From: Paramagnetospirillum marisnigri | Lineage (GTDB): Bacteria; Pseudomonadota; Alphaproteobacteria; Rhodospirillales; Magnetospirillaceae | Direction: 5' to 3' | Assembly: GCF_001650715.1 (NCBI RefSeq) | Contig: NZ_LWQT01000044.1 | Span: forward strand, 1 to 64,000 | Length of the DNA: 64,000 bases | Part shown: piece by piece, positions 1 to 64,000 of the stretch | How positions within the stretch are numbered: the stretch's first letter is position 1 | How the letters are laid out: each line of letters begins with the position of its first letter | Position numbers and translations under genes: made by a program | Notes under the pieces: generated by a model | The model's database searches: none | Seen by the model: the letters and a program-made list of their open reading frames with translations, nothing else | What the model was told of the DNA's origin: nothing

Positions 1-2
1 CG

Positions 3-31
3 CCCCCGCGCCGTCCTGGCCGGGGGTTTTT
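3..31 (+). terminator. Rho-independent terminator
   Basis: CCCCCG at 3-8 pairs with CGGGGG at 21-26, and an inner GCC/GGC pair extends the stem. A T run (27-31) follows directly. It would end transcription of a gene lying left of the window. Confidence 0.7.
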
Positions 32-48
32 CTTTGTATGGAGGACAC

Positions 49-414
49 ATGAACCCGAAACGTAAAACCACCTTCGACCATGACGCCCTCGGGCGGGAGA
101 TTGCCCTTGTGGACCTCACCCGTGGCATGACCGCTGTCATTCTCAAAGCCGACTATGACGCCATCACGGCGGATGGCTGGTGTAACTGGCTCGCTAACAG
201 TGACGGGAAGGGGAGGCTCTATCCCTCTATCGGTGTCAGCTTGAGACCCGGTGGTGGACAAGCTCTCATCAGTGTGGCCCGCTTGATCACTAAGGCTCGC
301 CCTGGTGACCGGGTGACCTATAAGGATAGGAACCCGATGAACTTGCTTCCTGAGAACCTGAGGGTGGAACTCCGCAGGGAGAGGCGGGCACAGGATCGAC
401 GTATGGATTGCTAG
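49..414 (+). CDS. Small HNH-like/DNA-binding phage-type protein
   Basis: 121-aa protein. The ATG at 49 is chosen because GGAGG lies at 40-44, four bases upstream; an in-frame TTG at 34 has no such site. The C-terminal part contains DRNPMNLLPENLRV, which resembles the DGNPxNNRxENLR tail of phage HNH homing endonucleases. The His residues expected before it are absent (VTYKDRN in place of VDHIDGN), so nuclease activity is doubtful and a DNA-binding role is the inference. Its neighbours are a terminator on the left and a tRNA-Glu 350 bp to the right, which suits an integrated element. Family assignment is tentative; no close function recognised. Confidence 0.65.
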   Translation: MNPKRKTTFDHDALGREIALVDLTRGMTAVILKADYDAITADGWCNWLANSDGKGRLYPSIGVSLRPGGGQALISVARLITKARPGDRVTYKDRNPMNLLPENLRVELRRERRAQDRRMDC

Positions 415-468
415 AGGGTTTTCGCATGGGTAGAGAATAACTAGGCCCATCACCCTCGGAACTTAGCC

Positions 469-648
469 ATGCTATCAGCCCCCCATAGCCATCCCACGGC
501 AAACACCCAGCTAATCACCCAGGCCCGCTATGACGTGGATATCCGCTATGACGGAGGAAGCGAAGGGGAGGTGAGTGGCTGGGGTATGTTGCTGTGGATC
601 GGTCTATGGGTGGGCGCGTGGTTCATATGGGGCAGAAAGGGGAGGTAA
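469..648 (+). CDS. Possible 59-aa single-pass membrane peptide
   Basis: Open frame from ATG 469 to TAA 646-648, 59 residues. A hydrophobic, Trp-rich segment (about residues 37-55: GWGMLLWIGLWVGAWFIWG) is followed by the positive tail RKGR, a normal layout for a small membrane protein with N-out/C-in topology. The N-terminal 30 residues are polar. The ribosome binding site in front of 469 is weak (TCGGAA), and a shorter start inside the frame is possible. No family recognised. It is the only plausible coding frame between 415 and the tRNA at 761. Confidence 0.35.
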   Translation: MLSAPHSHPTANTQLITQARYDVDIRYDGGSEGEVSGWGMLLWIGLWVGAWFIWGRKGR

Positions 649-675
649 GCCCAGAGAGACCCGCGAAGGGTCTGG

Positions 676-714
676 CCTATGTGGAAGACCTATGTGGAAG
701 TCGCATTTCCACAT
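676..714. repeat. 13-bp tandem repeat with perfect 8-bp inverted repeat
   Basis: CCTATGTGGAAG occurs twice in tandem (676-688 and 689-701, 13-bp period). The second copy is half of a perfect inverted repeat: ATGTGGAA (692-699), 7-bp spacer, TTCCACAT (707-714). The site lies 47 bp from the 3' end of tRNA-Glu. It could be an operator or a recombinase-binding site; the sequence alone does not decide. The rest of 649-760 shows no gene. Confidence 0.5.
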
Positions 715-760
715 CGTCCATCATACTGATATTGCTAGATTTTTTGGAGTCTCTAGCGCA

Positions 761-836
761 TGGCGTCCCCAGGGGGATTCGAACCCCCGTCGCCGCCGTG
801 AAAGGGCGGTGTCCTAGGCCTCTAGACGATGGGGAC
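761..836 (-). tRNA. tRNA-Glu(TTC)
   Basis: On the minus strand the cloverleaf is complete: acceptor GTCCCCA/TGGGGAC, anticodon stem CCGCC/GGCGG with loop CTTTCAC giving anticodon TTC, and a T arm GGGGG-TTCGAAT-CCCCC. The 3' CCA is encoded at 761-763. Its 3' end points to the left edge of the window, so an element integrated in it would occupy 1-760 and beyond. Confidence 0.95.
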
Positions 837-907
837 GTCGAGGCGCGAGGGCGACTTGATAGCCGCCCTGGGCGGGAAAATCAAGGACGCTTTCAAGGAA
901 TTCGGCA

Positions 908-2683
908 TCAGCGCGCGAAATCGGCATCATCGATGACCAGTTGCACGCTGGCATTGCCCTGCCAGGTATCGACCCGAAGCGCTCCGGCCAGGTGAAAAGG
1001 CTCGCCGCGCGAGGCCAGCAGGGCGTGCCCCAGCTCGCTGTCGGCGGCGCGGAAGGCGATGGCTTTCAAGCGCTTGCCGCCCGCTCCCGCCAGCATGACC
1101 CGCACATGGCCCGATCCTACCACATCGGCCTTGACCACCCGGGCGGCGGCGATGGCGAAGCGGGGTTCCGGATTGCCCGAGCCGAACGGCCCCACCTGGG
1201 CCAGGGTTTCCACCAGGTCCACCGTGGCGGCTCCGGCGTCCAGGGCGCCGTCCAGTTCCAGCAAGGGCACCAGCTCGCCCTCCAACTGGGCCTGAAGCCG
1301 GTCGGAGACGAAGGCGTGGAACTCGGCCAGACGCTCGCGGGCGACGGTGAAGCCTGCCGCCATGGCATGGCCGCCCCCCGCCACCAGCAGCCCCGCCTGG
1401 CGGGCCGCGATCACCGCCGCGCCCAGGTCGAGCCCGGTGACCGAGCGGCCCGAACCCTTGCCGGTATCGCCGTCCATCGCCACCACGCAGGCGGCGCGGC
1501 CATAGCGTTCCTTCAGCCGTCCGGCGACGATGCCGATCACGCCGGGATGCCAGCCCTCGCCCGCCGCCAGCAACAACGGCCGTCCGTCGTCGGGGCGGCC
1601 TTCCACCTGCTCGATGGCGTCCAACAGCACGGCGGCCTCGATCTCCTGGCGGTCCTTGTTGTAGCCGTCCAGCCGCCGGGCGAATTCGGCGGCCTCGGCA
1701 GGATCGGCGGTGGAGAGCAGGCTGGTGCCCAGTTCGGCCTCGCCCACCCGGCCACCGGCATTGACTCGGGGACCGAGCACATAGCCCAGGTGGTAGGCGC
1801 CGGGCGCTTCCTTGATCCCGGCCACGTCGCTCAGCGCCGCCAGCCCCACATTGGCGCGGCGCGCCATCACCTTCAGCCCCTGGGTGACCAGGGCGCGGTT
1901 GATGCCCACCAGCGGCACCACATCGCAGACGGTGCCCAGCGCCACCAGATCGAGCCAGCGCAGCAGGTCGGGGGCGGGGTGGTCCTGGTACCAGCCCGCC
2001 TGTTTGAGGCCGCGGTTGAGCCCCACCGCCAGCAGGAAGGCCACTCCCACCGCCGCCAGATGGCCGTGGGGGCTGTTCTCGTCCAGTCGGTTGGGATTGA
2101 CCACCGCAAGGGCCGGGGGCAGTGCCGCCTCGCCCACATGATGGTCGACCACGATGACGTCCAGCCCGGCCTCGGCCGCCGCCCGCAGCGGCTCGAAGGC
2201 GGTGGCGCCGCAATCCACCGTCACCACCACGCCGACACCTTCCGCCTTCAGGCGCAGCAGCGCCGGGGCGTTGGGGCCATAGCCCTCCTTGATGCGGTCG
2301 GGGATATAGACCCGCACCCGGGCGCCGAGGGCGTCGAGGAAATTGCGCAGCAGCGCCGAGGAGGTGGCGCCGTCCACGTCGTAATCGCCGAAGATGCCGA
2401 TGGTCTCGCCCGAAGTCACGGCCGCCACCAGCCGCGCCACCGCCTTGTCCATGTCCTTCAGATGGCTGGGATCGGGCAGCAGGTCGCGGAGTGTCGGGTT
2501 GAGGAAGCTTTCGGCCTCGTCCAGGCCGATTCCCCGCGCCGCCAGGACCCGGCCCACCAGTTCCGGCAGACCGAGGCGCTGGGCCAGCGCCAGGGCCTGG
2601 CGTTCGTCCCCCGCCCGTGACACCCAGCGTCGCCCCGACAGCGAGCGCTCGACGCCAAGGAAGGGGGCAAGGGCGTGGCTCAT
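908..2683 (-). CDS. recJ: Single-stranded-DNA-specific exonuclease RecJ
   Basis: 591-aa cytoplasmic 5'-3' exonuclease of the DHH phosphoesterase family, used in recombination and mismatch repair. Visible motifs: DYDVDG (residues 100-105), VTVDCG, the DHH motif VDHH (179-182) and the DHHA1 signature GGGHAMAAG in the C-terminal third, followed by an OB-like tail. Length is normal. The ATG at 2683 is chosen because its A overlaps the stop of glpX as ATGA (2680-2683), which signals translational coupling. The longer frame upstream is the shadow of glpX. Last gene of a minus-strand operon. Confidence 0.95.
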   Translation of the reverse strand: MSHALAPFLGVERSLSGRRWVSRAGDERQALALAQRLGLPELVGRVLAARGIGLDEAESFLNPTLRDLLPDPSHLKDMDKAVARLVAAVTSGETIGIFGDYDVDGATSSALLRNFLDALGARVRVYIPDRIKEGYGPNAPALLRLKAEGVGVVVTVDCGATAFEPLRAAAEAGLDVIVVDHHVGEAALPPALAVVNPNRLDENSPHGHLAAVGVAFLLAVGLNRGLKQAGWYQDHPAPDLLRWLDLVALGTVCDVVPLVGINRALVTQGLKVMARRANVGLAALSDVAGIKEAPGAYHLGYVLGPRVNAGGRVGEAELGTSLLSTADPAEAAEFARRLDGYNKDRQEIEAAVLLDAIEQVEGRPDDGRPLLLAAGEGWHPGVIGIVAGRLKERYGRAACVVAMDGDTGKGSGRSVTGLDLGAAVIAARQAGLLVAGGGHAMAAGFTVARERLAEFHAFVSDRLQAQLEGELVPLLELDGALDAGAATVDLVETLAQVGPFGSGNPEPRFAIAAARVVKADVVGSGHVRVMLAGAGGKRLKAIAFRAADSELGHALLASRGEPFHLAGALRVDTWQGNASVQLVIDDADFAR

Positions 2684-3663
2684 ATCAGCGGCGGGCTGCG
2701 GTCGAGATCGTGCCGGGCGGTCATGTAGCGGATGGTGCCGGTGACCGAGCGCATCACCAGGGAATGGCTGGTGGCGCGGTTGCCCGCCAGCAGCCGGGCG
2801 CCTTTCAGCACATGGCCGTCGGTGATGCCGGTGGCGGCGAACATCACCTCGCCCTTCACCATCTCGTCCAGGTCCCATTTGCGCTTGGGGTCGCCGAGTC
2901 CGGCATTGCGGGCCGCCATGAACTCGCCTTCCGAGCGGATCAGCAACCGACACTGCATGCGCCCGCCCAGGCATTTCAGCCCGGCGGCGGCCAGCACGCC
3001 CTGGGCGGCACCGCCCGAGCCCAGATAGACGTCGACGCCGGTTTCCTCCAGCCCCGCCGCCAGGGCGCCCGACACGTCGCCATCGTCGAACAGCATCACC
3101 CGGGCGCCGGTGGCGTAAAGGCGCTCGATCAGGTCGGAATGGCGGGGGCGGTCCAGAATACTGACCGTCAGATCGGCCACCGAGCCCCCCTTGGCCTCCG
3201 CGATGCGGGCCAGATTGTCCTCGGGCGACAGGTCCAGATCGATGACGCCATCGGGGATGCCGGGGCCGACCGCGATCTTTTCCATGTAGGAATGCTGGGG
3301 CACCTTGAGGAAGCTGCCTTCCTCGGTCAGCGCCACCACCGACAGGGCGTTATGGGCTCCCCGGGCGCAGATGGAACGGCCTTCCAGGGCGGTCAGCACG
3401 ATGTCCACCTTGGGACCGCAGCCGTTGCCCACCCTCTCGCCGGTATGCAGCGGCTGGCCCTCGTCGTCGCCCTCGCCGTTGACGATGACGCCGTCCATGG
3501 ACAGGCGGTTGAGCGCCCGACGCATGGCGCCGCAGGCGGCCTCGTCGGCGGCCTTTTCGTCGCCGCGCCCGGCATGGCGGGCGGCGGCCAGGGCGCTGGC
3601 TTCGGTGACGCGCACCACTTCCAGGGCGAGATTGCGGTCGGTGACCGCCTTTGGGTCGGACAT
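2680..3663 (-). CDS. glpX: Diverged class II fructose-1,6-bisphosphatase-like protein
   Basis: 327 aa, related to GlpX over its full length, e.g. RNLALEVVRVTEASALAA, KIAVGPG, LTVSILDRPRH, FAATGITDG. GlpX hydrolyses fructose-1,6-bisphosphate in gluconeogenesis. The metal and substrate motifs are altered: DPIEGT of the family reads TALEGR, the GEGExDEAP loop reads GEGDDEGQP, and GAPEG reads GAAQG. The family assignment is firm, but FBPase activity is doubtful. It starts 14 bp after hom and overlaps recJ by ATGA, so it is co-transcribed. ATG 3663 begins MSDPKAV, the normal N-terminus length. Confidence 0.85.
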   Translation of the reverse strand: MSDPKAVTDRNLALEVVRVTEASALAAARHAGRGDEKAADEAACGAMRRALNRLSMDGVIVNGEGDDEGQPLHTGERVGNGCGPKVDIVLTALEGRSICARGAHNALSVVALTEEGSFLKVPQHSYMEKIAVGPGIPDGVIDLDLSPEDNLARIAEAKGGSVADLTVSILDRPRHSDLIERLYATGARVMLFDDGDVSGALAAGLEETGVDVYLGSGGAAQGVLAAAGLKCLGGRMQCRLLIRSEGEFMAARNAGLGDPKRKWDLDEMVKGEVMFAATGITDGHVLKGARLLAGNRATSHSLVMRSVTGTIRYMTARHDLDRSPPLI

Positions 3664-3677
3664 GGCGCCCCCCGTGA

Positions 3678-4964
3678 TTACAGGTTCTCGATACGGATCA
3701 ACTGGAGATCGGCCACCGAGCCCAGGGCCTTCAGCCGCTCCACCGCCCGCAGCATGGAGGATTCGACGGTCTCGTGCACCGTCATCACCACCGGCACGGT
3801 TTCCTCTGGCGCCCGGCCACGCTGGATGACCTGCTCCATGGAGACCTGCTCGTCGCGCAGCGCGGCGGCGATGTCGGCGAAGACGCCGGGCTGGTCCTTG
3901 ACCATCAGGCGGATGTAATAGGCGCTGCGATGCGCCCCCGAGGCGGCGGCGGGCTGGGCCTTGAGGGCCGCCACCGGCACGCCGAAGGTGGGAATGGTCC
4001 GACCCAAGGCCAGGTCCATCAGGTCGGCCACCACGGCGGAAGCGGTGGGACGCGCCCCGGCGCCGCGGCCTTCCAGCACGGTGCGGCCGACGAAGTCGCC
4101 CTCGGTGACGATGGCATTGAACGGGCCGCTGACATGGGCCAGAGGGAAGGACAGCGGCACCATGGCGGGATAGACCCGGGCCTCGATTCCGGTGTCGGTC
4201 TGGGCGGCGACGCCCAGCAGCTTGATGCGATAGCCCAACTCGTCGGCATAGCGGATGTCCAGCGCCGAGACGTGGCGGATGCCCTCGCACGATACCCCAT
4301 CCAGGTCGATGGGGGCCGAGAAGGCCAGGCTGACCAGGATGGCCAGCTTGTGGGCGGTGTCGATGCCGTCGATGTCGAAGGTGGGATCGGCCTCGGCATA
4401 GCCCAGCTTCTGCGCCTCGGCCAGCACGTCGGCGAAGTCGCGGCCCGACTCCCGCATGGTGGTCAGGATATAGTTGCAGGTGCCGTTGAGGATGCCCATC
4501 ACCTTGGTCACCCGGTTGGCCGCCAGGCCTTCGCGCAGGGACTTGATGATGGGGATGCCGCCACCCACAGAGGCCTCGAAGCCGATAGTGCCGCCCTTGG
4601 CCTCGGCGATCTGCGCCAGTTCGGTGCCGTGATGGGCGATCATGGCCTTGTTGGCGGTGACCACCGACCGGCCGCGCTCCAGGGCGGTGCGGACCACGTC
4701 CAGCGCGATGCCGCCCGCGCCGCCGATCAGCTCCACCAGCACGTCATAGTCGCAGTCCCGGGCCATCACCCTTGCGTCGGTGAAGAACGGAACGCCGTCC
4801 AGCGGCAGGCCAGTGGGCTTTTCCAGGGCGGCGGCACCCACCAGGGTCAGCGGGCGCCCGGCGCGGGCGGCCAGCAACTGGGCCTGGTCATGCAGCAACT
4901 GGACGGTGCCGCCGCCGACGGTACCCAGTCCGGCGATGGCGATTTTCAAGGAGGATTTGCTCAT
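3678..4964 (-). CDS. hom: Homoserine dehydrogenase
   Basis: 428 aa. Reduces aspartate semialdehyde to homoserine with NAD(P)H on the route to threonine and methionine. An N-terminal Rossmann fold begins KIAIAGLGTVGGG (residues 7-19). The central catalytic part contains GILNGTCNYIL and AQKLGYAEADPTFDIDGIDTAHKLAIL, and the C-terminal ACT domain starts near residue 345 (YYIRLMVKDQPGVFADIA) for feedback by threonine. ATG 4964 overlaps the stop of the aminotransferase gene (ATGA), giving translational coupling. Normal length for the monofunctional enzyme. Confidence 0.95.
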   Translation of the reverse strand: MSKSSLKIAIAGLGTVGGGTVQLLHDQAQLLAARAGRPLTLVGAAALEKPTGLPLDGVPFFTDARVMARDCDYDVLVELIGGAGGIALDVVRTALERGRSVVTANKAMIAHHGTELAQIAEAKGGTIGFEASVGGGIPIIKSLREGLAANRVTKVMGILNGTCNYILTTMRESGRDFADVLAEAQKLGYAEADPTFDIDGIDTAHKLAILVSLAFSAPIDLDGVSCEGIRHVSALDIRYADELGYRIKLLGVAAQTDTGIEARVYPAMVPLSFPLAHVSGPFNAIVTEGDFVGRTVLEGRGAGARPTASAVVADLMDLALGRTIPTFGVPVAALKAQPAAASGAHRSAYYIRLMVKDQPGVFADIAAALRDEQVSMEQVIQRGRAPEETVPVVMTVHETVESSMLRAVERLKALGSVADLQLIRIENL

Positions 4965-6187
4965 GAAGAGGAACTCGCGCGCTGTTTCTCGGAATCCTCC
5001 AACACCTTGCCGGTGTTGCCGAGGAAAGTCTTGATGTTGCGGACCGCCTGGCGGGTGCGGTGGCGGTTTTCCACCAGTCCGATGCGGACATGGCCGTCGC
5101 CGTATTCGCCGAAGCCGATGCCCGGCGCCACCGCCACCTGGGCTTCCCGCATCAGCAGCTTGGAGAATTCCAGTGAACCGAGATGGGCGAAGGCCTTGGG
5201 GATCGGGGCCCAGGCGAACATGGTGGCGGGCGGGCTGGGGACGTCCCAACCGGCGGCCTGCAATCCCTCGATCAGCACGTCGCGGCGGTCCTTGTACATG
5301 GCCCGGATCTCGTCGACGCAGTCCTGCGGCCCGTTCAGGGCGGCGGCGGCGGCCACCTGGATGGGGGTGAAGGCGCCGTAGTCGAGATAGCTCTTGATGC
5401 GGCCCAGGGCGGCGATGAGCTTCTTGTTGCCCGCCGCGAAGCCGATGCGCCAGCCCGGCATGTTGTAGGTCTTGCTCATGGAGGTGAACTCCACCGCGAT
5501 CTCCCGGGCTCCCGGAACCTGGAGGATGGAGGGCGGCGGCGTCACGTCGAAATAGATTTCCGAATAGGCCAAATCCGACAAAATCCAGATGCCGTGATGG
5601 CGGCAGAACTCCACCACCTGGCCATAGAAATCCAGATCGGCCAGCAAGGCGGTGGGATTGCTGGGATAATTCAGCACCAGGGCGATGGGCTTGGGCACCG
5701 AATGGCGCACGGCGCGGTCAAGGGCGCGCAGGAATTCGGCATCGGGCGTCACCGGCACATAGCGGCACGATCCGCCCGCGATGATGAAGCCATAGGGATG
5801 GATGGGATAGCTGGGATTGGGCACCAGCACCACGTCGCCGGGGCTGGTGATGGCATTGGCCAGATTGGCCAGCCCCTCCTTGGAGCCCAGGGTGACGATG
5901 CATTCGGTTTCCGGGTCGATATCGACGGCGAAGCGGCGAAGGTAATAGGCCGACAGCGCCTTTCTCAGGCCGGGGATGCCCCGGCTCATGGAATAGCGAT
6001 GGGCGCGCGGGTTACGCGCCGCCTCCACCAGCTTGTCGACGATATGATCCGGCGTCGGCTGGTCGGGATTGCCCATGCCGAAGTCGATGATGTCTTCCCC
6101 GGCGGCCCGCGCCCGGGCCTTCATGGCGTTCACTTCCGCGAAAACATAGGGCGGAAGCCGCTTGATCCGGTGGAACTCCTGGTCCAT
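4961..6187 (-). CDS. PLP-dependent aminotransferase, AlaC/LL-DAP aminotransferase type
   Basis: 408 aa, fold type I class I/II aminotransferase. The PLP lysine is K239 in SMSKTYNMPGWR. Other conserved parts are NYPSNPT (cofactor Asn), SDLAYSEI and the C-terminal GFGEYGDGHVRIGLV with the carboxylate-binding Arg. Homologues are named LL-diaminopimelate aminotransferase or glutamate-pyruvate aminotransferase (AlaC). Position directly before hom favours a role in aspartate-family or alanine metabolism, but the substrate cannot be read from sequence. ATG 6187 (MDQEFHRIKRLPPYVF) matches the usual N-terminus; the longer frame reaches into the intergenic gap. Confidence 0.9.
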   Translation of the reverse strand: MDQEFHRIKRLPPYVFAEVNAMKARARAAGEDIIDFGMGNPDQPTPDHIVDKLVEAARNPRAHRYSMSRGIPGLRKALSAYYLRRFAVDIDPETECIVTLGSKEGLANLANAITSPGDVVLVPNPSYPIHPYGFIIAGGSCRYVPVTPDAEFLRALDRAVRHSVPKPIALVLNYPSNPTALLADLDFYGQVVEFCRHHGIWILSDLAYSEIYFDVTPPPSILQVPGAREIAVEFTSMSKTYNMPGWRIGFAAGNKKLIAALGRIKSYLDYGAFTPIQVAAAAALNGPQDCVDEIRAMYKDRRDVLIEGLQAAGWDVPSPPATMFAWAPIPKAFAHLGSLEFSKLLMREAQVAVAPGIGFGEYGDGHVRIGLVENRHRTRQAVRNIKTFLGNTGKVLEDSEKQRASSSS

Positions 6188-6215
6188 GGCCCTAAAATCC
6201 GTCAGTCGCCGTCCG

Positions 6216-7268
6216 TCAGTATTCGATGGAAACCCTGGCGCCGCTGTCGTCATAGCCGCCCGAGGACGGGTCGGCGGCCACCAGCACCTTGCGGGCGGGA
6301 ACGCCCAGGCCGGTCAGGGCCTTGGCCACTGTCTGGGCGCGCCGCGACGCCACCACCTGATCATCCTCGCCGGCGAAGGAGATGGCCCCCGATGGCGCCT
6401 GGCCCAGAACGCGGACCACGCCGCCGGTCTGCTTCTGCAGGCGGGCGACCTCGCGCAGCGCGGCGCGGTCGGTGGCGGTCAGGCCGCCATCGGCACCGAA
6501 CTGCAGGGCCGCGACCTCGAACGAGGCGGCGGGTGAGCGGGGCACGCTGCTGCCCTTGGGGCCGCGCACCGACTTGGGCGCTACCAACTGGGGCGTGCCG
6601 TAATCCACATCGGCGGCATAGGCGGGCCGGGCGGCGTAGGCGGCAGGGGCCACGGCGGGCACGGCATAGGTGTGGACCGGCTGGTTGTACGAGGCCTCGC
6701 TGCGCGGCGGCGGCACCGTGGCGAAGGGGTCGTTCTTGTTGGTGGCCGCCTGGGATTCACTCAGGCGGCGCTGGTAATGGTCGGACAGCAGGGTGCGCCG
6801 GGTGGGCACCTGATCGGGAATGTCGGCGCGGGGCGGCGGTCCACCGGCCACGGCCTGGGGCGGGGCGGCGGGGCCCTCGTCGCGGGCGGGCTGCAGACGG
6901 CCGCTCGGCGCCGCCTCGGCCACCTTGGTCTCGGCGGGCGGGTTCTTGCGGGCCAATTGCTTGGTCGGGTTGGGCTCGCGCTTGACCGAGTCGGCGTAGC
7001 GGGGGCCGGACGCGTCGGAATTCAAGCCGCGGGCGGGCTGCCGGCGCGCTTCCGCGCTGGCGTCGGCCACGGCGCGCTTGGGGGTGGCGACCTCGGGGGC
7101 CTCGTCGTCGCTGAAGACTCCGGCGACCCCCTTGTACCACTCCACCGGGTTCACCGCGTCGGGAACATAGGAGCACCCGGTGATCAGGGCAGCGGCGACA
7201 ACCGTCTTGCCGACGATGATCGCGTGGCGTTCATGGCGACGGCGCCAAGCCTCGATGCAATCCAACAT
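6216..7268 (-). CDS. OmpA-like-domain lipoprotein
   Basis: 350 aa. The N-terminus has a charged segment (RRRHER), a hydrophobic stretch and a lipobox LITGC at about residues 28-32, so it is probably an outer-membrane lipoprotein facing the periplasm. The middle (residues 50-230) is Pro/Ala-rich and low complexity. Residues 245-350 resemble an OmpA/MotB peptidoglycan-binding fold (LTATDRAALREVARL, ASRRAQTVAKALTGLGVPARKVLVAADPS). It is 28 bp upstream of the aminotransferase on the same strand and may lead the operon down to recJ. Divergent from phaC across a 216-bp promoter region (7269-7484). Confidence 0.75.
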   Translation of the reverse strand: MLDCIEAWRRRHERHAIIVGKTVVAAALITGCSYVPDAVNPVEWYKGVAGVFSDDEAPEVATPKRAVADASAEARRQPARGLNSDASGPRYADSVKREPNPTKQLARKNPPAETKVAEAAPSGRLQPARDEGPAAPPQAVAGGPPPRADIPDQVPTRRTLLSDHYQRRLSESQAATNKNDPFATVPPPRSEASYNQPVHTYAVPAVAPAAYAARPAYAADVDYGTPQLVAPKSVRGPKGSSVPRSPAASFEVAALQFGADGGLTATDRAALREVARLQKQTGGVVRVLGQAPSGAISFAGEDDQVVASRRAQTVAKALTGLGVPARKVLVAADPSSGGYDDSGARVSIEY

Positions 7269-7484
7269 GGACGAAACGGAGCCCCCGTGTGCAAGAATAT
7301 GTTTTGATCAAACCGGATTTTACGGCAAGTTCACGTTTATCAGGCCAAGGAACGAAAGTATATAGGACTGTGGCACGGATCAGACGGGAGAGGGCGGTGC
7401 GCCTCTTCCCCCTGGTCGATACCCGGAAGGCGGCGAACCGTCCGCCGGGGTTGCACTCTGGATGCACCGTAATGAGGGGTACTT

Positions 7485-9281
7485 ATGGCTGAACAATCGG
7501 GCGCGGACACCAAGTCGATCGATCCGGCTGAGCTTTCGAAGGCGATGACCAGCATCGCTGAGCGCAGCCAGCGTATCGTCGCCGATTTCCTCACGCGCCA
7601 AGCGTCGGACCCCAAGTTCGGGTCCGCCGATCCGCTCAATATCGGCAACGCCTTCATGGAAATGACGGCCAAGCTGATGAGCGACCCGGCCAAGGTGGTC
7701 GAGGCCAATCTCAACCTGTGGCAGGACTACATGACGCTGTGGCAGAACGCCGCCCGGCGCATGATGGGCGAGACGCCCGAGCCGGTGGTCAAGCCCGACG
7801 CGGCCGATCGCCGCTTCAAGGACGAGATGTGGGAAGAAAACGAGATCTTCGATTTCATCAAGCAGTCCTATCTGCTGTCGGCCCGCTGGATGCAGGGCGT
7901 GGTGAAGGATGTGGAAGGTCTCGACGACCACACCGCCAAGAAGGTGGATTTCTATACCCGTCAGTTCGTCGACGCCATGGCGCCGACCAATTTCGTCGCC
8001 ACCAACCCGGAAGTGCTGCGCGCCACCGTGGAGACCCGGGGCGAGAACCTGCTGAAGGGCCTCAACAACCTGCTGGACGATCTTGAGCGCGGCAAGGGCA
8101 ACCTGGCCATCAAGATGACCGACTACGACGCCTTCAAGGTGGGCGACAACATCGCCGTCACCCCGGGCAAGGTGGTCTATCAGAACGACCTGATCCAGTT
8201 GCTGCAATACACCCCGTCCACCGAGCAGGTGTTCGAGAAGCCGCTGCTGATCGTGCCGCCGTGGATCAACAAGTTCTACATCCTGGACCTGCGTCCCAAG
8301 AACTCGTTCATCAAATGGGCGGTGGACCAGGGCCACACCGTGTTCGTCATCTCCTGGGTCAATCCGGACGAGTCGCTGGCCAACAAGGGCTTCGATTCGT
8401 ATCTGAAGGACGGCACCCTGGCGGCGCTGGACGCCATCGAGAAGGCCACCGGGCAAAAGCAGGTGGACGCCATCGGTTATTGCCTGGGCGGCACCCTGCT
8501 GGCCTGCACCCTGGCCTATCTGGCGGCCAAGAAGCAGGAACGCATCGCCTCGGCCACCTTCTTCACCACCATGACCGACTTCCGCGAGCCGGGCGAGCTG
8601 GGCGTCTTCATCGACGAGGAACAGCTTTCGGCGCTGGAGGAAAAGATGGCCGAGACCGGCTATCTGGACGGCCGCGACATGGCCACCACCTTCAACATGA
8701 TGCGGGCCAACGACCTGATCTGGTCGTTCGTGGTCAACAACTACCTGCTGGGCAAGGACCCGTTCCCGTTCGACCTGCTCTACTGGAACTCGGACTCGAC
8801 CCGCATGCCCGCCGCCATGCACAGCTTCTATCTCCGCAAGATGTACCAGGAGAACCAGCTGATCGTTCCCGGCGGCATCGAGCTGGACGGGGTGAAGATC
8901 GATCTGTCGACCATCAAGACCCCCATCTACATGCTGTCCACCCGCGAGGACCATATCGCGCCGTGGACCAGCACCTATGCCATGACCCAGAACGTCTCAG
9001 GCCCCATCAAGTTCGTGCTGTCGGCCTCGGGCCACATCGCGGGCGTGGTCAATCCCCCGGCGGCGGGCAAGTACTGCTACTGGACCAACACCAAGAAGCC
9101 GAAGAACCCCGATGCCTGGCTGGCCGGCGCCACCGAGGTTCCCGGTTCGTGGTGGACCGACTGGCAGGCCTGGGTCGAGAAGTTCGCGGGCGCCAAGATC
9201 GCCGCCAGGGTGCCCGGTTCGGGCAAGCTGAAGGCCATCGAGGATGCCCCCGGCTCCTATGTGAAGAACCGTCTGACCTGA
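7485..9281 (+). CDS. phaC: Class I poly(3-hydroxyalkanoate) synthase PhaC
   Basis: 598 aa. Polymerises (R)-3-hydroxyacyl-CoA into storage polyester on the granule surface. An N-terminal PhaC_N domain (about 95-270) is followed by an alpha/beta-hydrolase fold. The lipase-like box is GYCLGG with nucleophile Cys333; Asp489 (STREDHIAPW) and His517 (ASGHIAGVVNP) complete the triad. Length is typical of class I. GAGGGG precedes the ATG. A strong terminator follows, so it is probably monocistronic. No phaA, phaB or phasin gene is next to it. Confidence 0.97.
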   Translation: MAEQSGADTKSIDPAELSKAMTSIAERSQRIVADFLTRQASDPKFGSADPLNIGNAFMEMTAKLMSDPAKVVEANLNLWQDYMTLWQNAARRMMGETPEPVVKPDAADRRFKDEMWEENEIFDFIKQSYLLSARWMQGVVKDVEGLDDHTAKKVDFYTRQFVDAMAPTNFVATNPEVLRATVETRGENLLKGLNNLLDDLERGKGNLAIKMTDYDAFKVGDNIAVTPGKVVYQNDLIQLLQYTPSTEQVFEKPLLIVPPWINKFYILDLRPKNSFIKWAVDQGHTVFVISWVNPDESLANKGFDSYLKDGTLAALDAIEKATGQKQVDAIGYCLGGTLLACTLAYLAAKKQERIASATFFTTMTDFREPGELGVFIDEEQLSALEEKMAETGYLDGRDMATTFNMMRANDLIWSFVVNNYLLGKDPFPFDLLYWNSDSTRMPAAMHSFYLRKMYQENQLIVPGGIELDGVKIDLSTIKTPIYMLSTREDHIAPWTSTYAMTQNVSGPIKFVLSASGHIAGVVNPPAAGKYCYWTNTKKPKNPDAWLAGATEVPGSWWTDWQAWVEKFAGAKIAARVPGSGKLKAIEDAPGSYVKNRLT

Positions 9282-9300
9282 TCGGACGGGACTTAGAGTC

Positions 9301-9336
9301 AAAGGCGGCGTCGACATCTGCGGCGCCGCCTTTTTT
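9301..9336 (+). terminator. Rho-independent terminator of phaC
   Basis: AAAGGCGGCG (9301-9310) pairs perfectly with CGCCGCCTTT (9324-9333) over a 13-base loop and is followed by T residues to 9336. It lies 20 bp after the phaC stop. Confidence 0.9.
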
Positions 9337-9353
9337 CTTGGGAGGAGGCCGGA

Positions 9354-10259
9354 ATGGGTGTCCTGCGCTGGTTTTCCCGCTCGCCGCCGCCGCCGGTGCC
9401 GTTGCGTCCCGATCTGGGGCTGGCCCTGCAGGGCGGCGGCATTTTCGGCGCCTGGGCCTGGGGGGTGCTGGACCGGCTGCTGGAAGAGCCGCGCTTTCGC
9501 CCGATCATGGTCAGCGGCGCCAGTGCCGGGGCGCTCAACGCGGTGGTGATGGCCGCCGGTCTGGCCGAGGGGGGGCAGGAGCGGGCGCGCCAGCGCCTGC
9601 GCGAGTTGTGGACCGGCGTTGCCGACATGCCCTTCCTGAAACTGCTTGGGACGCCGGGCGCCCATCTGCAACTGGACCTGCTGACCCGGCTGCTGTCGCC
9701 TTATCAGTTCAATCCGCTCAACATCAATCCGCTGCGCGACCTGCTGATGCGGCTGGTGGATTTCGAGCGGCTGCGGCGCGATCCACCGCTGGGGCTGTTC
9801 CTGTCGGCCACCCATGTGCCCTCCGGTACGGCGCGCATCTTCCGCGAGCACGAGGTCACCGCCGAGGTGGTGTTGGCCTCCACCTGCCTGCCATCCCTGC
9901 ACCACACCGTCGAGATCGACGGCGAAAGCTATTGGGACGGCGGCTTTTCGGCCAATCCGCCGCTGTTGCCCCTGGCGCTGGACAGCACTTGCCGCGCTTT
10001 GCTGCTGGTGAAGCTGACCCCCGACGCCGAACCACGGGTGCCGGTCACCGCCCAGGCCATCGCGGCACGCATGCAGCGGCTGCTGTTCAATACGCCGCTG
10101 CTGCGCGACCTGGAGGCGCTGGAGCGCATGCGCGGCCACCTGAAGCCGTTCCGCTGGCTGCCCCACGATCTGGCGCGGCTGAAGGGGCTTGAACCAGCCT
10201 GGCCATCGACGGCACCCTGGTGGATCGCGGTGACGGCCAAGCCTCGGCTTGGGAAGTGA
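9354..10259 (+). CDS. Patatin-like phospholipase (3' end probably frameshifted)
   Basis: 301 aa as read. Patatin lipases use a Ser-Asp dyad: an oxyanion GGG motif (ALQGGGIFGA), nucleophile Ser57 in SGASAG and Asp195 in the DGG motif (WDGGFSANPPL) are all present. The last about 20 residues (after GLEP, near 10196) look random, whereas a different frame from 10200 to the TAG at 10316-10318 reads SLAIDGTLVDRG...WEVITRLHAAGRVAAGGLLERG, which fits the helical end of this family. GGGAGG lies upstream of the ATG. Directly after phaC it might act on PHA or membrane lipids; that is only context. Confidence 0.85.
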   Translation: MGVLRWFSRSPPPPVPLRPDLGLALQGGGIFGAWAWGVLDRLLEEPRFRPIMVSGASAGALNAVVMAAGLAEGGQERARQRLRELWTGVADMPFLKLLGTPGAHLQLDLLTRLLSPYQFNPLNINPLRDLLMRLVDFERLRRDPPLGLFLSATHVPSGTARIFREHEVTAEVVLASTCLPSLHHTVEIDGESYWDGGFSANPPLLPLALDSTCRALLLVKLTPDAEPRVPVTAQAIAARMQRLLFNTPLLRDLEALERMRGHLKPFRWLPHDLARLKGLEPAWPSTAPWWIAVTAKPRLGK

Positions 10260-10413
10260 TCACCCGCCTCCACGCCGCCGGACGCGTTGCCGCCGGGGGG
10301 CTGCTGGAACGGGGATAGGAGACGAGAGGGGGTGAGCCTGGCCCATTCCATCTTCGGTGGCGGTCGCGTTCTGGTTTGAAATGGCTCGTGAAGGCCATGC
10401 GTCTTTTCGCACC

Positions 10414-11568
10414 CTAGACTGCGGGCGAGGCGTCCAAGAGCGTGAAAAAGAACGTCGCGCCAAGGGTTCCCGGTTTCGACTCCACCCAGATCGTCCCGCC
10501 GAAACGATGAATGATGTGTCGGCACATCGTCAGGCCGATGCCGGTGCCTTCCGCCTCGGCGGCGGGATTGAGCCGCTGGAAAATCTCGAAGACCTTGTTA
10601 TGGTATGCCGCTTCGATGCCGATGCCGTTGTCGGTCACGGCGAACCGCCAGAGATTGGCTCCCGCCCGTTCCGCCGAGACCGAAATGGTGAGAGGCCGGT
10701 CCGGTGAGAGATATTTCAGGCTGTTGCCCAGCAAGTTCTGGAACAGGCTGGCAAGATGGGTCGGTTCGGCCATCACCTTCGGGAGGTCGCCGACGGTGAT
10801 CGTCGCCCCGGTCGCTTCGATTTCCGGTCCAAGGACGCCAACGGCCTGGGCGAGGGCATCGGCAGCCCGCACGGGCTGCATCGGGATCGAATGGCCCCTG
10901 ATGCGAGAATATTCGAGGATATCGGTGATCAGTGTGCCCATCTGCTTGGCACCATCGACGATGAAGCCAATGAACTCGTCCGCGGCCGCGTCCAGTTTGT
11001 CTTTGTAGCGGCGTTCGAGCAGTTGAGCGAAATGGACGATGTTCCGCAGCGGTGTTTGCAGATCATGGGAAGCGACGTAGGCGAACCGTTCAAGTTCGAC
11101 GTTGGATTCCATGAGTTCCCGATTTCTGACCAACACCGCCATCTCGGCCTGTTTGCGGGCGGAAATATCCCGGATGTTACACTGGATAACCTTGATGCCG
11201 TCGCAGTCGTAGGAGTTGCTGACGAACTCGACTTCAATCCGCTCTCCCTTCGCTGTAATCAGCGGAAGGTCTTCGTATCGAACGTATCCCTTGCTAAGAA
11301 TTTCGTCGAAATTTGCCTGGCTCGACGCAATGTCGGAGAAAGCGCCAATCTCCCATAACTTTTTGCCGAGGAAGTCGGCATGGGAATATCCCAGCATCAC
11401 CATCATGTAAGGATTGACGTCCTCGATTTGCGCGGTCTCGCCATTGAGCAGCAAAATCCCGTCCTGCGCGGTCTCGAACAGACGGCGATAGCGGATTTCG
11501 GATGACACGAGCACATCGCATTCCACATTTCTAACGGGACAGAGCGGCGTGGGCTTTATGGGGGACAT
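10414..11568 (-). CDS. PAS-domain sensor histidine kinase (orphan)
   Basis: 384 aa, soluble. A PAS domain with PAC motif (about 25-145: RRLFETAQDGILLLNG ... IQCNIRDISARKQAE) is followed by a HisKA domain with the H-box ASHDLQTPLRN (His near 170) and a HATPase domain with N-box NLLGNSLKYL, G1 DNGIGI and G2 GTGIGLTM. No transmembrane segment and no response regulator nearby. The ATG at 11568 has GGAAGG seven bases upstream; the longer frame lacks this. Resembles phytochrome-like or cyanobacterial-type kinases in which PAS replaces the light sensor. The 282 bp between it and the next gene (11569-11850) hold no other gene. Confidence 0.9.
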   Translation of the reverse strand: MSPIKPTPLCPVRNVECDVLVSSEIRYRRLFETAQDGILLLNGETAQIEDVNPYMMVMLGYSHADFLGKKLWEIGAFSDIASSQANFDEILSKGYVRYEDLPLITAKGERIEVEFVSNSYDCDGIKVIQCNIRDISARKQAEMAVLVRNRELMESNVELERFAYVASHDLQTPLRNIVHFAQLLERRYKDKLDAAADEFIGFIVDGAKQMGTLITDILEYSRIRGHSIPMQPVRAADALAQAVGVLGPEIEATGATITVGDLPKVMAEPTHLASLFQNLLGNSLKYLSPDRPLTISVSAERAGANLWRFAVTDNGIGIEAAYHNKVFEIFQRLNPAAEAEGTGIGLTMCRHIIHRFGGTIWVESKPGTLGATFFFTLLDASPAV

Positions 11569-11850
11569 GACGCACCTTCCGCTCCGATAGCGTGGCGACG
11601 GCCACAGTCTGGCAGGTGCCAATGTTCCGTAGCGGCTTTTCGGTGGAGTTTATAATACACCTTTCGGACCTGATCCCGTGCAGGGGATTGTCGGTTGTCA
11701 GCCCGGCCGCGTTGCTCGTGACGCCAGGACCAGAGTGTGTCGGGCGCAGGCCCAACCCAGAATGGGCTTGTGCTTGATCGTTGTTCAGCCCTGCCGCTAA
11801 CGCTATGGTGGGGCTTCCCTTTAGCCCTGCCATTGAGAGCCCCGCCAGCC

Positions 11851-12339
11851 ATGACCACCTGCCCTTGCGGAACCGACCGCTCTCTTGACGAGTGCTGCGG
11901 CCCCATTCTTGCCGGCGCACACGCTCTGACCGCCGAGGCATTGATGCGTGCCCGTTATACCGCATTTGCCACCAGGCAGATCGGCGATTTCCTCAGGGAT
12001 ACCCTGGCCCCCGAAAAGCAAGGCGAGTTCAATCTGCGCGAGGTCGAGAAGTCCGCGCGGGATGCCGAGGGGCTGGGGTTTGTGGTCCGTGCCGTCACCG
12101 ATGGTGGTGTCGAGGACAAGGCCGGGACGGTGGAATACGTGGCTCGCTTCCGCATCCGCGGCAAAGTGCAAATTCATCACGAACTGGCGACCTTCCGGCG
12201 GAATGAGGATGGGCATTGGTTGTATGCGAATGGAGAGGTGAATCCCAAGGGCACGCCTCTTCAGGTCAGCAAGGTCGGACGCAACGATCCTTGTTCGTGC
12301 GGGTCCGGCTTGAAATACAAGAAGTGTTGCGGAGCCTGA
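11851..12339 (+). CDS. YchJ-family protein with two SEC-C motifs
   Basis: 162 aa of the YchJ (UPF0225) family. A zinc-binding SEC-C motif is at the N-terminus ([15 protein letters not shown]) and another at the C-terminus ([18 protein letters not shown]). The middle (residues 25-135) is an NTF2-like fold ([19 protein letters not shown]). Function unknown; SEC-C motifs resemble the SecA zinc finger. ATG 11851 is used because it gives the standard N-terminal Cys motif. It precedes another Cys-motif gene by 13 bp, so the two are probably co-transcribed. Confidence 0.9.
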
Positions 12340-12352
12340 ACGGAGGCTGCCC

Positions 12353-13105
12353 ATGGACCGTCATTTCCGATGCACAGCCTGCGGCAAATGCTGTTTCGGC
12401 TGGCTGCCGCTGACGATCAAGGATGCGTTGGCTCATGCCCAGCGGTTTCCCCTGGCGGTGGTATGGACGCCGATCAAGCAAGCGAGCAAGGCGTTTGACA
12501 TCACCGCAAGGCTCGGCATCACGGTGAGGATGCGGAACAAGAAGCAACTTGCCGTTCGAATAGTCCCCACCGGCTATATCCCGCCGTCCATGCCCTGTCC
12601 GGCGCTGACCTCCGACAATCTGTGCGGCATCCATGCCGACAAGCCGTCTCGCTGCCGCACCATGCCATTCTTTCCCTACCGGGAAGAGGCAGACCAAGCC
12701 GAGCTTCTTGTTCCCCGTGCCGGCTGGGATTGCGATACGTCATCGGCGGCCCCTGTCGTCTATCGGGACAAGGCTGTGGTGGGCCGCATGGACTTCGACC
12801 AAGAATGGGGAGAGCTTCGCGACCAAGTTCCGGTCCTGCGGGCCTATGGGGAATGGCTGATGAAGTCTGTCCCCGGCATGATCGACAATCTGACGAAGGC
12901 GGTGATGAAACCCGGTGGCGGCCATGTGGTGGTCAGTTTCGCGTCACTCCTGCGGCACCTTGACGGCGTGGATAAAGCTGCACTTGCCGAATGGCAACTT
13001 CCCGTGCTGGCCGACTACATGGCAAAGACCGCCGATCAGCCGAAGCTCGCCGAATATCACCGCAACTATGACGACTGGGCTTGGGAGATCGAGCGGCTTG
13101 CCTGA
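12353..13105 (+). CDS. YkgJ-type CxxCxxCC metal-binding protein
   Basis: 250 aa. The N-terminal FRCTACGKCCFGWLP and the later CGIHADKPSRCRTMPF are the two halves of the Cys-rich YkgJ/Fli-type domain that chelates zinc or an iron-sulfur cluster. Residues 150-250 are helical without a known motif. GGAGG lies upstream of the ATG. Its role is unknown. It ends 98 bp before the left attachment repeat of the mobile element. Confidence 0.8.
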   Translation: MDRHFRCTACGKCCFGWLPLTIKDALAHAQRFPLAVVWTPIKQASKAFDITARLGITVRMRNKKQLAVRIVPTGYIPPSMPCPALTSDNLCGIHADKPSRCRTMPFFPYREEADQAELLVPRAGWDCDTSSAAPVVYRDKAVVGRMDFDQEWGELRDQVPVLRAYGEWLMKSVPGMIDNLTKAVMKPGGGHVVVSFASLLRHLDGVDKAALAEWQLPVLADYMAKTADQPKLAEYHRNYDDWAWEIERLA

Positions 13106-13203
13106 GTGTGGCTGGCCCCGCGGGGGAGCCTCGAAAGCGCGGGAAGAAAGGGGACGTTTGGGGCCGTCGTCGCGCAGCATCACCCAATAGGGCATGAACG
13201 ACA

Positions 13204-13290
13204 AAGGGTGCTACACACGCCCGGATCGGGGGTGGCAAAAAGCGCGGATTTCCTTGCGAGGAGAAGTTGGCTGGGGCGCCAGGATTCGAA
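13204..13290. repeat. attL: 87-bp direct repeat with tRNA-Gln 3' fragment
   Basis: Matches 22621-22707 without gaps at about 80 of 87 positions. The last 26 bp (13265-13290, AGTTGGCTGGGGCGCC onward) are identical to the 3' end of tRNA-Gln, including the encoded CCA and T-loop. Past 13290 the two sequences differ, so this is a truncated tRNA copy made by integration. The 60 bp left of the core also match the inner side of the other repeat, and they carry one GCTACACA. Confidence 0.9.
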
Positions 13291-13360
13291 GCCAGCGCTC
13301 CCCCAAACGGCGGAAACTCACAAGGAAGCGGCAGTGCCGTCCCGATGCGTGGGCTGCATT

Positions 13361-13381
13361 GCTACACAAGGCTGCTACACA
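13361..13381 (+). repeat. Paired GCTACACA repeats (left arm-type sites)
   Basis: GCTACACA at 13361-13368 and 13374-13381, a 13-bp period, 70-90 bp inside the left end of the element. The same pair with the same spacing occurs inside the right end (22614-22634). This is the layout of integrase arm-binding sites on the P and P' arms of an attP. The remaining DNA of 13291-13608 shows no supported gene. Confidence 0.6.
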
Positions 13382-13608
13382 GTCCCGTCAATGCTTCGAT
13401 TCTACTGGATTGAATGACCCGAGCCAATGGTCCCAAGTGGTGCCGGTGGATAGGCAGGATTGCTCGGCAGGACGCGAGGTCATTGTGCTGGCCAGAACAC
13501 CCGTCGCGCGGGCCGATGGTCGATGCTAATGACACCGCCTGATAGCGCATTCGCAGGGCGGTGCCCCCTGCTCCCCGAAAATCTAGGGCCGGGTCTTATT
13601 TTTCGGGC

Positions 13609-13953
13609 TCATGGGCGCTGATTACCGGGACTTGGTATGAGTTCCCAGACCTCATCTCGCCAAGACGTCTGAATGTCCGGATGGTCATCAAAGATATCGG
13701 CCAATGAGGCCGCGAAGACGAAAATCCGCTCTCCGGTCGCCTGCGCTTCCCGGTTCCACTTTGGCGGGTCTGCCCAAGTGGCAGTCCGCATACGATTGCC
13801 GACGACCGCCTTGCCCCATTTGATGGCTCCCCGGCCCTGGGCTTCTACCTGTGCTTTTGCCTAGCACCGATGACGTCCCGGCGACCAGATTGTGCATCCT
13901 CGCCAAGGGTTCCATGTCGCCGTGGTCCAGTTTATGCCGGTGGTGCGGCCCAT
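13609..13953 (-). pseudogene. DUF5131 (phage Gp37/Gp68) family remnant
   Basis: Reading from ATG 13953 gives MGRTTGINWTTATWNPWRGC and then SPGRHRC-stop-AKAQVEA, continuing to WNREAQATGERIFVFAASLADIFDD and a stop at 13609. DUF5131 proteins have WNPxxGCxxxSPGCxxCYA. Here the second Cys is Arg (codon 27) and the Tyr codon is TAG (13861-13863, codon 31). Only the first half of the family's length is left, ending abruptly after RDEVWELI. The gene is dead by nonsense mutation and 3' loss. Such genes are common passengers of phages and islands. Confidence 0.75.
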
Positions 13954-13992
13954 TTCGTGCCTCAATCCGACAGTGACCTGCGGCGAACCTCT

Positions 13993-14018
13993 CCGGTCAT
14001 GTCATGGGTCATGACCGG
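13993..14018. repeat. GTCATGACC-type palindrome
   Basis: CCGGTCAT (13993-14000) and ATGACCGG (14011-14018) form an inverted repeat, and GGTCATGACC (14007-14016) is itself a palindrome. The same unit occurs twice as a pair elsewhere in the element (18589 and 20792). It lies just downstream of the 14037-14825 gene. Confidence 0.5.
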
Positions 14019-14036
14019 AAATCAGGGCTATCAGAT

Positions 14037-14825
14037 CTAGGGGCTACCCCAAATCCCCTTTTTCTGGCTCTTGGCCATTGCCTCCGCTTCAATCAGACGT
14101 GGCGGCGCTTGCAGACTTGTTTTGGCAAATCCTGAAAGAAGCGCTACTTCAGCCAAGTCGGCTCCATTGCGTTCCTTGGCAAAGCAAGACCATTCCTCAT
14201 TGCCTTGGGGCAGGCAATCGATAACGCCAGCGTGCGCCACGTAATCTCTAAAAGCGTTGTCGGCCTGTGCTACATTTGAGGGAACGATGCCAAGAAGCCG
14301 AACAACGGAACCATCAAAATTCAGCGTATCCGCGCGTGTCAGCACCGGCCTCCCCGAAATGGGCTTTTGCTGCAAATTTGGCCGTCTTTCCGGCTCGACG
14401 AGAGCCGGTTGGGGCTGCGCTTTTGGGACCGGCGTAGCCGTTACGCCGACAGGGGGGGGGGCTTTTCTCTCGGCCTCAATCTTAGGGGCATTATTTTTTT
14501 GCGAATTTGCGGCGGAACCGACAATTGAAGCAAGATTAAATGCGCCAACCATACCCATTATTACGGGAGATGTGAGGGCTCCAACTATGGAAAGTATTAT
14601 TCCAATGATTGACAAAACACGCCCCGTTCCTGGCTTCATCAGGCCAAAAATACCGGCAATAAATCCTATCGGGGACGTCACAATGGAAAATATAAATACA
14701 CTTATTCCGCCGAATACAATAGAAAGTATTCCGGCAACACCAACAGTAGATGCTGGCTCTTTTATGATTACAAACTGAGGCTGCTGCGGTGCAGCATTCT
14801 GCGGCTGACTAACTTCTTCGGACAT
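14037..14825 (-). CDS. Membrane protein with DUF4190-like helices and SNase-like domain
   Basis: 262 aa. Residues 26-66 and 68-105 are hydrophobic helical segments with a GLMKPGTGR turn, as in DUF4190-type proteins. A Pro/Lys-rich linker (108-165) leads to a C-terminal domain (about 178-262) resembling a staphylococcal-nuclease fold: VVRLLGI, VIDCLPQGNEEWSCFA, LAEVALLSGFA, AEAMAKSQKKGIWG. No catalytic Arg/Glu set is visible, so it is probably a non-enzymatic binding domain. ATG 14825 has a perfect GGAGG; the longer frame does not. First of a four-gene minus-strand set, counted from the left. Function unknown. Confidence 0.75.
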   Translation of the reverse strand: MSEEVSQPQNAAPQQPQFVIIKEPASTVGVAGILSIVFGGISVFIFSIVTSPIGFIAGIFGLMKPGTGRVLSIIGIILSIVGALTSPVIMGMVGAFNLASIVGSAANSQKNNAPKIEAERKAPPPVGVTATPVPKAQPQPALVEPERRPNLQQKPISGRPVLTRADTLNFDGSVVRLLGIVPSNVAQADNAFRDYVAHAGVIDCLPQGNEEWSCFAKERNGADLAEVALLSGFAKTSLQAPPRLIEAEAMAKSQKKGIWGSP

Positions 14826-14842
14826 TTTCACCTCCAAACTGC

Positions 14843-15280
14843 TTATCGCGCTATGCGCCAAATGCCTTTTCCGTTTGTTCGCGCAAATTCTTCTGCCTCA
14901 ATAAGCTGCTTTGAGGCTGATGACGTTGTTCTTGCCAAGCCGGAAAGGACAAGAACTTCAGCGAGATTGTTTCTGCCTTCAATTGCTGAACAACTCCAAC
15001 CATCGGCAGACTCGTAGCAATTCACCGCACCAACCTGCGCTAAATAGGCTTTTGACGCCGCCAACGCATCCGGAGAACTATTCATCTCTATCCCAGACAA
15101 TTGAATGGTCGTCCTCTGAACAAGGAGGGCCATGCCATCAGTCAGCATTGGATTTCCGGACACAAACCGGAATTTATCCTCCGGAGCATTGTCTGGTCCG
15201 CGATGAAAAATCGCCATGGCTCCAAGCACCCCTCCGACGGACAGGGAAAGAGCCACGGCGATCTGTAGCCATAATTTCAT
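14843..15280 (-). CDS. Anchored SNase-like small protein, paralogue of neighbour
   Basis: 145 aa. One N-terminal membrane anchor (residues 4-25, LWLQIAVALSLSVGGVLGAMAIF) and a domain that aligns with the end of the 14037-14825 product: IQLSGIEM, AVNCYESADGWSCSA, LAEVLVLSGLARTTS, LIEAEEFARTNGKGIWR. The paired Cys and the GKGIW end of the nuclease fold are kept but catalytic residues are not seen. Its stop lies 17 bp before the start of the next gene, and its ATG abuts the stop of the lipoprotein gene (15281), so it is within one operon. Periplasmic location inferred. Confidence 0.75.
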   Translation of the reverse strand: MKLWLQIAVALSLSVGGVLGAMAIFHRGPDNAPEDKFRFVSGNPMLTDGMALLVQRTTIQLSGIEMNSSPDALAASKAYLAQVGAVNCYESADGWSCSAIEGRNNLAEVLVLSGLARTTSSASKQLIEAEEFARTNGKGIWRIAR

Positions 15281-16009
15281 TTAGCCAGACGCCACCGTCC
15301 ATTTAGCGTCGGCTCCCTTACAGGCCAGCGAGACCTGCTCACTCTGTTTCCCAGATGGATCAACGATAACCTGACGAATTTGGCGGCAAGTGCGCCCATC
15401 AGCCATGACCTGAGGATTGGAAATCGGTTCCGACCACCCCCACATCCCGGAACTACCCTCCGAACGAACGGCGGGCTCAACCACCTTCCATTGGGCTTGG
15501 TTTGTCGTGCTAGGCTGGGACGTTGTTTGAGAGGGCGCCTGAGACGGGGCCTTGGCTGCACTCTTTTGCTGCTTCGTCGCGGGGGCTGTGCCGGCCGAAG
15601 ACGTTTTCGAAGTGCTGGACGTCGAGCCGGACGAATAGATCGTCGGAACAATGATTTCCTTGGAGGCCTGTGGGGCAGCTTGTGGCTGGGCATTCTGCGA
15701 GCCCCAGGTGACCTGTGTTCCGGTTGGCTGTTCTGCGGCGACTTGGTTAGTCGCGGCAACCGCCTGTTTATCATTGCAGTCAAGCAGACCGCCGATTTGA
15801 TTTCCGATAAGAGACCCCGCAGCCACACCTGCAATAGTCGCCAAAATATTGCCAGAGCCATGCCCAAACTGGTATCCGATAATTCCTCCTGCCAGGGCTC
15901 CCAAAGCAGTCCCGCCGATTTTGCAATTATCGGAGAACGCGCTGTTCATGGTTTGGCAGCCAGATAGTGCCAGGGGAGCTATCAACAAAACGGCGAAACG
16001 AGTCTTCAT
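15281..16009 (-). CDS. Glycine-zipper surface-antigen lipoprotein
   Basis: 242 aa. Signal peptide with lipobox ALSGC (residues 14-18). Residues 31-75 form a glycine-zipper 2TM segment (GTALGALAGGIIGYQFGHGSG, AAGSLIGNQIGG) typical of the rickettsial 17-kDa antigen family. A Ser/Thr/Ala-rich spacer (115-172) follows. The C-terminal 45 residues (RTCRQIRQVIVDPSGKQSEQVSLACKG) match the antigen's small beta domain with its two Cys. Expected as an outer-membrane lipoprotein. The third gene in the envelope cluster, ending exactly where the anchored SNase-like gene starts. Confidence 0.8.
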   Translation of the reverse strand: MKTRFAVLLIAPLALSGCQTMNSAFSDNCKIGGTALGALAGGIIGYQFGHGSGNILATIAGVAAGSLIGNQIGGLLDCNDKQAVAATNQVAAEQPTGTQVTWGSQNAQPQAAPQASKEIIVPTIYSSGSTSSTSKTSSAGTAPATKQQKSAAKAPSQAPSQTTSQPSTTNQAQWKVVEPAVRSEGSSGMWGWSEPISNPQVMADGRTCRQIRQVIVDPSGKQSEQVSLACKGADAKWTVASG

Positions 16010-16110
16010 GGATTGAGCTCCAGCATTAGAAATGCTCGACGAACGCGATTGTCAGCGCCGCCTGGGTGGGTTAGACACTTGGGCGCACACCAAAAGAAGC
16101 GGCGCTAGGC

Positions 16111-16650
16111 TTACCTATACTGAACGTTGATGTTTCTTCCCGTGGCGTTGATCGTTACCGGGCAGGGCCGTGCGGGAGAGTTGTTGACAAGGCAGTGATT
16201 TGGCCATTCCTGCGCGCCACCAGGATGCATTTGGATCCCAGTAATCCCGCCGCAGTCAAAAGCGCCATTGGTTGTTAATGTTCTGATTATCGACTGACCT
16301 GGCCCAATCTCCCCCATTTCAATCCATCCTTCTTGAGGCTGCCCATACTTATTTATAGGGGTGATGGCAAGGCTGCGAATATTAATGAATGAGTTGGTGT
16401 CATTTCTAATTTGGGCATTTGTTTTACACGCCATCTCGCTCCCTCCCCCAAATTTAGGGTAGGTTTCGACGTAGAACATTACCGATAGAGAACCGATGGA
16501 ATTTATCCCGGCGGGCTTCAATGACAAAGGGGTGCCAGCGACTCCACCTCCAATCGCTTGTCCAAGGATTTGCCCCAGCGGATTATTCTGCTGAGCAAAG
16601 GCGGCCACAGGCAAAGCCACGGCGATAGCGGCCAATATAAGAGACCTCAT
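16111..16650 (-). CDS. Secreted protein of unknown family
   Basis: 179 aa with a clear Sec signal peptide (MRSLILAAIAVALPVAAFA, cleavage near AFA-QQ). The mature part has four to five Cys and an all-beta look (SVMFYVETYPKFGGG, FINIRSLAITPINKYG, GQSIIRTLTTNGAFDCGG). No family recognised. ATG 16650 is preferred over 16656 because AGGGG sits eight bases in front of it. First gene of the AT-richer cluster, 101 bp before the lipoprotein gene. The set of two envelope-anchored and two exported proteins suggests surface modification of the host. Confidence 0.7.
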   Translation of the reverse strand: MRSLILAAIAVALPVAAFAQQNNPLGQILGQAIGGGVAGTPLSLKPAGINSIGSLSVMFYVETYPKFGGGSEMACKTNAQIRNDTNSFINIRSLAITPINKYGQPQEGWIEMGEIGPGQSIIRTLTTNGAFDCGGITGIQMHPGGAQEWPNHCLVNNSPARPCPVTINATGRNINVQYR

Positions 16651-16897
16651 TTGCATCACCCCTGCATAGATACCAAATTCATCGAGAAGAATGACTCGGT
16701 GTGAGGTCATTGGCAATATTCAACACCAAAAATGACTGATTTTGGAGTCAAGTTTAAGTGTTCGCCTGTAGGTTAAGTTGGGTTCTCGAGATAGTAGGGT
16801 GGCGCCGCCTTTGAGGCATTGGTCGCTAATTTTTTCATGTTGATTGTGAAAATTATCTCAGAAATACCGGAAACGACACTACGTCTCTCAAGATTGA

Positions 16898-16933
16898 AGG
16901 GCGCATTTAGGCAAATAGGACAGGCCCATTTGC
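16898..16933 (-). other. oriT: Candidate IncQ/RSF1010-type oriT
   Basis: Read on the minus strand, an imperfect inverted repeat GCAAATGGG-cctgt-CCTATTTGC (16933-16911) is followed after one base by TAAATGCGCCCT (16909-16898). The RSF1010 nic region, as I recall it, is an inverted repeat followed by TAAGTGCGCCCT, so 11 of 12 core bases agree. The site is 41 bp upstream of the MobA start. Core identity, adjacent hairpin and neighbouring cognate relaxase all agree. Confidence 0.75.
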
Positions 16934-16973
16934 GTGCGCCTCCCGCCTACCGGCGGTCGATCCGGGGTGCGCC

Positions 16974-18110
16974 GTGGCGATCTACTCTTTCAGCGTCAAA
17001 CCGCTTCCGGTCGGCAAGGTCGGCCCGGCATTGGCCTACCAGACTCGCCAGCCGATGCGACTGGATGGCGAAACTTTCCGGCCCTCCAAGACCGGTGGCT
17101 TGATAGCCGAGGGCGTCGTGTGGCCGCCGGGCGTTTCCGGCGACCTGATCGTGGGCGGGCGAGATGCCCTATGGGCCGCCGTGCTGGACGGCGAGCGCGT
17201 TCGCAAGCGCGGGCCGCGACAAGGCGACATCCGGCGACGGGCCGTGGCGGGTCGCACGGCCATCGCGGCTCTTCCGCATGAACTGTCCGCCGCCCAGCGC
17301 CATACGCTGGTGGAGGAATTCTCACGGGAGATCGCGGACAGATACGGGTGCGCCGTTGATTACGCGCTCCATGCTCCTGATGCCGCCGGAGACCACCGCA
17401 ACCATCATGCCCACATCGCCCTGACCGAACGGGTAATCTGCGGCGATGGAACCGGCCCGAAAATAAGAGCTTTCGGCGGTAGCGACCGAGCCGAGGAACT
17501 GCGTCGGATACGACAGGCGTGGGAAGACTGCTGCAACCGCCATCTCGCACGCGCCGGGGTCGTGGATCGGATCGACGCCCGGTCTTTGGCGGCGCAGGGT
17601 ATCGCACGACGCCCCACCCGGCACCGTGGCCCCGGACAGACCGCTATCGCCCGCAAGCGCCCGGATGTGTCGTGGGCGGTGGCCATGGTGCCCCACGACA
17701 GGCGAGCCATGCGACACGACTCCCGCACCGCCGTCTTGGCGCTCGCCCGCGCCGTCCGGCTCGCCGATGACGAAGCCTCTCGGCTGGCCGCATGGAAGGC
17801 ATTGCTCGCCAACTCCCGCGACGCCATCAAAATGGGTCTCGCCCAAGGCGACGCGCTGGAACTGGCTAAATGGGCGCAGCGAACTGAGGCCCCAGCGGAC
17901 GGTCCAAAACCTCCGGCACGGTCCTCCGGCACTCGTCTCGGCCGACACGTCGGCCATGTGCTGGCTGAAGCCGCCAAGCCAATCAGCGATGCGCGTGTCG
18001 GAAAGATCGAGGCCGAGAAAGACCAGGCAGACGGACTGGACCCAATCCTTACCGCACTGACTGCCGCGAGCGTGGAGGCGCGGCGGCTCCTCCGCCATCG
18101 GGCACGGTAA
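16974..18110 (+). CDS. mobA: MobA/MobL relaxase (MOBQ type)
   Basis: 378 aa. Nicks oriT and leads the strand during conjugative mobilization. The N-terminus MAIYSFSVKPL matches the MobA family start MAIYHL(T/S)xK. Tyr22 aligns with the nicking Tyr of RSF1010 MobA. The metal-binding three-His motif is HRNHHAHI at residues 141-148. The C-terminal 150 residues are helical, with no primase domain, so this is shorter than full MobA. It needs a helper conjugation system; none is encoded here. An oriT-like site lies 41 bp upstream. It overlaps the end of the convergent 18049-18492 gene by 62 bp. Confidence 0.9.
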   Translation: MAIYSFSVKPLPVGKVGPALAYQTRQPMRLDGETFRPSKTGGLIAEGVVWPPGVSGDLIVGGRDALWAAVLDGERVRKRGPRQGDIRRRAVAGRTAIAALPHELSAAQRHTLVEEFSREIADRYGCAVDYALHAPDAAGDHRNHHAHIALTERVICGDGTGPKIRAFGGSDRAEELRRIRQAWEDCCNRHLARAGVVDRIDARSLAAQGIARRPTRHRGPGQTAIARKRPDVSWAVAMVPHDRRAMRHDSRTAVLALARAVRLADDEASRLAAWKALLANSRDAIKMGLAQGDALELAKWAQRTEAPADGPKPPARSSGTRLGRHVGHVLAEAAKPISDARVGKIEAEKDQADGLDPILTALTAASVEARRLLRHRAR

Positions 18111-18492
18111 AGCCAGCGGATTGGATTACCAGCAGAACCAGTTGCAGTTCGGCTGCTGTCAATTCTCCGAACGCCCCGTTGCAATGCCAGCGGTGGAGAT
18201 ATGCCGCCAGCCGCGCTCTGTTCTGGATCGGGATGCTTGAGTCGCGCAGTTTGTCGAGAGCACCGGGCAACATCGCCGCGACGCGGTTGCCGACTGTGTA
18301 TTCCACGTTTCGGCGCTGCGCTACCCACCATTCTGGACGATTTGCCCATCTTTGGGCGTCGGTAATCCCGCCGTCGGCCCAGAATTCGGCATCGCCCGGC
18401 CCTTCGTCCCATGGGATGGGACGGCGCATTGCGGCGGTTAGGCTGCGTTTGGACTGTGGTTCGGATGCATTGGGTTGTGCGTGGTGGTCCAT
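18049..18492 (-). CDS. Hypothetical protein of the mobile element
   Basis: 147 aa. The start at 18492 is set by GGAGG seven bases upstream (in CGGAGGACACC); the 199-aa longer frame is not supported. The sequence is Trp-rich in the middle (PIPWDEGPGDAEFWADGGITDAQRWANRPEWWVAQRRN) and then helical, without a known motif, membrane segment or signal peptide. It is convergent with mobA and overlaps its 3' end. An accessory role in mobilization or replication is possible by position only. Confidence 0.6.
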   Translation of the reverse strand: MDHHAQPNASEPQSKRSLTAAMRRPIPWDEGPGDAEFWADGGITDAQRWANRPEWWVAQRRNVEYTVGNRVAAMLPGALDKLRDSSIPIQNRARLAAYLHRWHCNGAFGELTAAELQLVLLVIQSAGFTVPDGGGAAAPPRSRQSVR

Positions 18493-18588
18493 GGTGTCCT
18501 CCGTGAGCGGTTGCCTTCCATCAAGACATAGGGCGACCTTCAAGGCCGGGGAGGGGCACCAAAATGATCGTCGTCTGATTTTCGGCTG

Positions 18589-18609
18589 GTCATGACCCCA
18601 GTCATGACC
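18589..18609. repeat. Paired GTCATGACC palindromic repeat (copy 1)
   Basis: Two GTCATGACC units separated by CCA, 12-bp period; the first is within the palindrome GGTCATGACC. The identical 21-bp arrangement recurs at 20792-20812. It lies in the 300-bp divergent intergenic region 18493-18792, so it may be an operator or replication-initiator site. Confidence 0.55.
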
Positions 18610-18753
18610 CTGGCAATCATGCATTGACGGAGGCTTGACGTGCCTCAAAGAGCAATCAAAACATGAAAAACAATATTTTTAATCTACCCATTGCGATGAG
18701 CATTCACGACATCTTCTCCTATGTAAGCAGATGGAATACCCACTGCAAAACCA

Positions 18754-18775
18754 TGTCAGGACAACCGTCCTGACA
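18754..18775. promoter_or_regulatory. Perfect inverted repeat upstream of 18793 gene
   Basis: TGTCAGGAC (18754-18762), loop AACC, GTCCTGACA (18767-18775). It ends six bases before the CGGAG ribosome binding site of the gene at 18793. It could be a repressor operator or a leader hairpin. Confidence 0.5.
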
Positions 18776-18792
18776 ATGAACGGAGAACAATT

Positions 18793-19314
18793 ATGAACAG
18801 CACTGTCACCGCAGAAATGCATCTGGAACTCGGCACAATGAGCACCCCAGGAGCCGCTGACGACACATCCGCGAACCTGCCCCTGCATATCGCCGAGACC
18901 ATAGAGGAGGCTGAGGCCATGGGGCCGTCCTCGGTCTTGGTCGATGACGCGCTCGACGATGACCGCCTCGCCCGAGGCGGGGTGGTTCCGGTAAAGGCGT
19001 ATCTCCGGACGAAGGCAAGCGCGGAAGCGCTTCGCCAACGACGAAAACGCGAGCGGCAGGCGGCCAAGGGGACCAAGCAGGTCGCGGTTGCGGCTCCGTC
19101 TGATGACGCCAGCCGGGACGCCATCAAGGTCTTCGCCGCCGCCATGCGCGACAGCGTTCTCGCCCCCGATACTGTCCGGCGGCTGGTCGAGGCTGATCCC
19201 GCCTTCGTTCAACAGGCTATTACCTTGGAGCCGGTCATGGTCATGCGTCTGGGCGAGGTTCTGCGCCATGGAGGCATCCGCGCCCGCATGGTTCGCGGCC
19301 TTCTCCAAGCCTGA
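18793..19314 (+). CDS. Hypothetical protein of the mobile element
   Basis: 173 aa, start ATG with CGGAG upstream. Acidic first half, then a very basic helical segment (residues 77-97, SAEALRQRRKRERQAAKG) that could bind nucleic acid, then a helical C-terminus (TVRRLVEADPAFVQQAIT). No family recognised. It is divergent from the 18049-18492 gene and precedes the replication ATPase gene. A regulatory or accessory replication role is plausible from position and charge only. Confidence 0.6.
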   Translation: MNSTVTAEMHLELGTMSTPGAADDTSANLPLHIAETIEEAEAMGPSSVLVDDALDDDRLARGGVVPVKAYLRTKASAEALRQRRKRERQAAKGTKQVAVAAPSDDASRDAIKVFAAAMRDSVLAPDTVRRLVEADPAFVQQAITLEPVMVMRLGEVLRHGGIRARMVRGLLQA

Positions 19315-19340
19315 TGCCGGTAGATAATCGGCTTCTTCCG

Positions 19341-19368
19341 CCGCCGCGGTCTGGAAAGACTGCGGCGG
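19341..19368 (+). terminator. Hairpin terminator after 18793 gene
   Basis: CCGCCGCGGTCT (19341-19352) pairs with AGACTGCGGCGG (19357-19368) with one G-U, closed by a GGAA tetraloop. The T run is weak (CTCTTATT), so it may be Rho-assisted. The 253 bp of 19315-19567 hold no convincing gene. Confidence 0.5.
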
Positions 19369-19567
19369 CTCTCTTATTGGCTGCTGACGCTCTGCTGACG
19401 CATCAGAATGACCAGAAACCCCAGGACTTCCGCGGGTATAAGCCCAGATTACCGACGCTGACGCCACCCCTCAAAAATAATTCGCGCCGGGGGCTGGGCG
19501 GCTGCTGACATGGCCCTATGTCGACGTCTGCGGGCACTTCCGTCCGCAACGAATGGGGGACGCCAAA

Positions 19568-20848
19568 ATGAGGAAGAAGACGCAGACCAAGGTCGAGAAA
19601 GACGACCCAAGGCAGTTGGACCTTATCGCGCTGATCGAGGCCGGCGGCCTGACCGGCGAACGCCGGGAAGCGCTCCGGGGGATACTCGCCACCACGGCCA
19701 CGCCAAGGACATGGCGCGGCGACACCATTATCCCGCCGGGTTCATTGCTGGACAGGGTGGTCGATCTGTTTGCGCGCACCACCGATTTCCCCCTCGAACT
19801 CCCGGCGTTTGTCGTGCTCCATTCCTTGGCGGCATATCTGCTGGACAAGGGCGTTGAGGCCAGGGTGGCAGGAAGCCGGGTTCAGCCTGACCTGTGGTCG
19901 GTGCTGCTTGCCCCAAGCGGGGCGGGCAAGACCAAGACGGTCTCGGTCATTGAGCGGGTCATGCCCCTGCGGCTATTCCCGGAAGCGGCATCCGCAGCGA
20001 AGTTCATGGAGGCCCTTGCCGAAAACAACCGCGCGGCATGGTTTCAAGATGAGTGGGCGCAGACCTTGAAACGGATCGAGACCCAGACCTATTGTGAGGA
20101 ACTCAGGGAATACCTGCTCAAGCTGCACGACGGCAAGCCACTGGCACGGCGCACCGTCAAGGGGAGCATTGAAATCAATGATCCGGCCTTGGTCATCCTT
20201 GGCACCACCGTCCATGACACATTCCTCGACAACGTATCGGCAGAGTCGATGCTTGACGGCTTCTCCCAGCGCTTCGGCTTCATCGTTGGCGAGGCCGATC
20301 CGAACCGGACGCCGGACATGTTTCCGATTTACCGGGTCGAGGAATCGGACAACCTAGCACCGCTTCATATCGCGTGGAAAGCCATCGCCGCCCTGCCGCT
20401 GCACCCTGAATACGTCGTCTCGCCAGAGGCGGAGGCGGCATTCGCGAATGGATTTCAGCACCAGTTCCAGCAGAATCGGGAAATGCCTTCATCGTTTTTT
20501 CGCCGGGTCATGTGGCGGGCGTTCAAATACGCCTTGGTCTATCACGTCCTGCTGGGCAAGGCCGATCCGATTGTCGATGCCGAGGACATCGGCTGGGCAG
20601 TTCGCGTCGCCGCCATGCACTTGGCCGACGCCCGGCGACTGCTGGACGGCTACCGGCTGACGGAGTTGGAGGCACTGATCGTCAAGGCCGAGACGCTTCA
20701 AGCCCGCCTTGGCCGCCGTCCGACCAAGCGCGAGTTGGTCTCCGGCGTCCGCGGAATTCGCAACGGGGCCATGGCGAACTTTGTGCTAGAAGTCATGACC
20801 CCAGTCATGACCGGCAACGCTTCCAACGTTCAGAGGGTGGCGGCGTAA
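19568..20848 (+). CDS. DUF3987-type replication ATPase/helicase
   Basis: 426 aa. The Walker A motif APSGAGKT lies at about residues 114-122, in an N-terminal context (PAFVVLHSLAAYLLDKG) typical of DUF3987 proteins of plasmids and satellites, which are thought to help replicate the excised element. Further DUF3987-like features are WFQDEWAQTL (Walker B-like) and GFSQRFGFIVGEADPNRTPDM. ATG 19568 is preferred because GGGGGA precedes it by seven bases; an ATG at 19553 is in frame. The end of the gene carries the second copy of the GTCATGACC pair. Confidence 0.75.
   Translation: MRKKTQTKVEKDDPRQLDLIALIEAGGLTGERREALRGILATTATPRTWRGDTIIPPGSLLDRVVDLFARTTDFPLELPAFVVLHSLAAYLLDKGVEARVAGSRVQPDLWSVLLAPSGAGKTKTVSVIERVMPLRLFPEAASAAKFMEALAENNRAAWFQDEWAQTLKRIETQTYCEELREYLLKLHDGKPLARRTVKGSIEINDPALVILGTTVHDTFLDNVSAESMLDGFSQRFGFIVGEADPNRTPDMFPIYRVEESDNLAPLHIAWKAIAALPLHPEYVVSPEAEAAFANGFQHQFQQNREMPSSFFRRVMWRAFKYALVYHVLLGKADPIVDAEDIGWAVRVAAMHLADARRLLDGYRLTELEALIVKAETLQARLGRRPTKRELVSGVRGIRNGAMANFVLEVMTPVMTGNASNVQRVAA
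20792..20812. repeat. Paired GTCATGACC palindromic repeat (copy 2)
   Basis: Same two units with CCA spacer as at 18589-18609, here inside the end of the DUF3987 gene where it encodes VMTPVMT. Exact conservation of non-coding and coding copies argues for a binding site. Confidence 0.5.
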
Positions 20849-20879
20849 GCCGCCCCACTCTGCGGCTCCTACGTTTTTT
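20848..20879 (+). terminator. Weak terminator between convergent genes
   Basis: AGCCGC (20848-20853) pairs with GCGGCT (20862-20867); six T residues follow at 20874-20879 after a six-base gap. It overlaps the end of the convergent integrase gene. Confidence 0.4.
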
Positions 20880-22584
20880 CAATGAGCCCAAGGTCGAGGC
20901 CGTAGGCGGCGTAGTCCAACCTCTCGATCTGCTCAGCAAGGGCGGCAATACCGTAATCGGTGTAGTCGTTCGTTTGCTGTGCCCGTTCGAAAATCGGTAA
21001 TTCTTCGTCGTGTCCGGCAAGTGCCGCGACCGTCAGGGCGTCGACATTAGCCCGCGTCCTCATGCTGGTGATGAAGGTGCGCCGCAGGCTGTGAAAGTCC
21101 ATCAACGGCTCGTAGAGTTCGCAGTGCCGCCGATAGTCGGTGAAGTGTGTGCTGTACGTATCGCCCAACTTCTTCATCCGCCCTGTCGGCCTCAACTCGG
21201 GCCAGATGCGCTGCCCCGCCTTCTTATGGTCGAACAGGTCGAGGAAGCCGAACCCCGCCAGCACCGAATGGACTGGCACCCGTCGAATGCTGTTGGCCGT
21301 CTTGACGCGCCGCTCCCCCTCGCCGTGGATGTGGATGAAGCGAAAGCCGCTGGAATCGGCGACGAGGTCTTCGTGGTGCAGTTGGGCCAGTTCTTCCAGC
21401 CGGGCGCCGGTCCAGAGAGCCGTAATCGGTAGCCACCAATAAGCATCACGATAGATGTGGTCGCCTTCCTTGTGCCGCTTTGTGAAATCCTCCGGCCTGC
21501 TCCCCGTTCCCTGCCAGATGGGTGTGGCGAACAAAAGGTTGAGTTGCTCCATAGGCCACGACTTGCGCTTTTGAGCCGAAGGCACGCCTTTGCTCAATTT
21601 GATGCCATCAAACATCTCGTCGATGGCGTCGCTGGTCGTGAAGTTGAGATGCCGCCGCGCCGTGTTGAAGAAGCCCTTCACATGCTGGACATGCTTGCCG
21701 ATGGTTGTTGCGCTCAAAGTCATCGGCCCGCCCGCCTTCTCCGACATGCGGGCAGCCTTCGCAAACAGATCTTCGATGGAAGCGGATTTGTCGCTCGGCG
21801 ATTTCCCTAGCGATCTTGGGAGGCGTTCTAGTATCAGGACATAATTGAGGATATCCGTCCGCCCGTAATCCGCCAGACGTTTGTCGCCGGTGATCCGGGC
21901 GAACAGGGAAATGAAATTCACAATATGGCGTTGGCTGTCATCAGCCAGCCGCTTCTCCTTGGTGTAGGTATCGGTCAGAAACTGCATCACCGTGGGCGTG
22001 GTGGCGCTATGACGCGGCAGGCCGAGCCGACGGCTCAGCGCGGCGACAATCGCCTCGCCCTGTCCGACGATAGCTGAACCTTCCAGTTCGTCTTTCTGTC
22101 GTTGCAGGTCGTCTCGGTCTCGTTGCAGGCCAACCACGCCGTCGCGCACTTGCTCCAACTGTTTAAGTCTATCTTCGGAAACTGTTTCGGCTAAATGGCC
22201 GAGCAGAACCCCGCATTGCTTTCCCAACTCGCGGGCAGCCTTTTCAGCCTTCTCGCGTCTTCCCTGTTCCTGCTCCATTTCCCGAACGGCAGCGGTGGCG
22301 AGGTCAAACAAATCCCCGATGGCGGCTTCGCGGTCGCTGGGACTCATTGCCGCTAGTTGAGCGAGCCATTCCTCCTTGGTGTCCGCCATCCCTCTCAACC
22401 CCTCGAAGATATCCAGGACGCGGCCATATAGGCGATGCGCACGCCACTTGGCCTTCCTTGGACAGGCCGTCGCCAATGAGCGATGGATTTCCCCCCGTCC
22501 GATGACAGGGACCAAATCAGAGGGCACGCGGCAGCGCAAGTGGTAGATGCCGCCCCGGCGCAGGGTATGCTGGACAACCGGCAT
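20869..22584 (-). CDS. int: Site-specific tyrosine integrase (DUF6538 N-terminus)
   Basis: 571 aa. The N-terminus (MPVVQHTLRRGGIYHLRCRVP) is the DUF6538 domain common in tRNA-targeting integrases. Residues 90-190 form a coiled-coil-rich segment. The catalytic domain has Arg in TGARLEEL (near 390), HSLRRTF (near 497), GHDE (near 522) and the Tyr in TNDYTDYG (near 540). It starts 101 bp from the 3' end of tRNA-Gln and reads away from it, the usual layout. It probably catalyses integration and, with an unseen factor, excision of the element. No excisionase gene was recognised. Confidence 0.93.
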   Translation of the reverse strand: MPVVQHTLRRGGIYHLRCRVPSDLVPVIGRGEIHRSLATACPRKAKWRAHRLYGRVLDIFEGLRGMADTKEEWLAQLAAMSPSDREAAIGDLFDLATAAVREMEQEQGRREKAEKAARELGKQCGVLLGHLAETVSEDRLKQLEQVRDGVVGLQRDRDDLQRQKDELEGSAIVGQGEAIVAALSRRLGLPRHSATTPTVMQFLTDTYTKEKRLADDSQRHIVNFISLFARITGDKRLADYGRTDILNYVLILERLPRSLGKSPSDKSASIEDLFAKAARMSEKAGGPMTLSATTIGKHVQHVKGFFNTARRHLNFTTSDAIDEMFDGIKLSKGVPSAQKRKSWPMEQLNLLFATPIWQGTGSRPEDFTKRHKEGDHIYRDAYWWLPITALWTGARLEELAQLHHEDLVADSSGFRFIHIHGEGERRVKTANSIRRVPVHSVLAGFGFLDLFDHKKAGQRIWPELRPTGRMKKLGDTYSTHFTDYRRHCELYEPLMDFHSLRRTFITSMRTRANVDALTVAALAGHDEELPIFERAQQTNDYTDYGIAALAEQIERLDYAAYGLDLGLIEKT

Positions 22585-22613
22585 TGGGGTCTCCGTGGTT
22601 GCTCCACGGGACT

Positions 22614-22634
22614 GCTACACAAGGGTGCTACACA
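22614..22634 (+). repeat. Paired GCTACACA repeats (right arm-type sites)
   Basis: GCTACACA at 22614-22621 and 22627-22634, spacing 13 bp, identical in layout to the left pair. They sit between the integrase start and the core, as arm-type integrase sites do. Confidence 0.6.
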
Positions 22635-22707
22635 CGCCCGGATCGGGGGTGGCGAAAGGCGCGGATTTCCTTGTGAGAGAGAGTTGGCTGGGGCGCCAGG
22701 ATTCGAA
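22621..22707. repeat. attR: 87-bp direct repeat ending in intact tRNA-Gln
   Basis: Partner of 13204-13290. The 26-bp perfect core (22682-22707) is the 3' end of the complete tRNA-Gln gene, so the element restores the tRNA on insertion. Confidence 0.9.
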
Positions 22708-22759
22708 CCTGGGAATGCCGGTACCAAAAACCGGTGCCTTACCGCTTGGCGACGCCCCA
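22685..22759 (-). tRNA. tRNA-Gln(TTG)
   Basis: Complete minus-strand tRNA: acceptor TGGGGCG/CGCCCCA, anticodon stem CCGGT/ACCGG with loop TTTTGGT giving TTG, T arm CCAGG-TTCGAAT-CCTGG and encoded CCA at 22685-22687. Integration target of the element on its left. Confidence 0.95.
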
Positions 22760-22807
22760 CCAGCGCGGGTCGGCACCATAATCCGAACCGCGATGGGTTT
22801 CAACGCC

Positions 22808-23662
22808 CTATCCCAGCAAAGGCGCCGGGGCGATCCACCAACCGGGATGGGTGGTCTGGAGCGAGGCGGCGGCGGCGCGGGCCTCGGCCTCCTCGGCGTA
22901 AAGGCCGAAGCAGGTGGCGCCCGATCCCGACATGCGGGCCAGCAGGCAGCCGGGCCCGGCGGCGATGGCGGCAAGCATCTCGCCCACCACCGGTTCGATG
23001 CTGATGGCGGGGGGCGTCAGGTCGTTGCGCCGGGCCGCCAGGGCCTCGGCCAGGGCCTTGGCGTCGGCGGGGCTTTCCGTCAGGGGTTCGGCGGCGGAGA
23101 ACGGCCCGGTGCGAGCCTTGAACACCGCTGGGGTGTGCAGCGGCACCATGGGATTGACCAGCACCAGCCAAGCGGGGGGCAGGGGGGGGGCGGGTTCCAG
23201 CACCTCGCCGATGCCGCGCATGCGGGTGGGGCGGCCCGACAGGCAGACCGGCACGTCGGCGCCGATGGACAATGCCAGCGCCGCCAGCCGTTCGGGGGCA
23301 AGCTCGACCCGCCACAACTGCATCAGGCCGGTCAGGGTGGCGGCGGCGTCGGCGGAGCCGCCACCGATCCCGGCCGCCACCGGCAGGCGCTTGGTCAGCA
23401 AGATGGTGGCGCCAAGGCTGGTGCCGGTGGCCTCGGCCAGCAGCCGGGCCGCCTTCAGCACGATGTTCTCGCCCTCGTCCGGGATCAGGGCGGCGGTGGG
23501 GCCGGTGATGTCCAGGGTCAGGGTGTCGGCCGGTTCCATGTCCAGGGTGTCGCCCACCCCGGCGAAGGCCACCAGCGAATCCAGCAGGTGATAGCCGTCG
23601 TCGCGCTTGCCGACCACATGCAGCGACAGATTGACCTTGGCGGGAGCGAAGACAGTGATCAT
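22808..23662 (-). CDS. ispE: 4-diphosphocytidyl-2-C-methyl-D-erythritol kinase
   Basis: 284 aa. Phosphorylates CDP-methylerythritol in the MEP isoprenoid pathway. GHMP kinase family: N-terminal FAPAKVNLSLHVVGKRDDGYH, the ATP-binding PVAAGIGGGSADAAATL at about 90-108, and the C-terminal motif MSGSGATCFGLY. Normal length. It starts 6 bp after the TPR lipoprotein gene and is the last gene before tRNA-Gln. Confidence 0.96.
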   Translation of the reverse strand: MITVFAPAKVNLSLHVVGKRDDGYHLLDSLVAFAGVGDTLDMEPADTLTLDITGPTAALIPDEGENIVLKAARLLAEATGTSLGATILLTKRLPVAAGIGGGSADAAATLTGLMQLWRVELAPERLAALALSIGADVPVCLSGRPTRMRGIGEVLEPAPPLPPAWLVLVNPMVPLHTPAVFKARTGPFSAAEPLTESPADAKALAEALAARRNDLTPPAISIEPVVGEMLAAIAAGPGCLLARMSGSGATCFGLYAEEAEARAAAASLQTTHPGWWIAPAPLLG

Positions 23663-23668
23663 GGCGGG

Positions 23669-25381
23669 CTACTTCGAGGCTTGGGCCGGGAGCTGGCCGG
23701 TGGAAATCCTGGCCTTCAGGCCATCGATCTGGTCGGGTTCCGGGTCCAGCGACATGGCGCGGCTCCACTGGTAGCGGGCCTCGTCATAGCGACCCACCTG
23801 CCACAGGGCGTCGCCGAGATGCTCGTTGATGGTGGGGTCCTCGGCCTTCAACTCGGCGGCACGTTCCAAATGCCTGACCGCCGCCTGGAACTCGCCCATG
23901 CGATAGAGCGCCCAGCCGAGCGAATCGACGATGGCGCCGTCATTGGGGCGCAGTTCCACCGCCCGCTCGATCAGCTTGCGGCCTTGTTCCACGTTCAGGC
24001 CCTGGTCGACCCAGGTATAGCCGAGATAATTGAGCACGTCGGGCTGGTCGGGCTTGAGCCGCAGCGCCTCGAGGAAATCCCGCTCCGCCCGGTTCCACTG
24101 CTTGGAACGCTCCAGGGCGATGCCCCGGGCGTAAAGCAGGGTCCAGTTGCGGGGATCCTTGGTGTCCACCCGCGCCAAGGCCCGGTCATAGGCGTCGGCC
24201 GCCTCGGCATAGCGCTTGTGGCGGCGGAAGATGTCGCCCAGCGCCATCAGCGGATCATGGCTGTCCGGGCGTTCGGCCGCCAGGGCGCTCAGTTCGCTCA
24301 CCGCGTCGTCGCTGCGCCCCAGCTCGTCCAGGTTCACCGCCAGCCGCAACCGGGCGAAGCCCGACACCTGCGACGATTTGGGGATGGCGCGGTAGATGTC
24401 GTTGGCCTCCTCCAGCCGACGCTGGTGGCCCAGGGTGTCGGCCACCAGGATATGGGCCATGGGGAAATTGGGGCGCAGCGCCAGGGCCATGCGCGAGAAC
24501 ACCAGCGCCAGATCATGGGCGGCGCCTTGGCGCAGCAGCGAAGCGGTGTCGAACATGGCCTCGGCCAGGCCCTCGGTGGGGGTGTTGACCACCGCGGGCG
24601 CGGCGGCGCCCAGGGCGAACTGGCGGTCGCCGTCAAACAGGGCGCGATCGTTATGTTCCAGGCGATAGCGCAGATACAGGGCGCGGGCGGCCTCCATGCG
24701 ATCATGGCGCTGATAGAAGGCGCCGACCGTCTCGACGGTGCGCACACTGGTCTGCGCCGCCAGGGCGGCCTTGAAACGTGTTTCCGCCTGATCCAGGCGT
24801 CCCCCCAACTCCTCGATCAACCCGGCATGGAAGTCGTAAATGGGGGCGAAGGACGCGGTCTCGGGGCTGGGGGCCAGCAGCGCCACCGCCCCATTGATGT
24901 CACCCTGCCCGGCCTTGGCCCAGGCGGTGAGCAACGGTCCCAGGAAGCCATTGATACCCTTCTTGGGCAGCACCGAGAACCGCTTCTCGGCGGCGGCGTA
25001 GCGGCCATCGCGGAAATCGCGGGCCCCCATCAGCATGGAGGGCAGGGCGGAATCATTGTCGATGATCAGCAGCCGCTCGGCGATGGCGGCGGCCTCGTCC
25101 ATGCGGCCTTCCGCCACTAGCAAGGCGAAGGCCCGCTGTTGCAGGTCGATGTTCTCGGGGTCTCGCCGCGCCGCGATGGACAGGAATTCCGCCGCCGAGC
25201 GGGTATCGCCATGGCTCTGGGCGAAACGGCCGGCCAGATAGGCGCCCAATCCGGGTTCGGCCGACAGGACGGCGATGTCCCGGTCGGAGGCATCCTGGCG
25301 GGTACCGGACTGGGGCACGCAGCCCGACAGGGCGGCGATGACCACCGCGACGGCAGGCAGGCGACCAAGGAAAGTGACCAT
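23669..25381 (-). CDS. TPR-repeat lipoprotein
   Basis: 570 aa. Signal peptide with lipobox ALSGC (residues 17-21), then at least ten tetratricopeptide repeats; the C-terminal ones are clear (NYLGYTWVDQGLNVEQGRK, DSLGWALYRMGEFQAAVR, EHLGDALWQVGRYDEARY). Expected in the periplasm or on the outer membrane as a scaffold for protein assembly. Start ATG 25381 has TTGGAG in front; the longer frame runs into the ETF-QO end. It lies between ETF-QO and ispE in one direction, an arrangement I know from related Rhodospirillales. The specific role is unknown. Confidence 0.85.
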   Translation of the reverse strand: MVTFLGRLPAVAVVIAALSGCVPQSGTRQDASDRDIAVLSAEPGLGAYLAGRFAQSHGDTRSAAEFLSIAARRDPENIDLQQRAFALLVAEGRMDEAAAIAERLLIIDNDSALPSMLMGARDFRDGRYAAAEKRFSVLPKKGINGFLGPLLTAWAKAGQGDINGAVALLAPSPETASFAPIYDFHAGLIEELGGRLDQAETRFKAALAAQTSVRTVETVGAFYQRHDRMEAARALYLRYRLEHNDRALFDGDRQFALGAAAPAVVNTPTEGLAEAMFDTASLLRQGAAHDLALVFSRMALALRPNFPMAHILVADTLGHQRRLEEANDIYRAIPKSSQVSGFARLRLAVNLDELGRSDDAVSELSALAAERPDSHDPLMALGDIFRRHKRYAEAADAYDRALARVDTKDPRNWTLLYARGIALERSKQWNRAERDFLEALRLKPDQPDVLNYLGYTWVDQGLNVEQGRKLIERAVELRPNDGAIVDSLGWALYRMGEFQAAVRHLERAAELKAEDPTINEHLGDALWQVGRYDEARYQWSRAMSLDPEPDQIDGLKARISTGQLPAQASK

Positions 25382-25445
25382 ATTCTCCAACCAGACCGGG
25401 ATGAACGATTCCGGCGCCCCGTCACGGAGCGCCGGAGTCCCAGCT

Positions 25446-27068
25446 TTACATGTTGGGATAATTCGGTCCACCGCCACCTTCGGGAACCACCCAATTGATA
25501 TTCTGGGTCGGGTCCTTGATGTCGCAGGTCTTGCAGTGCAGGCAGTTCTGGGCATTGATCTGCAGGCGCGGATTGGAACCGTCGTCGGCCCTGACGATCT
25601 CATAGACCCCGGCCGGGCAATAACGCTGCTCGGGGGCGTCGTAATGCTCCAGATTGATGGCGATGGGCACCGCCGCATCCCGCAGTTTCAGATGGGCGGG
25701 CTGGTTTTCCTCGTGGTTGGTCGAGGAAATGAACACCGAGGACAGCTTGTCGAAGCTGACCACCCCATCGGGCTTGGGATAGACGATCTTCGGGCATTCC
25801 GACGCCTTCTTCAGCGCCAGGTGGTCGGCATGGTGGTGCAGCGTCCACGGCATCTTGCCCCGGAACAGATAGGTCTCCAGCGCCGCATAGGCGATGCCGC
25901 CCCACAGGCCCCAGTGGAAGCTGGGGCGGATATTGCGCACGGTGTGCAGTTCGGACCACACCCAGCTCTTCTTCAGATGCTCGGGATAGGCCGTCGCTTC
26001 CTTGGGGCCGTCGGCCAGGGCCAGCAGCGCGGCCACCGCCTCGGCGGCCACCATGGCCGACTTCATGGCGGTGTGGGTGCCCTTGATCTTGGGCACGTTG
26101 AGGAAGCCGGCGGTGTCGCCGACCAGAACGCCGCCGGGGAAGGTCAGCTTGGGGATGGACTGGAAGCCGCCTTCCGACAGGGCGCGGGCGCCGTAGGAGA
26201 TGCGCCGACCGCCCTCGAACAGCGGCCGGATGGCGGGATGGGTCTTGAAGCGCTGGAACTCGTCGAAGGGCGACAGATGCGGATTGGCGTAGTCGAGCCC
26301 GACCACGAAGCCCACCGCCACCTGGTTGTTTTCCAGGTGATAGAGGAAGGAGCCGCCATAGGTCTGGGTATCCAGCGGCCAGCCCACGGTGTGCAGGATG
26401 GTGCCGGGCTTGTGCTTGGCCGGATCGACCTCCCACAGCTCCTTGATGCCGATGCCGTAGGTCTGGTCCTCGCAATCCCGGCGCAGGTCGAAGCGCTCGA
26501 ACAGGGCCTTGGTCAGGCTGCCGCGGCAGCCCTCGGCGAAGATGGTCTGGCGCGCCCACAACTCGACGCCCGGCGTGTGATTGTGGGTGGGCTGGCCGTC
26601 CTTGCCGATGCCCATGTCACCGGTGGCCACGCCCTTGACCGAGCCGTCATCGTGGTAGAGCACCTCGGCCGCCGCGAAACCGGCGAAGATTTCGACGCCC
26701 AGCGCCTCGGCCTGCTGTCCCAGCCAGCGGGTGAAATTGCCCAGCGAGACGATGAAGTTGCCGTGATTGTTCATCTGCGGCGGCGTCATCAGGCGGATGG
26801 CCTTGGACTGGGTCAGGAACATGAAGCGGTCGTCGGTGGCCGGGGTCAGCAGCGGCGCGTCGCGTTCCTTCCAGTCGGGCAGCAGTTCGGACAGCGCGCC
26901 GGTCTCGATCACCGCGCCCGACAGGATATGGGCGCCCACTTCCGAGCCCTTTTCCAGCACGCAGACAGTGAGTTCCGCATTCAGCTGCTTCAGCCGGATC
27001 GCCGCCGCGAGGCCCGAAGGCCCGCCGCCCACGATCACGACGTCGAATTCCATGCTTTCACGTTCCAT
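25446..27068 (-). CDS. Electron-transfer flavoprotein:ubiquinone oxidoreductase
   Basis: 540 aa. Passes electrons from ETF (fatty and amino acid oxidation) to ubiquinone at the inner membrane. FAD site [14 protein letters not shown] near the start, a second FAD motif [19 protein letters not shown], and a C-terminal [4Fe-4S] ligand set RYCPAGVYE plus [10 protein letters not shown]. The ending [22 protein letters not shown] is the family's standard tail. Start 27068 ([11 protein letters not shown]) follows GGGG; ATG 27053 is an alternative. Divergent from the UDG gene across 179 bp. Confidence 0.97.
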
Positions 27069-27247
27069 GACGACCCCAACACAAAGATCGACCACGGGCA
27101 TCCACGCCCATAGGTCCTGACAGGACGGCTGCCTCTATAGCATGAGAATTGTGGCAGTTTCGATCCCTTATGGCAAAAAATCGGCAGCGAAATACCGAAA
27201 TATGCCGGGTGGTCGCACAGCTTCGCGCCGCGTGATAGGCTGCCACC

Positions 27248-28048
27248 ATGGAAACGCAGAGCCATCCCATCGACATCCTGCGCTGGTACCTGGAGGCCGG
27301 TGTGGACGAAACCATCGGCGAGGTGCCGGTGGATCGCTATGCCGCGCTGAAACAGGCCCAGGCCAGCCGGGCCGCCATGGTCCAGGCCGCCCATCCCCGC
27401 GCCCCGGCCACTGCGCCGGACGTCATGCCGCCCGTGGCCATTCCCGGCACCACCGCCCATCTGGCGGCCGCCTGCCGCAGCTTGGCCGAGTTGCGCGCCG
27501 CCATGGAAGGCTTCGACGGTCTGGCGCTGAAGCAGGCGGCGGCCAGCACCGTCTTCGCCGATGGCAATCCCGAGGCCTCGGTCATGTGCATCGGCGAGGC
27601 CCCCGGCCAGGAGGAGGACCGCCAGGGACTGCCCTTCGTCGGTCCCAGCGGCCGCCTGCTCGACCGCATGCTAGGCTCCATCGGGCTGGACCGGACCACC
27701 GCCTATATCACCAATGTGGTGCCGTGGCGGCCACCCGCCAACCGCAAGCCCACCCCCGACGAGGTGGCGGTGTGCCTGCCCTTCCTGTCGCGGCATATCG
27801 AATTGGTGGACCCCCAGGTGATCGTGCTGTTCGGTGGCGCCGCCGCCTCGGCGGTGCTGGCCAAGGCCGACGGCATCAACCGGCTGCGCGGCAAGTGGTT
27901 CGAATTCAATTCGCCGGGCCTGCCCCGGCCGGTGCCGGTGCTGGCCACCTTCCACCCCGCCTATCTGCTGCGCACCCCCGAGGCCAAGCGCGCCGCCTGG
28001 CACGACCTGCTGATGGTCCATCGCAAGCTGAGCCAGGGGCAGCATTGA
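27248..28048 (+). CDS. Family 4/5-like uracil-DNA glycosylase without Fe-S cysteines
   Basis: 266 aa. Base-excision repair enzyme that removes uracil. The core motifs [20 protein letters not shown] and FHPAYLLR are present. Family 4 enzymes ligate a [4Fe-4S] cluster with four Cys; here the N-terminal CxxC is GFDGL, VKCRPP reads VPWRPP, and only one Cys of the set is left (VCLPF). The cluster is thus probably missing, as in the alphaproteobacterial subfamily. Its stop overlaps the TTG start of the next gene. Confidence 0.88.
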
Positions 28049-30000
28049 GCGGGGCGGCCCAGGCACTGGCCCAGGCGGAGGCTCTGTTGCGGGCGGGCAA
28101 CGCCGCCGAGGCGGCCAAGCTGTGCCAGCGCCTGCGCAAGGCCCATCCCAAACTGGCCGAGGCGGCCAAGCTGGCGGGCATGGCCGCCTATCTGCTGGGT
28201 CGCCATGCCGAGGCCGAGACCGCGCTGGCCGCCTATGTGAAGCAGGTGCCGAACGACCCCGGCGGGCTGGTCAATCTGGGCAACGCCCAGCAGGCGCTGG
28301 GCAAGGCGGCCCGCGCCGCCGACAGCTTCCGCCGCGCCCTGGCGCTGGTGCCCGATGCCGCTCCCATCCACTACAACCTGGGCAGCGCCCTTCACGATCT
28401 GAACGATTGCGCCGCCGCCGCCGATTCCTTCGGCCGGGCGGTGGCGCTCAGGCCCGATTACGGCAAGGCCTGGGCGGCGTTGGGTATGGTCCTGGCCGAG
28501 ACCGGCCGGGCAGCCGAAGCGGCCGAGGCCTATGGCCGGGCGGTGGCACTTGACCTCGGTTCGGCCCGGCTACGCAGCAACCTTGGCAGCGCGCTGCAGG
28601 ATGCCGGGCGGCTGGACGAGGCCATCGTGGCCCATGAGGCGGCGGTGAAACTGGCCCCCGACAGCCCCGAATGTCACAACAACCTGGGCACGGCCCTGTT
28701 CGCGGTGGCGCGCCAGTCCGACGCCATGGCCGAATACCGCGCCGCCCTGGCCCTGGACCCCATGGACCTCAAGGCGCATCGCAACCTGCTGGCCGCCGCC
28801 ATCTATCTCGACGATCTGACCGATGACGATCTGGCCGAGCTGCACCGCCAGTTCGGCCGCAGCTTCGCCCGGCCGGTGCGGCCCTTGCCGCCCCGGCCCC
28901 CGCGCCGCGAGATTCGCATCGGCTATCTGTCCTCGGACCTGCGCGCCCATCCGGTGGCCGGGAACCTGCTGCCGGTGGTGGCCCGCATGGACCGGGCCGG
29001 GTTTCCCGCCTATTTCTATGCCCAGATCGCCCGTCCCGACGCCATGACCGAGAAATTCAAGGCGATCGCGGCGGGCTGGCGCGACATCACCGGCCTGAGC
29101 GACGCCCAGGTGGCCGAACGCATCCGCGCCGACCGGATCGACATCCTGGTCAGCCTGGCCGGGCGTTTCGACGAGAACCGCCCCACCGTCTGCGCCGAAC
29201 GGGTGGCGCCGGTCCAGCTCAGCCTGCACGAGGTAGCCACCAGCGGCCTCGACCAGATGGATTACCTGATCGGCGACCCGGTGCTGCTGCCCAAGGGGGG
29301 CGCCGAGTTCTTCACCGAGCGGCCTTTGCGCATGCCGCATTTCTACATCGCCGATATGCCCGACGACCTGCCGCCGCTGCGCGATCCGGCGCCATCGCCG
29401 GGGCCGGTGTTCTGCTGCTTCAACAATCCCGCCAAGATCACGCCTGCGGTGCTGGCGGTGTGGGGCCGCATCCTGAAGGCCCTGCCCGAGGCCCGGCTGG
29501 TGCTGAAATACCAGACCCGCTATGGCGCCCGGCAACTCTCCGACCGCTTCGCTCGTCTGCTGGCGGAAGCCGGGGCCAGGCCGCATCAGGTGGAAATGGT
29601 AGCCGAGGCGGAAAGCTATGCCGCCTTCATGGATCGCTACAACGACGCCGATTTTGCCCTCGATCCCTTCCCGTTCTCGGGCTCCACCACCAGCTTCCAG
29701 TCCCTGTGCATGGGGGTGCCGGTGGTGACCTGGCCGTGGCCGCGCATGATCAGCCGCTGGACCCGATCCATCCAGAAGCCGCTGGGGCTGGACGAATTCA
29801 CCGCCGCCTCCGCCGATGACTATGTCGCCGTGGCGCTGCGGGCGGTGGCGAACCGCGAGCATTGGCGCGCCCAAAGAGCCGAGTTGCGGGCGCGGCTGTT
29901 CGCCTCGCCGCTCTGCGACGGCGCTACCTGGGCACGCAACCTGGAACGGCTGCTGCGCGCGGTGTGGCGGCGCCATTTGGCACGGACGCGCCTTCCATAG
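28045..30000 (+). CDS. TPR-OGT glycosyltransferase (GT41, SPINDLY-like)
   Basis: 651 aa. Residues 1-240 are TPR repeats (e.g. VNLGNAQQALGKAARAADSFRRAL, NLGSALQDAGRLDEAIVAHE). Residues 290-650 are a GT41 O-GlcNAc-transferase-like catalytic region (IRIGYLSSDLRAHPVAGNLLP, FCCFNNPAKITPAVLAVWGRIL, LDPFPFSGSTTSFQSLCMGVPVVTW). Probably glycosylates proteins, perhaps flagellin or surface proteins, with a UDP-sugar. The proposed start is TTG 28045, overlapping the UDG stop (TTGA) with AGGGG upstream; the long upstream frame is the UDG shadow. Confidence 0.88.
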   Translation: MSGAAQALAQAEALLRAGNAAEAAKLCQRLRKAHPKLAEAAKLAGMAAYLLGRHAEAETALAAYVKQVPNDPGGLVNLGNAQQALGKAARAADSFRRALALVPDAAPIHYNLGSALHDLNDCAAAADSFGRAVALRPDYGKAWAALGMVLAETGRAAEAAEAYGRAVALDLGSARLRSNLGSALQDAGRLDEAIVAHEAAVKLAPDSPECHNNLGTALFAVARQSDAMAEYRAALALDPMDLKAHRNLLAAAIYLDDLTDDDLAELHRQFGRSFARPVRPLPPRPPRREIRIGYLSSDLRAHPVAGNLLPVVARMDRAGFPAYFYAQIARPDAMTEKFKAIAAGWRDITGLSDAQVAERIRADRIDILVSLAGRFDENRPTVCAERVAPVQLSLHEVATSGLDQMDYLIGDPVLLPKGGAEFFTERPLRMPHFYIADMPDDLPPLRDPAPSPGPVFCCFNNPAKITPAVLAVWGRILKALPEARLVLKYQTRYGARQLSDRFARLLAEAGARPHQVEMVAEAESYAAFMDRYNDADFALDPFPFSGSTTSFQSLCMGVPVVTWPWPRMISRWTRSIQKPLGLDEFTAASADDYVAVALRAVANREHWRAQRAELRARLFASPLCDGATWARNLERLLRAVWRRHLARTRLP

Positions 30001-30141
30001 TTGCGCGTTCCCAAGGCCACCCTATATAAGGCCGGTGGGATGATACTCCGTCCCAAGGATTTCAACGCGATGGGGCTCTAGCGGGCGGCTGCTGAAACCG
30101 TCAGGGCCGCTTCAGAACCGCCGAACAGGAAAGAGGACGAC

Positions 30142-32067
<1,926 letters not shown>

Positions 32068-32072
32068 GAAAC

Positions 32073-32222
32073 CACCCCCTCTCCCGCGCCAGCGGGAGAG
32101 GGAGGGGCCCAAGCCTGCGGCTTGGGAGGGTGAGGGCCGGGGATGGTGAACGGCGGTATCCGCCCTCACCCGCTCGCGATGCTCGCACCCTCTCCCGCCA
32201 GCGGGCGAGGGTTGGGGGCGAG
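32073..32222. repeat. Nested palindromic intergenic repeat between dnaK and dnaJ
   Basis: Perfect arms CCCTCTCCCGC/GCGGGAGAGGG (32077-32087, 32092-32102), CCCAAGCC/GGCTTGGG (32108-32115, 32119-32126) and GGGTGAGGGC/GCCCTCACCC (32128-32137, 32162-32171). The last stem encloses about 24 bases. This looks like a dispersed REP/MITE-like unit and may set dnaK:dnaJ ratio by attenuation or mRNA processing. Confidence 0.75.
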
Positions 32223-32227
32223 ATGGC

Positions 32228-33370
32228 ATGAGCAAGCAGGACTATTACGAACTTCTGGCCGTGGAACGCGGCGCTTCCGCCGACGATATCAAGAAGGCCT
32301 ATCGCAAGATGGCCATGCAGTATCACCCGGACCGCAATCCGGGCGACGCGGCGGCCGAGCAGAAGTTCAAGGAAATCAACGAAGCCTATGACGTCCTCAA
32401 GGACGAGCAGAAGCGCGCCGCCTATGACCGCTTCGGCCATGCCGCCTTCGAACAGGGTGGCGGCGGTGGTGGCGGCGGCTTCGGCGGTGGTTTCGGCGGT
32501 GGCGGCTTCGCCGACATCTTCGACGAGATGTTCGGGGAATTCATGGGCGGCCGCCGGGGCCAGTCCTCGGGCCGTGGCGCCGACCTGCGCTACAACATGG
32601 AAATCTCGCTGGAGGACGCCTTCGCGGGCAAGTCCACCACCGTCAAGGTGCCGTCCTCGGCGGTATGCGACGACTGCAAGGGCACTGGTGGCAAGGACGG
32701 CTCGCAGCCTGCCACCTGCTCGGCCTGTCACGGCCATGGTAAGGTGCGGTCCCAGCAAGGCTTCTTCACCATCGAACGCACCTGCCCCACCTGCCAGGGC
32801 ATGGGCAAGGTCATCAAGGACCCCTGCCGCAAATGCGGCGGCACCGGCCGCACCCACAAGGAAAAGACCCTGTCGGTCACCATTCCCGCCGGGGTGGAGG
32901 ATGGAACCCGCATTCGCCTGGCGGGCGAGGGCGAGATCGGCATGCGCGGCGCTCCGGCCGGCGATCTTTACATTTTCCTATCCATCCAGGCGCACCGCAT
33001 CTTCCAGCGAGACGGCGCCAATATTTTCTGCCGGGTGCCGATTCCCATGACCACGGCGGCCCTGGGCGGCGCCATCGAGGTGCCCACCATCGACGGCGGC
33101 AAGGCCAAGGTCACCATTCCCGAAGGCACCCAGAGCGGGCATCAGTTCCGCCTGCGCTCCAAGGGCATGAGCGTGCTCAGAAGCCCGGCGCGCGGCGACA
33201 TGTTCATCCAGGCGGTGGTGGAAACCCCGGTCAACCTGACCAAGCGCCAGATCGAGCTGCTGAAGGAATTCGACAAGAACGGCGAGGGCGAGAAGGCCAA
33301 GAACTCGCCGGAAAGCCACGGCTTCTTCGCCAAGGTGAAAGAGCTGTGGGACGACCTGAAGGACGGCTGA
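32228..33370 (+). CDS. dnaJ: Chaperone DnaJ (Hsp40)
   Basis: 380 aa. J domain with HPD ([10 protein letters not shown], residues 26-35), Gly/Phe-rich region (about 75-105), four CxxCxGxG zinc repeats ([32 protein letters not shown]) and a C-terminal substrate domain. Stimulates the ATPase of the DnaK encoded upstream. Complete and of normal length. Confidence 0.99.
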
Positions 33371-33397
33371 GCGGGCGCGGGCGCCCTCGCCCGCTCT

Positions 33398-33399
<2 letters not shown>
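33371..33399. terminator. Terminator between convergent dnaJ and ccrM
   Basis: GCGGGCG (33371-33377) pairs with CGCCCGC (33388-33394), followed by TCTTT. It fills the whole 27-bp gap between the stop codons. Confidence 0.6.
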
Positions 33400-34559
<1,160 letters not shown>

Positions 34560-34588
34560 ATTGCCACAGGTTGTGGATAACCCCCCGC

Positions 34589-35194
34589 TCAAGGCGGCAT
34601 ATATTGCGCCACCGGGGCGAAGGAGCGGCGGTGATGGGGGGTGGGGCCGAGCCGTTTCAGCGCCTCCAAGTGCTCAGGCGTGCCGTATCCGGCGTTGCGC
34701 TCCCAGCCATAGCCGGGATGGGCCAGGGCCAGTTCGGCCATCAGGGCGTCGCGGCGCACCTTGGCCACCACCGAGGCCGCGGCGATGGACAGCGACAGGG
34801 AATCGCCCTTGACCACGCAGGTGACCGGGCAGGGCAGGCGGGGCGGACGGTTGCCGTCCACCAGCGCGTGCCCGCAAACCACGCCCAGGGAATCATGGGC
34901 CCGACGCATGGCCTGCAGGGTGGCCTGCAGGATGTTGAGGCGGTCGATCTCGTCGACCGAGCATTCGCCGAAGCCGACCCGGGCGGTCTCGGGCACCAGT
35001 TCCGCCAACTCCTCCCGCAGCCGCTTGGACAGCGCCTTGGAATCGTCGAGGCGCTCCAGCAGGCGGGCGGGCAGGCGGGTGGGGTCCAGGATCACGGCCG
35101 CCGCGATCACCGGCCCGGCCAGCGGCCCGCGTCCCACCTCGTCGATGCCGCAGACCACGCCGCCCAGGGCGGCTTCGCGGGACAGGTCAGGCAT
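34589..35194 (-). CDS. rnhB: Ribonuclease HII
   Basis: 201 aa. Removes ribonucleotides and RNA primers from DNA-RNA hybrids. GIDEVGRGPLAGPV (residues 16-29) holds the catalytic Asp-Glu, DDSKALS and the later VVAKVRRD are present, and the end HHRRSF is conserved. It overlaps the end of the antiporter gene by 8 bp, so translation is coupled. Confidence 0.96.
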   Translation of the reverse strand: MPDLSREAALGGVVCGIDEVGRGPLAGPVIAAAVILDPTRLPARLLERLDDSKALSKRLREELAELVPETARVGFGECSVDEIDRLNILQATLQAMRRAHDSLGVVCGHALVDGNRPPRLPCPVTCVVKGDSLSLSIAAASVVAKVRRDALMAELALAHPGYGWERNAGYGTPEHLEALKRLGPTPHHRRSFAPVAQYMPP

Positions 35195-36461
35195 CCCCGC
35201 CCCTCCGCCGCGCCAGCAGCCGTGCCCGTCTGGCGGCCCGCGCTAGGGCATTGGCCTCGCGGCCGTACAGCCCGTTCATCAATTCGCGGAAGGAATGAAT
35301 CTGCGAGGCGGCGAGTCCGTGCATGCGGCGCATGGTGAACAGCCAGAATGGCGACAGCACCAGCGACAGCACCGTCACCGCCACCACCAGCTTGGTTTCC
35401 TGGGTGGTGATCAGCCGCCCGGCCTTGCCGGTCTCGGCCAGCAGAAAGGAGAATTCGCCGATCTGGGCCAGGGCGACGCCCGCCAGGAAGGCGCTGGGCC
35501 AGTCCTGGCGCAGCAGGCGCAGCGCCGCGATGTTCAGCCCGGTCTTGAACACCGTGACCATCAGCAGCAACAGCAGCACGCTGCCCAGATTCCGCCAGAT
35601 GAAGCCGAAATCCAGCAGCAGTCCGATGGACAGGAAGAACACCATCAGCAGCACGCTTTTCACCGGCTGGGCGCGTTTCAGCAGCACCTCGCTCTCGGCG
35701 GTATTGCCCAGGATGATACCGCCCAGGAAGGCGCCATAGGCGGGCGACAGGTTGAGCAGGCCCGACAGGGCAGCGGCGCCGAAGCACCAGGTCAGCGCCG
35801 CCAGGGTGGACAGGTCGACATCATGCACCAGCCTCGATGTCAGGGGCAGGTGAAGGCGGCGGCGCGACAGCACCGCGAACAACAGGGCCAGCAGCGCCAT
35901 GGACAAGACCACCCGCCCGGCGTCCATGGCCTCGAAGCTGCGGGTCTCCATGGCTTCCAGGGTCAGGATCATGGGCACCACCGCCATGTCCTGGGCGATC
36001 AGGATGGCCACGGTGGTGCGGCCCACCGGGGTATCCAGCTCGTCCGAGCTTTCCAGCACCTTGATCACCACGGCGGTGGACGAGATGGCGACGGCGCAGC
36101 CCAGCACCACCGCCATCCCCAGGCTCCAGCCCATGACATGGCGCAGCAGCAGGGCGGTGCCGACGCTGCCCGCGATCTGCAAGACGGTGACGAACAGGGC
36201 GGTCTTCCACACCGCCATGAAGCGGCGCAGGTCCAGGCGCATGCCCACCACGAACAGCAGCATCAGCACGCCGAACTCGGCCAGCACCGAGATGGCCTCG
36301 CGGTTATTGGCCAGTCCCAGCCCCGACGGTCCCAGGGCGACGCCCGCCAGGATATAGCCGACGATGGCGGGCTGGCGCAGCCGCGCCATCAACCCGCCGC
36401 ACAGCATGGCGGCCATGGCGACGATGGCGGCGGCGGTCAGTTCCGGGTGGTGAATATCCAT
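35187..36461 (-). CDS. CPA2-type cation:proton antiporter (KefB/RosB-like)
   Basis: 424 aa, about 12 hydrophobic segments. Conserved parts of the Na+/H+ exchanger family are GYILAGVALGPSGLGL, CAVAISSTAVVIKVL, ILIAQDMAVVPMIL (the Asp site) and ALAQIGEFSFLLAE. The TrkA-N/KefC regulatory domain is missing: only a short charged tail follows the last helix. Probable monovalent cation export in exchange for protons. Divergent from the chemoreceptor gene across 189 bp. Confidence 0.9.
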   Translation of the reverse strand: MDIHHPELTAAAIVAMAAMLCGGLMARLRQPAIVGYILAGVALGPSGLGLANNREAISVLAEFGVLMLLFVVGMRLDLRRFMAVWKTALFVTVLQIAGSVGTALLLRHVMGWSLGMAVVLGCAVAISSTAVVIKVLESSDELDTPVGRTTVAILIAQDMAVVPMILTLEAMETRSFEAMDAGRVVLSMALLALLFAVLSRRRLHLPLTSRLVHDVDLSTLAALTWCFGAAALSGLLNLSPAYGAFLGGIILGNTAESEVLLKRAQPVKSVLLMVFFLSIGLLLDFGFIWRNLGSVLLLLLMVTVFKTGLNIAALRLLRQDWPSAFLAGVALAQIGEFSFLLAETGKAGRLITTQETKLVVAVTVLSLVLSPFWLFTMRRMHGLAASQIHSFRELMNGLYGREANALARAARRARLLARRRGGDA

Positions 36462-36650
36462 GATTGGGTCTCTTTAGCACAGCGGCACGGTCCCGTCTAA
36501 AGCAGGGATGTGGCGGCAATATGGCACCTGCCGTTCATAAGCTATTGCGGAAAGGTTCATGATTCTGCCACATTGCCTGAAAATTAGGCTTATCTGAAGA
36601 AACGCTCAACAATTGGGCGTTGTGGTCGCGTTCGCCGAAGGGGATAGATA

Positions 36651-38351
36651 ATGGTAGGCAGGATCAGCATCGCCACGATGACCAATCTGTTCGGGGTGAC
36701 GGTTGTCCTCGGCTTCATCGCCATGGTCGGCACCAGCCTGTGGGCTATCGACGAATTGAAGGTGGGGGGGCCGGTCTACCAGCGGATCGTCCTGGGCAAG
36801 GATCTGGTGGCCGATATCCTGCCGCCGCCGGAATACGTGATCGAAGCCTATCTGGAAACCAGCCTGTTGCTGGCCGATCCCTCGGAGCTTCCCCAACGCA
36901 AGCAGGCCCTGGCCAAGCTGCGCAAGGACTATGACGATCGGCACGACTACTGGGTGGCGCAGGACTTCGACCCCCAGATCCGCGACCACCTGACCAAGGA
37001 TGCCCATGGCCCGGCCATGCTGCTGTGGCAGGCCACCGAGACCCAGTTCCTGCCCGCGCTGGAAAAGGGCGACCTGGACGCGGCGCGCGCCGCCTATGCG
37101 ATCATCTCCAAGGCCTATGGTGCCCATCGGGTCGAGATCGACCGGGTGGTCAAGGACACCGAGATCCTGACCGCCGAGACCGAGAAATTCGCCGCCGCCC
37201 GCGAATCCTCCTTCATGGCGGTGCTGTGGACGGTGTCCGGCCTGGTGCTGGCCCTGACCCTGGCCGGGGTGGTTGGGGTGATCACCGGCATGGTGCGGCC
37301 GGTCAAGGCCATGACCGCGATCATGGGCAAATTGGCGGACGGTGACTTGTCGGTGGCGGTTCCGGCCCTGGGGCGCGGCGACGAGATCGGCGCCATGGCC
37401 CACTCGGTGGAGGTGTTCAAGGAGAATGCCCGCAAGATGGAGTCCCTGCGCCGCGAGCAAGCCGAGCACGAGGCTCGTTCCGTCGCCGAACGGCGTCAGG
37501 CGCTGCACGCCACCGCCGACCATATGGAGCGCCAGGTGGTCGAGGTGATCGGCATCGTCGCCTCGGCGGCTTCCGAGCTTCAGGCCAATGCCCAGGGGCT
37601 GTCCTCCATTTCCGAGCAGACCATGGTCCGCAGCGGCGCGGTGGCGGCGGCCAGCGAGCAGGCGGCGGCCAATGTGGCGACGGTGGCGGCGGCCAGCGAG
37701 GAGCTGTCGGCCTCGTCGCGCGAGATCGCCTCGCAGGTGGTCACCGCCAGTTCCATCGCCCAAAGGGCGGCGGCCGAGGCCGCCACCACCGACGAGTTGG
37801 TGCGCGGCCTGGCGGAAGCGGCGGGCCGTATCGGCGAGGTAGTCAGCCTGATCAACGACATCGCCGCCCAGACCAACCTGCTGGCGCTCAACGCCACCAT
37901 CGAGGCGGCCAGGGCGGGCGAGGCGGGCAAGGGCTTCGCCGTGGTGGCCAACGAGGTCAAGACCCTGGCCAGCCAGACCGCGCGCGCCACCGAGGAGATC
38001 ACCGGCCAGATCGTCGGGGTGCAGACCCGCACCGACCAGGCGGTCTCCGCCATCCGCAACATCGCCGAAATCATCGAGCGCATGAACGCCATCTCGGCCT
38101 CCATCGCCGAGTCGGTGGAGCAGCAGGGCGCCGCCACCCAGGAGATTTCCCGCAATATCCAGCAGGCCCATGCGGGCACCAGCGAGGTGGCGGAAAATAT
38201 CGGCGGCGTCAACGAAGGCGCGCGCTCCAGCAGCGAGGCGGCCCGCGAGGTGCTCGAGGCGGCCGCCGAACTCAGTCACCAGGCCGAAACCCTGCGCGGC
38301 ACCATGCATCAGGTGCTGAACGGCATCCGCGACGAGGGTTCGGCCGCCTGA
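36651..38351 (+). CDS. Methyl-accepting chemotaxis protein
   Basis: 566 aa. TM1 about residues 11-33, a periplasmic helical sensor (34-187) with no PAS/Cache signature, TM2 about 190-213, HAMP (213-266) and a cytoplasmic signalling domain whose tip reads [37 protein letters not shown]. Passes ligand signals to CheA/CheW. No che genes are in the window, so it is an orphan receptor; magnetotactic and other spirilla carry many of these. Confidence 0.95.
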
Positions 38352-38430
38352 CGGGGCGGCCCAGCCCCCATCTTCCCAGACTTCCCGTCCCGTGCTTAAA
38401 TCCAGGGATGGGAGAGTTGGGAGAGCGCGG

Positions 38431-38715
38431 TTGAGCGAGTCCAAGACCGTTCGCGTCGTCATCGAGGGCCGGGTCCAGGGCGTGTGGTATCGCGGCTGGA
38501 CCATCGAGCAGGCCGCCGCCCGGGGATTGGCCGGATGGGTGCGCAATCGCTCCGACGGCTCGGTGGAGGCGGTCTTCCATGGCCCGGCCGTCACCGTCGA
38601 CGACATGGTCCATGCCTGCCATCGCGGTCCCCCCGCCGCTTCCGTTGCCCGCGTCTCGGTGGAACCCTCCGTCGAGACGGTGGGCCACGACTTCCACCAG
38701 CGTCCCACCGCATGA
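38431..38715 (+). CDS. acyP: Acylphosphatase
   Basis: 94 aa, normal for the family. Hydrolyses acyl phosphates. VVIEGRVQGVWYRGWT carries the catalytic Arg, and GLAGWVRNRSDGSVEAVF the catalytic Asn. The start is a TTG at 38431 with GGGAG upstream; no ATG fits the frame. The stop overlaps the next gene as ATGA. Confidence 0.9.
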   Translation: MSESKTVRVVIEGRVQGVWYRGWTIEQAAARGLAGWVRNRSDGSVEAVFHGPAVTVDDMVHACHRGPPAASVARVSVEPSVETVGHDFHQRPTA

Positions 38716-40112
38716 CTCTTCGCCTCACCCGCCGCCAAGTCCTTGCCGGAGCCGCCGCCATGACCCTTGCCAAGCCCGAAGCCCAAGCCGCCGCCCGCCA
38801 GTTCCCCAAGGATTTCTTCTGGGGCGCCTCCACCGCCGCCTATCAGATCGAGGGCGCCTACGACACCGATGGTCGGGGCATGACCATCTGGGACAAGTTC
38901 ACCGCCGACGGAAAGATCATGGATGGGTCCAGCGCCAAGGTGGCCTGCGACCACTACCACCGCTATCCGGAAGACATTGCCCTGATGAAGGCGGCGGGTT
39001 TCAACGCCTATCGCTTCTCGCTGGCCTGGCCGCGCATCATCCCGGCGGGAACCGGCGCGGTGAACCCCAAGGGCCTCGATTTCTACGACCGGCTGGTGGA
39101 CAAGATCCTGGAGGCGGGCATCCGCCCCATGGCCTGCCTCTACCACTGGGACCTGCCGCAGCCGCTGGAGGACAAGGGCGGCTGGCAGGGGCGCGAGATC
39201 GTCGGCCCCTTCGCCGAATACGCCGCCATCGCGTCGAAGCGCCTGGGCGACCGGGTCAAGGACTGGTTCATGCTGAACGAGCCCAATGTGGTGGCCATCA
39301 TCGGCTATGGCATCGGCGAGCACGCGCCGGGCTACAAGCTGGGCGAGGACGGCATCCTGAAGGCGCTGCACCACCAGAACCTGGCCCAGGGCGCCGCGCT
39401 CCGCGCCATCCGCGCCGAATATCCCAAGGCCAATCTGGGCACCGTCATCAACCTGCAGCCCTGCCGCTCCCAGGACGACGACCCGAAGAACAAGGCCGCC
39501 GCCATCCGCTGGGACGCGGTGTGGAACCGGGTGCCGCTGGACGGCGTCCTGCGCGGCGCCATTCCCGACGTGCTGGCCGAGAAGATGGCCGCCATCGTCA
39601 AGCCCGGCGATCTGGAGGCCATCAAGTTCCCCCTCGACCTGCTGGGCATCAACTACTATTCCCGCATGACCATGAAGCACGAGGAAGGCCATCCCTTCGA
39701 CGTGTTCTGGGGCGATGCCCATTGCGACCGCTGGACCGCCATGGCCTGGCCGGTGCAGCCGGACGGGCTCTACGACTTGCTGCGCGAATTCAAGGAGCTC
39801 TACGGCAATCCGCCGGTCTTCATCGCCGAGAACGGCGCCGCCTATGACGACGTGGTCAGCCCCGATGGACAGGTTCACGATTCCGAGCGGGTGGCCTTCA
39901 TCCGTGACCATGTGGCCGAGGTCGGCCGCGCCCTGGGCGACGGCTGCAACGTCAAGGGCTACCTGGTGTGGTCGCTGCTGGACAATTTCGAATGGGCCTA
40001 TGGCCTGTCCAAGCGGTTCGGCATCGTCCGGGTGGATTACGACACCCTGAAGCGCACGCCCAAGGACAGCTATAAGTGGTTCGCCGAGGTGATTCGAACC
40101 GGGCGAGTCTAG
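38712..40112 (+). CDS. GH1 beta-glucosidase with Tat-like signal
   Basis: 466 aa. Glycoside hydrolase family 1: acid/base Glu in WFMLNEPN and nucleophile Glu in VFIAENGAAYDD, plus FFWGASTAAYQIEGA at the start and SLLDNFEWAYGLSKRFGIV at the end. The N-terminus MTLRLTRRQVLAGAAAMTLA with Ala-rich end looks like a twin-arginine signal, so the enzyme is probably periplasmic, unusual for GH1, which is mostly cytoplasmic. ATG 38712 overlaps the acylphosphatase stop. Confidence 0.93.
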   Translation: MTLRLTRRQVLAGAAAMTLAKPEAQAAARQFPKDFFWGASTAAYQIEGAYDTDGRGMTIWDKFTADGKIMDGSSAKVACDHYHRYPEDIALMKAAGFNAYRFSLAWPRIIPAGTGAVNPKGLDFYDRLVDKILEAGIRPMACLYHWDLPQPLEDKGGWQGREIVGPFAEYAAIASKRLGDRVKDWFMLNEPNVVAIIGYGIGEHAPGYKLGEDGILKALHHQNLAQGAALRAIRAEYPKANLGTVINLQPCRSQDDDPKNKAAAIRWDAVWNRVPLDGVLRGAIPDVLAEKMAAIVKPGDLEAIKFPLDLLGINYYSRMTMKHEEGHPFDVFWGDAHCDRWTAMAWPVQPDGLYDLLREFKELYGNPPVFIAENGAAYDDVVSPDGQVHDSERVAFIRDHVAEVGRALGDGCNVKGYLVWSLLDNFEWAYGLSKRFGIVRVDYDTLKRTPKDSYKWFAEVIRTGRV

Positions 40113-40322
40113 AGTGCGATGGCATTGGATCGGGCGTCCGCGCCATGATCCCAATGTCTGAATCTCCCTCTAATCTATTGATGGAGTGGCGGATTCAGCT
40201 GTGATGGTTGACCGCATGGCGATTCAACATCAAGGCATCCGGCTCTGACGCCCCTTGACTCCGCCTGCCGGTCCATGCGAACGACACATCCGGCCGAAAG
40301 GGGTCGGCAGGAGGGACGAGAA

Positions 40323-41210
40323 ATGTCGCGAGGTTTGGTTTCCATTGCCGCGGCCGCGGCGATCGTCATGCTGGGGGCTTGCGCCACTCTTCCCGATGAT
40401 CCGGAGGAGCGGGCGGAGGCCGAGGCCGTCAACGATCCGCTGGAGCCGACCAACCGCGCCGTCTACGACTTCAACAGCGCCCTGGACAAGGCGGTGATGG
40501 AGCCCGTCGCCGAAGCCTATCGCGAGAATTTCCCCGATTGGTTCCGGCGCGCCGTCCATAATTTCCTGGCCAATCTGGAAGAACCCTATATCGCCGGCAA
40601 CGATCTGCTGCAGGGCAATCCCGAGGCCGCCGCCGACGCGCTGGGCCGCTTCATGATCAACTCCACCTGGGGCCTGTTCGGCACCCGTGACGTGGTGGCG
40701 GAAACCGGCGGCGCCAAGCCGCACAAGACCGATATCGGCGTCACCTTCGCCGTCTGGGGCGTTCCCGAAGGTCCCTATCTGATGCTGCCGTTCTTCGGCC
40801 CGGCCAGCACCCGCGACGGGGCCGGGCGCGCCGCCGACTTCTTCGCCCATCCCACCGGCCATGTGCTGGGGGCTTATGGCCTCGAAGCGGCGGGCTATGC
40901 CCAAACCGGCGCCAGCGTGCTGGATTCTCGGACCGAATACCTGGACCCCATCAAGGAAATCCGCCGGACCTCGCTGGACGAATACGCCACCTTCCGCTCG
41001 CTGTTCCGCCAGAACCGCGAGGCGACCATCAACGCCGCCCTGGCCGGGCACAAGCGGCCCGCCGCCGAGGTGCCGAGCACGGCCGTCCCGGCGGCTTCGG
41101 GGGCCACCCCGGCCGCCGCTCCCGCCATTCCGGCACCCGCCGGGGCCGGTCAGCCGGGCGACCCCGACGCGCCGTCCAGCGCCGTGGAATTCATCGATCA
41201 GAAGAAATAG
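40323..41210 (+). CDS. mlaA: MlaA (VacJ) outer-membrane lipoprotein
   Basis: 295 aa. Takes phospholipids out of the outer leaflet of the outer membrane for retrograde transport. Lipobox LGAC near residue 20. The body is typical: NDPLEPTNRAVYDFNSALDK, NFLANLEEPYIAGNDLLQGN, GRFMINSTWGLFG, LMLPFFGPASTRDG. A Pro/Ala-rich tail (about 245-295) follows. AGGAGG precedes the ATG. The Mla ABC genes are not adjacent. Confidence 0.95.
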   Translation: MSRGLVSIAAAAAIVMLGACATLPDDPEERAEAEAVNDPLEPTNRAVYDFNSALDKAVMEPVAEAYRENFPDWFRRAVHNFLANLEEPYIAGNDLLQGNPEAAADALGRFMINSTWGLFGTRDVVAETGGAKPHKTDIGVTFAVWGVPEGPYLMLPFFGPASTRDGAGRAADFFAHPTGHVLGAYGLEAAGYAQTGASVLDSRTEYLDPIKEIRRTSLDEYATFRSLFRQNREATINAALAGHKRPAAEVPSTAVPAASGATPAAAPAIPAPAGAGQPGDPDAPSSAVEFIDQKK

Positions 41211-41216
41211 GAGCCA

Positions 41217-41254
41217 CACCCCTCCCGCCTATGCCGACCGGCCAGGGAGGGGTG
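41217..41254 (+). terminator. Hairpin after mlaA
   Basis: CACCCCTCCC (41217-41226) pairs perfectly with GGGAGGGGTG (41245-41254), followed by AAAAA. On the plus strand no T run follows, so it may act as a processing hairpin or as a weak terminator. Confidence 0.45.
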
Positions 41255-41329
41255 AAAAACCTTGAAGGCTTTATGGGAATTTGCTTTCCTTCAGATAATA
41301 GTAATTCCAGCTTGTCAGCAGGTGACGAC

Positions 41330-41743
41330 ATGGCCGCCATTGAGCCCGTTCGCGTGGACAGTGACCGTCTCCGCGAGGCAGGTATTCGCCCCACCAGCCA
41401 GCGCCTGGGGGTTATGCGGGCCATCCGCGAGGGTGGTCGCCGCCATTTGACTCCGGAAAGCTTTCATCGCGAACTCAGCGATGCCGGGATCCGGATGTCG
41501 CTGGCCACGGTCTACAACACCTTGAACAATTTTGCCGAAGCCGGCTTGCTGCGCCGTGTCGGTGTGGGCGACCGCACTTGGTTCTGCACCAATACCGGCG
41601 AACACCACCACTTCTATGACGTGGTCAGCGGCCAGTTGGAGGACATCCACGGCCCGCAGCCCCAGGTGATCGACCTGCCCCAGGCGCCACCGGGCATGGC
41701 CATCCAGGGCATCGACGTGGTGATCAAGGTCCGCCGTATCTGA
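41330..41743 (+). CDS. irr: Fur-family iron response regulator Irr
   Basis: 137 aa. Winged-helix DNA-binding domain (GIRPTSQRLGVMRAI, MSLATVYNTLNNFAEAGLL) and a dimerization part with the Irr-type HHH motif (GEHHHFYDVVSGQLEDI). The CxxC zinc pairs of Fur are missing, as in Irr, which senses heme and represses or activates iron and heme genes. ATG 41330 is preferred because a GATAAT -10-like element at 41294-41299 lies inside the longer frame from 41273. An inverted GGAATT/AATTCC (41277-41282, 41303-41308) is nearby. Confidence 0.88.
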   Translation: MAAIEPVRVDSDRLREAGIRPTSQRLGVMRAIREGGRRHLTPESFHRELSDAGIRMSLATVYNTLNNFAEAGLLRRVGVGDRTWFCTNTGEHHHFYDVVSGQLEDIHGPQPQVIDLPQAPPGMAIQGIDVVIKVRRI

Positions 41744-41764
41744 TCGGGCTGGATGGGGCGCCGC

Positions 41765-43861
41765 TCAGCGCCCCGCCCCCACGCCCGCCGCCCGGTCCAG
41801 GGCGCCCAGGACATCCGAATCACTCAACAGTTCCGGCAAGGCGATGCCGTCCGGCGCCGCCGGACCATAAACCGCGTTGAACGGAATGCCGTAGCGGCCG
41901 AATGACGCCAGATAGCGGGCGATGCCGTCATCGGGCCGCGTCCAGTCGGCCTTCATGGCCACGGTCTGGGCGGCGCCCAGCCGCTTGGCCACCGGGCCGC
42001 GCTCGATGACCGCCGCCTTGTTGACCTTGCAGGTGATGCACCAGTCGGCGGTGACGTCGACGAACACCACCTTGCCCTCGCCCACCAGCCGGGGAATGGC
42101 GCTGGCGTCGAACGCCACCCAGGCGACGGAGCCGGTATCGGCCGAGCCGCGCGCCGCCTCGCCGCCGTGGAAAGGCGCCGCCACCGCCAGACCGGCCAGG
42201 GCGGCGACGCAAGCCATCACCGCCGAGCGTGACGATGGCGGCAGCCGGGGCTTCAGCGCCAGGATCAGCACCGCTCCCGCCACCGCGCCGCCCGAGACCA
42301 GCGCCACGGCGATGCCCGCCTGCGCCGCCAGCACGCTCAGCAGCCAGACACCGGTCGCCGCCAGCGCCAGGCCCAGCAGCTTGCGCACGGTGATCATCCA
42401 GCGACCGGGACGGGGCAGGCGCAGGGCCGCGTCGGGCCACAGGGCCACCGCCAGGAAGGGCGCCGCCATGCCCAGGCCCAGGGCGGCGAAGATGGCGATG
42501 ATCTCCACCGGACCACGCGCCAGGGCAAAGCCGATGGCGGTGCCCAGGAACGGCGCCGAGCATGGCGTGGCCAGCACGGTGGCGAAGGCCCCCGACAGGA
42601 AATGCCCCAGCACGGTGTGATGGCGCCCGCCGCCGCCCGCATTCATCAGCCAGCCGGGCAGGGGGATCTCGAAGGCGCCCCACAGATTGGCGGCGAACAG
42701 GGCCAACAGCACCACCATCACCGCCAGGAAGCCGGGCTGCTGGAACTGGATGCCCCAGCCCACCGCCTGGCCCGCCTGCTTGACGGCGATGGCCAGGGCG
42801 GCCAGGGCCAGGAACGAGACGAAGATACCCGCCGCCGAGGCGATGAAGCTGGCTCGCACATGGCCGCGTTCGCCGCCGCCATGGCCCAGGATGCCCAGCA
42901 GCTTGATGGACAGAACCGGCAGGACGCAGGGCATCAGGTTGAGGATCAGCCCGCCCAGCAGCGCCACCGCCAGCATGCCCCACAACCCGGTTTCGGGTGG
43001 ATTGACGGTGGGGGGCGGGGCTGGCATGGCCAGGGGGGTGACGCTGGTCTCCAGGCTGCGCAGCCCGTCGGTCACGGTCACCCGCAGCGTCTGGCCCGCC
43101 AGTGGCTTTTGCACCGTGCCGGGGGTGACGGGAATCTCCAGCAAGGCGGAGCGGCGATCGCTGGACAGGGTGACGCGCGGTTGGCCGAACCCGGCCACCT
43201 CCTCGGCCTCGACGAAGGCGTCGGGCTCGGTCAGGGGCTCGCTGGCGGCCAGGGACAGGCGCAGCACGGCGCCGTCGCCCTCGCCGAAGGTCTCGGGCCG
43301 CTCCAGGGCGAGGCCGTGGCGGATACCGTCGCCGGGGACCAGGGCGGCGAAGCGGCTGATCACATGGGCGGCCTCGGACGGCAGCGCCGCCCCGGCGGGC
43401 AGGTCCAGGGCCAGTTCCGCCTTCTGCGGTACGCAAATCTGCGAGCAGGCCAGGAAATCCACCGCTAGGCGCGCCGCAACCGGCTGGCCGGGGGTGATGA
43501 CCGGCACGTCCAGCGGCAGCACCACCTCGCCCACATAACCGTGGTTCTGCAGTCCCGCCAGCACGAAGCGGTGGGGGGCGGGCCAGCGGATGGCGGGCTC
43601 GCCCAGATTGGCCGACCCGGCCCAGTCCAGCCGGGGGGGATAGCCGGCGTCGCCGGGGCTGCGCCAATAGATCTTCCAGCCGGGCTGAAGTTGGAACTGC
43701 ACCCCCAGGCGCAACTCGGCGGCTTGTCCCACCGAAGTGGTGGCGGCCACCAGCCGCACCCGGCCGGATTCGCTGGCGGCCCAATCCGATTCACCCGGAG
43801 CGGCGGCGAAGACTGCCGTCATTCCCAGCCACAGCATCAACACAGCGAGCAACACGCGCAT
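41765..43861 (-). CDS. DsbD/ScsB-like thiol:disulfide reductase
   Basis: 698 aa. Moves reducing power across the inner membrane to periplasmic proteins. Signal peptide (residues 1-20), N-terminal periplasmic domain with CSQIC, a multi-span core with PCVLPVLSIK and PCSAPFLG Cys, and a C-terminal thioredoxin domain with ADWCITCKVNK. The long N-terminal domain resembles ScsB and CcdA-extended DsbD. ATG 43861 is chosen because the longer frame reaches into a repeat element. The symbol is left open because dsbD and scsB cannot be told apart here. Confidence 0.9.
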   Translation of the reverse strand: MRVLLAVLMLWLGMTAVFAAAPGESDWAASESGRVRLVAATTSVGQAAELRLGVQFQLQPGWKIYWRSPGDAGYPPRLDWAGSANLGEPAIRWPAPHRFVLAGLQNHGYVGEVVLPLDVPVITPGQPVAARLAVDFLACSQICVPQKAELALDLPAGAALPSEAAHVISRFAALVPGDGIRHGLALERPETFGEGDGAVLRLSLAASEPLTEPDAFVEAEEVAGFGQPRVTLSSDRRSALLEIPVTPGTVQKPLAGQTLRVTVTDGLRSLETSVTPLAMPAPPPTVNPPETGLWGMLAVALLGGLILNLMPCVLPVLSIKLLGILGHGGGERGHVRASFIASAAGIFVSFLALAALAIAVKQAGQAVGWGIQFQQPGFLAVMVVLLALFAANLWGAFEIPLPGWLMNAGGGGRHHTVLGHFLSGAFATVLATPCSAPFLGTAIGFALARGPVEIIAIFAALGLGMAAPFLAVALWPDAALRLPRPGRWMITVRKLLGLALAATGVWLLSVLAAQAGIAVALVSGGAVAGAVLILALKPRLPPSSRSAVMACVAALAGLAVAAPFHGGEAARGSADTGSVAWVAFDASAIPRLVGEGKVVFVDVTADWCITCKVNKAAVIERGPVAKRLGAAQTVAMKADWTRPDDGIARYLASFGRYGIPFNAVYGPAAPDGIALPELLSDSDVLGALDRAAGVGAGR

Positions 43862-43883
43862 GATGGCCTTACAATCCGTATCT

Positions 43884-43987
43884 GTCATTCCGAGCGCAAG
43901 CGAGGAATCTCCGCTTGGGATGGCGGTTTCCCACTGGAACAGCCGAGCCAGAACGGGATTCCTCCTCCCGGTGGTCGTCGGAATGAC
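43884..43987. repeat. 104-bp palindromic intergenic repeat
   Basis: Ends are perfect inverted GTCATTCCGA (43884-43893) and TCGGAATGAC (43978-43987). A second inverted motif, GAGGAATC/GATTCCTC, is inside. It lies between dsbD and kup. Same type as the GTCATTCCGAGCGnAnGCGAGGAATC repeats dispersed in many proteobacterial genomes. Confidence 0.7.
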
Positions 43988-44012
43988 CCATCACATGGGG
44001 GCTTCTCCGCCC

Positions 44013-45905
44013 TTACATCTGGACCTGAATGCCCAACTCCACCACGCGCCCGGCGGGAATGCGGAAGAAGTCGGTGGCCGAGACCGCGTTGCGGCCCATC
44101 ACCACGTAGAGGCGTTCCCGCCATTCCGCCATTTCGGGATGGACGGACGGGACCACCGTCTCGCGGCCCAGGAAGAATGATGTATCCATCATGTCGAATT
44201 CAAGTCCGAAGGCCTTGCACAGCCGCAGCACCTTGGGAATGTCCGGCTCCTGGAAGAAGCCGTAGCGCACCGTGATGCGGTAGAAGCCCTCGGCGAGGCC
44301 CTCCACCACCACCCGGTCGCGGGCGGGGATGCGGGGAATGTCTTCGGTCACCACCGTCATGAACACCACCCGCTGATGCAGGGCCTTGTTGTGCTTCATG
44401 TTGTGCAGCAGCGCGATGGGCACGGTATCGGGATCGCCGGTCATGAAGATGGCGGTGCCGCGCACCCGGAGCGTGTTCTCGGAATCCTTGACCTGCTTCA
44501 GGAACAGGTCGAGCGGCATGGCGCCCTCGGCCAGGCGCTTGGCCAGGATGACGCGGCCGCGCCGCCAGGTGGCCATCAGCAGGAACATGATGGCGCCCAC
44601 CGCCAGGGGGAACCAGCCGCCATGGGCCACTTTCAGCAGGTTGGCGCCAAGGAAGGCAAAGTCGATGGCCAGAAAAATCACGCCGAGACCGATGCACAGG
44701 CCCAGCGGCCATTTCCACATGGTGCGCGCCACCACCAGCGCCAGCAAGGTGGTGGTGGCCATGGTGCCGGTCACCGCGATGCCGTAGGCGGCGGCGAGGT
44801 TGGACGAACTCTTGAATCCCACCACCAGGGCGATGATGCCCAGCAACAGCCCCCAATTGGCGCGCGGAATGTAGATCTGCCCCTCTTCCTCGTCGGATGT
44901 GTGGCGGATGTCCAGCCGGGGCGAATAGCCCAGCTGCACCGCTTGGCGCGACAGCGAGAACACGCCCGAGATCACCGCCTGGCTGGCGATGACCGTGGCC
45001 AGGGTCGACAACGCCACCAAGGGGTACAGCGCCCAGTCGGGGGCCAGCAGATAGAAGGGATTACTGACGGCCTCGGGTTGGTCCAGGATCAGGGCGGCCT
45101 GACCGAAATAGCTGAGCGTCAGGGCGGGCAGCACCAGGACGAACCAGGAAAGCTGGATGGGCAGCTTGCCGAAATGCCCCATATCGGCATAAAGCGCCTC
45201 GCCGCCGGTGACCGCCAGCACCACCGAGCCCAGCACCACGAAGCCGATCCAGCCGTGATTGACCAGGAACACGGCGCCATAGGCGGGATTGATGGCGGCC
45301 AGGATACTGGGATGGCCGATCACTTCGATCAGGCCGAGTGTGGCGATGGTGATGAACCACACGGTCATCACCGGGCCGAACAGGCGGCCGACGATTTCGG
45401 TGCCGTGGCTCTGGATGGCGAACAGCACCACCAGTACCGCCAGGGTGATGGGGACCACGAAGGGCTGGAACATGGGGGTCCCGACCTCGAGGCCCTCCAC
45501 CGCCGACAGCACCGAGATGGCCGGGGTGATCATGCCGTCGCCGAAGAACAGCGCCGCACCGGCCAGTCCCAGCGAGGCCAGCAGGCCGGTGCGTCTCTTG
45601 TCGGTACCGGTGGCGCGCATGGCCAGTGCCAGCAGCGCCAGGATGCCGCCCTCGCCCCGGTTGTCGGCACGCATGACGAACAGCACGTATTTCAGGGTCA
45701 CCACGATGATGATGGCCCAGAATACCAGCGAGGCGATGCCGTAGATGTTCTCGGGGGTCAGCGGCGCCCCATGGGCGGGATTGAAGCATTCCTTCAAGGT
45801 GTAGAGCGGGCTGGTGCCGATATCGCCATAGACCACGCCCAGGGCGGCCAGTGACAGCCCCGCCAGGCGCTTCATATCGGTTTTGTCTGGGGTGTCGGCT
45901 GCCAT
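44013..45905 (-). CDS. kup: Low-affinity potassium transporter Kup (copy 1)
   Basis: 630 aa. Inner-membrane K+:H+ symporter with 12 helices. The family start ALGVVYGDIGTSPLYTLKE and the loops DNRGEGGILALLAL, FFGDGMITPAISVLSAVEGL, VTGGEALYADMGHFGK and YGIAVTGTM are intact. The C-terminal cytoplasmic domain (after about 480) ends ISATDFFRIPAGRVVELG-like. It starts 3 bp after the stop of a second kup gene. Confidence 0.97.
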   Translation of the reverse strand: MAADTPDKTDMKRLAGLSLAALGVVYGDIGTSPLYTLKECFNPAHGAPLTPENIYGIASLVFWAIIIVVTLKYVLFVMRADNRGEGGILALLALAMRATGTDKRRTGLLASLGLAGAALFFGDGMITPAISVLSAVEGLEVGTPMFQPFVVPITLAVLVVLFAIQSHGTEIVGRLFGPVMTVWFITIATLGLIEVIGHPSILAAINPAYGAVFLVNHGWIGFVVLGSVVLAVTGGEALYADMGHFGKLPIQLSWFVLVLPALTLSYFGQAALILDQPEAVSNPFYLLAPDWALYPLVALSTLATVIASQAVISGVFSLSRQAVQLGYSPRLDIRHTSDEEEGQIYIPRANWGLLLGIIALVVGFKSSSNLAAAYGIAVTGTMATTTLLALVVARTMWKWPLGLCIGLGVIFLAIDFAFLGANLLKVAHGGWFPLAVGAIMFLLMATWRRGRVILAKRLAEGAMPLDLFLKQVKDSENTLRVRGTAIFMTGDPDTVPIALLHNMKHNKALHQRVVFMTVVTEDIPRIPARDRVVVEGLAEGFYRITVRYGFFQEPDIPKVLRLCKAFGLEFDMMDTSFFLGRETVVPSVHPEMAEWRERLYVVMGRNAVSATDFFRIPAGRVVELGIQVQM

Positions 45906-45908
45906 GGC

Positions 45909-47798
45909 TTAAATCTCGATCTGGCTGCCCAGCTCGACCACGCGATTGCTGGGGAGATGGAAGTAATCCATGGCGCTGGTGGCCATGCGGGCCAAGGCGG
46001 CGAACACCTGATCGCGCTTGTCGGCCCAGCCCTGCTTGGGCAGCGGGATCAGAGTCTCGCGCGAGACGAAATAGGACACCGACATGGGTTCGTAGAAGAA
46101 GCCCAGCTGGTCCGAGCGGGCATGGGCCAGCGCCTTGGGAATATTGGGCGATTCCATGAAGCCGTAGCGCAGGAACAAGCGGTGGAAGTTGGGCGCCAGC
46201 AGGCGGTGTTCCAGCCGGTCGGCCTCGGGCACGAAGGGCCGCTCCTCCACCTGGACGGTCAGCAGGACCACCCGTTCGTGGATGATCTTGTTGTGCTTCA
46301 TGTTATGCAAAAGCGCGATGGGCACGCCCTCGGAGGTGCCGGTCAGGAACACGGCGGTTCCGGGCACCCTTGGCACCCGGTCGGACAGCGAGGCCAGGAA
46401 ATCCTCCACCGGGAAGGCCTCGGCGCGCAGCTTGGCCAGCAGGCGCTGGCGGCCGTGTTTCCAGGTGGCCATCACGGTGAACAGCAGGCCGCCCGCGATC
46501 AGCGGGAACCAGCCGCCATCGGGAATCTTGATGGAATTGGCCAGGAAAAAGGCCAGGTCCACCACCAGGAAGCCGCCGACCATGATCTTGACCTTGCGCG
46601 GATTCCATTTCCAGATCAGCAGCATCACCGTCCCCACCAGCAGCGCGTCGATGACCATGGTGCCGGTTACCGCCACGCCATAGGCAGCGGCCAGATTGCT
46701 CGAGGTCTGGAAGCCCAGCACCAGGGCGATCACCAGCAGCAGCAGCAGCCAATTGACGAAGGGCAGATAGATCTGGCCCATCTCGTCCTTGGAGGTGTGG
46801 ATGATCTCCATGCGCGGCAGCAGGCCCAGCTGGATGGCCTGGCGGGTGACCGAGAAGGCGCCCGAGATCACCGCCTGGCTGGCGATGACGGTGGCCAGGG
46901 TGGCCAGGATCACCAGGGGCAGCGCCATGGCGGTGGGCGCCAGCTTGAAAAACGGATTGGCGATGGCGGCCGGATCGCTGATCAGCAGGGCGCCCTGGCC
47001 GAAATAGTTCAGGATCAGGGCGGGCAGCACGAACATGTACCAGGCCAGCCGGATGGGCAGGCGGCCGAAATGGCCCATATCGGTGTAAAGCGCCTCGGCG
47101 CCGGTGACGCACAGCACCACCGAGCCCAGCGCCAGGAAGGCGGTCCAGCCCTCGCGGAAGATCAGGGCGATGGCATGGTGGGGCGACAGCGCCGACAGCA
47201 CCGATGGCGCCAGGGCCATGTTCTTGACGCCCAGCACCGCCAGGGTGCCGAACCAGACCAGCATCACCGGGCCGAACAGCTTGCCCACCAGATCGGTGCC
47301 GTGGGACTGGATGGCGAACAGCACCACCAGGATGGCGATGGTCAGGGGGACGACCCACTGTTCCAGGTTGGGAGCGGCGATCCGCAGCCCCTCCACCGCC
47401 GACAGAACCGAGATGGCGGGGGTGATGATGGAATCGCCGTAGAACAGGGCGGCGGCGAAGATGCCGAGCGAACTGACGATGATGGGCAGGCGGCCGTGGC
47501 CCTCGGCGGCGCGGCTGACCAGCGCCAGCAGCGACAGCGATCCGCCTTCGCCCCGGTTGTCGGCACGCATGATGATGATGACGTATTTGAACGAGACGAT
47601 GATGGTGATGGCCCAAAACATCAGCGACAGCACGCCCAGGATGTTGGCCTTGTCCAACGCCATGGCATGGTGGCCGGCGAAGGTTTCCTTCAGGGCATAG
47701 AGCGGGCTGGTGCCGATGTCGCCGAATACCACCCCGATGGCGGCCAGCATCAGGGCGGGCACGTTCCGGGACTGGCCGTCGCCGGGGTGAGCCGTCAT
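45909..47798 (-). CDS. kup: Low-affinity potassium transporter Kup (copy 2)
   Basis: 629 aa, clearly paralogous with the next gene over the full length (AIGVVFGDIGTSPLYALKETF, DNRGEGGSLSLLAL, FYGDSIITPAISVLSAVEGL, YGVAVTGTM). Both are full length with intact motifs, so neither looks decayed. Arrangement in tandem with a 3-bp gap means one mRNA. Perhaps the two differ in pH range or K+ affinity; sequence does not show which. Confidence 0.97.
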   Translation of the reverse strand: MTAHPGDGQSRNVPALMLAAIGVVFGDIGTSPLYALKETFAGHHAMALDKANILGVLSLMFWAITIIVSFKYVIIIMRADNRGEGGSLSLLALVSRAAEGHGRLPIIVSSLGIFAAALFYGDSIITPAISVLSAVEGLRIAAPNLEQWVVPLTIAILVVLFAIQSHGTDLVGKLFGPVMLVWFGTLAVLGVKNMALAPSVLSALSPHHAIALIFREGWTAFLALGSVVLCVTGAEALYTDMGHFGRLPIRLAWYMFVLPALILNYFGQGALLISDPAAIANPFFKLAPTAMALPLVILATLATVIASQAVISGAFSVTRQAIQLGLLPRMEIIHTSKDEMGQIYLPFVNWLLLLLVIALVLGFQTSSNLAAAYGVAVTGTMVIDALLVGTVMLLIWKWNPRKVKIMVGGFLVVDLAFFLANSIKIPDGGWFPLIAGGLLFTVMATWKHGRQRLLAKLRAEAFPVEDFLASLSDRVPRVPGTAVFLTGTSEGVPIALLHNMKHNKIIHERVVLLTVQVEERPFVPEADRLEHRLLAPNFHRLFLRYGFMESPNIPKALAHARSDQLGFFYEPMSVSYFVSRETLIPLPKQGWADKRDQVFAALARMATSAMDYFHLPSNRVVELGSQIEI

Positions 47799-47854
47799 AT
47801 CAGGTGTCCCCTGTAGTCTCTAACCGCACATGCCTACCCGGAATGGGCCAGGAG

Positions 47855-48586
47855 TCAAGCATCCTGAGAATGCATCAATTCGTCGACGAAGGCCGGAACC
47901 AGCTCTGAGGCAGGGCCTTGGCGGATTTCATGGAACAGTGAGGCGCCTTCGGAGGGCTCCAGGTTCAGTTCGATGGTGTGGGCCTTGCCCCGTCTCCTGA
48001 CCTGGGCCACGAACCCCGCCGCCGGATAGACATGGCCCGAAGTGCCGATGGAGACGAACAGGGCGCAGTCGTCCAGGGCCTGGAAGATCAGCCCCATGTC
48101 CAACGGCATCTCGCCGAACCACACCACATGGGGGCGCAGCAGTCCGGGACGGCCGCAATCGGGGCAGGCATGGCCGGTGTCCAGGTCGCCGGTCCATTCC
48201 ATGGGACGATTGCAGCGCCTGCAGCGGACCTTCAGCAACTCGCCATGCATGTGGATCAGGCGGGTCGATCCCGCGCGCTCGTGCAGGTCGTCGATGTTCT
48301 GGGTCACCACCAGAACCGGGCCATGCCACTCCCGCTCCAGCCGCGCCAGGGCGTCATGGGCGGGATTGGGCGAGATGCCGTCCTCGGCCAGGCTGCGGCG
48401 CCGGGCGTTGTAGAAGGCGTGGACCCGGGCGGGATCGCGCTTGAACCCTTCCGGGGTGGCGACGTCTTCCAGTCGGACCTTGCTCCAGATTCCGTCCTTG
48501 TCGCGGAAGGTGTCCAGGCCAGATTCCTTGGAAATACCGGCGCCGGTCAGCACGACGATGGGGGCGTCCTTGGGGATGGGGGGCAT
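47855..48586 (-). CDS. cobB: NAD-dependent deacylase (sirtuin, CobB type)
   Basis: 243 aa. Rossmann NAD site LTGAGISKESGLDTFRD, catalytic HMHG (IHMHGELL), TQNIDDLHERAG, four zinc Cys (CRRC and CPDC). The class III signature FYNARR (Tyr-x-x-Arg) is present as in SIRT5 and CobB, indicating desuccinylase/demalonylase as well as deacetylase activity. It lies 56 bp in front of the kup pair on the same strand. Confidence 0.95.
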   Translation of the reverse strand: MPPIPKDAPIVVLTGAGISKESGLDTFRDKDGIWSKVRLEDVATPEGFKRDPARVHAFYNARRRSLAEDGISPNPAHDALARLEREWHGPVLVVTQNIDDLHERAGSTRLIHMHGELLKVRCRRCNRPMEWTGDLDTGHACPDCGRPGLLRPHVVWFGEMPLDMGLIFQALDDCALFVSIGTSGHVYPAAGFVAQVRRRGKAHTIELNLEPSEGASLFHEIRQGPASELVPAFVDELMHSQDA

Positions 48587-48712
48587 GCTCGGATCGGCCT
48601 ATGACTTCAGTCGAGAGTGATTGTCACAACTGGAGTCTTCCAGTCGGTGGCGAAACCGTCAATATTCAAAGCTGCAAATAAGCCCCACCAAAGGGGCGGG
48701 GGAGGAAGCACG

Positions 48713-48904
48713 ATGTCCGAGACGTCAATATCCCCGGGAGGGGAGGAAATTTCCGCGCGGACGCAAAAGCCCAAGGGATGGCTGGCGCGGGCCTTCGGCA
48801 GGTCCCAGGGCGTCGAGGCGCCGCAGACCGGCCGCAATTTCGACTTCAATGCCCTGCATCGGTCGCTGACCACCCTGGAACGCCAGGCCAAGAGCGGCGA
48901 ATAG
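48713..48904 (+). CDS. Small hypothetical protein
   Basis: 63 aa, start ATG 48713 with GGAGG eight bases upstream. Polar N-terminus, then KGWLARAFGRS and a helical, basic C-terminus (HRSLTTLERQAKSG). No signal or membrane segment, no known family. It is divergent from cobB and 56 bp in front of the phosphatase gene, so probably in its operon. Confidence 0.6.
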   Translation: MSETSISPGGEEISARTQKPKGWLARAFGRSQGVEAPQTGRNFDFNALHRSLTTLERQAKSGE

Positions 48905-48960
48905 TGCTTGCGGCGATCCTGGCGAGGGGATAATCCCGAAGGCAGGAGGATCGTGCGGCC

Positions 48961-49434
48961 ATGGTCAAGATTCTGTTCGTCTGCACCGGCAATATCTGCC
49001 GGTCGCCCACCGCCCACGGTGTTTTCCGCGATCTGGTGCAAAGCCAGGGGCTGGACGGCGTCATCGCGGTGGATTCGGCGGGAACCCATGCCTATCACGT
49101 CGGCCAGCCACCCGATGACCGCTCGGTAGCGGCAGCCAGGCGGCGCGGCGTCATCCTGGACGATCTGCGCGCCCGTCAGGTGGAGAAGGCGGATTTCGAC
49201 AGCTTCGACCTGATCCTGGCCATGGATCGCGGCCATCTTGGGCTGTTGACCAGCCGGTGTCCGCCGGTGCGGCAGGACCGCCTGGCCCTGTTCCTGTCCT
49301 TCGCGCCCCAGTTGCGGCTGCAAGACGTGCCGGATCCCTATTACGGTGGCGGCGACGGCTTCGAGCGGGTCCTCGACATGATCGAGGCCGGATCGGCGGG
49401 CCTGCTGGAGCATATCCGCAAGACATTGCTTTAA
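48961..49434 (+). CDS. Low-molecular-weight protein-tyrosine phosphatase
   Basis: 157 aa. P-loop VCTGNICRSPTAHG (CxxxxxR with nucleophile Cys8 or near) and the general-acid loop DVPDPYYGG. Acts on phosphotyrosine; partners in bacteria are often polysaccharide-export tyrosine kinases, none of which is nearby. Normal length. Confidence 0.95.
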   Translation: MVKILFVCTGNICRSPTAHGVFRDLVQSQGLDGVIAVDSAGTHAYHVGQPPDDRSVAAARRRGVILDDLRARQVEKADFDSFDLILAMDRGHLGLLTSRCPPVRQDRLALFLSFAPQLRLQDVPDPYYGGGDGFERVLDMIEAGSAGLLEHIRKTLL

Positions 49435-49548
49435 TGGAGCGAGCCGATGAATCGCCTCGCTTGTCGTCCCTCAATCGCCGGGCGGGATTCTCCGAATCCC
49501 TTGGCTTTCGCCGCAGGAGCGGCGCCGACCCTTGGTCGCAACTCCTCG

Positions 49549-49568
49549 CCGATGAAGGCCTTCATCGG
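49549..49568. promoter_or_regulatory. 20-bp perfect palindrome upstream of DUF58 gene
   Basis: CCGATGAAGGCCTTCATCGG, self-complementary, ends 20 bp before the ATG at 49589. A weaker GCCGC/GCGGC hairpin lies upstream (49510-49525). A dimeric regulator site or a short leader hairpin; the 154-bp gap otherwise has only a doubtful 44-aa frame. Confidence 0.5.
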
Positions 49569-49588
49569 TTCGTCGGCATGATTGTCAG

Positions 49589-50428
49589 ATGACCCACTCC
49601 GCCCGCTTCCAGGCTCAGGCCCTGGCGGCACGGCTGCCGCCGCTGCTGGTGGCGGCGCGTCGGATCGCGGCCACCGTGGCCCTGGGGGTTCATGGCCGTC
49701 GCCGGGCCGGGCCAGGGGAAATCTTCTGGCAGTTTCGCCGGGCCGGGCCGGGCGATGCCCCCGCCGTCATCGACTGGCGCCAATCGGCCCGGGGCGACCA
49801 TCTGTTCGTCCGCCAAAGGGAATGGGCGGCGGCCCAGACGGTGTGGCTGTGGCGCGACGGCTCGGCCTCCATGGACTGGCGGTCGGCGGCGGCGCTGCCC
49901 ACCAAGGCCGAGCGGGCGGAACTGCTGGTGCTCGCCCTGGCGGCGTTGCTGCTGCGGGGCGGCGAGCGGGTGGCGCCCTTGGCGGGGGCCGGTTCCCCCC
50001 TGGGCGGGGTGACGGCGCTGGAGCGGTTGGCCGAGGCCCTGGCGGGCGACCATCCCCCGGCCCTGCTGCCGCGCAAGGGGCCAGTAGTGCTGATGGGCGA
50101 TTTCCTGGCGCCGCTGGCCGAGACCGAGGGGCTGGTCCGCAGGATCGGCGGGCGCGGCCATCTGCTCCAGGTGCTGGACCCGGCCGAGGAAAGCCTGCCC
50201 TATGACGGACGGGTGCGCTTCGAGGGCATGGAAGGCGAGGGCGCCGTGCTGGTCGGTCGGGTCGAGGGTGTCCGCGCCGACTATGTCCGGCGCATGGCCG
50301 AACATCGCCGGGGCCTGGCCAGCTGTGCCCGTCTGGCGGGATGGAGTTTCGCCACCCACCGCACCGACCAGCCGCCGCAGCAGGCGCTGCTGGCGCTGTA
50401 TCGCCAACTGGCCGAGGCCGGGCCATGA
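49589..50428 (+). CDS. DUF58 domain protein
   Basis: 279 aa. The DUF58 signature FRRAGPGDAPAVIDWRQSARGDHLFVRQRE is at about 47-77 and the following VWLWRDGSASM resembles a VWA start. Usually encoded with a MoxR AAA+ ATPase as part of a chaperone-like system; here moxR is not next to it. Overlaps the next gene by ATGA (50425-50428). Cytoplasmic. Confidence 0.85.
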   Translation: MTHSARFQAQALAARLPPLLVAARRIAATVALGVHGRRRAGPGEIFWQFRRAGPGDAPAVIDWRQSARGDHLFVRQREWAAAQTVWLWRDGSASMDWRSAAALPTKAERAELLVLALAALLLRGGERVAPLAGAGSPLGGVTALERLAEALAGDHPPALLPRKGPVVLMGDFLAPLAETEGLVRRIGGRGHLLQVLDPAEESLPYDGRVRFEGMEGEGAVLVGRVEGVRADYVRRMAEHRRGLASCARLAGWSFATHRTDQPPQQALLALYRQLAEAGP

Positions 50429-53154
50429 GCTTCCTGCCGGGTCTGGCCTTCGGCGCCCCCTGGGCCCTGGCGCTGCTGGCCTTGCTGCCGCTGTTGTGGC
50501 GGTTGCTGCGGGTGACGCCGCCCGAACCGCAACGGGTCCGGTTCCCCGCCATCTCCCTGCTGTTCGGTCTCGGGCGGCACGATCAGACGCCGTTGGCGAC
50601 GCCTCCCTGGCTGCTGCTGCTGCGTCTCGCCCTGGCGGCGGTACTAGTGCTGGCGGCGGCGCGGCCCGTGATCGATCCCACGCCGCCGCCCCGGGGATCG
50701 GCTCCGGTGGGCGCCCTGCTGCTGGTGGTGGATGACGGCTGGGCCGCCGCGCGGGACTGGAGCGCCCGGCGGGCTTTTCTCGACGAGCACCTGGAGCGGG
50801 CGGGCCGCGAGGCTCGGCCGGTGATCCTGCTGGGCACGGCGCCGCCGCCCGATGGCGGCCCGGTGACGCCGGGACGCGTCATGACCGGCGCCGAGGCGGC
50901 GCGTCAGCTGGCGGGACTGGAGCCCAAGCCCTGGGCGCCCGATCGCCGTGCCGCCGTCGAGGCGCTGCGCCAGCTTCCCGAGGAGCTGCGCATCGGCCGG
51001 GTGGTATGGCTGCATGACGGCATGGACGGTCCCGGCGCCGCCGATCTGGCCCGGGGACTGCAGTCCCTGGGCGGAGGCCTCGACATGGCGGCGGGGGCGG
51101 CCGGGCGGCAACTGATGCCGCCAGAGGAAGGCGCCGCCGCCGACCGTCTGGTTCCGGTGATCCGCAGGCTGTCCACCCCTCAGCCCGAGCGGCTGGCGGT
51201 GCGGGGCCTGGATGCCGCCGGAACGGTGCTGGCCAGGGGCGAGGTGATGGTGGAAGGGGGGCACATGGAGGCGCCGCTGCCCCTGCTGCTGCCGCTGGAG
51301 CTGCGCAACCGGCTGGAGCGGCTGGAGATCGAGGGCGAGCGCTCGGCCGCCGCCACGGTGCTGCTGGACGAGCGCTGGCGCCGTCGCGCCGTCGGGCTGG
51401 TGGCCGCCGAAAACACATCCGGGGCGCCGCTGCTGGACCGTCTGCACTACTTGGACCGCGCCCTATCCCCCCATGCCGAGCTGCGCCGGGGCGGATTGCC
51501 TGACCTGCTTGCCGAGGACGGGCCGGGGGTGCTGTTCCTGGCCGATCTGCCCCTGACCGCCGGACCCCTGGCCGAGCGGCTGGCGGCCAGGATCGAGCAG
51601 GGCGCCGTGGTGATCCGCTTCGCCGGTCCCGATTTCGCCCGGGCGGCGGCGGCGGGAGGACCCGGTGGCGACCCGCTGCTGCCGGTGCGGCTGCGCCTGG
51701 GCGGGCGCGCCCTGGGCGGCGCCATGTCGTGGACGGTGCCCATGTCGCTGGCCCCCTTCCCCGAGACCGGGCCGTTCCATGGACTGGCCATCCCCGACGA
51801 GGTGGTGGTGCGCTCCCAGGTATTGGCCGAGCCGGCCCTGGACTTGGCCGAACGGAGCTGGGCATCCCTGGCCGATGGCACGCCCCTGGTGACGGCCCAG
51901 CGACGCGGCCGGGGCTGGCTGGTGCTGGTCCATAGCTCGGCCAATGCCGATTGGAGCAACCTGCCGCTGTCGGGCCTGTTCGTGGACATGCTGCGACGTC
52001 TGGTGGCCTTGCCGGTGACCGAGGGCCGAGCCAGGGAGTCGGGGCCGTTGCCGCCGCGCGACTTGCTGGATGGCTTCGGCCGTCCGGGTCCGGCCTCGGG
52101 CATCGCCGCCGCCTTGCCCGGCGGCACGGAGATGCCGCCCGCCGGTCCGCGCCATCCCCCGGGCTGGTACGGCCTCGGCGATGGCCGCGCCGCGCTGAAC
52201 CTGTCGCCCCGGCTCGATCCGCCCATGCCGCTGCCGCTGCCGCCCGGGGCCCGCGCCCTGAGCCTTGACCCGGCCAGCGCCGCCATGGATCTGGGTCCGG
52301 CCCTGTTGCTGCTGGCGCTGCTGCTGCTGCTGGCCGACGGGCTGGCGGTGCTGGCCCTGCAAGGGTGGTGGCGCCGAATCATGCCCTTGGCCCTGCTGTG
52401 CCTTGCCGTTCCGCTTGAGGCCCAGGCGGCGGACGCCTTTGCCCTGGAGGCCGGTCAGTCCACCCGGCTGGCCTGCATCCGCACTTTCGACGCCGCCGTG
52501 GACCGCGACTGCCTCGCCGGGCTGAGTGGCCTGTCGCAGGTGCTGACCCTGCGCTCCACCGCCAATATGGCCGCGCCGCTGATGGTGGATCTGGAGCGCG
52601 ATCCGGTGGTGTTCTTCCCCCTGCTCTACTGGCGCATCACCCCGGGCCAGAAGGCGCTGTCGGCCCGGGCGGCCGAGACGCTGAACACCTATATGGCGCG
52701 GGGCGGGCTGGTGGTACTGGATACCGCCGACGAGGGCCATCCGGGCGCCGGTCCCGATACCGCCGAATTAAGCCGGTTGCGCGAGCTGGCGCGCGGCCTC
52801 GCCCTGCCGGGGCTGGAGCCGCTGGGGCCGGACCATGTGCTCAACCGCGCCTTCTATCTGCTGAAATCGGCGCCGGGGCGCTGGGACGGCACCACCGTCT
52901 GGGTGGGGCGCGCCGATGGCGCTTCCGACGCCCATGACGGAGTGTCGCCGGTGGTGCTGGGCGGCAATGACTGGGTGGGGGCCTGGGCGGTGGACGAGCG
53001 CGGCCGACCGCTGCATGCCCTGACCCCCGGCGGCGAGCGCCAACGCGAGATGGCCTATCGCTTCGGGATCAATCTGGTGATGTACGCCCTGACCGGTAAT
53101 TACAAGGCCGATCAGGTACACCTGCCCGCCATCCTGGAAAGGCTGGGCCGATGA
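50425..53154 (+). CDS. BatA/DUF4159 membrane protein
   Basis: 909 aa. Residues 1-80 are the BatA-like N-terminus with two helices (LAFGAPWALALLALLPLLWRLL; LLLLRLALAAVLVLAAARPVID). A long periplasmic part follows, then a helix about residue 628-655 and a C-terminal DUF4159 domain (TRLACIRTFDAA, PLLYWRITPGQKALSARAAETL, RGGLVVLDTADEG). Probably a membrane partner of the DUF58 protein; molecular function is unknown in the family. The start at 50425 overlaps the DUF58 stop. Confidence 0.85.
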   Translation: MSFLPGLAFGAPWALALLALLPLLWRLLRVTPPEPQRVRFPAISLLFGLGRHDQTPLATPPWLLLLRLALAAVLVLAAARPVIDPTPPPRGSAPVGALLLVVDDGWAAARDWSARRAFLDEHLERAGREARPVILLGTAPPPDGGPVTPGRVMTGAEAARQLAGLEPKPWAPDRRAAVEALRQLPEELRIGRVVWLHDGMDGPGAADLARGLQSLGGGLDMAAGAAGRQLMPPEEGAAADRLVPVIRRLSTPQPERLAVRGLDAAGTVLARGEVMVEGGHMEAPLPLLLPLELRNRLERLEIEGERSAAATVLLDERWRRRAVGLVAAENTSGAPLLDRLHYLDRALSPHAELRRGGLPDLLAEDGPGVLFLADLPLTAGPLAERLAARIEQGAVVIRFAGPDFARAAAAGGPGGDPLLPVRLRLGGRALGGAMSWTVPMSLAPFPETGPFHGLAIPDEVVVRSQVLAEPALDLAERSWASLADGTPLVTAQRRGRGWLVLVHSSANADWSNLPLSGLFVDMLRRLVALPVTEGRARESGPLPPRDLLDGFGRPGPASGIAAALPGGTEMPPAGPRHPPGWYGLGDGRAALNLSPRLDPPMPLPLPPGARALSLDPASAAMDLGPALLLLALLLLLADGLAVLALQGWWRRIMPLALLCLAVPLEAQAADAFALEAGQSTRLACIRTFDAAVDRDCLAGLSGLSQVLTLRSTANMAAPLMVDLERDPVVFFPLLYWRITPGQKALSARAAETLNTYMARGGLVVLDTADEGHPGAGPDTAELSRLRELARGLALPGLEPLGPDHVLNRAFYLLKSAPGRWDGTTVWVGRADGASDAHDGVSPVVLGGNDWVGAWAVDERGRPLHALTPGGERQREMAYRFGINLVMYALTGNYKADQVHLPAILERLGR

Positions 53155-53207
53155 GCGAGGCGAAGCCGAAGCGCGGCGCCGTTGAGCCGCCCGGAGCGCA
53201 GCGGAGG

Positions 53208-53284
53208 AGCCCCTCAGCAGGAGCAGTGCTCCTGCGAGACCTATGGGAAGGGGCCGTGAGGCCCCGCCCGGCGCCTGAGGGGCT
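53208..53284 (+). promoter_or_regulatory. Nested hairpins that may hide the next ribosome binding site
   Basis: AGCCCCTCAG (53208-53217) pairs with CTGAGGGGCT (53275-53284). Inside are GCAGGAGCA/TGCTCCTGC (53217-53225, 53227-53235) and GGGGCC/GGCCCC (53250-53255, 53260-53265). The right outer arm holds GAGGGG, eight bases before the ATG at 53291, so closing the stem would mask the Shine-Dalgarno sequence. Confidence 0.6.
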
Positions 53285-53290
53285 TGAACA

Positions 53291-55366
53291 ATGAACGAGG
53301 CATTCGAGGCCATACGGTTCGCCCCCCTGCTGCCCTGGCCGCTGCTGGCCGGGCTGGCGGTGCCGGTCCTGGTGGTGGCGCTGGCGGCGGCGCGCGGGCG
53401 GAGCCTTGCCGGAGCCCTGCGGCTGGTGGTCGGTCTGGTACTGCTGGCGGCCCTGGCCGGTCCGCGTCTGGTGGAGGAACAGCGCCGCCCGCTGGCGGAT
53501 ATCGCGGTGGTGGTGGTGGATGACAGCCTGTCCCAGTCCATCCTCGACCGCGCCGCCCGCACCGAGGCCGCCCTGGTCGAGCTGCGCGCCCGGCTGGAGC
53601 GGCTGCCCGGCCTGGAACTGCGGGTGGAGCGGGTCGGCCCCACTCCCGGTGTCGACGAGGGCACCCGCCTGTTCGCGGCGGTGGAGCGCGCCCTGGCCGA
53701 CACGCCCCGGCGACGGCTGGCCGGGGTGGTGATGATCACCGATGGCCGCGTCCACGACGTCCCCGCCGATCTGGGGCGCTCGCTGGGGGTGCCGGTCCAT
53801 GCCCTGCTGAGCGGATCGCCGGGCGAGCGCGACCGCCGCCTGGTGCCGGGCAAGGTTCCCGCCTTCGGCCTGGTGGGCAAGAGCGCGGTGTTCGGCTTCC
53901 GGGTCGAGGATAATGGCGGCGGCGGCGGCGAGGCCATGGTGACGCTGCGGCTGGATGGCGAACCCCATGCGGTGATCTCGGTGCCGCTCAACCGCGACGC
54001 CACCATGGAGGTGCCGCTGCGCCATGCCGGGGCCAATGTGGTGGAACTGGAGGCCGAGGCCGGGCAGGGCGAGCTGTCCCTGGTCAACAACCGCGCCGCC
54101 GTCTCCATCTCGGGGGTGCGCGACCGGTTGAAGGTGCTGCTGATCTCGGGCGAGCCCCATGCGGGCGAGCGCACCTGGCGCAATCTGCTGAAGGCCGATC
54201 CGGCGGTGGATCTGGTGCATTTCACCATCCTGCGCCCGCCGGAAAAGGACGACCGCACCCCCATCCGCGAATTGTCGCTGATCACCTTTCCGGTGCGCGA
54301 ACTGTTCGAGGACAAGCTGGCCGATTTCGATCTGGTGATTTTCGACCGCTACCGGCGGCGCGGCGTGCTGGCCTCGGCCTATTACCGCAACCTGGCCGAC
54401 TATGTCCGCAAGGGCGGCGCCCTGCTGATGGCGGTGGGGCCGGAATTCGCCGAGCCGGGCGGGCTGGCCGAATCCGAACTGGCCCGGGTGCTGCCCGCCC
54501 TGCCCACCGGGCGGCAATTGGGAGTGGCCTTCCGTCCCCGGCTCACCGAGGCCGGGCGCCGCCATCCGGTCACCGCCGGGCTGCCGGGAAGCGGTGCCGG
54601 AACCGGCGAACCGTCCTGGGGCGGCTGGATGCGTCAGATCGAGGTGGGCGAGCCGCGCGGCGCCACCCTGCTGACCGGGGCGGCCGGTTTGCCGCTGATG
54701 GTGCTTGACCGGGTGGAGGAGGGACGGGTGGCCATGATCCTGTCCGATACCGCCTGGCTGTGGGCGCGGGGCTGGGAGGGCGGCGGCCCCCATGGCGAGA
54801 TGCTGCGCCGCCTCGGCCATTGGCTGATGAAGGAACCCGAACTGGAGGAGCATGCCCTGAAGGCCGAGATCATGGGCGGCCAGTTGACGGTGACCCGGCG
54901 CAGCCCCCAACCGGGCGCCGCCGAGGTGACGGTGACCGCGCCAGACGGCAAGGCGCAGCTTCTGGCCCTGGCGGATCTGGGTAACGGCAGCGCCATGGGG
55001 CGGTTGGCGGTATCGCAACCAGGGCTCTGGCGGGCAGCCGAAGAGGGGGGGCTGGTGGCCCTGGCCGCCGCCGGGTCGCCCTCGCCGGTGGAACTGGCCG
55101 AGCTGACCGCCTCGGATGCGCGGCTGGGGCCGGTGGCGGCGGCAACCGGTGGCGGCTTGGCCTGGCTGTCATCGGGCGGCGTGCCCGAATTCCGTCGGGT
55201 GGCCTCGGGGGCGGTGGCCTCGGGGCGGGGATGGATGGGATTGGCCGAACGGGGCGACCATGTGGTCGATGGCCTGCGCGAGACCCCGCTGCTGCCCGCC
55301 TGGGCCTTGCTGGTGCTGGGTTTGGGGGGATTGCTGGCGGCATGGTGGGCCGAGGGGCGGCGATGA
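53291..55366 (+). CDS. Membrane protein with VWA-like and glutamine-amidotransferase-like regions
   Basis: 691 aa. Two N-terminal helices (about 13-35 and 40-62), a VWA-like domain (ADIAVVVVDDSLSQS; GVVMITDGRVHD), a beta-sandwich stretch and a class I GATase-like fold (about 280-450: RLKVLLISGEPHAGERTW, ADFDLVIFDRYRRRG, YVRKGGALLMAVG) without a visible Cys nucleophile, and a final helix (668-688). The third member of the DUF58/DUF4159 cluster. Function unknown, but the set suggests a periplasmic complex linked to cell envelope. Confidence 0.8.
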   Translation: MNEAFEAIRFAPLLPWPLLAGLAVPVLVVALAAARGRSLAGALRLVVGLVLLAALAGPRLVEEQRRPLADIAVVVVDDSLSQSILDRAARTEAALVELRARLERLPGLELRVERVGPTPGVDEGTRLFAAVERALADTPRRRLAGVVMITDGRVHDVPADLGRSLGVPVHALLSGSPGERDRRLVPGKVPAFGLVGKSAVFGFRVEDNGGGGGEAMVTLRLDGEPHAVISVPLNRDATMEVPLRHAGANVVELEAEAGQGELSLVNNRAAVSISGVRDRLKVLLISGEPHAGERTWRNLLKADPAVDLVHFTILRPPEKDDRTPIRELSLITFPVRELFEDKLADFDLVIFDRYRRRGVLASAYYRNLADYVRKGGALLMAVGPEFAEPGGLAESELARVLPALPTGRQLGVAFRPRLTEAGRRHPVTAGLPGSGAGTGEPSWGGWMRQIEVGEPRGATLLTGAAGLPLMVLDRVEEGRVAMILSDTAWLWARGWEGGGPHGEMLRRLGHWLMKEPELEEHALKAEIMGGQLTVTRRSPQPGAAEVTVTAPDGKAQLLALADLGNGSAMGRLAVSQPGLWRAAEEGGLVALAAAGSPSPVELAELTASDARLGPVAAATGGGLAWLSSGGVPEFRRVASGAVASGRGWMGLAERGDHVVDGLRETPLLPAWALLVLGLGGLLAAWWAEGRR

Positions 55367-55518
55367 ATTTCGCCTTACATCTGGCGATTCGATTTGGAAT
55401 ATCGGAATTGCTGATGTAAGGAGTTCTTACCTATAGGTTAACGCGACTGGTTCTGGCTACACTGGCCGCGCCCGAAAACCGGGCCAGTCAGCCGAACGGA
55501 CGGGGGGACGTAAGGACA

Positions 55519-56724
55519 GTGACGGACGAGCGATTGATCCCCGCGGCAGGCAAGCGAGCCAAGGCGCTGAAACGCGCCGTCGCCTGGATCATTCCCGAAT
55601 GGCAGGTCTTCATCCGGCGCCCCGATGGCAGCGCCGAGCAGTTCACCTTTACCCGCAAGCGCCAGGTGATGATCCTGGCCGGCATGGTGGTGATCATGAT
55701 CTGGGCCGCCATCGTCTCGACCCTGCTGACCCGGCAGCCGGAGGAATTGGCGGTGAAGGAACGTCATCTGGAAGAGATGATGGCCGCCACCCGCGCCGCG
55801 CAGCACCGGTTGGTGTCGTCCCAGAAGATGGTGGCCGACATCGCCCGCGAGGTGGACATGGTCCACACCAATATCCTGGTGCTGGCCGAGACCAATGCCG
55901 CCCTGGCCAAGGACCACCAGTCGACCAAGTCGGTGGTGGCCGCGCCACGCACCCGCACCCGCTCCGAGCCCGCCTGGAACGACGACGGCCAGCCCGCCAG
56001 CGACGAGGCCCGCGCCGTGCGCGATCAGGTCCGCCGTCTGGAAAGCTCGCTGGAGCGCCTGAAGGTCGCCTATGCCCAGGCGGTTCAGAATACCAGTGAC
56101 GCCACCTCGTCGAAAATCTTCGATGCCGAGCGGGCGCTGTCCAAGCTGGGCATCGATGCCCGCCAGATTTTCGACCGCCAGCAGCAGCGCGAGGGCGGCC
56201 GCGGCGGTCCCTTCATTCCCCTGGTCACCTCCACCAGCGATACCGGCCTGTCCGGCTTGCTGGATCGGCTGGATCGGTGGAGTGGCGTCAAGGCGGTCAT
56301 GAACAAGATGCCGCTGGGCGAGCCGCTGCATGCGGACTACGACATCAATTCCGGTTTCGGGACCCGCTCGGACCCGCTCAATCGCCGGACCGGCGTTCAT
56401 GAAGGTGTCGATCTGGGCGCCCCCCATGGCACCCCGGTCTATGCCACCGGCGAGGGCGTAGTGGACTTCGCCGGTCCCTGGGACCGCTACGGCCTGACCA
56501 TCGACATCAATCATGGCAATGGCGTGTCGACCCGTTACGCCCACCTGTCGCGCATCAAGGTGAAGGAAGGCCAGAAGGTTACCCGCTCCACCGTGATCGG
56601 GCTGCTGGGCAATACCGGGCGCTCCACCGGTCCCCATTTGCATTACGAGGTCCGCCTGTCGGATACTCCCAAGGACCCCCTCAAGTTCATCGCGGCAGGT
56701 GAAAATGCTCCCAAAGCTTGGTAA
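55519..56724 (+). CDS. M23 (LytM) peptidoglycan endopeptidase
   Basis: 401 aa, GTG start with AAGGA upstream. One inner-membrane helix (about 54-77, VMILAGMVVIMIWAAIVSTLL), a coiled coil (78-200) and a C-terminal LytM domain with the zinc ligands in GVHEGVDLGAP and HLHYEVR. Cuts peptide crosslinks in murein. It overlaps the bactofilin gene by 20 bp. In alphaproteobacteria such M23-bactofilin pairs shape the cell, the bactofilin localising the hydrolase. Confidence 0.93.
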   Translation: MTDERLIPAAGKRAKALKRAVAWIIPEWQVFIRRPDGSAEQFTFTRKRQVMILAGMVVIMIWAAIVSTLLTRQPEELAVKERHLEEMMAATRAAQHRLVSSQKMVADIAREVDMVHTNILVLAETNAALAKDHQSTKSVVAAPRTRTRSEPAWNDDGQPASDEARAVRDQVRRLESSLERLKVAYAQAVQNTSDATSSKIFDAERALSKLGIDARQIFDRQQQREGGRGGPFIPLVTSTSDTGLSGLLDRLDRWSGVKAVMNKMPLGEPLHADYDINSGFGTRSDPLNRRTGVHEGVDLGAPHGTPVYATGEGVVDFAGPWDRYGLTIDINHGNGVSTRYAHLSRIKVKEGQKVTRSTVIGLLGNTGRSTGPHLHYEVRLSDTPKDPLKFIAAGENAPKAW

Positions 56725-57208
56725 GGCCATCAACGCGGTTTCCGCGGCCACCCATGGACATCGCCATTCCACCGCCAACGGCTTGCCGCTGTCGGTGATC
56801 GGGCCCGATGTCAAGATCGTCGGCAACATCTACACCCAGGGCGAGATGCAGATCGACGGCCATGTGGAGGGCGATATCGCCTGCCAACGACTGCTGGTGG
56901 GCGAGGGCGGCCGCATCTCGGGCGAGGTCACCGCCGAGACAGTGCAGGTTCACGGCGAACTGACCGGCAAGATCAACGCCTCGTCGGTGCTGATCACCAA
57001 GTCGGGCCGCGTGACCGGCGACGTCACCCAGGACAGTCTGGAGATCGAGGCCGGGGCCAGCATGGAAGGCCGTCTGATCCGCCGTTCCGCCGCCGCCAAG
57101 GCGCTGGAAGCCGCCGCCGCCCATAAGGGCAATGGCGGAAGTGAACCGGCCCAGCTCGCGCCGCCCGCCACCCCCGATATCACCCAGGAAGCCGCTGGCA
57201 ACGCCTGA
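56705..57208 (+). CDS. Bactofilin
   Basis: 167 aa from ATG 56705 (GTG at 56699 is also possible). Residues 32-125 are the beta-helical bactofilin (DUF583) repeat with regular six-residue periodicity: GNIYTQGEMQIDGHVEGDIACQ, GEVTAETVQVHGELTGKINAS. The tail is disordered. Polymerises spontaneously into membrane-bound filaments. Overlaps the M23 gene on its 5' side. Confidence 0.93.
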   Translation: MLPKLGKAINAVSAATHGHRHSTANGLPLSVIGPDVKIVGNIYTQGEMQIDGHVEGDIACQRLLVGEGGRISGEVTAETVQVHGELTGKINASSVLITKSGRVTGDVTQDSLEIEAGASMEGRLIRRSAAAKALEAAAAHKGNGGSEPAQLAPPATPDITQEAAGNA

Positions 57209-57282
57209 CTCCGACGTTCCCCCGCTGGACGCCCCCTCCCGTCCAGGATAGGCTGACGGTCCAGACTGTGGGAGGTTGGGTC

Positions 57283-58053
57283 ATGGATCGTCGTTCTTTC
57301 CTGCGTCATGCCACCGGTGCGGCCTGTCTGTGCGGCACCTGCGGCGGTGGCATCAGTCAGGCCATGGCCTCGGAAGCGGCTCATTGGGCCTATCAGGGCC
57401 ATGGCGGCCCCGCCGAATGGGGCGGGTTGGCGCCGGAATACGCGGCCTGTTCCATGGGCAAGGAGCAATCGCCCATTGATCTGACCAAGCCCATCGCCGC
57501 CATCACGGGCGATCCCGTACCGGCCTGGCGGCCCTTGCCGCTGAAGGTGACCAATAACGGCCATACCATCCAGGTGGATGGTGTCGGCGGCGGCACCCTG
57601 GCCCTGGACGGCAAGTCCTACGACCTGCTGCAATTCCACTTCCATCATCCCAGCGAACACACCGTCGACGGCGCCACCTTCGACATGGAATGCCACTTCG
57701 TCCACAAGGCGGCGGATGGCGGTCTGGCGGTGCTCGGCGTGATGATCGCCAAGGGGGCGCCCAATCCGGCGCTGGAAGCCATCTGGCAGGTGATGCCCGC
57801 CAATGGCGGCGAGACGGTGACCGCCGCCGCCATGCTGGATGCCTCCATGCTGCTGCCCAAGGACGTGGTGACCTTCCGCTATGCCGGGTCGCTGACCACG
57901 CCGCCCTGTACCGAGGTGGTGCAATGGGTGGTCTTTCGCCAAGCCATCACCGCCTCGGCCGAGCAGTTGGCCCGCTTAGCCAAGCTGTTTTCCAACAATG
58001 CCCGTCCGGTGATGCCGCTCAACCGGCGCAAGCTGTTGCTCGACGTGATGTGA
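57283..58053 (+). CDS. Alpha-class carbonic anhydrase (Tat exported)
   Basis: 256 aa. MDRRSFLRHATGA is a twin-arginine signal, so the enzyme folds in the cytoplasm with zinc and acts in the periplasm. Zinc His: QFHFHHPSEH and MECHFVHK. SPIDL, TTPPCTE are the other family marks. Interconverts CO2 and bicarbonate. Start ATG 57283 has GGGAGG upstream. Confidence 0.96.
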   Translation: MDRRSFLRHATGAACLCGTCGGGISQAMASEAAHWAYQGHGGPAEWGGLAPEYAACSMGKEQSPIDLTKPIAAITGDPVPAWRPLPLKVTNNGHTIQVDGVGGGTLALDGKSYDLLQFHFHHPSEHTVDGATFDMECHFVHKAADGGLAVLGVMIAKGAPNPALEAIWQVMPANGGETVTAAAMLDASMLLPKDVVTFRYAGSLTTPPCTEVVQWVVFRQAITASAEQLARLAKLFSNNARPVMPLNRRKLLLDVM

Positions 58054-58064
58054 GGATGGCCAAG

Positions 58065-58838
58065 ATGCTCCGTCTCGCTATCCGTTCGCTCCGACTGGCG
58101 CCATTGTTGCTTTTGGCCGCCTGTGCCACCGAGCCGGGGGGCATGGCCGCGTCGGCTCCCCCCGACAGCATCGCCGGAACCTGGATCGTCACCGATGCCT
58201 TTCCCGCCGGGCCGGTCACTGACATGGCGTCGGCGCCCCGCGGCCAACGGGTCCGTCTCGACCCGGATATGGCGGGCGACGTGGCCGGGCGCGCCTGTCC
58301 CTGGCCGAGCTATGCCGAGTCCATGGGCGCGGCGGAGTCGGTGCTGGGCCATGGGGGCGCCGCGACGCCGCAGCCGATCCTGACGGTGATGTGCGCGGGC
58401 GAGGCATTCGCCCGCTATGCCGTCCAGGCAGATGGCAGCCTGCTCACCCGCTTCGGCGCCTGGCTGCTGCGGTTGGAGCATGGCGAGAAGCTGGCGACCA
58501 ATCCCGCCCCCATGACGCCCGAGGCCGTGCCCATGCCGCTCGTCGCGCCTCCCCCTCCGGCGGCAACGACACCGCCGGCGGTCATGGCGCCGCCTACCCT
58601 GGTCTATCTTGCCTCGTACCGCACCGAAGCCTGGGCCCGCAAGGGTTGGGGCATCCTGTCGGGCCAGGCCGCCTCGCTGAAGGGGATGGAGCCGGTCATG
58701 CGCAGTGTCGATATCAAAGGCATGGGCAAGTTCATCCGCCTGTTCGCGCCCGCCCAGGATGGCGCCCAGGCCAAGGCCATCTGCAAGGAGCTCTCCAAGG
58801 CCATTGCCGAGTGCGGAGCCGCTGGTCGCGATAAGTAA
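58065..58838 (+). CDS. SPOR-like lipoprotein
   Basis: 257 aa. Lipobox LLAAC (about residues 18-22). Residues 25-145 resemble an AprI/Inh-like or unassigned beta domain (IAGTWIVTDAFPAG). A Pro-rich linker leads to a C-terminal SPOR-like fold (LVYLASYRTEAWARKGWGIL ... FIRLFAPAQDGAQAKAICKEL), which binds denuded glycan strands at the septum. ATG 58065 has GAGG nine bases upstream; 58056 is in frame but too close. 11 bp after the carbonic anhydrase; immediately followed by xerD. Confidence 0.75.
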   Translation: MLRLAIRSLRLAPLLLLAACATEPGGMAASAPPDSIAGTWIVTDAFPAGPVTDMASAPRGQRVRLDPDMAGDVAGRACPWPSYAESMGAAESVLGHGGAATPQPILTVMCAGEAFARYAVQADGSLLTRFGAWLLRLEHGEKLATNPAPMTPEAVPMPLVAPPPPAATTPPAVMAPPTLVYLASYRTEAWARKGWGILSGQAASLKGMEPVMRSVDIKGMGKFIRLFAPAQDGAQAKAICKELSKAIAECGAAGRDK

Positions 58839-59744
58839 GTGACGCGCCATACCGAGGCCTTTCTGGAGATGATGGCCGCCGAGCGGGGCGCGGCGGCCAA
58901 TACCCTGGATGCCTATCGTCGTGATCTCGACGACCTGCAGGACTGTGTGGGCGATCCTCTCACCGCCGATGCCACGGCGGTGCGGGGCTGGCTGGCTCGT
59001 CAGGCGCAATTGGGCATGGCGCCCCGCACCCAGGCCCGCCGCCTGTCCTGCATCCGGCAATTCTATGGATTCCTGGTGGCCGAGGGGCTGCGCCGCGATG
59101 ATCCGTCCGCCGACCTGGATTCGCCCCGGCTGGGGCGGCCACTGCCCAAATATCTGAGCGAGGACGAGGTCAAGGCGCTGCTGGATGCCGCCCGCGCCCT
59201 GGAGGCCGAGGCTGGAGTCCTGGCCACCGCCCTGCTGGAGACCCTCTATGCCACCGGCCTCAGGGTCTCGGAACTGGTGTCGCTGCCCGCCGCCGCCGTC
59301 GCCCGCGACCCGTCGGTGCTGGTGGTGCGCGGCAAAGGCGGCAAGGAACGCATGGTGCCGCTGTCCGATCCAGCCCGCGCCGCCCTAGCCGCCTGGCGCT
59401 CGGTGCGCGACGCCGCCCAGCCCAAGTCCCGGCCATCGCGCTGGCTGTTTCCCTCCACCGGCGTGTCGGGACACCTGACCCGCGCCGGTTTCGCCGCCAT
59501 GCTGGGGCGTATCGCCTTGGCCGCCGGGATTGACCCCGGCCGGGTCTCGCCTCACGTGCTGCGCCATTCCTTCGCCAGCCATCTTCTGGCGGGCGGCGCC
59601 GACCTGCGCAGCCTGCAGCAGATGCTGGGGCATGCCGATATCGCCACCACCGAGATCTATACCCATGTCCAGGAAGCGCAGCGCCTGAAGCTGGTGACAA
59701 GCTGCCACCCTCTCGCGGATTTGGCGGCGAAACGACGGGAATGA
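58839..59744 (+). CDS. xerD: Tyrosine recombinase XerD/XerC
   Basis: 301 aa, GTG start right after the previous stop. Resolves chromosome dimers at dif. Core-binding domain (1-95) and catalytic Arg (TGLRVSEL, about 145), Lys (GKGGKER), HVLRHSFASHLL (His-x-x-Arg), GHADIATTEIYTHV with the nucleophile Tyr. Length and lack of linked genes indicate a housekeeping Xer rather than an element integrase; XerD is preferred over XerC but this is not certain. Confidence 0.93.
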   Translation: MTRHTEAFLEMMAAERGAAANTLDAYRRDLDDLQDCVGDPLTADATAVRGWLARQAQLGMAPRTQARRLSCIRQFYGFLVAEGLRRDDPSADLDSPRLGRPLPKYLSEDEVKALLDAARALEAEAGVLATALLETLYATGLRVSELVSLPAAAVARDPSVLVVRGKGGKERMVPLSDPARAALAAWRSVRDAAQPKSRPSRWLFPSTGVSGHLTRAGFAAMLGRIALAAGIDPGRVSPHVLRHSFASHLLAGGADLRSLQQMLGHADIATTEIYTHVQEAQRLKLVTSCHPLADLAAKRRE

Positions 59745-59790
59745 CCGCAATAGGAGACGGGGAATTGCCGGATAAAATCTAATGTTTTGG

Positions 59791-59818
59791 TTGCATTACG
59801 TCGATGATCGTGGATAAT
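59791..59818 (+). promoter_or_regulatory. Candidate promoter of the 59926 gene
   Basis: TTGCAT (59791-59796), 16 bp, GATAAT (59813-59818), in an AT-rich 180-bp stretch unusual for this window. A second TTGACA (59840-59845) and an ATGAG-T-CTCAT palindrome (59845-59855) follow. Confidence 0.4.
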
Positions 59819-59925
59819 ACTTAGTGATTATGACGATTGTTGACATGAGTCTCATATATATGCATTTTCTCCATCTGCCAGTCTTCGGGAACCGATGAAT
59901 CGGGGCCCTGGGTACGGAGCGGACC

Positions 59926-60156
59926 ATGACGGAAGACGAATTCACCATTGCTTTGCAGCGCCTTGGCTTGTCCCAGGCGGCCCTGGCGCGCCTGCTTGAC
60001 GATCTGGGCGAGCAGCAGCCCGCCCCCACCACCGTATGGCGCTGGGCGGATGGGCGATCCAAGGTTCCCATTGGGGTGGGTGCGCTGCTGCGCCTGCTGG
60101 AGCAGTTGCCCGACGAGTTGCGGATTCAGCTGACGCGCAAGGCGCTGCGGGTCTGA
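59926..60156 (+). CDS. Small HTH (Cro/XRE-like) protein
   Basis: 76 aa. FTIALQRLGLSQAALARLLDD then TTVWRWADGRSKVP is a helix-turn-helix as in XRE-type regulators and small phage Cro-like proteins. GGAG lies upstream of the ATG. It has its own AT-rich promoter region (59745-59925) and no partner toxin gene, since the next gene is convergent and encodes a lipoprotein. Target unknown. Confidence 0.75.
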   Translation: MTEDEFTIALQRLGLSQAALARLLDDLGEQQPAPTTVWRWADGRSKVPIGVGALLRLLEQLPDELRIQLTRKALRV

Positions 60157-60160
60157 GCGG

Positions 60161-60505
60161 CTACTTTTCCAGCACCGTCCAGGCCTTGTCGCCCTTGACG
60201 AAGCGGCCCGAGGCCTTTTCCGTCTTCTCGCCCAGGGGGCCGTCCACGGTCATTTCGAAGTCACAGCGATAGCCGGGCGTCCCGTCCGCCTTGGCGCAAC
60301 TGATCTTGCGCAGGGCCTTGATCTTGGTGCTGAGATCCTTGCCGATCAGGCTGCCGACGCTGCCCAAATCCTTGTTCAGGGATTTGTAGGTTTCCTCGAC
60401 CGCCGCCTTCATGTCTCCGTCCGACGGCTCGCCGCCGCAGGCCGCCAGCGTGGCGCAGGCCAGAACGGCCACGGACAGTCCCTTGAAGCTCCTTGATCCC
60501 ATCAT
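60161..60505 (-). CDS. Small lipoprotein
   Basis: 114 aa. Signal peptide with lipobox LAAC (about residues 19-22), then a mature part with two Cys (ISCAKADGTPGYRCDF) in a beta-rich fold ending SGRFVKGDKAWTVLEK. GGGGAG sits eight bases in front of the ATG at 60505. No named family. Convergent with the HTH gene. Confidence 0.75.
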   Translation of the reverse strand: MMGSRSFKGLSVAVLACATLAACGGEPSDGDMKAAVEETYKSLNKDLGSVGSLIGKDLSTKIKALRKISCAKADGTPGYRCDFEMTVDGPLGEKTEKASGRFVKGDKAWTVLEK

Positions 60506-60644
60506 GATGTCATCTCCCCGAACGATGTCATCCGGTATAGCTGGAAGACCACGGCCCCACAACCGTGTCCTCTGGCACGGGGGCGGGTTTCATGGTATTG
60601 CCGGGCCTCTTTTCGCGGGTCGGTAAAGCTAGGGAGGCTGGCTG

Positions 60645-62204
60645 GTGGCAGACGCGTCGCTTCCGACGCCCCGGTGGGAGACGGCCCTGAGCCGCCCGAT
60701 CCTGATCCTGGTCTTGCTGGTGGCGGGGCTGACCCTGGTTCGCATGGGGGTGGCCGGCTCCGCCCTGCTGTCCGGCGACGAGGCCTATTACTGGCTGTGG
60801 TCGCGTCGGCTGCAACTGTCCTATTTCGATCATCCCGGCATGGTGGCGTGGTGGATGGCGGCCTCCACCTGGGTCTTCGGCGAGTCCGAACTGGCGGTGC
60901 GCCTGCCCGCCATACTGGCCTCGGCGCTGGTGACCGGCCTGGTGTTCGATACCGCGCGGGTGGCCTTCGGCGATGTGCGCGCGGGTTTGTGGGCCGCGGC
61001 CTGGCTCAACGCCACCGTGCTGTTCGGCGCGGCGGCGGTGACCGTGACCCCCGATCCGCCGCTGCTGGCCGCCTGGACCACGGCGCTATGGGCCATGACC
61101 CGGCTGATGCGGCAAGGGCGCGCCGTCTGGATTTATGTGCTGGGGGCGGCGCTGGGCCTGGGCTTCGCCAGCAAATACACCATGGTGCTGATCGCGCCGG
61201 GCATTCTGGCCGTGTTCCTGCTGTTCCCCGAAGGGCGCCGCTGGTGGCGCAGCCCGCATTTCTATCTGGCCATCGCCCTGGCGGTGGCCTGCACCGCGCC
61301 GGTGCTGGTGTGGAACCTGACCAATGACTGGGTGTCGTTCAGGAAGCAGTTGTCCCATTCCTTCGACACGCCGGTCAGCAGCCCACTCAAGAGCCTGGGC
61401 ACCTTTGTCGGCACCCAGTTGGGAGTGGTGACGCCGCTGGTGCTGGGCTTTGCCCTGTGGGGCATGGGTTGGGCGCTGTGGGCGGGCTGGCGGCGGGGGC
61501 GTGCCGACTGGTTCCTGCTGGGCGCCAGCTCGGCCCCGGTGCTGGCCTTCTTCCTCAACCACAGCCTGGGCGGACTGGTGCAGCCCCATTGGGCCGGTCC
61601 CGCCTATCTGGGCGGGGTGATGGCGGCGGTGGGCGGCTGGCGCTCGTGGCCGCTCGGGGAGGGGCCGCGCGGCCGCCTGGGCGAGTCCCTGTTCAAGGCG
61701 GCGCCGCTGCTGGGGGCCGTGCTGTTGGCGGTGGTCTATCTTCAGATGGCGACGGCGCTGCTGCCGGTGCCGCCGAAAAGCGATCCCCTCGGGCGCCTGG
61801 GGGGCTGGGACCGGGTGGCGGAGGCGGTGGAGGAGCAGCGCCGCCTGCATCCCGACGCCTTCGTCTTCGTCCAGAAGCACGAGATGAGCGGGCTGTTGAC
61901 CTATTACCTGCCGGGCCATCCAAAGGCCTATCTGACGGGTTCGGCTGGAATTCCCCGAATTCCCTCGTATGATGCCGGGGACGTGGCCGGGCTGAGGGGA
62001 CGCGACGCACTGTTCGTGACTCGCGTCAGCCCGCGCGGGGTGGAGGACGCGGCGAAATTCTTCGACCGGATCAGCCTGGTGGGCGCGCTGGATCGCAGCT
62101 GGGGCGGGCGGGTGATCGACCGCTACGAGATTTGGCTGGCCGAGGGCTATCGCCAGGGCATGTTCGAGGAATTCGCCGAGGATAAGGCACGGGGGGTGCA
62201 GTGA
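60645..62204 (+). CDS. GT39/ArnT-like membrane glycosyltransferase
   Basis: 519 aa, GTG start with GGGAGG upstream. About ten transmembrane helices. The catalytic first loop motif GDEAYYWLWS (residues 44-53) and SYFDHPGM are marks of the GT39/ArnT-like family that uses polyprenyl-phosphate sugars as donors. A periplasmic C-terminal part (about 380-519) follows. Probable sugar transfer to lipid A or surface glycan. Overlaps the next gene as GTGA. Confidence 0.9.
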   Translation: MADASLPTPRWETALSRPILILVLLVAGLTLVRMGVAGSALLSGDEAYYWLWSRRLQLSYFDHPGMVAWWMAASTWVFGESELAVRLPAILASALVTGLVFDTARVAFGDVRAGLWAAAWLNATVLFGAAAVTVTPDPPLLAAWTTALWAMTRLMRQGRAVWIYVLGAALGLGFASKYTMVLIAPGILAVFLLFPEGRRWWRSPHFYLAIALAVACTAPVLVWNLTNDWVSFRKQLSHSFDTPVSSPLKSLGTFVGTQLGVVTPLVLGFALWGMGWALWAGWRRGRADWFLLGASSAPVLAFFLNHSLGGLVQPHWAGPAYLGGVMAAVGGWRSWPLGEGPRGRLGESLFKAAPLLGAVLLAVVYLQMATALLPVPPKSDPLGRLGGWDRVAEAVEEQRRLHPDAFVFVQKHEMSGLLTYYLPGHPKAYLTGSAGIPRIPSYDAGDVAGLRGRDALFVTRVSPRGVEDAAKFFDRISLVGALDRSWGGRVIDRYEIWLAEGYRQGMFEEFAEDKARGVQ

Positions 62205-63418
62205 ACGTCGATCGCATGCGGCAGATTGATTTTTGGGTGGGGGTGCCGCTGTGCGCCGTGGTCAGCCTTGTCCATCGCCTGTGGCGGCTGTTCCGACCCG
62301 AGGCGCCACGCAGCGGCCGCGACATCCTGTTCATCGAATTGTCCGAGATGGGCAGCGCCGTCATCGCCGATTCCGCCTTCAAGCGGGCGCAAACCCTGTT
62401 TCCCGAGGCCCGGCTGCATTTCCTGATCTTCGCCAAGAACCGGCCCAGCCTGGATATCATGGGGACCATTCCGGCCGAACGCACCCTGACCATCCGCGCC
62501 GAGTCGCTGGTGACGCTGGTGATCGACACCGTCCGCGCCATCATCGCCATGCGCCGCCTGGATCTGTTCGCCGCCATCGACATGGAGATGTTCTCGCGCT
62601 ATTCGGCGCTGCTGACCTTCTTTTCCGGCGCGGCCAACCGGGTGGGTTTCCATCCCTTCCACACCGAGGGCCTGTACCGGGGCGATCTGCTGACCCACCG
62701 GGTGCACTACAATCCGCATCAGCATGTGGCCAAGTGCTTCCTGGCCCAGATTCATGCCCTGACCGAGCCCGCGGGCACCACGCCCCACACCAAGATCATC
62801 TTTTCCGACGAGGATATCCGGCTGGAGCGGATCGTGCCGCCCGCCGCCGAGATTGAGGCCTTCCGCGCCCGCATCATCGAAGCCCATCCGGTGCTGGCCA
62901 CGGCCCCGAAATGGATTTTGCTCAATCCCAACAGCAGCGAGTTGATGCCGCTGCGCAAATGGCCCGCGCAACGCTATATCGAAGTGGCCCGCCGCCTGTT
63001 GCAAGACCCAGAAATGGCGGTGCTGATCACCGGAGCGCCGGGTGAACGGGCCGAGGCCCAGCGGCTGTGTGACGCGGTGGGGGGCGAACGCATGGTCAAT
63101 CTGGCGGGCTTCACCCGCATGACCGACTTGCTGCCGCTTTACACCCTGGCGACGCTGATGCTGACCAATGACAGCGGTCCAGCCCATTTCGCCGCCCCCA
63201 CCGGCCTGAAGACCATCGTGCTCTTCGGTCCCGAGACGCCCAAGCTTTATGGGGCGCTCAATCCCAATGCCGAATTCCTGTTCGCCGGGCTGGCCTGTTC
63301 GCCCTGTGTCTCGGCCATGAACCACCGCAATACCGCCTGTGACGATGCCCGCTGCATGACCGCCATTCCAGTGGATGCAGTGATGGAGCGCATCGCCGAC
63401 CTGCTTGCCCGCCCGTGA
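62201..63418 (+). CDS. GT9 heptosyltransferase-like glycosyltransferase
   Basis: 405 aa. ADP-heptose:LPS heptosyltransferase fold: DILFIELSEMGSAVIADSAF (acceptor domain), WILLNPNSSELMPLRKWPAQRYIEVA (donor domain start) and LTNDSGPAHFAAPTGLKTIVLFGPETP. Builds LPS inner core. GTG start at 62201 overlaps the GT39 stop; it also overlaps the following GDPD gene as GTGA. Confidence 0.9.
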   Translation: MNVDRMRQIDFWVGVPLCAVVSLVHRLWRLFRPEAPRSGRDILFIELSEMGSAVIADSAFKRAQTLFPEARLHFLIFAKNRPSLDIMGTIPAERTLTIRAESLVTLVIDTVRAIIAMRRLDLFAAIDMEMFSRYSALLTFFSGAANRVGFHPFHTEGLYRGDLLTHRVHYNPHQHVAKCFLAQIHALTEPAGTTPHTKIIFSDEDIRLERIVPPAAEIEAFRARIIEAHPVLATAPKWILLNPNSSELMPLRKWPAQRYIEVARRLLQDPEMAVLITGAPGERAEAQRLCDAVGGERMVNLAGFTRMTDLLPLYTLATLMLTNDSGPAHFAAPTGLKTIVLFGPETPKLYGALNPNAEFLFAGLACSPCVSAMNHRNTACDDARCMTAIPVDAVMERIADLLARP

Positions 63419-64000
63419 TCCGGCCGCCGCCGGTCATCGGTCATCGCGGCGCCGCCGGTCTGGCACCCGAGAATACCCTGGCCTCGTTCCGGCAAGCCGC
63501 CGCCCTGGGGGCGGGCATGGTGGAGTTCGATGCGCGGCTGTCGGCCGATGGGGTGCCGCTGGTCTTTCATGACGACGGTCTGGCCCGCACCACCAACGGC
63601 GTAGGTGAGGTGGCCGAGATGTCCTGGGCGGAATTGGCGCGGCTGGATGCCGGGGCCTGGTTCGGGGCGGATTTCGCGGGCGAAGCCATTCCCCGTCTGG
63701 ATCGGGTGCTGACGCTGTGCCTGGAACTGGGCCTCGCGGTCAATATGGAGATCAAGCCCGATGCCGGGCGCGAGGCCGAGACCGCGCGGGTCTGCCTGGA
63801 GGCCGTCCGGGGAGCCTGGCCCGCCGAGGCCGAGCCTCCCCTGATATCGAGCTTCGCCCGATCCTGCCTGGAAGTGGCTCGCGATCTGGCGCCTGCTTGG
63901 CCGCGCGGAATGCTGGTGGAGACGGTGCCGCCGGATTGGCGCGCCGAGGCCGGGCGCCTGGGATGTGAGGCCATCCATGCCGAGCACGACGGGTTGGAGT
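63415..64000 (+). CDS. ugpQ: Glycerophosphodiester phosphodiesterase (partial)
   Basis: At least 195 aa, cut by the right edge of the window. GTG start 63415 overlaps the GT9 stop. VIGHRGAAGLAPENTLASF (His-Arg-Gly active site), MVEFDARLSADGVPLVFHDDGL (Glu-x-Asp and the second His) and VNMEIKPD are family motifs. Frees glycerol-3-phosphate from glycerophosphodiesters. No signal peptide, so cytoplasmic UgpQ type. Confidence 0.93.
   Translation, partial: MIRPPPVIGHRGAAGLAPENTLASFRQAAALGAGMVEFDARLSADGVPLVFHDDGLARTTNGVGEVAEMSWAELARLDAGAWFGADFAGEAIPRLDRVLTLCLELGLAVNMEIKPDAGREAETARVCLEAVRGAWPAEAEPPLISSFARSCLEVARDLAPAWPRGMLVETVPPDWRAEAGRLGCEAIHAEHDGLE

Follow-up and report, generated by a model that had tools for sequence, protein, structure and literature searches.

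The window, as we call the whole stretch of 64,000 nucleotides that was analysed, carries four genes (W1 to W4) on the minus strand at 14.0-16.7 kb (Table 1), all of whose products appear to be exported or membrane-bound, as an earlier note on this DNA had claimed: W4 is signal-peptide-like at its N-terminus, W3 has a lipobox (LSGC, residues 15-18), and W2 and W1 have hydrophobic stretches. W3, W2, and W1 form a tight operon, in which W3 and W2 abut (0 nt) and 17 nt separate W2 from W1; W4 lies upstream of W3 and ends 101 nt before it. W3 is a glycine-zipper lipoprotein, as had been proposed, scoring 31.7 bits against PF05433 (Gly-zipper 2TM; cut-off 24.2) and 19.2 bits, below the cut-off of 23.6, against DUF5061 (17 kDa common-antigen). 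Its C-terminal domain bears the signature SGxWGWxEP...GRxCR. The AlphaFold model of the lipoprotein was poor overall (47.4) and unfit for structure search. W1 had been labelled DUF4190-like, an identity we rejected because it scored 10.3 bits against a Pfam cut-off of 35. W4 matched no Pfam or NCBIfam model up to E=1. We use dSN for the C-terminal SNase-fold domain common to W1 and W2.

Table 1. Features of the cargo genes and of the element that carries them.
Feature	Position	Strand	Remarks
Left att-like repeat, 87 nt	13204..13290	+	direct repeat of 22621-22707, 92% identical
W1, 262 aa	14037..14825	-	2-3 N-terminal hydrophobic stretches, linker, C-terminal dSN (14040-14360)
W2, 145 aa	14843..15280	-	N-terminal signal/anchor (one hydrophobic stretch), C-terminal dSN (14846-15163)
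W3, 242 aa, Gly-zipper lipoprotein	15281..16009	-	conserved C-terminal domain, ~15284-15496
W4, 181 aa, 4 Cys	16111..16656	-	signal-peptide-like N-terminus
MobA/MobL relaxase	16974..18110	+	PF03389 2e-30
173-aa ORF of element	18793..19314	+	no PHROG/Pfam match up to E 0.01
Primase/helicase-like DUF3987 protein	19553..20848	+	PF13148 3.3e-15; phrog_3022 DNA primase 3.1e-19
Tyrosine recombinase, DUF6538 N-terminus	20869..22584	-	PF20172 1.4e-17; phrog_1 integrase 1.3e-17
Right att-like repeat	22621..22707	+	reaches into tRNA-Gln 3' end
tRNA-Gln(TTG), integration target	22685..22759	-	ARAGORN

The four genes are cargo of a 9.5-kb integrative mobilizable element (IME) at tRNA-Gln, recognized by its integrase, its att-like repeats at a tRNA, and its relaxase. 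Both earlier statements about this context, namely carriage by a mobile element and an AT-richer cargo, were borne out, the latter by a G+C content of 50-57% for the four genes against 65-68% for the flanks. The relaxase matched the NCBIfam MobQ model at 8.5e-32, yet under that model's own cut-off, and the tyrosine recombinase scored 20.6 bits for Phage_integrase (cut-off 27.1). No T4SS protein was noticed on reading the ORFs of 13.2-22.7 kb, part of which were profiled.

The C-terminal domains of W1 and W2 are homologous, as claimed from the sequence earlier, with 38% identity over 116 aa (BLASTP 4e-20 in a single comparison); in a genome-wide comparison the similarity stood at 2.5e-15, and no third match appeared up to E 0.1. 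Both proteins have KGIW near their ends and exactly two cysteines each, at positions occupied by Cys in all 19 rows of our dSN alignment. Several results also confirm the proposed SNase fold. First, a dSN sequence profile matched SND1 (6.5e-5) and SNase (2e-4) in the PDB. Second, the AlphaFold model of W2 had a pLDDT of 84.0 and a pTM of 0.76, although only one of the five models built for the domain was confident (84.0; the others 49.0-42.2), and a Foldseek search with the dSN model gave 4.8e-5. Finally, structural comparison of this model gave Z scores of 11.4 to SND1 (rmsd 2.8 across 108 of 113 residues) and 11.2 to SNase. By Pfam, W2 reached 19.4 bits for PF00565 (cut-off 21), and W1 had no PF00565 match up to E=1. 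A literature search returned no account of such a domain among its top-ranked matches, judged from titles and abstract openings, which is weak evidence.

The catalytic set, which we take to be D21, D40, E43, and R87, has been lost from this fold, as the earlier reading had it. The second Asp of DGDT is found in 1/19 dSN rows versus 17/18 SNase-like rows, D40 and E43 in two of 19 each versus 17/18 each, and the R87 column is Arg in no dSN row but in 11 of 18 SNase-like rows; the core Cys pair is present throughout both sets (19/19 and 18/18). The SNase-like yardstick rows were drawn from 23 loci by a DxDT-type/DTL plus G(I/L/V/M)W pattern, which makes their DGDT and GxW counts partly a matter of construction and leaves those for D40, E43, R87, and the loop Cys free of selection. 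The dSN rows omit G051 and G060 (a stop in frame, weak), the later-found members G798, G805, G820, and G921, the weaker G651 and G417, and matches read as ordinary SNases. Going by these residues, dSN is apparently catalytically dead. That it is still an active periplasmic nuclease cutting incoming DNA would fit the SNase fold and the Arg retained in the R35 column in 6/19 rows, W1 among them, but is extremely improbable given the near-complete loss of the catalytic positions.

By the earlier note's own account, its proposal would fall if the genes were not found together elsewhere. Lipoprotein and dSN genes do lie together in five other loci (G008, G009, G016, G136, and TSH58). These come from three genomes of the same genus, another Rhodospirillales MAG, and an Azospirillum plasmid (TSH58), which makes three genera in total, so that the proposal stands on this point for three of its four genes. 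It does not for the fourth: W4 was missing from all five loci and from extra flanks by tblastn and six-frame phmmer, methods that recovered 7/7 known W4 loci as a positive control, and we rejected it as an operon component. W4 has a distribution of its own, distinct from that of W1-W3. The supposition that all of this is a chance collection of unrelated exported cargo genes draws on the clear separability of W4 but is very improbable overall, and for W1-W3 it is disfavoured by the recurrent pairing and by a Gly-zipper neighbour in a seventh locus.

A profile of the lipoprotein C-terminal domain matched at E<1e-20 in 6/297 genomes of the order (own included), with the next match at 1e-7, and a dSN gene adjoins the lipoprotein in five of the six; the sixth, G020, has broken lipoprotein pieces only and no dSN match. 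A six-frame search of surrounding stretches placed the lipoprotein profile in 7 of 15 dSN loci, the six operons and G643. In G643, a distant SH3-dSN gene is followed after 9 nt by the start of a gene for an exported Gly-zipper protein whose C-terminus is related (A6, 1.6e-24) and in which no lipobox was seen. In the stretches searched, no such Gly-zipper protein was found near dSN in the other eight (G007, G140, G154, G262, G003, G331, and two loci of G576). The dSN and lipoprotein queries matched TSH58 only in a plasmid search; the YccF-dSN query matched 18 records, and among the matches listed (15/18) all but TSH58 matched its YccF part. W2 had no relative in phages, and three viral-contig scans found none.

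Two dSN proteins with unlike N-termini are encoded per operon in the window, G008, G016, and TSH58, whereas G009 and G136 each showed one. The parts other than dSN vary, and include NERD, YccF, GDPD, and membrane modules. In G016, 86 of 104 dSN residues are identical between the NERD and YccF proteins, but 31 of these 86 are encoded by different codons, which disfavours recent gene conversion and indicates an old copy kept by selection.

Other dSN proteins bear on the ligand. In the dSN tree, most of whose inner forks are open and in which both W1 and W2 sit on long branches, a second group includes PBP1A-type synthases (G262, G576) and SH3_3 (G643), LCCL (G331), and caspase (G003) proteins; a GDPD protein has a dSN of the first group. 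Such partners are what one would expect if dSN bound cell wall or another periplasmic ligand and the operon strengthened or organised the envelope, with no part in defence or exclusion. We regard this ordinary upkeep as an unlikely alternative, because 10 of the 12 dSN rows in the tree group of the window have this one lipoprotein in their operon, a pattern indicative of a specific partner, and because carriage by a mobile element would be unusual for upkeep genes. Nonetheless, the eight dSN loci lacking a Gly-zipper neighbour, including G140 and G154, which share the tree group of W1 and W2, suggest that the ligand may be more general, for example cell wall.

We lean slightly toward a model in which W3, W2, and W1 make up a trans-envelope complex carried as IME cargo, with dSN as a dead, portable periplasmic docking domain. 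W3 would be lipidated, probably at the outer membrane, with its C-terminal domain displayed to the periplasm; the dSN domains of W2 and W1, each braced by one disulfide, would be kept in the same compartment by inner-membrane anchors, although W2 might instead be cleaved and soluble. There dSN would link differing modules to one shared partner in the envelope. Going by guilt by association, this partner would most likely be the Gly-zipper protein's C-terminal domain. The element would benefit from an altered host envelope.

Of single named roles for such a complex, the likeliest, though unlikely in itself, is exclusion of related incoming elements: the lipoprotein and inner-membrane dSN proteins would together lower the host's capacity to receive related conjugative or mobilizable elements, by analogy with pairs of outer-membrane surface exclusion and inner-membrane entry exclusion. 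The operon is IME cargo and adjoins a relaxase in the window and in G136, where a VirB5-like gene comes next (PF07996 24.9 bits, cut-off 24.7). An island of G013 at the same tRNA-Gln encodes an OmpA-domain protein whose Gly-zipper match is weak, along with LemA, a relaxase, a TrbL/VirB6 protein, and a protein of 520 aa. Sfx provides a precedent for an outer-membrane surface-exclusion factor on IncC plasmids and putative IMEs (PMC11493245). Against this role, the Pfam matches of W1-W4 up to E=1 include neither TraT nor any other exclusion family, the MobA/MobL-type relaxase, the relaxase family searched, lies beside the operon in only two of six loci and is thus no rule, and the G009 operon is near recA with no adjoining tRNA. 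For the G136 element, a search for an exact 14-mer att repeat found none, and a VirB6-like identity for the multi-pass ORF that follows the VirB5-like gene was dropped because no Pfam or NCBIfam model agrees.

A constant C-terminal domain behind variable N-terminal modules could also describe an anti-phage surface barrier or sensor, with dSN as the constant periplasmic sensor and NERD, GDPD, caspase, and membrane modules as swappable effectors. Among PADLOC models, the NERD protein matches one that includes NERD (2.8e-16) and the caspase protein a caspase model (1.2e-9). This role is nevertheless improbable: W1, W2, and W4 match no PADLOC 2.0 model up to E 0.01, the W3 match to PD-T4-6 (0.0027) spans the end of the Gly-zipper and a low-complexity linker, PBP1A-type synthases are not effectors, and the phage and viral-contig searches found no relatives. 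Scarcely less doubtful is a broader envelope guard of constant tag and variable module, in which the element's lipoprotein and dSN-tagged inner-membrane proteins would form one gate, dSN would sense the state of the lipoprotein or of transfer or phage machinery entering the cell, and the NERD, GDPD, YccF, and membrane modules would act on the cell or the entering DNA.

Under the docking model, an apparently dead SNase-fold domain would serve as a portable extracytoplasmic part of envelope proteins, PBP1A-type synthases included, and could explain the nuclease-like C-terminal tails of alphaproteobacterial envelope proteins; on mobile elements, dSN is accompanied by an operon with a Gly-zipper lipoprotein.

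dSN resembles SNase/thermonuclease (PF00565) in its fold, core strands and helices, and GxA and G(I/V)W signatures. It also keeps the core pair of cysteines seen in the alphaproteobacterial SNase-like proteins used for comparison. It differs in lacking the second DGDT Asp, IDAPE, the Cys-containing loop, and DRYGR, and in falling short of the Pfam model (W2) or missing it (W1). Its top structural matches are the SN-type domains of SND1 (Tudor-SN), whose degenerate SN repeats serve binding; unlike dSN, SND1 is human and has repeated SN domains, accompanied by a Tudor domain. W3 shares its lipobox and Gly-zipper 2TM domain with 17-kDa antigen and other Gly-zipper lipoproteins (PF05433; DUF5061 weakly) but has a C-terminal domain of its own, for which members of the group score E<1e-20 and the next relatives 1e-7. 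In F-like plasmids, TraS and TraT form an exclusion pair of an inner-membrane protein and an outer-membrane lipoprotein; the idea of such a pair is common to our model, although W3 has no Pfam TraT match up to E=1. Sfx is encoded on IncC plasmids and on putative IMEs, the latter inserted at four kinds of site that include the 3' end of a tRNA (PMC11493245), and W1-W4 are like Sfx in context, as IME-carried genes whose lipoprotein would likewise be an outer-membrane factor.

W1 and W2, encoded in a cluster of four minus-strand cargo genes (W1–W4), are homologous over their C-terminal ~105 residues (38% identity; BLASTP 4e-20), which define a domain, dSN, with the fold of staphylococcal nuclease (SNase) and an apparently dead active site. 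W3, W2 and W1 are tightly packed, with gaps of 0 nt between W3 and W2 and 17 nt between W2 and W1, and W4 lies 101 nt upstream of W3; many open reading frames discussed here are heuristic calls. W3 is a Gly-zipper lipoprotein, W2 (145 aa) has a single N-terminal hydrophobic stretch that may be either an anchor or a cleaved signal, and W1 contains two or three hydrophobic segments.

Multiple comparisons support the fold assignment. First, a PDB sequence search with a 19-domain dSN profile matched SND1 (6.5e-5) and staphylococcal nuclease (2e-4). Second, the best AlphaFold model of the W2 domain had a pLDDT of 84.0 and a pTM of 0.76 (remaining four models, 49.0–42.2; AlphaFold alignments in this work were small, 4 and 3 rows), and all 29 Foldseek matches to the W2 model at E<=0.001 were SND1 or staphylococcal nuclease. 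Third, structure comparison of this model gave Z 11.4 with SND1 (rmsd 2.8 Å, 108/113 residues) and Z 11.2 with SNase. For the active site and core, we counted residues in 19 dSN rows against 18 alphaproteobacterial SNase-like proteins. The core Cys pair, the GxA glycine, and the G and W of G(I/V)W are present in 19/19 dSN rows. The second Asp of DGDT occurs in 1/19 dSN rows versus 17/18 SNase-like proteins, whose DGDT and GxW counts alone are inflated because these rows were partly chosen by a DxDT-type pattern. In the numbering of staphylococcal nuclease, D40 and E43 each occur in 2/19 versus 17/18, and Arg in the R87 column in 0/19 (18 gaps) versus 11/18; at the R35 column the loss is only partial, Arg being present in 6/19 dSN rows. 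The earlier note had proposed homologous C-terminal domains in the last two proteins, a nuclease-like fold, paired cysteines and no catalytic set, all of which these results bear out.

Lipoprotein genes with neighboring dSN genes recur. A lipoprotein C-terminal profile matched 6/297 genomes of the order at E<1e-20 (own included; next match 1e-7), and a dSN gene directly adjoins the lipoprotein gene in five (own, G008, G016, G136 and Paramagnetospirillum caucaseum SO-1, G009); with a further case on plasmid p02 of Azospirillum sp. TSH58, there are six operons. The sixth genome, G020, has two separate broken W3-type pieces on two contigs, and the dSN search found no dSN there; one piece adjoins genes that resemble type III CRISPR by reading. 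Two dSN proteins are encoded in four operons (window, G008, G016, TSH58) and one was seen in G009 and G136. Their N-terminal modules change: NERD (2.8e-11) and YccF (3.2e-16) in G016, the same pair by homology in G008, YccF in G009, GDPD (4.5e-15) in one TSH58 protein (a Pfam search with the second gave no match), and a multi-pass protein in G136. The two G016 proteins are identical at 86/104 dSN residues, and their N-terminal parts gave a single weak match near the TM segment and linker. TSH58 and G140 also have in common a second lipoprotein-like protein and an 880–970-aa membrane protein, the TSH58 copy with GDPD and a dSN end and the G140 copy without the dSN end.

Genome samples, which were draws, gave dSN in 10/297 genomes of the order (E<=1e-13, own included), three others among 385 of the class (<1e-20; G643, G331, G576), and nine among 349 of the phylum (E<=1e-8, own included), 9/9 in the same class. 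Architectures include PBP1A-type synthases (G262, G576), caspase (G003), SH3_3 (G643) and LCCL (G331). Five genomes of one genus (g329) have long dSN frames (694–892 aa), PBP identity being checked for that of G576 only. The 19-domain tree splits 12 rows (W1, W2, G008, G016, G009, G136, TSH58, G140, G154) from 7 (PBP, caspase, SH3, LCCL, G007, G576) with support 96/99; 11/16 inner branches are open, with long branches for W1, W2, G154 and G003. The lipoprotein operon houses 10/12 rows of the W1/W2 group, the exceptions being G140 and G154.

The pattern of one dSN domain following variable modules, usually accompanied by the same lipoprotein, makes it marginally the better bet that dSN is a docking domain linking proteins of the inner membrane to a shared partner in the envelope, for which the simplest choice would be the Gly-zipper protein's C-terminal domain. 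The absence of the lipoprotein in G140 and G154 works against this reading, and dSN members without a lipoprotein, on PBP1A-type and other proteins, make the cell wall an alternative partner. Six-frame searches with a whole-lipoprotein profile around 15 dSN loci, in fetched flanks of limited length, found it at seven: each of the six operons plus G643, which comes from a different family of the same class; no Gly-zipper protein was found within the fetched stretch at eight (G007, G140, G154, G262, G003, G331 and two in G576). The G643 protein has a signal-peptide-like start, no lipobox seen in its sequence, and a W3-related C-terminus (GWAMPV...ADGKSCR). The dSN of G643 falls in the 7-row tree group, so Gly-zipper genes are neighbors of dSN genes in both groups; the G643 result raised our confidence in docking slightly, from even to just above. 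This single case is only suggestive of a pairing, because Gly-zipper proteins are common (matches at E<=1e-6 in 42/60 genomes).

Coordinates of features in the window and in fetched stretches (L numbers)
Feature	Location	Remark
W1; W2; W3; W4	14037-14825; 14843-15280; 15281-16009; 16111-16656	minus strand
att-like direct repeat, 87 nt	13204-13290 and 22621-22707	copies 92% identical, enclosing 9.5 kb
GTCATGACCCCAGTCATGACC repeat	13996-14016, 18589-18609, 20792-20812	two identical copies, one 76% copy
SH3-dSN gene	L128 6159-7484 (G643)	
Exported Gly-zipper protein gene	L128 7494-8078 (G643)	starts 9 nt after SH3-dSN gene
dSN-tailed PBP1A-type synthases	L091 3752-6004, L131 7664-10138	
Broken W3-type pieces	L168 6264-7304, L169 6551-6787 (G020)	
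TSH58/G140 common genes	L098 11143-14941, L090 1121-4496	
Closest W4 relative	L037 6731-7033 (G054)	38%; stop within match
G013 island	L208 1941-14866	

The window opens contig C44 (genome size 4.62 Mb), and W1–W4 lie within a repeat-bounded stretch whose right repeat extends into the 3' end of tRNA-Gln. The four genes have 50–57% G+C versus 65–68% in the flanks, in accord with the AT-richer cargo described earlier. The stretch encodes a DUF6538 tyrosine recombinase, a DUF3987 primase-like protein and a MobA/MobL relaxase; its anatomy, att-like repeats at tRNA-Gln with recombinase and relaxase, identifies it as a predicted integrative mobilizable element (IME). The GTCATGACCCCAGTCATGACC copies inside it are possible replication or transfer-origin repeats. 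The closest W4 relative adjoins a DUF6538 recombinase fragment and tRNA-Gln(CTG); judged by this locus, W4 relatives are likewise carried by a tRNA-Gln island.

A search of 17 genomes of the genus (own included) gave a match to the 4.5 kb right of the element in every one; in 12 the match begins within the first 25 bases, at the tRNA end. The left side of this site was fetched for six genomes. That of G007 encodes part of a relaxase and a recombinase with 68% identity across 570 residues, that of G008 a distant DUF6538 recombinase, and those of G013 and G016 other integrases, where another att-like copy lies 14.5 and 11.4 kb away, respectively; no integrase was noticed in the stretches of G014 and G011. 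The G013 island, a different one at the same tRNA-Gln, encodes an OmpA-domain protein (weak Gly-zipper match), a 520-aa protein, LemA, a relaxase and TrbL/VirB6. Among the six operons, a MobA/MobL relaxase adjoins two. That of G136 is flanked by this relaxase and an integrase, with a VirB5-like gene (score just above cut-off) and tRNA-Gln(CTG) ~12 kb along the contig; that of G016 has tRNA-Gly close by, along with a fragment similar to an integrase N-terminus (21.6 bits against a cut-off of 27); in TSH58 a serine recombinase lies ~3 kb from the operon; and that of G009 is near recA, with no tRNA found beside it.

An attractive alternative role is that the operon might exclude incoming elements, because Sfx, an outer-membrane exclusion factor, is encoded on putative IMEs (PMC11493245), and because the G013 island places envelope genes alongside TrbL/VirB6. 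W1–W4 may instead form a barrier to phage or DNA, one of the readings suggested in the earlier note. In comparison, dSN has the fold, GxA glycine and G(I/V)W of staphylococcal nuclease and the core Cys pair of the alphaproteobacterial SNase-like proteins, whereas the DGDT Asp, D40 and E43 that SNase-like proteins mostly keep are mostly missing from dSN.
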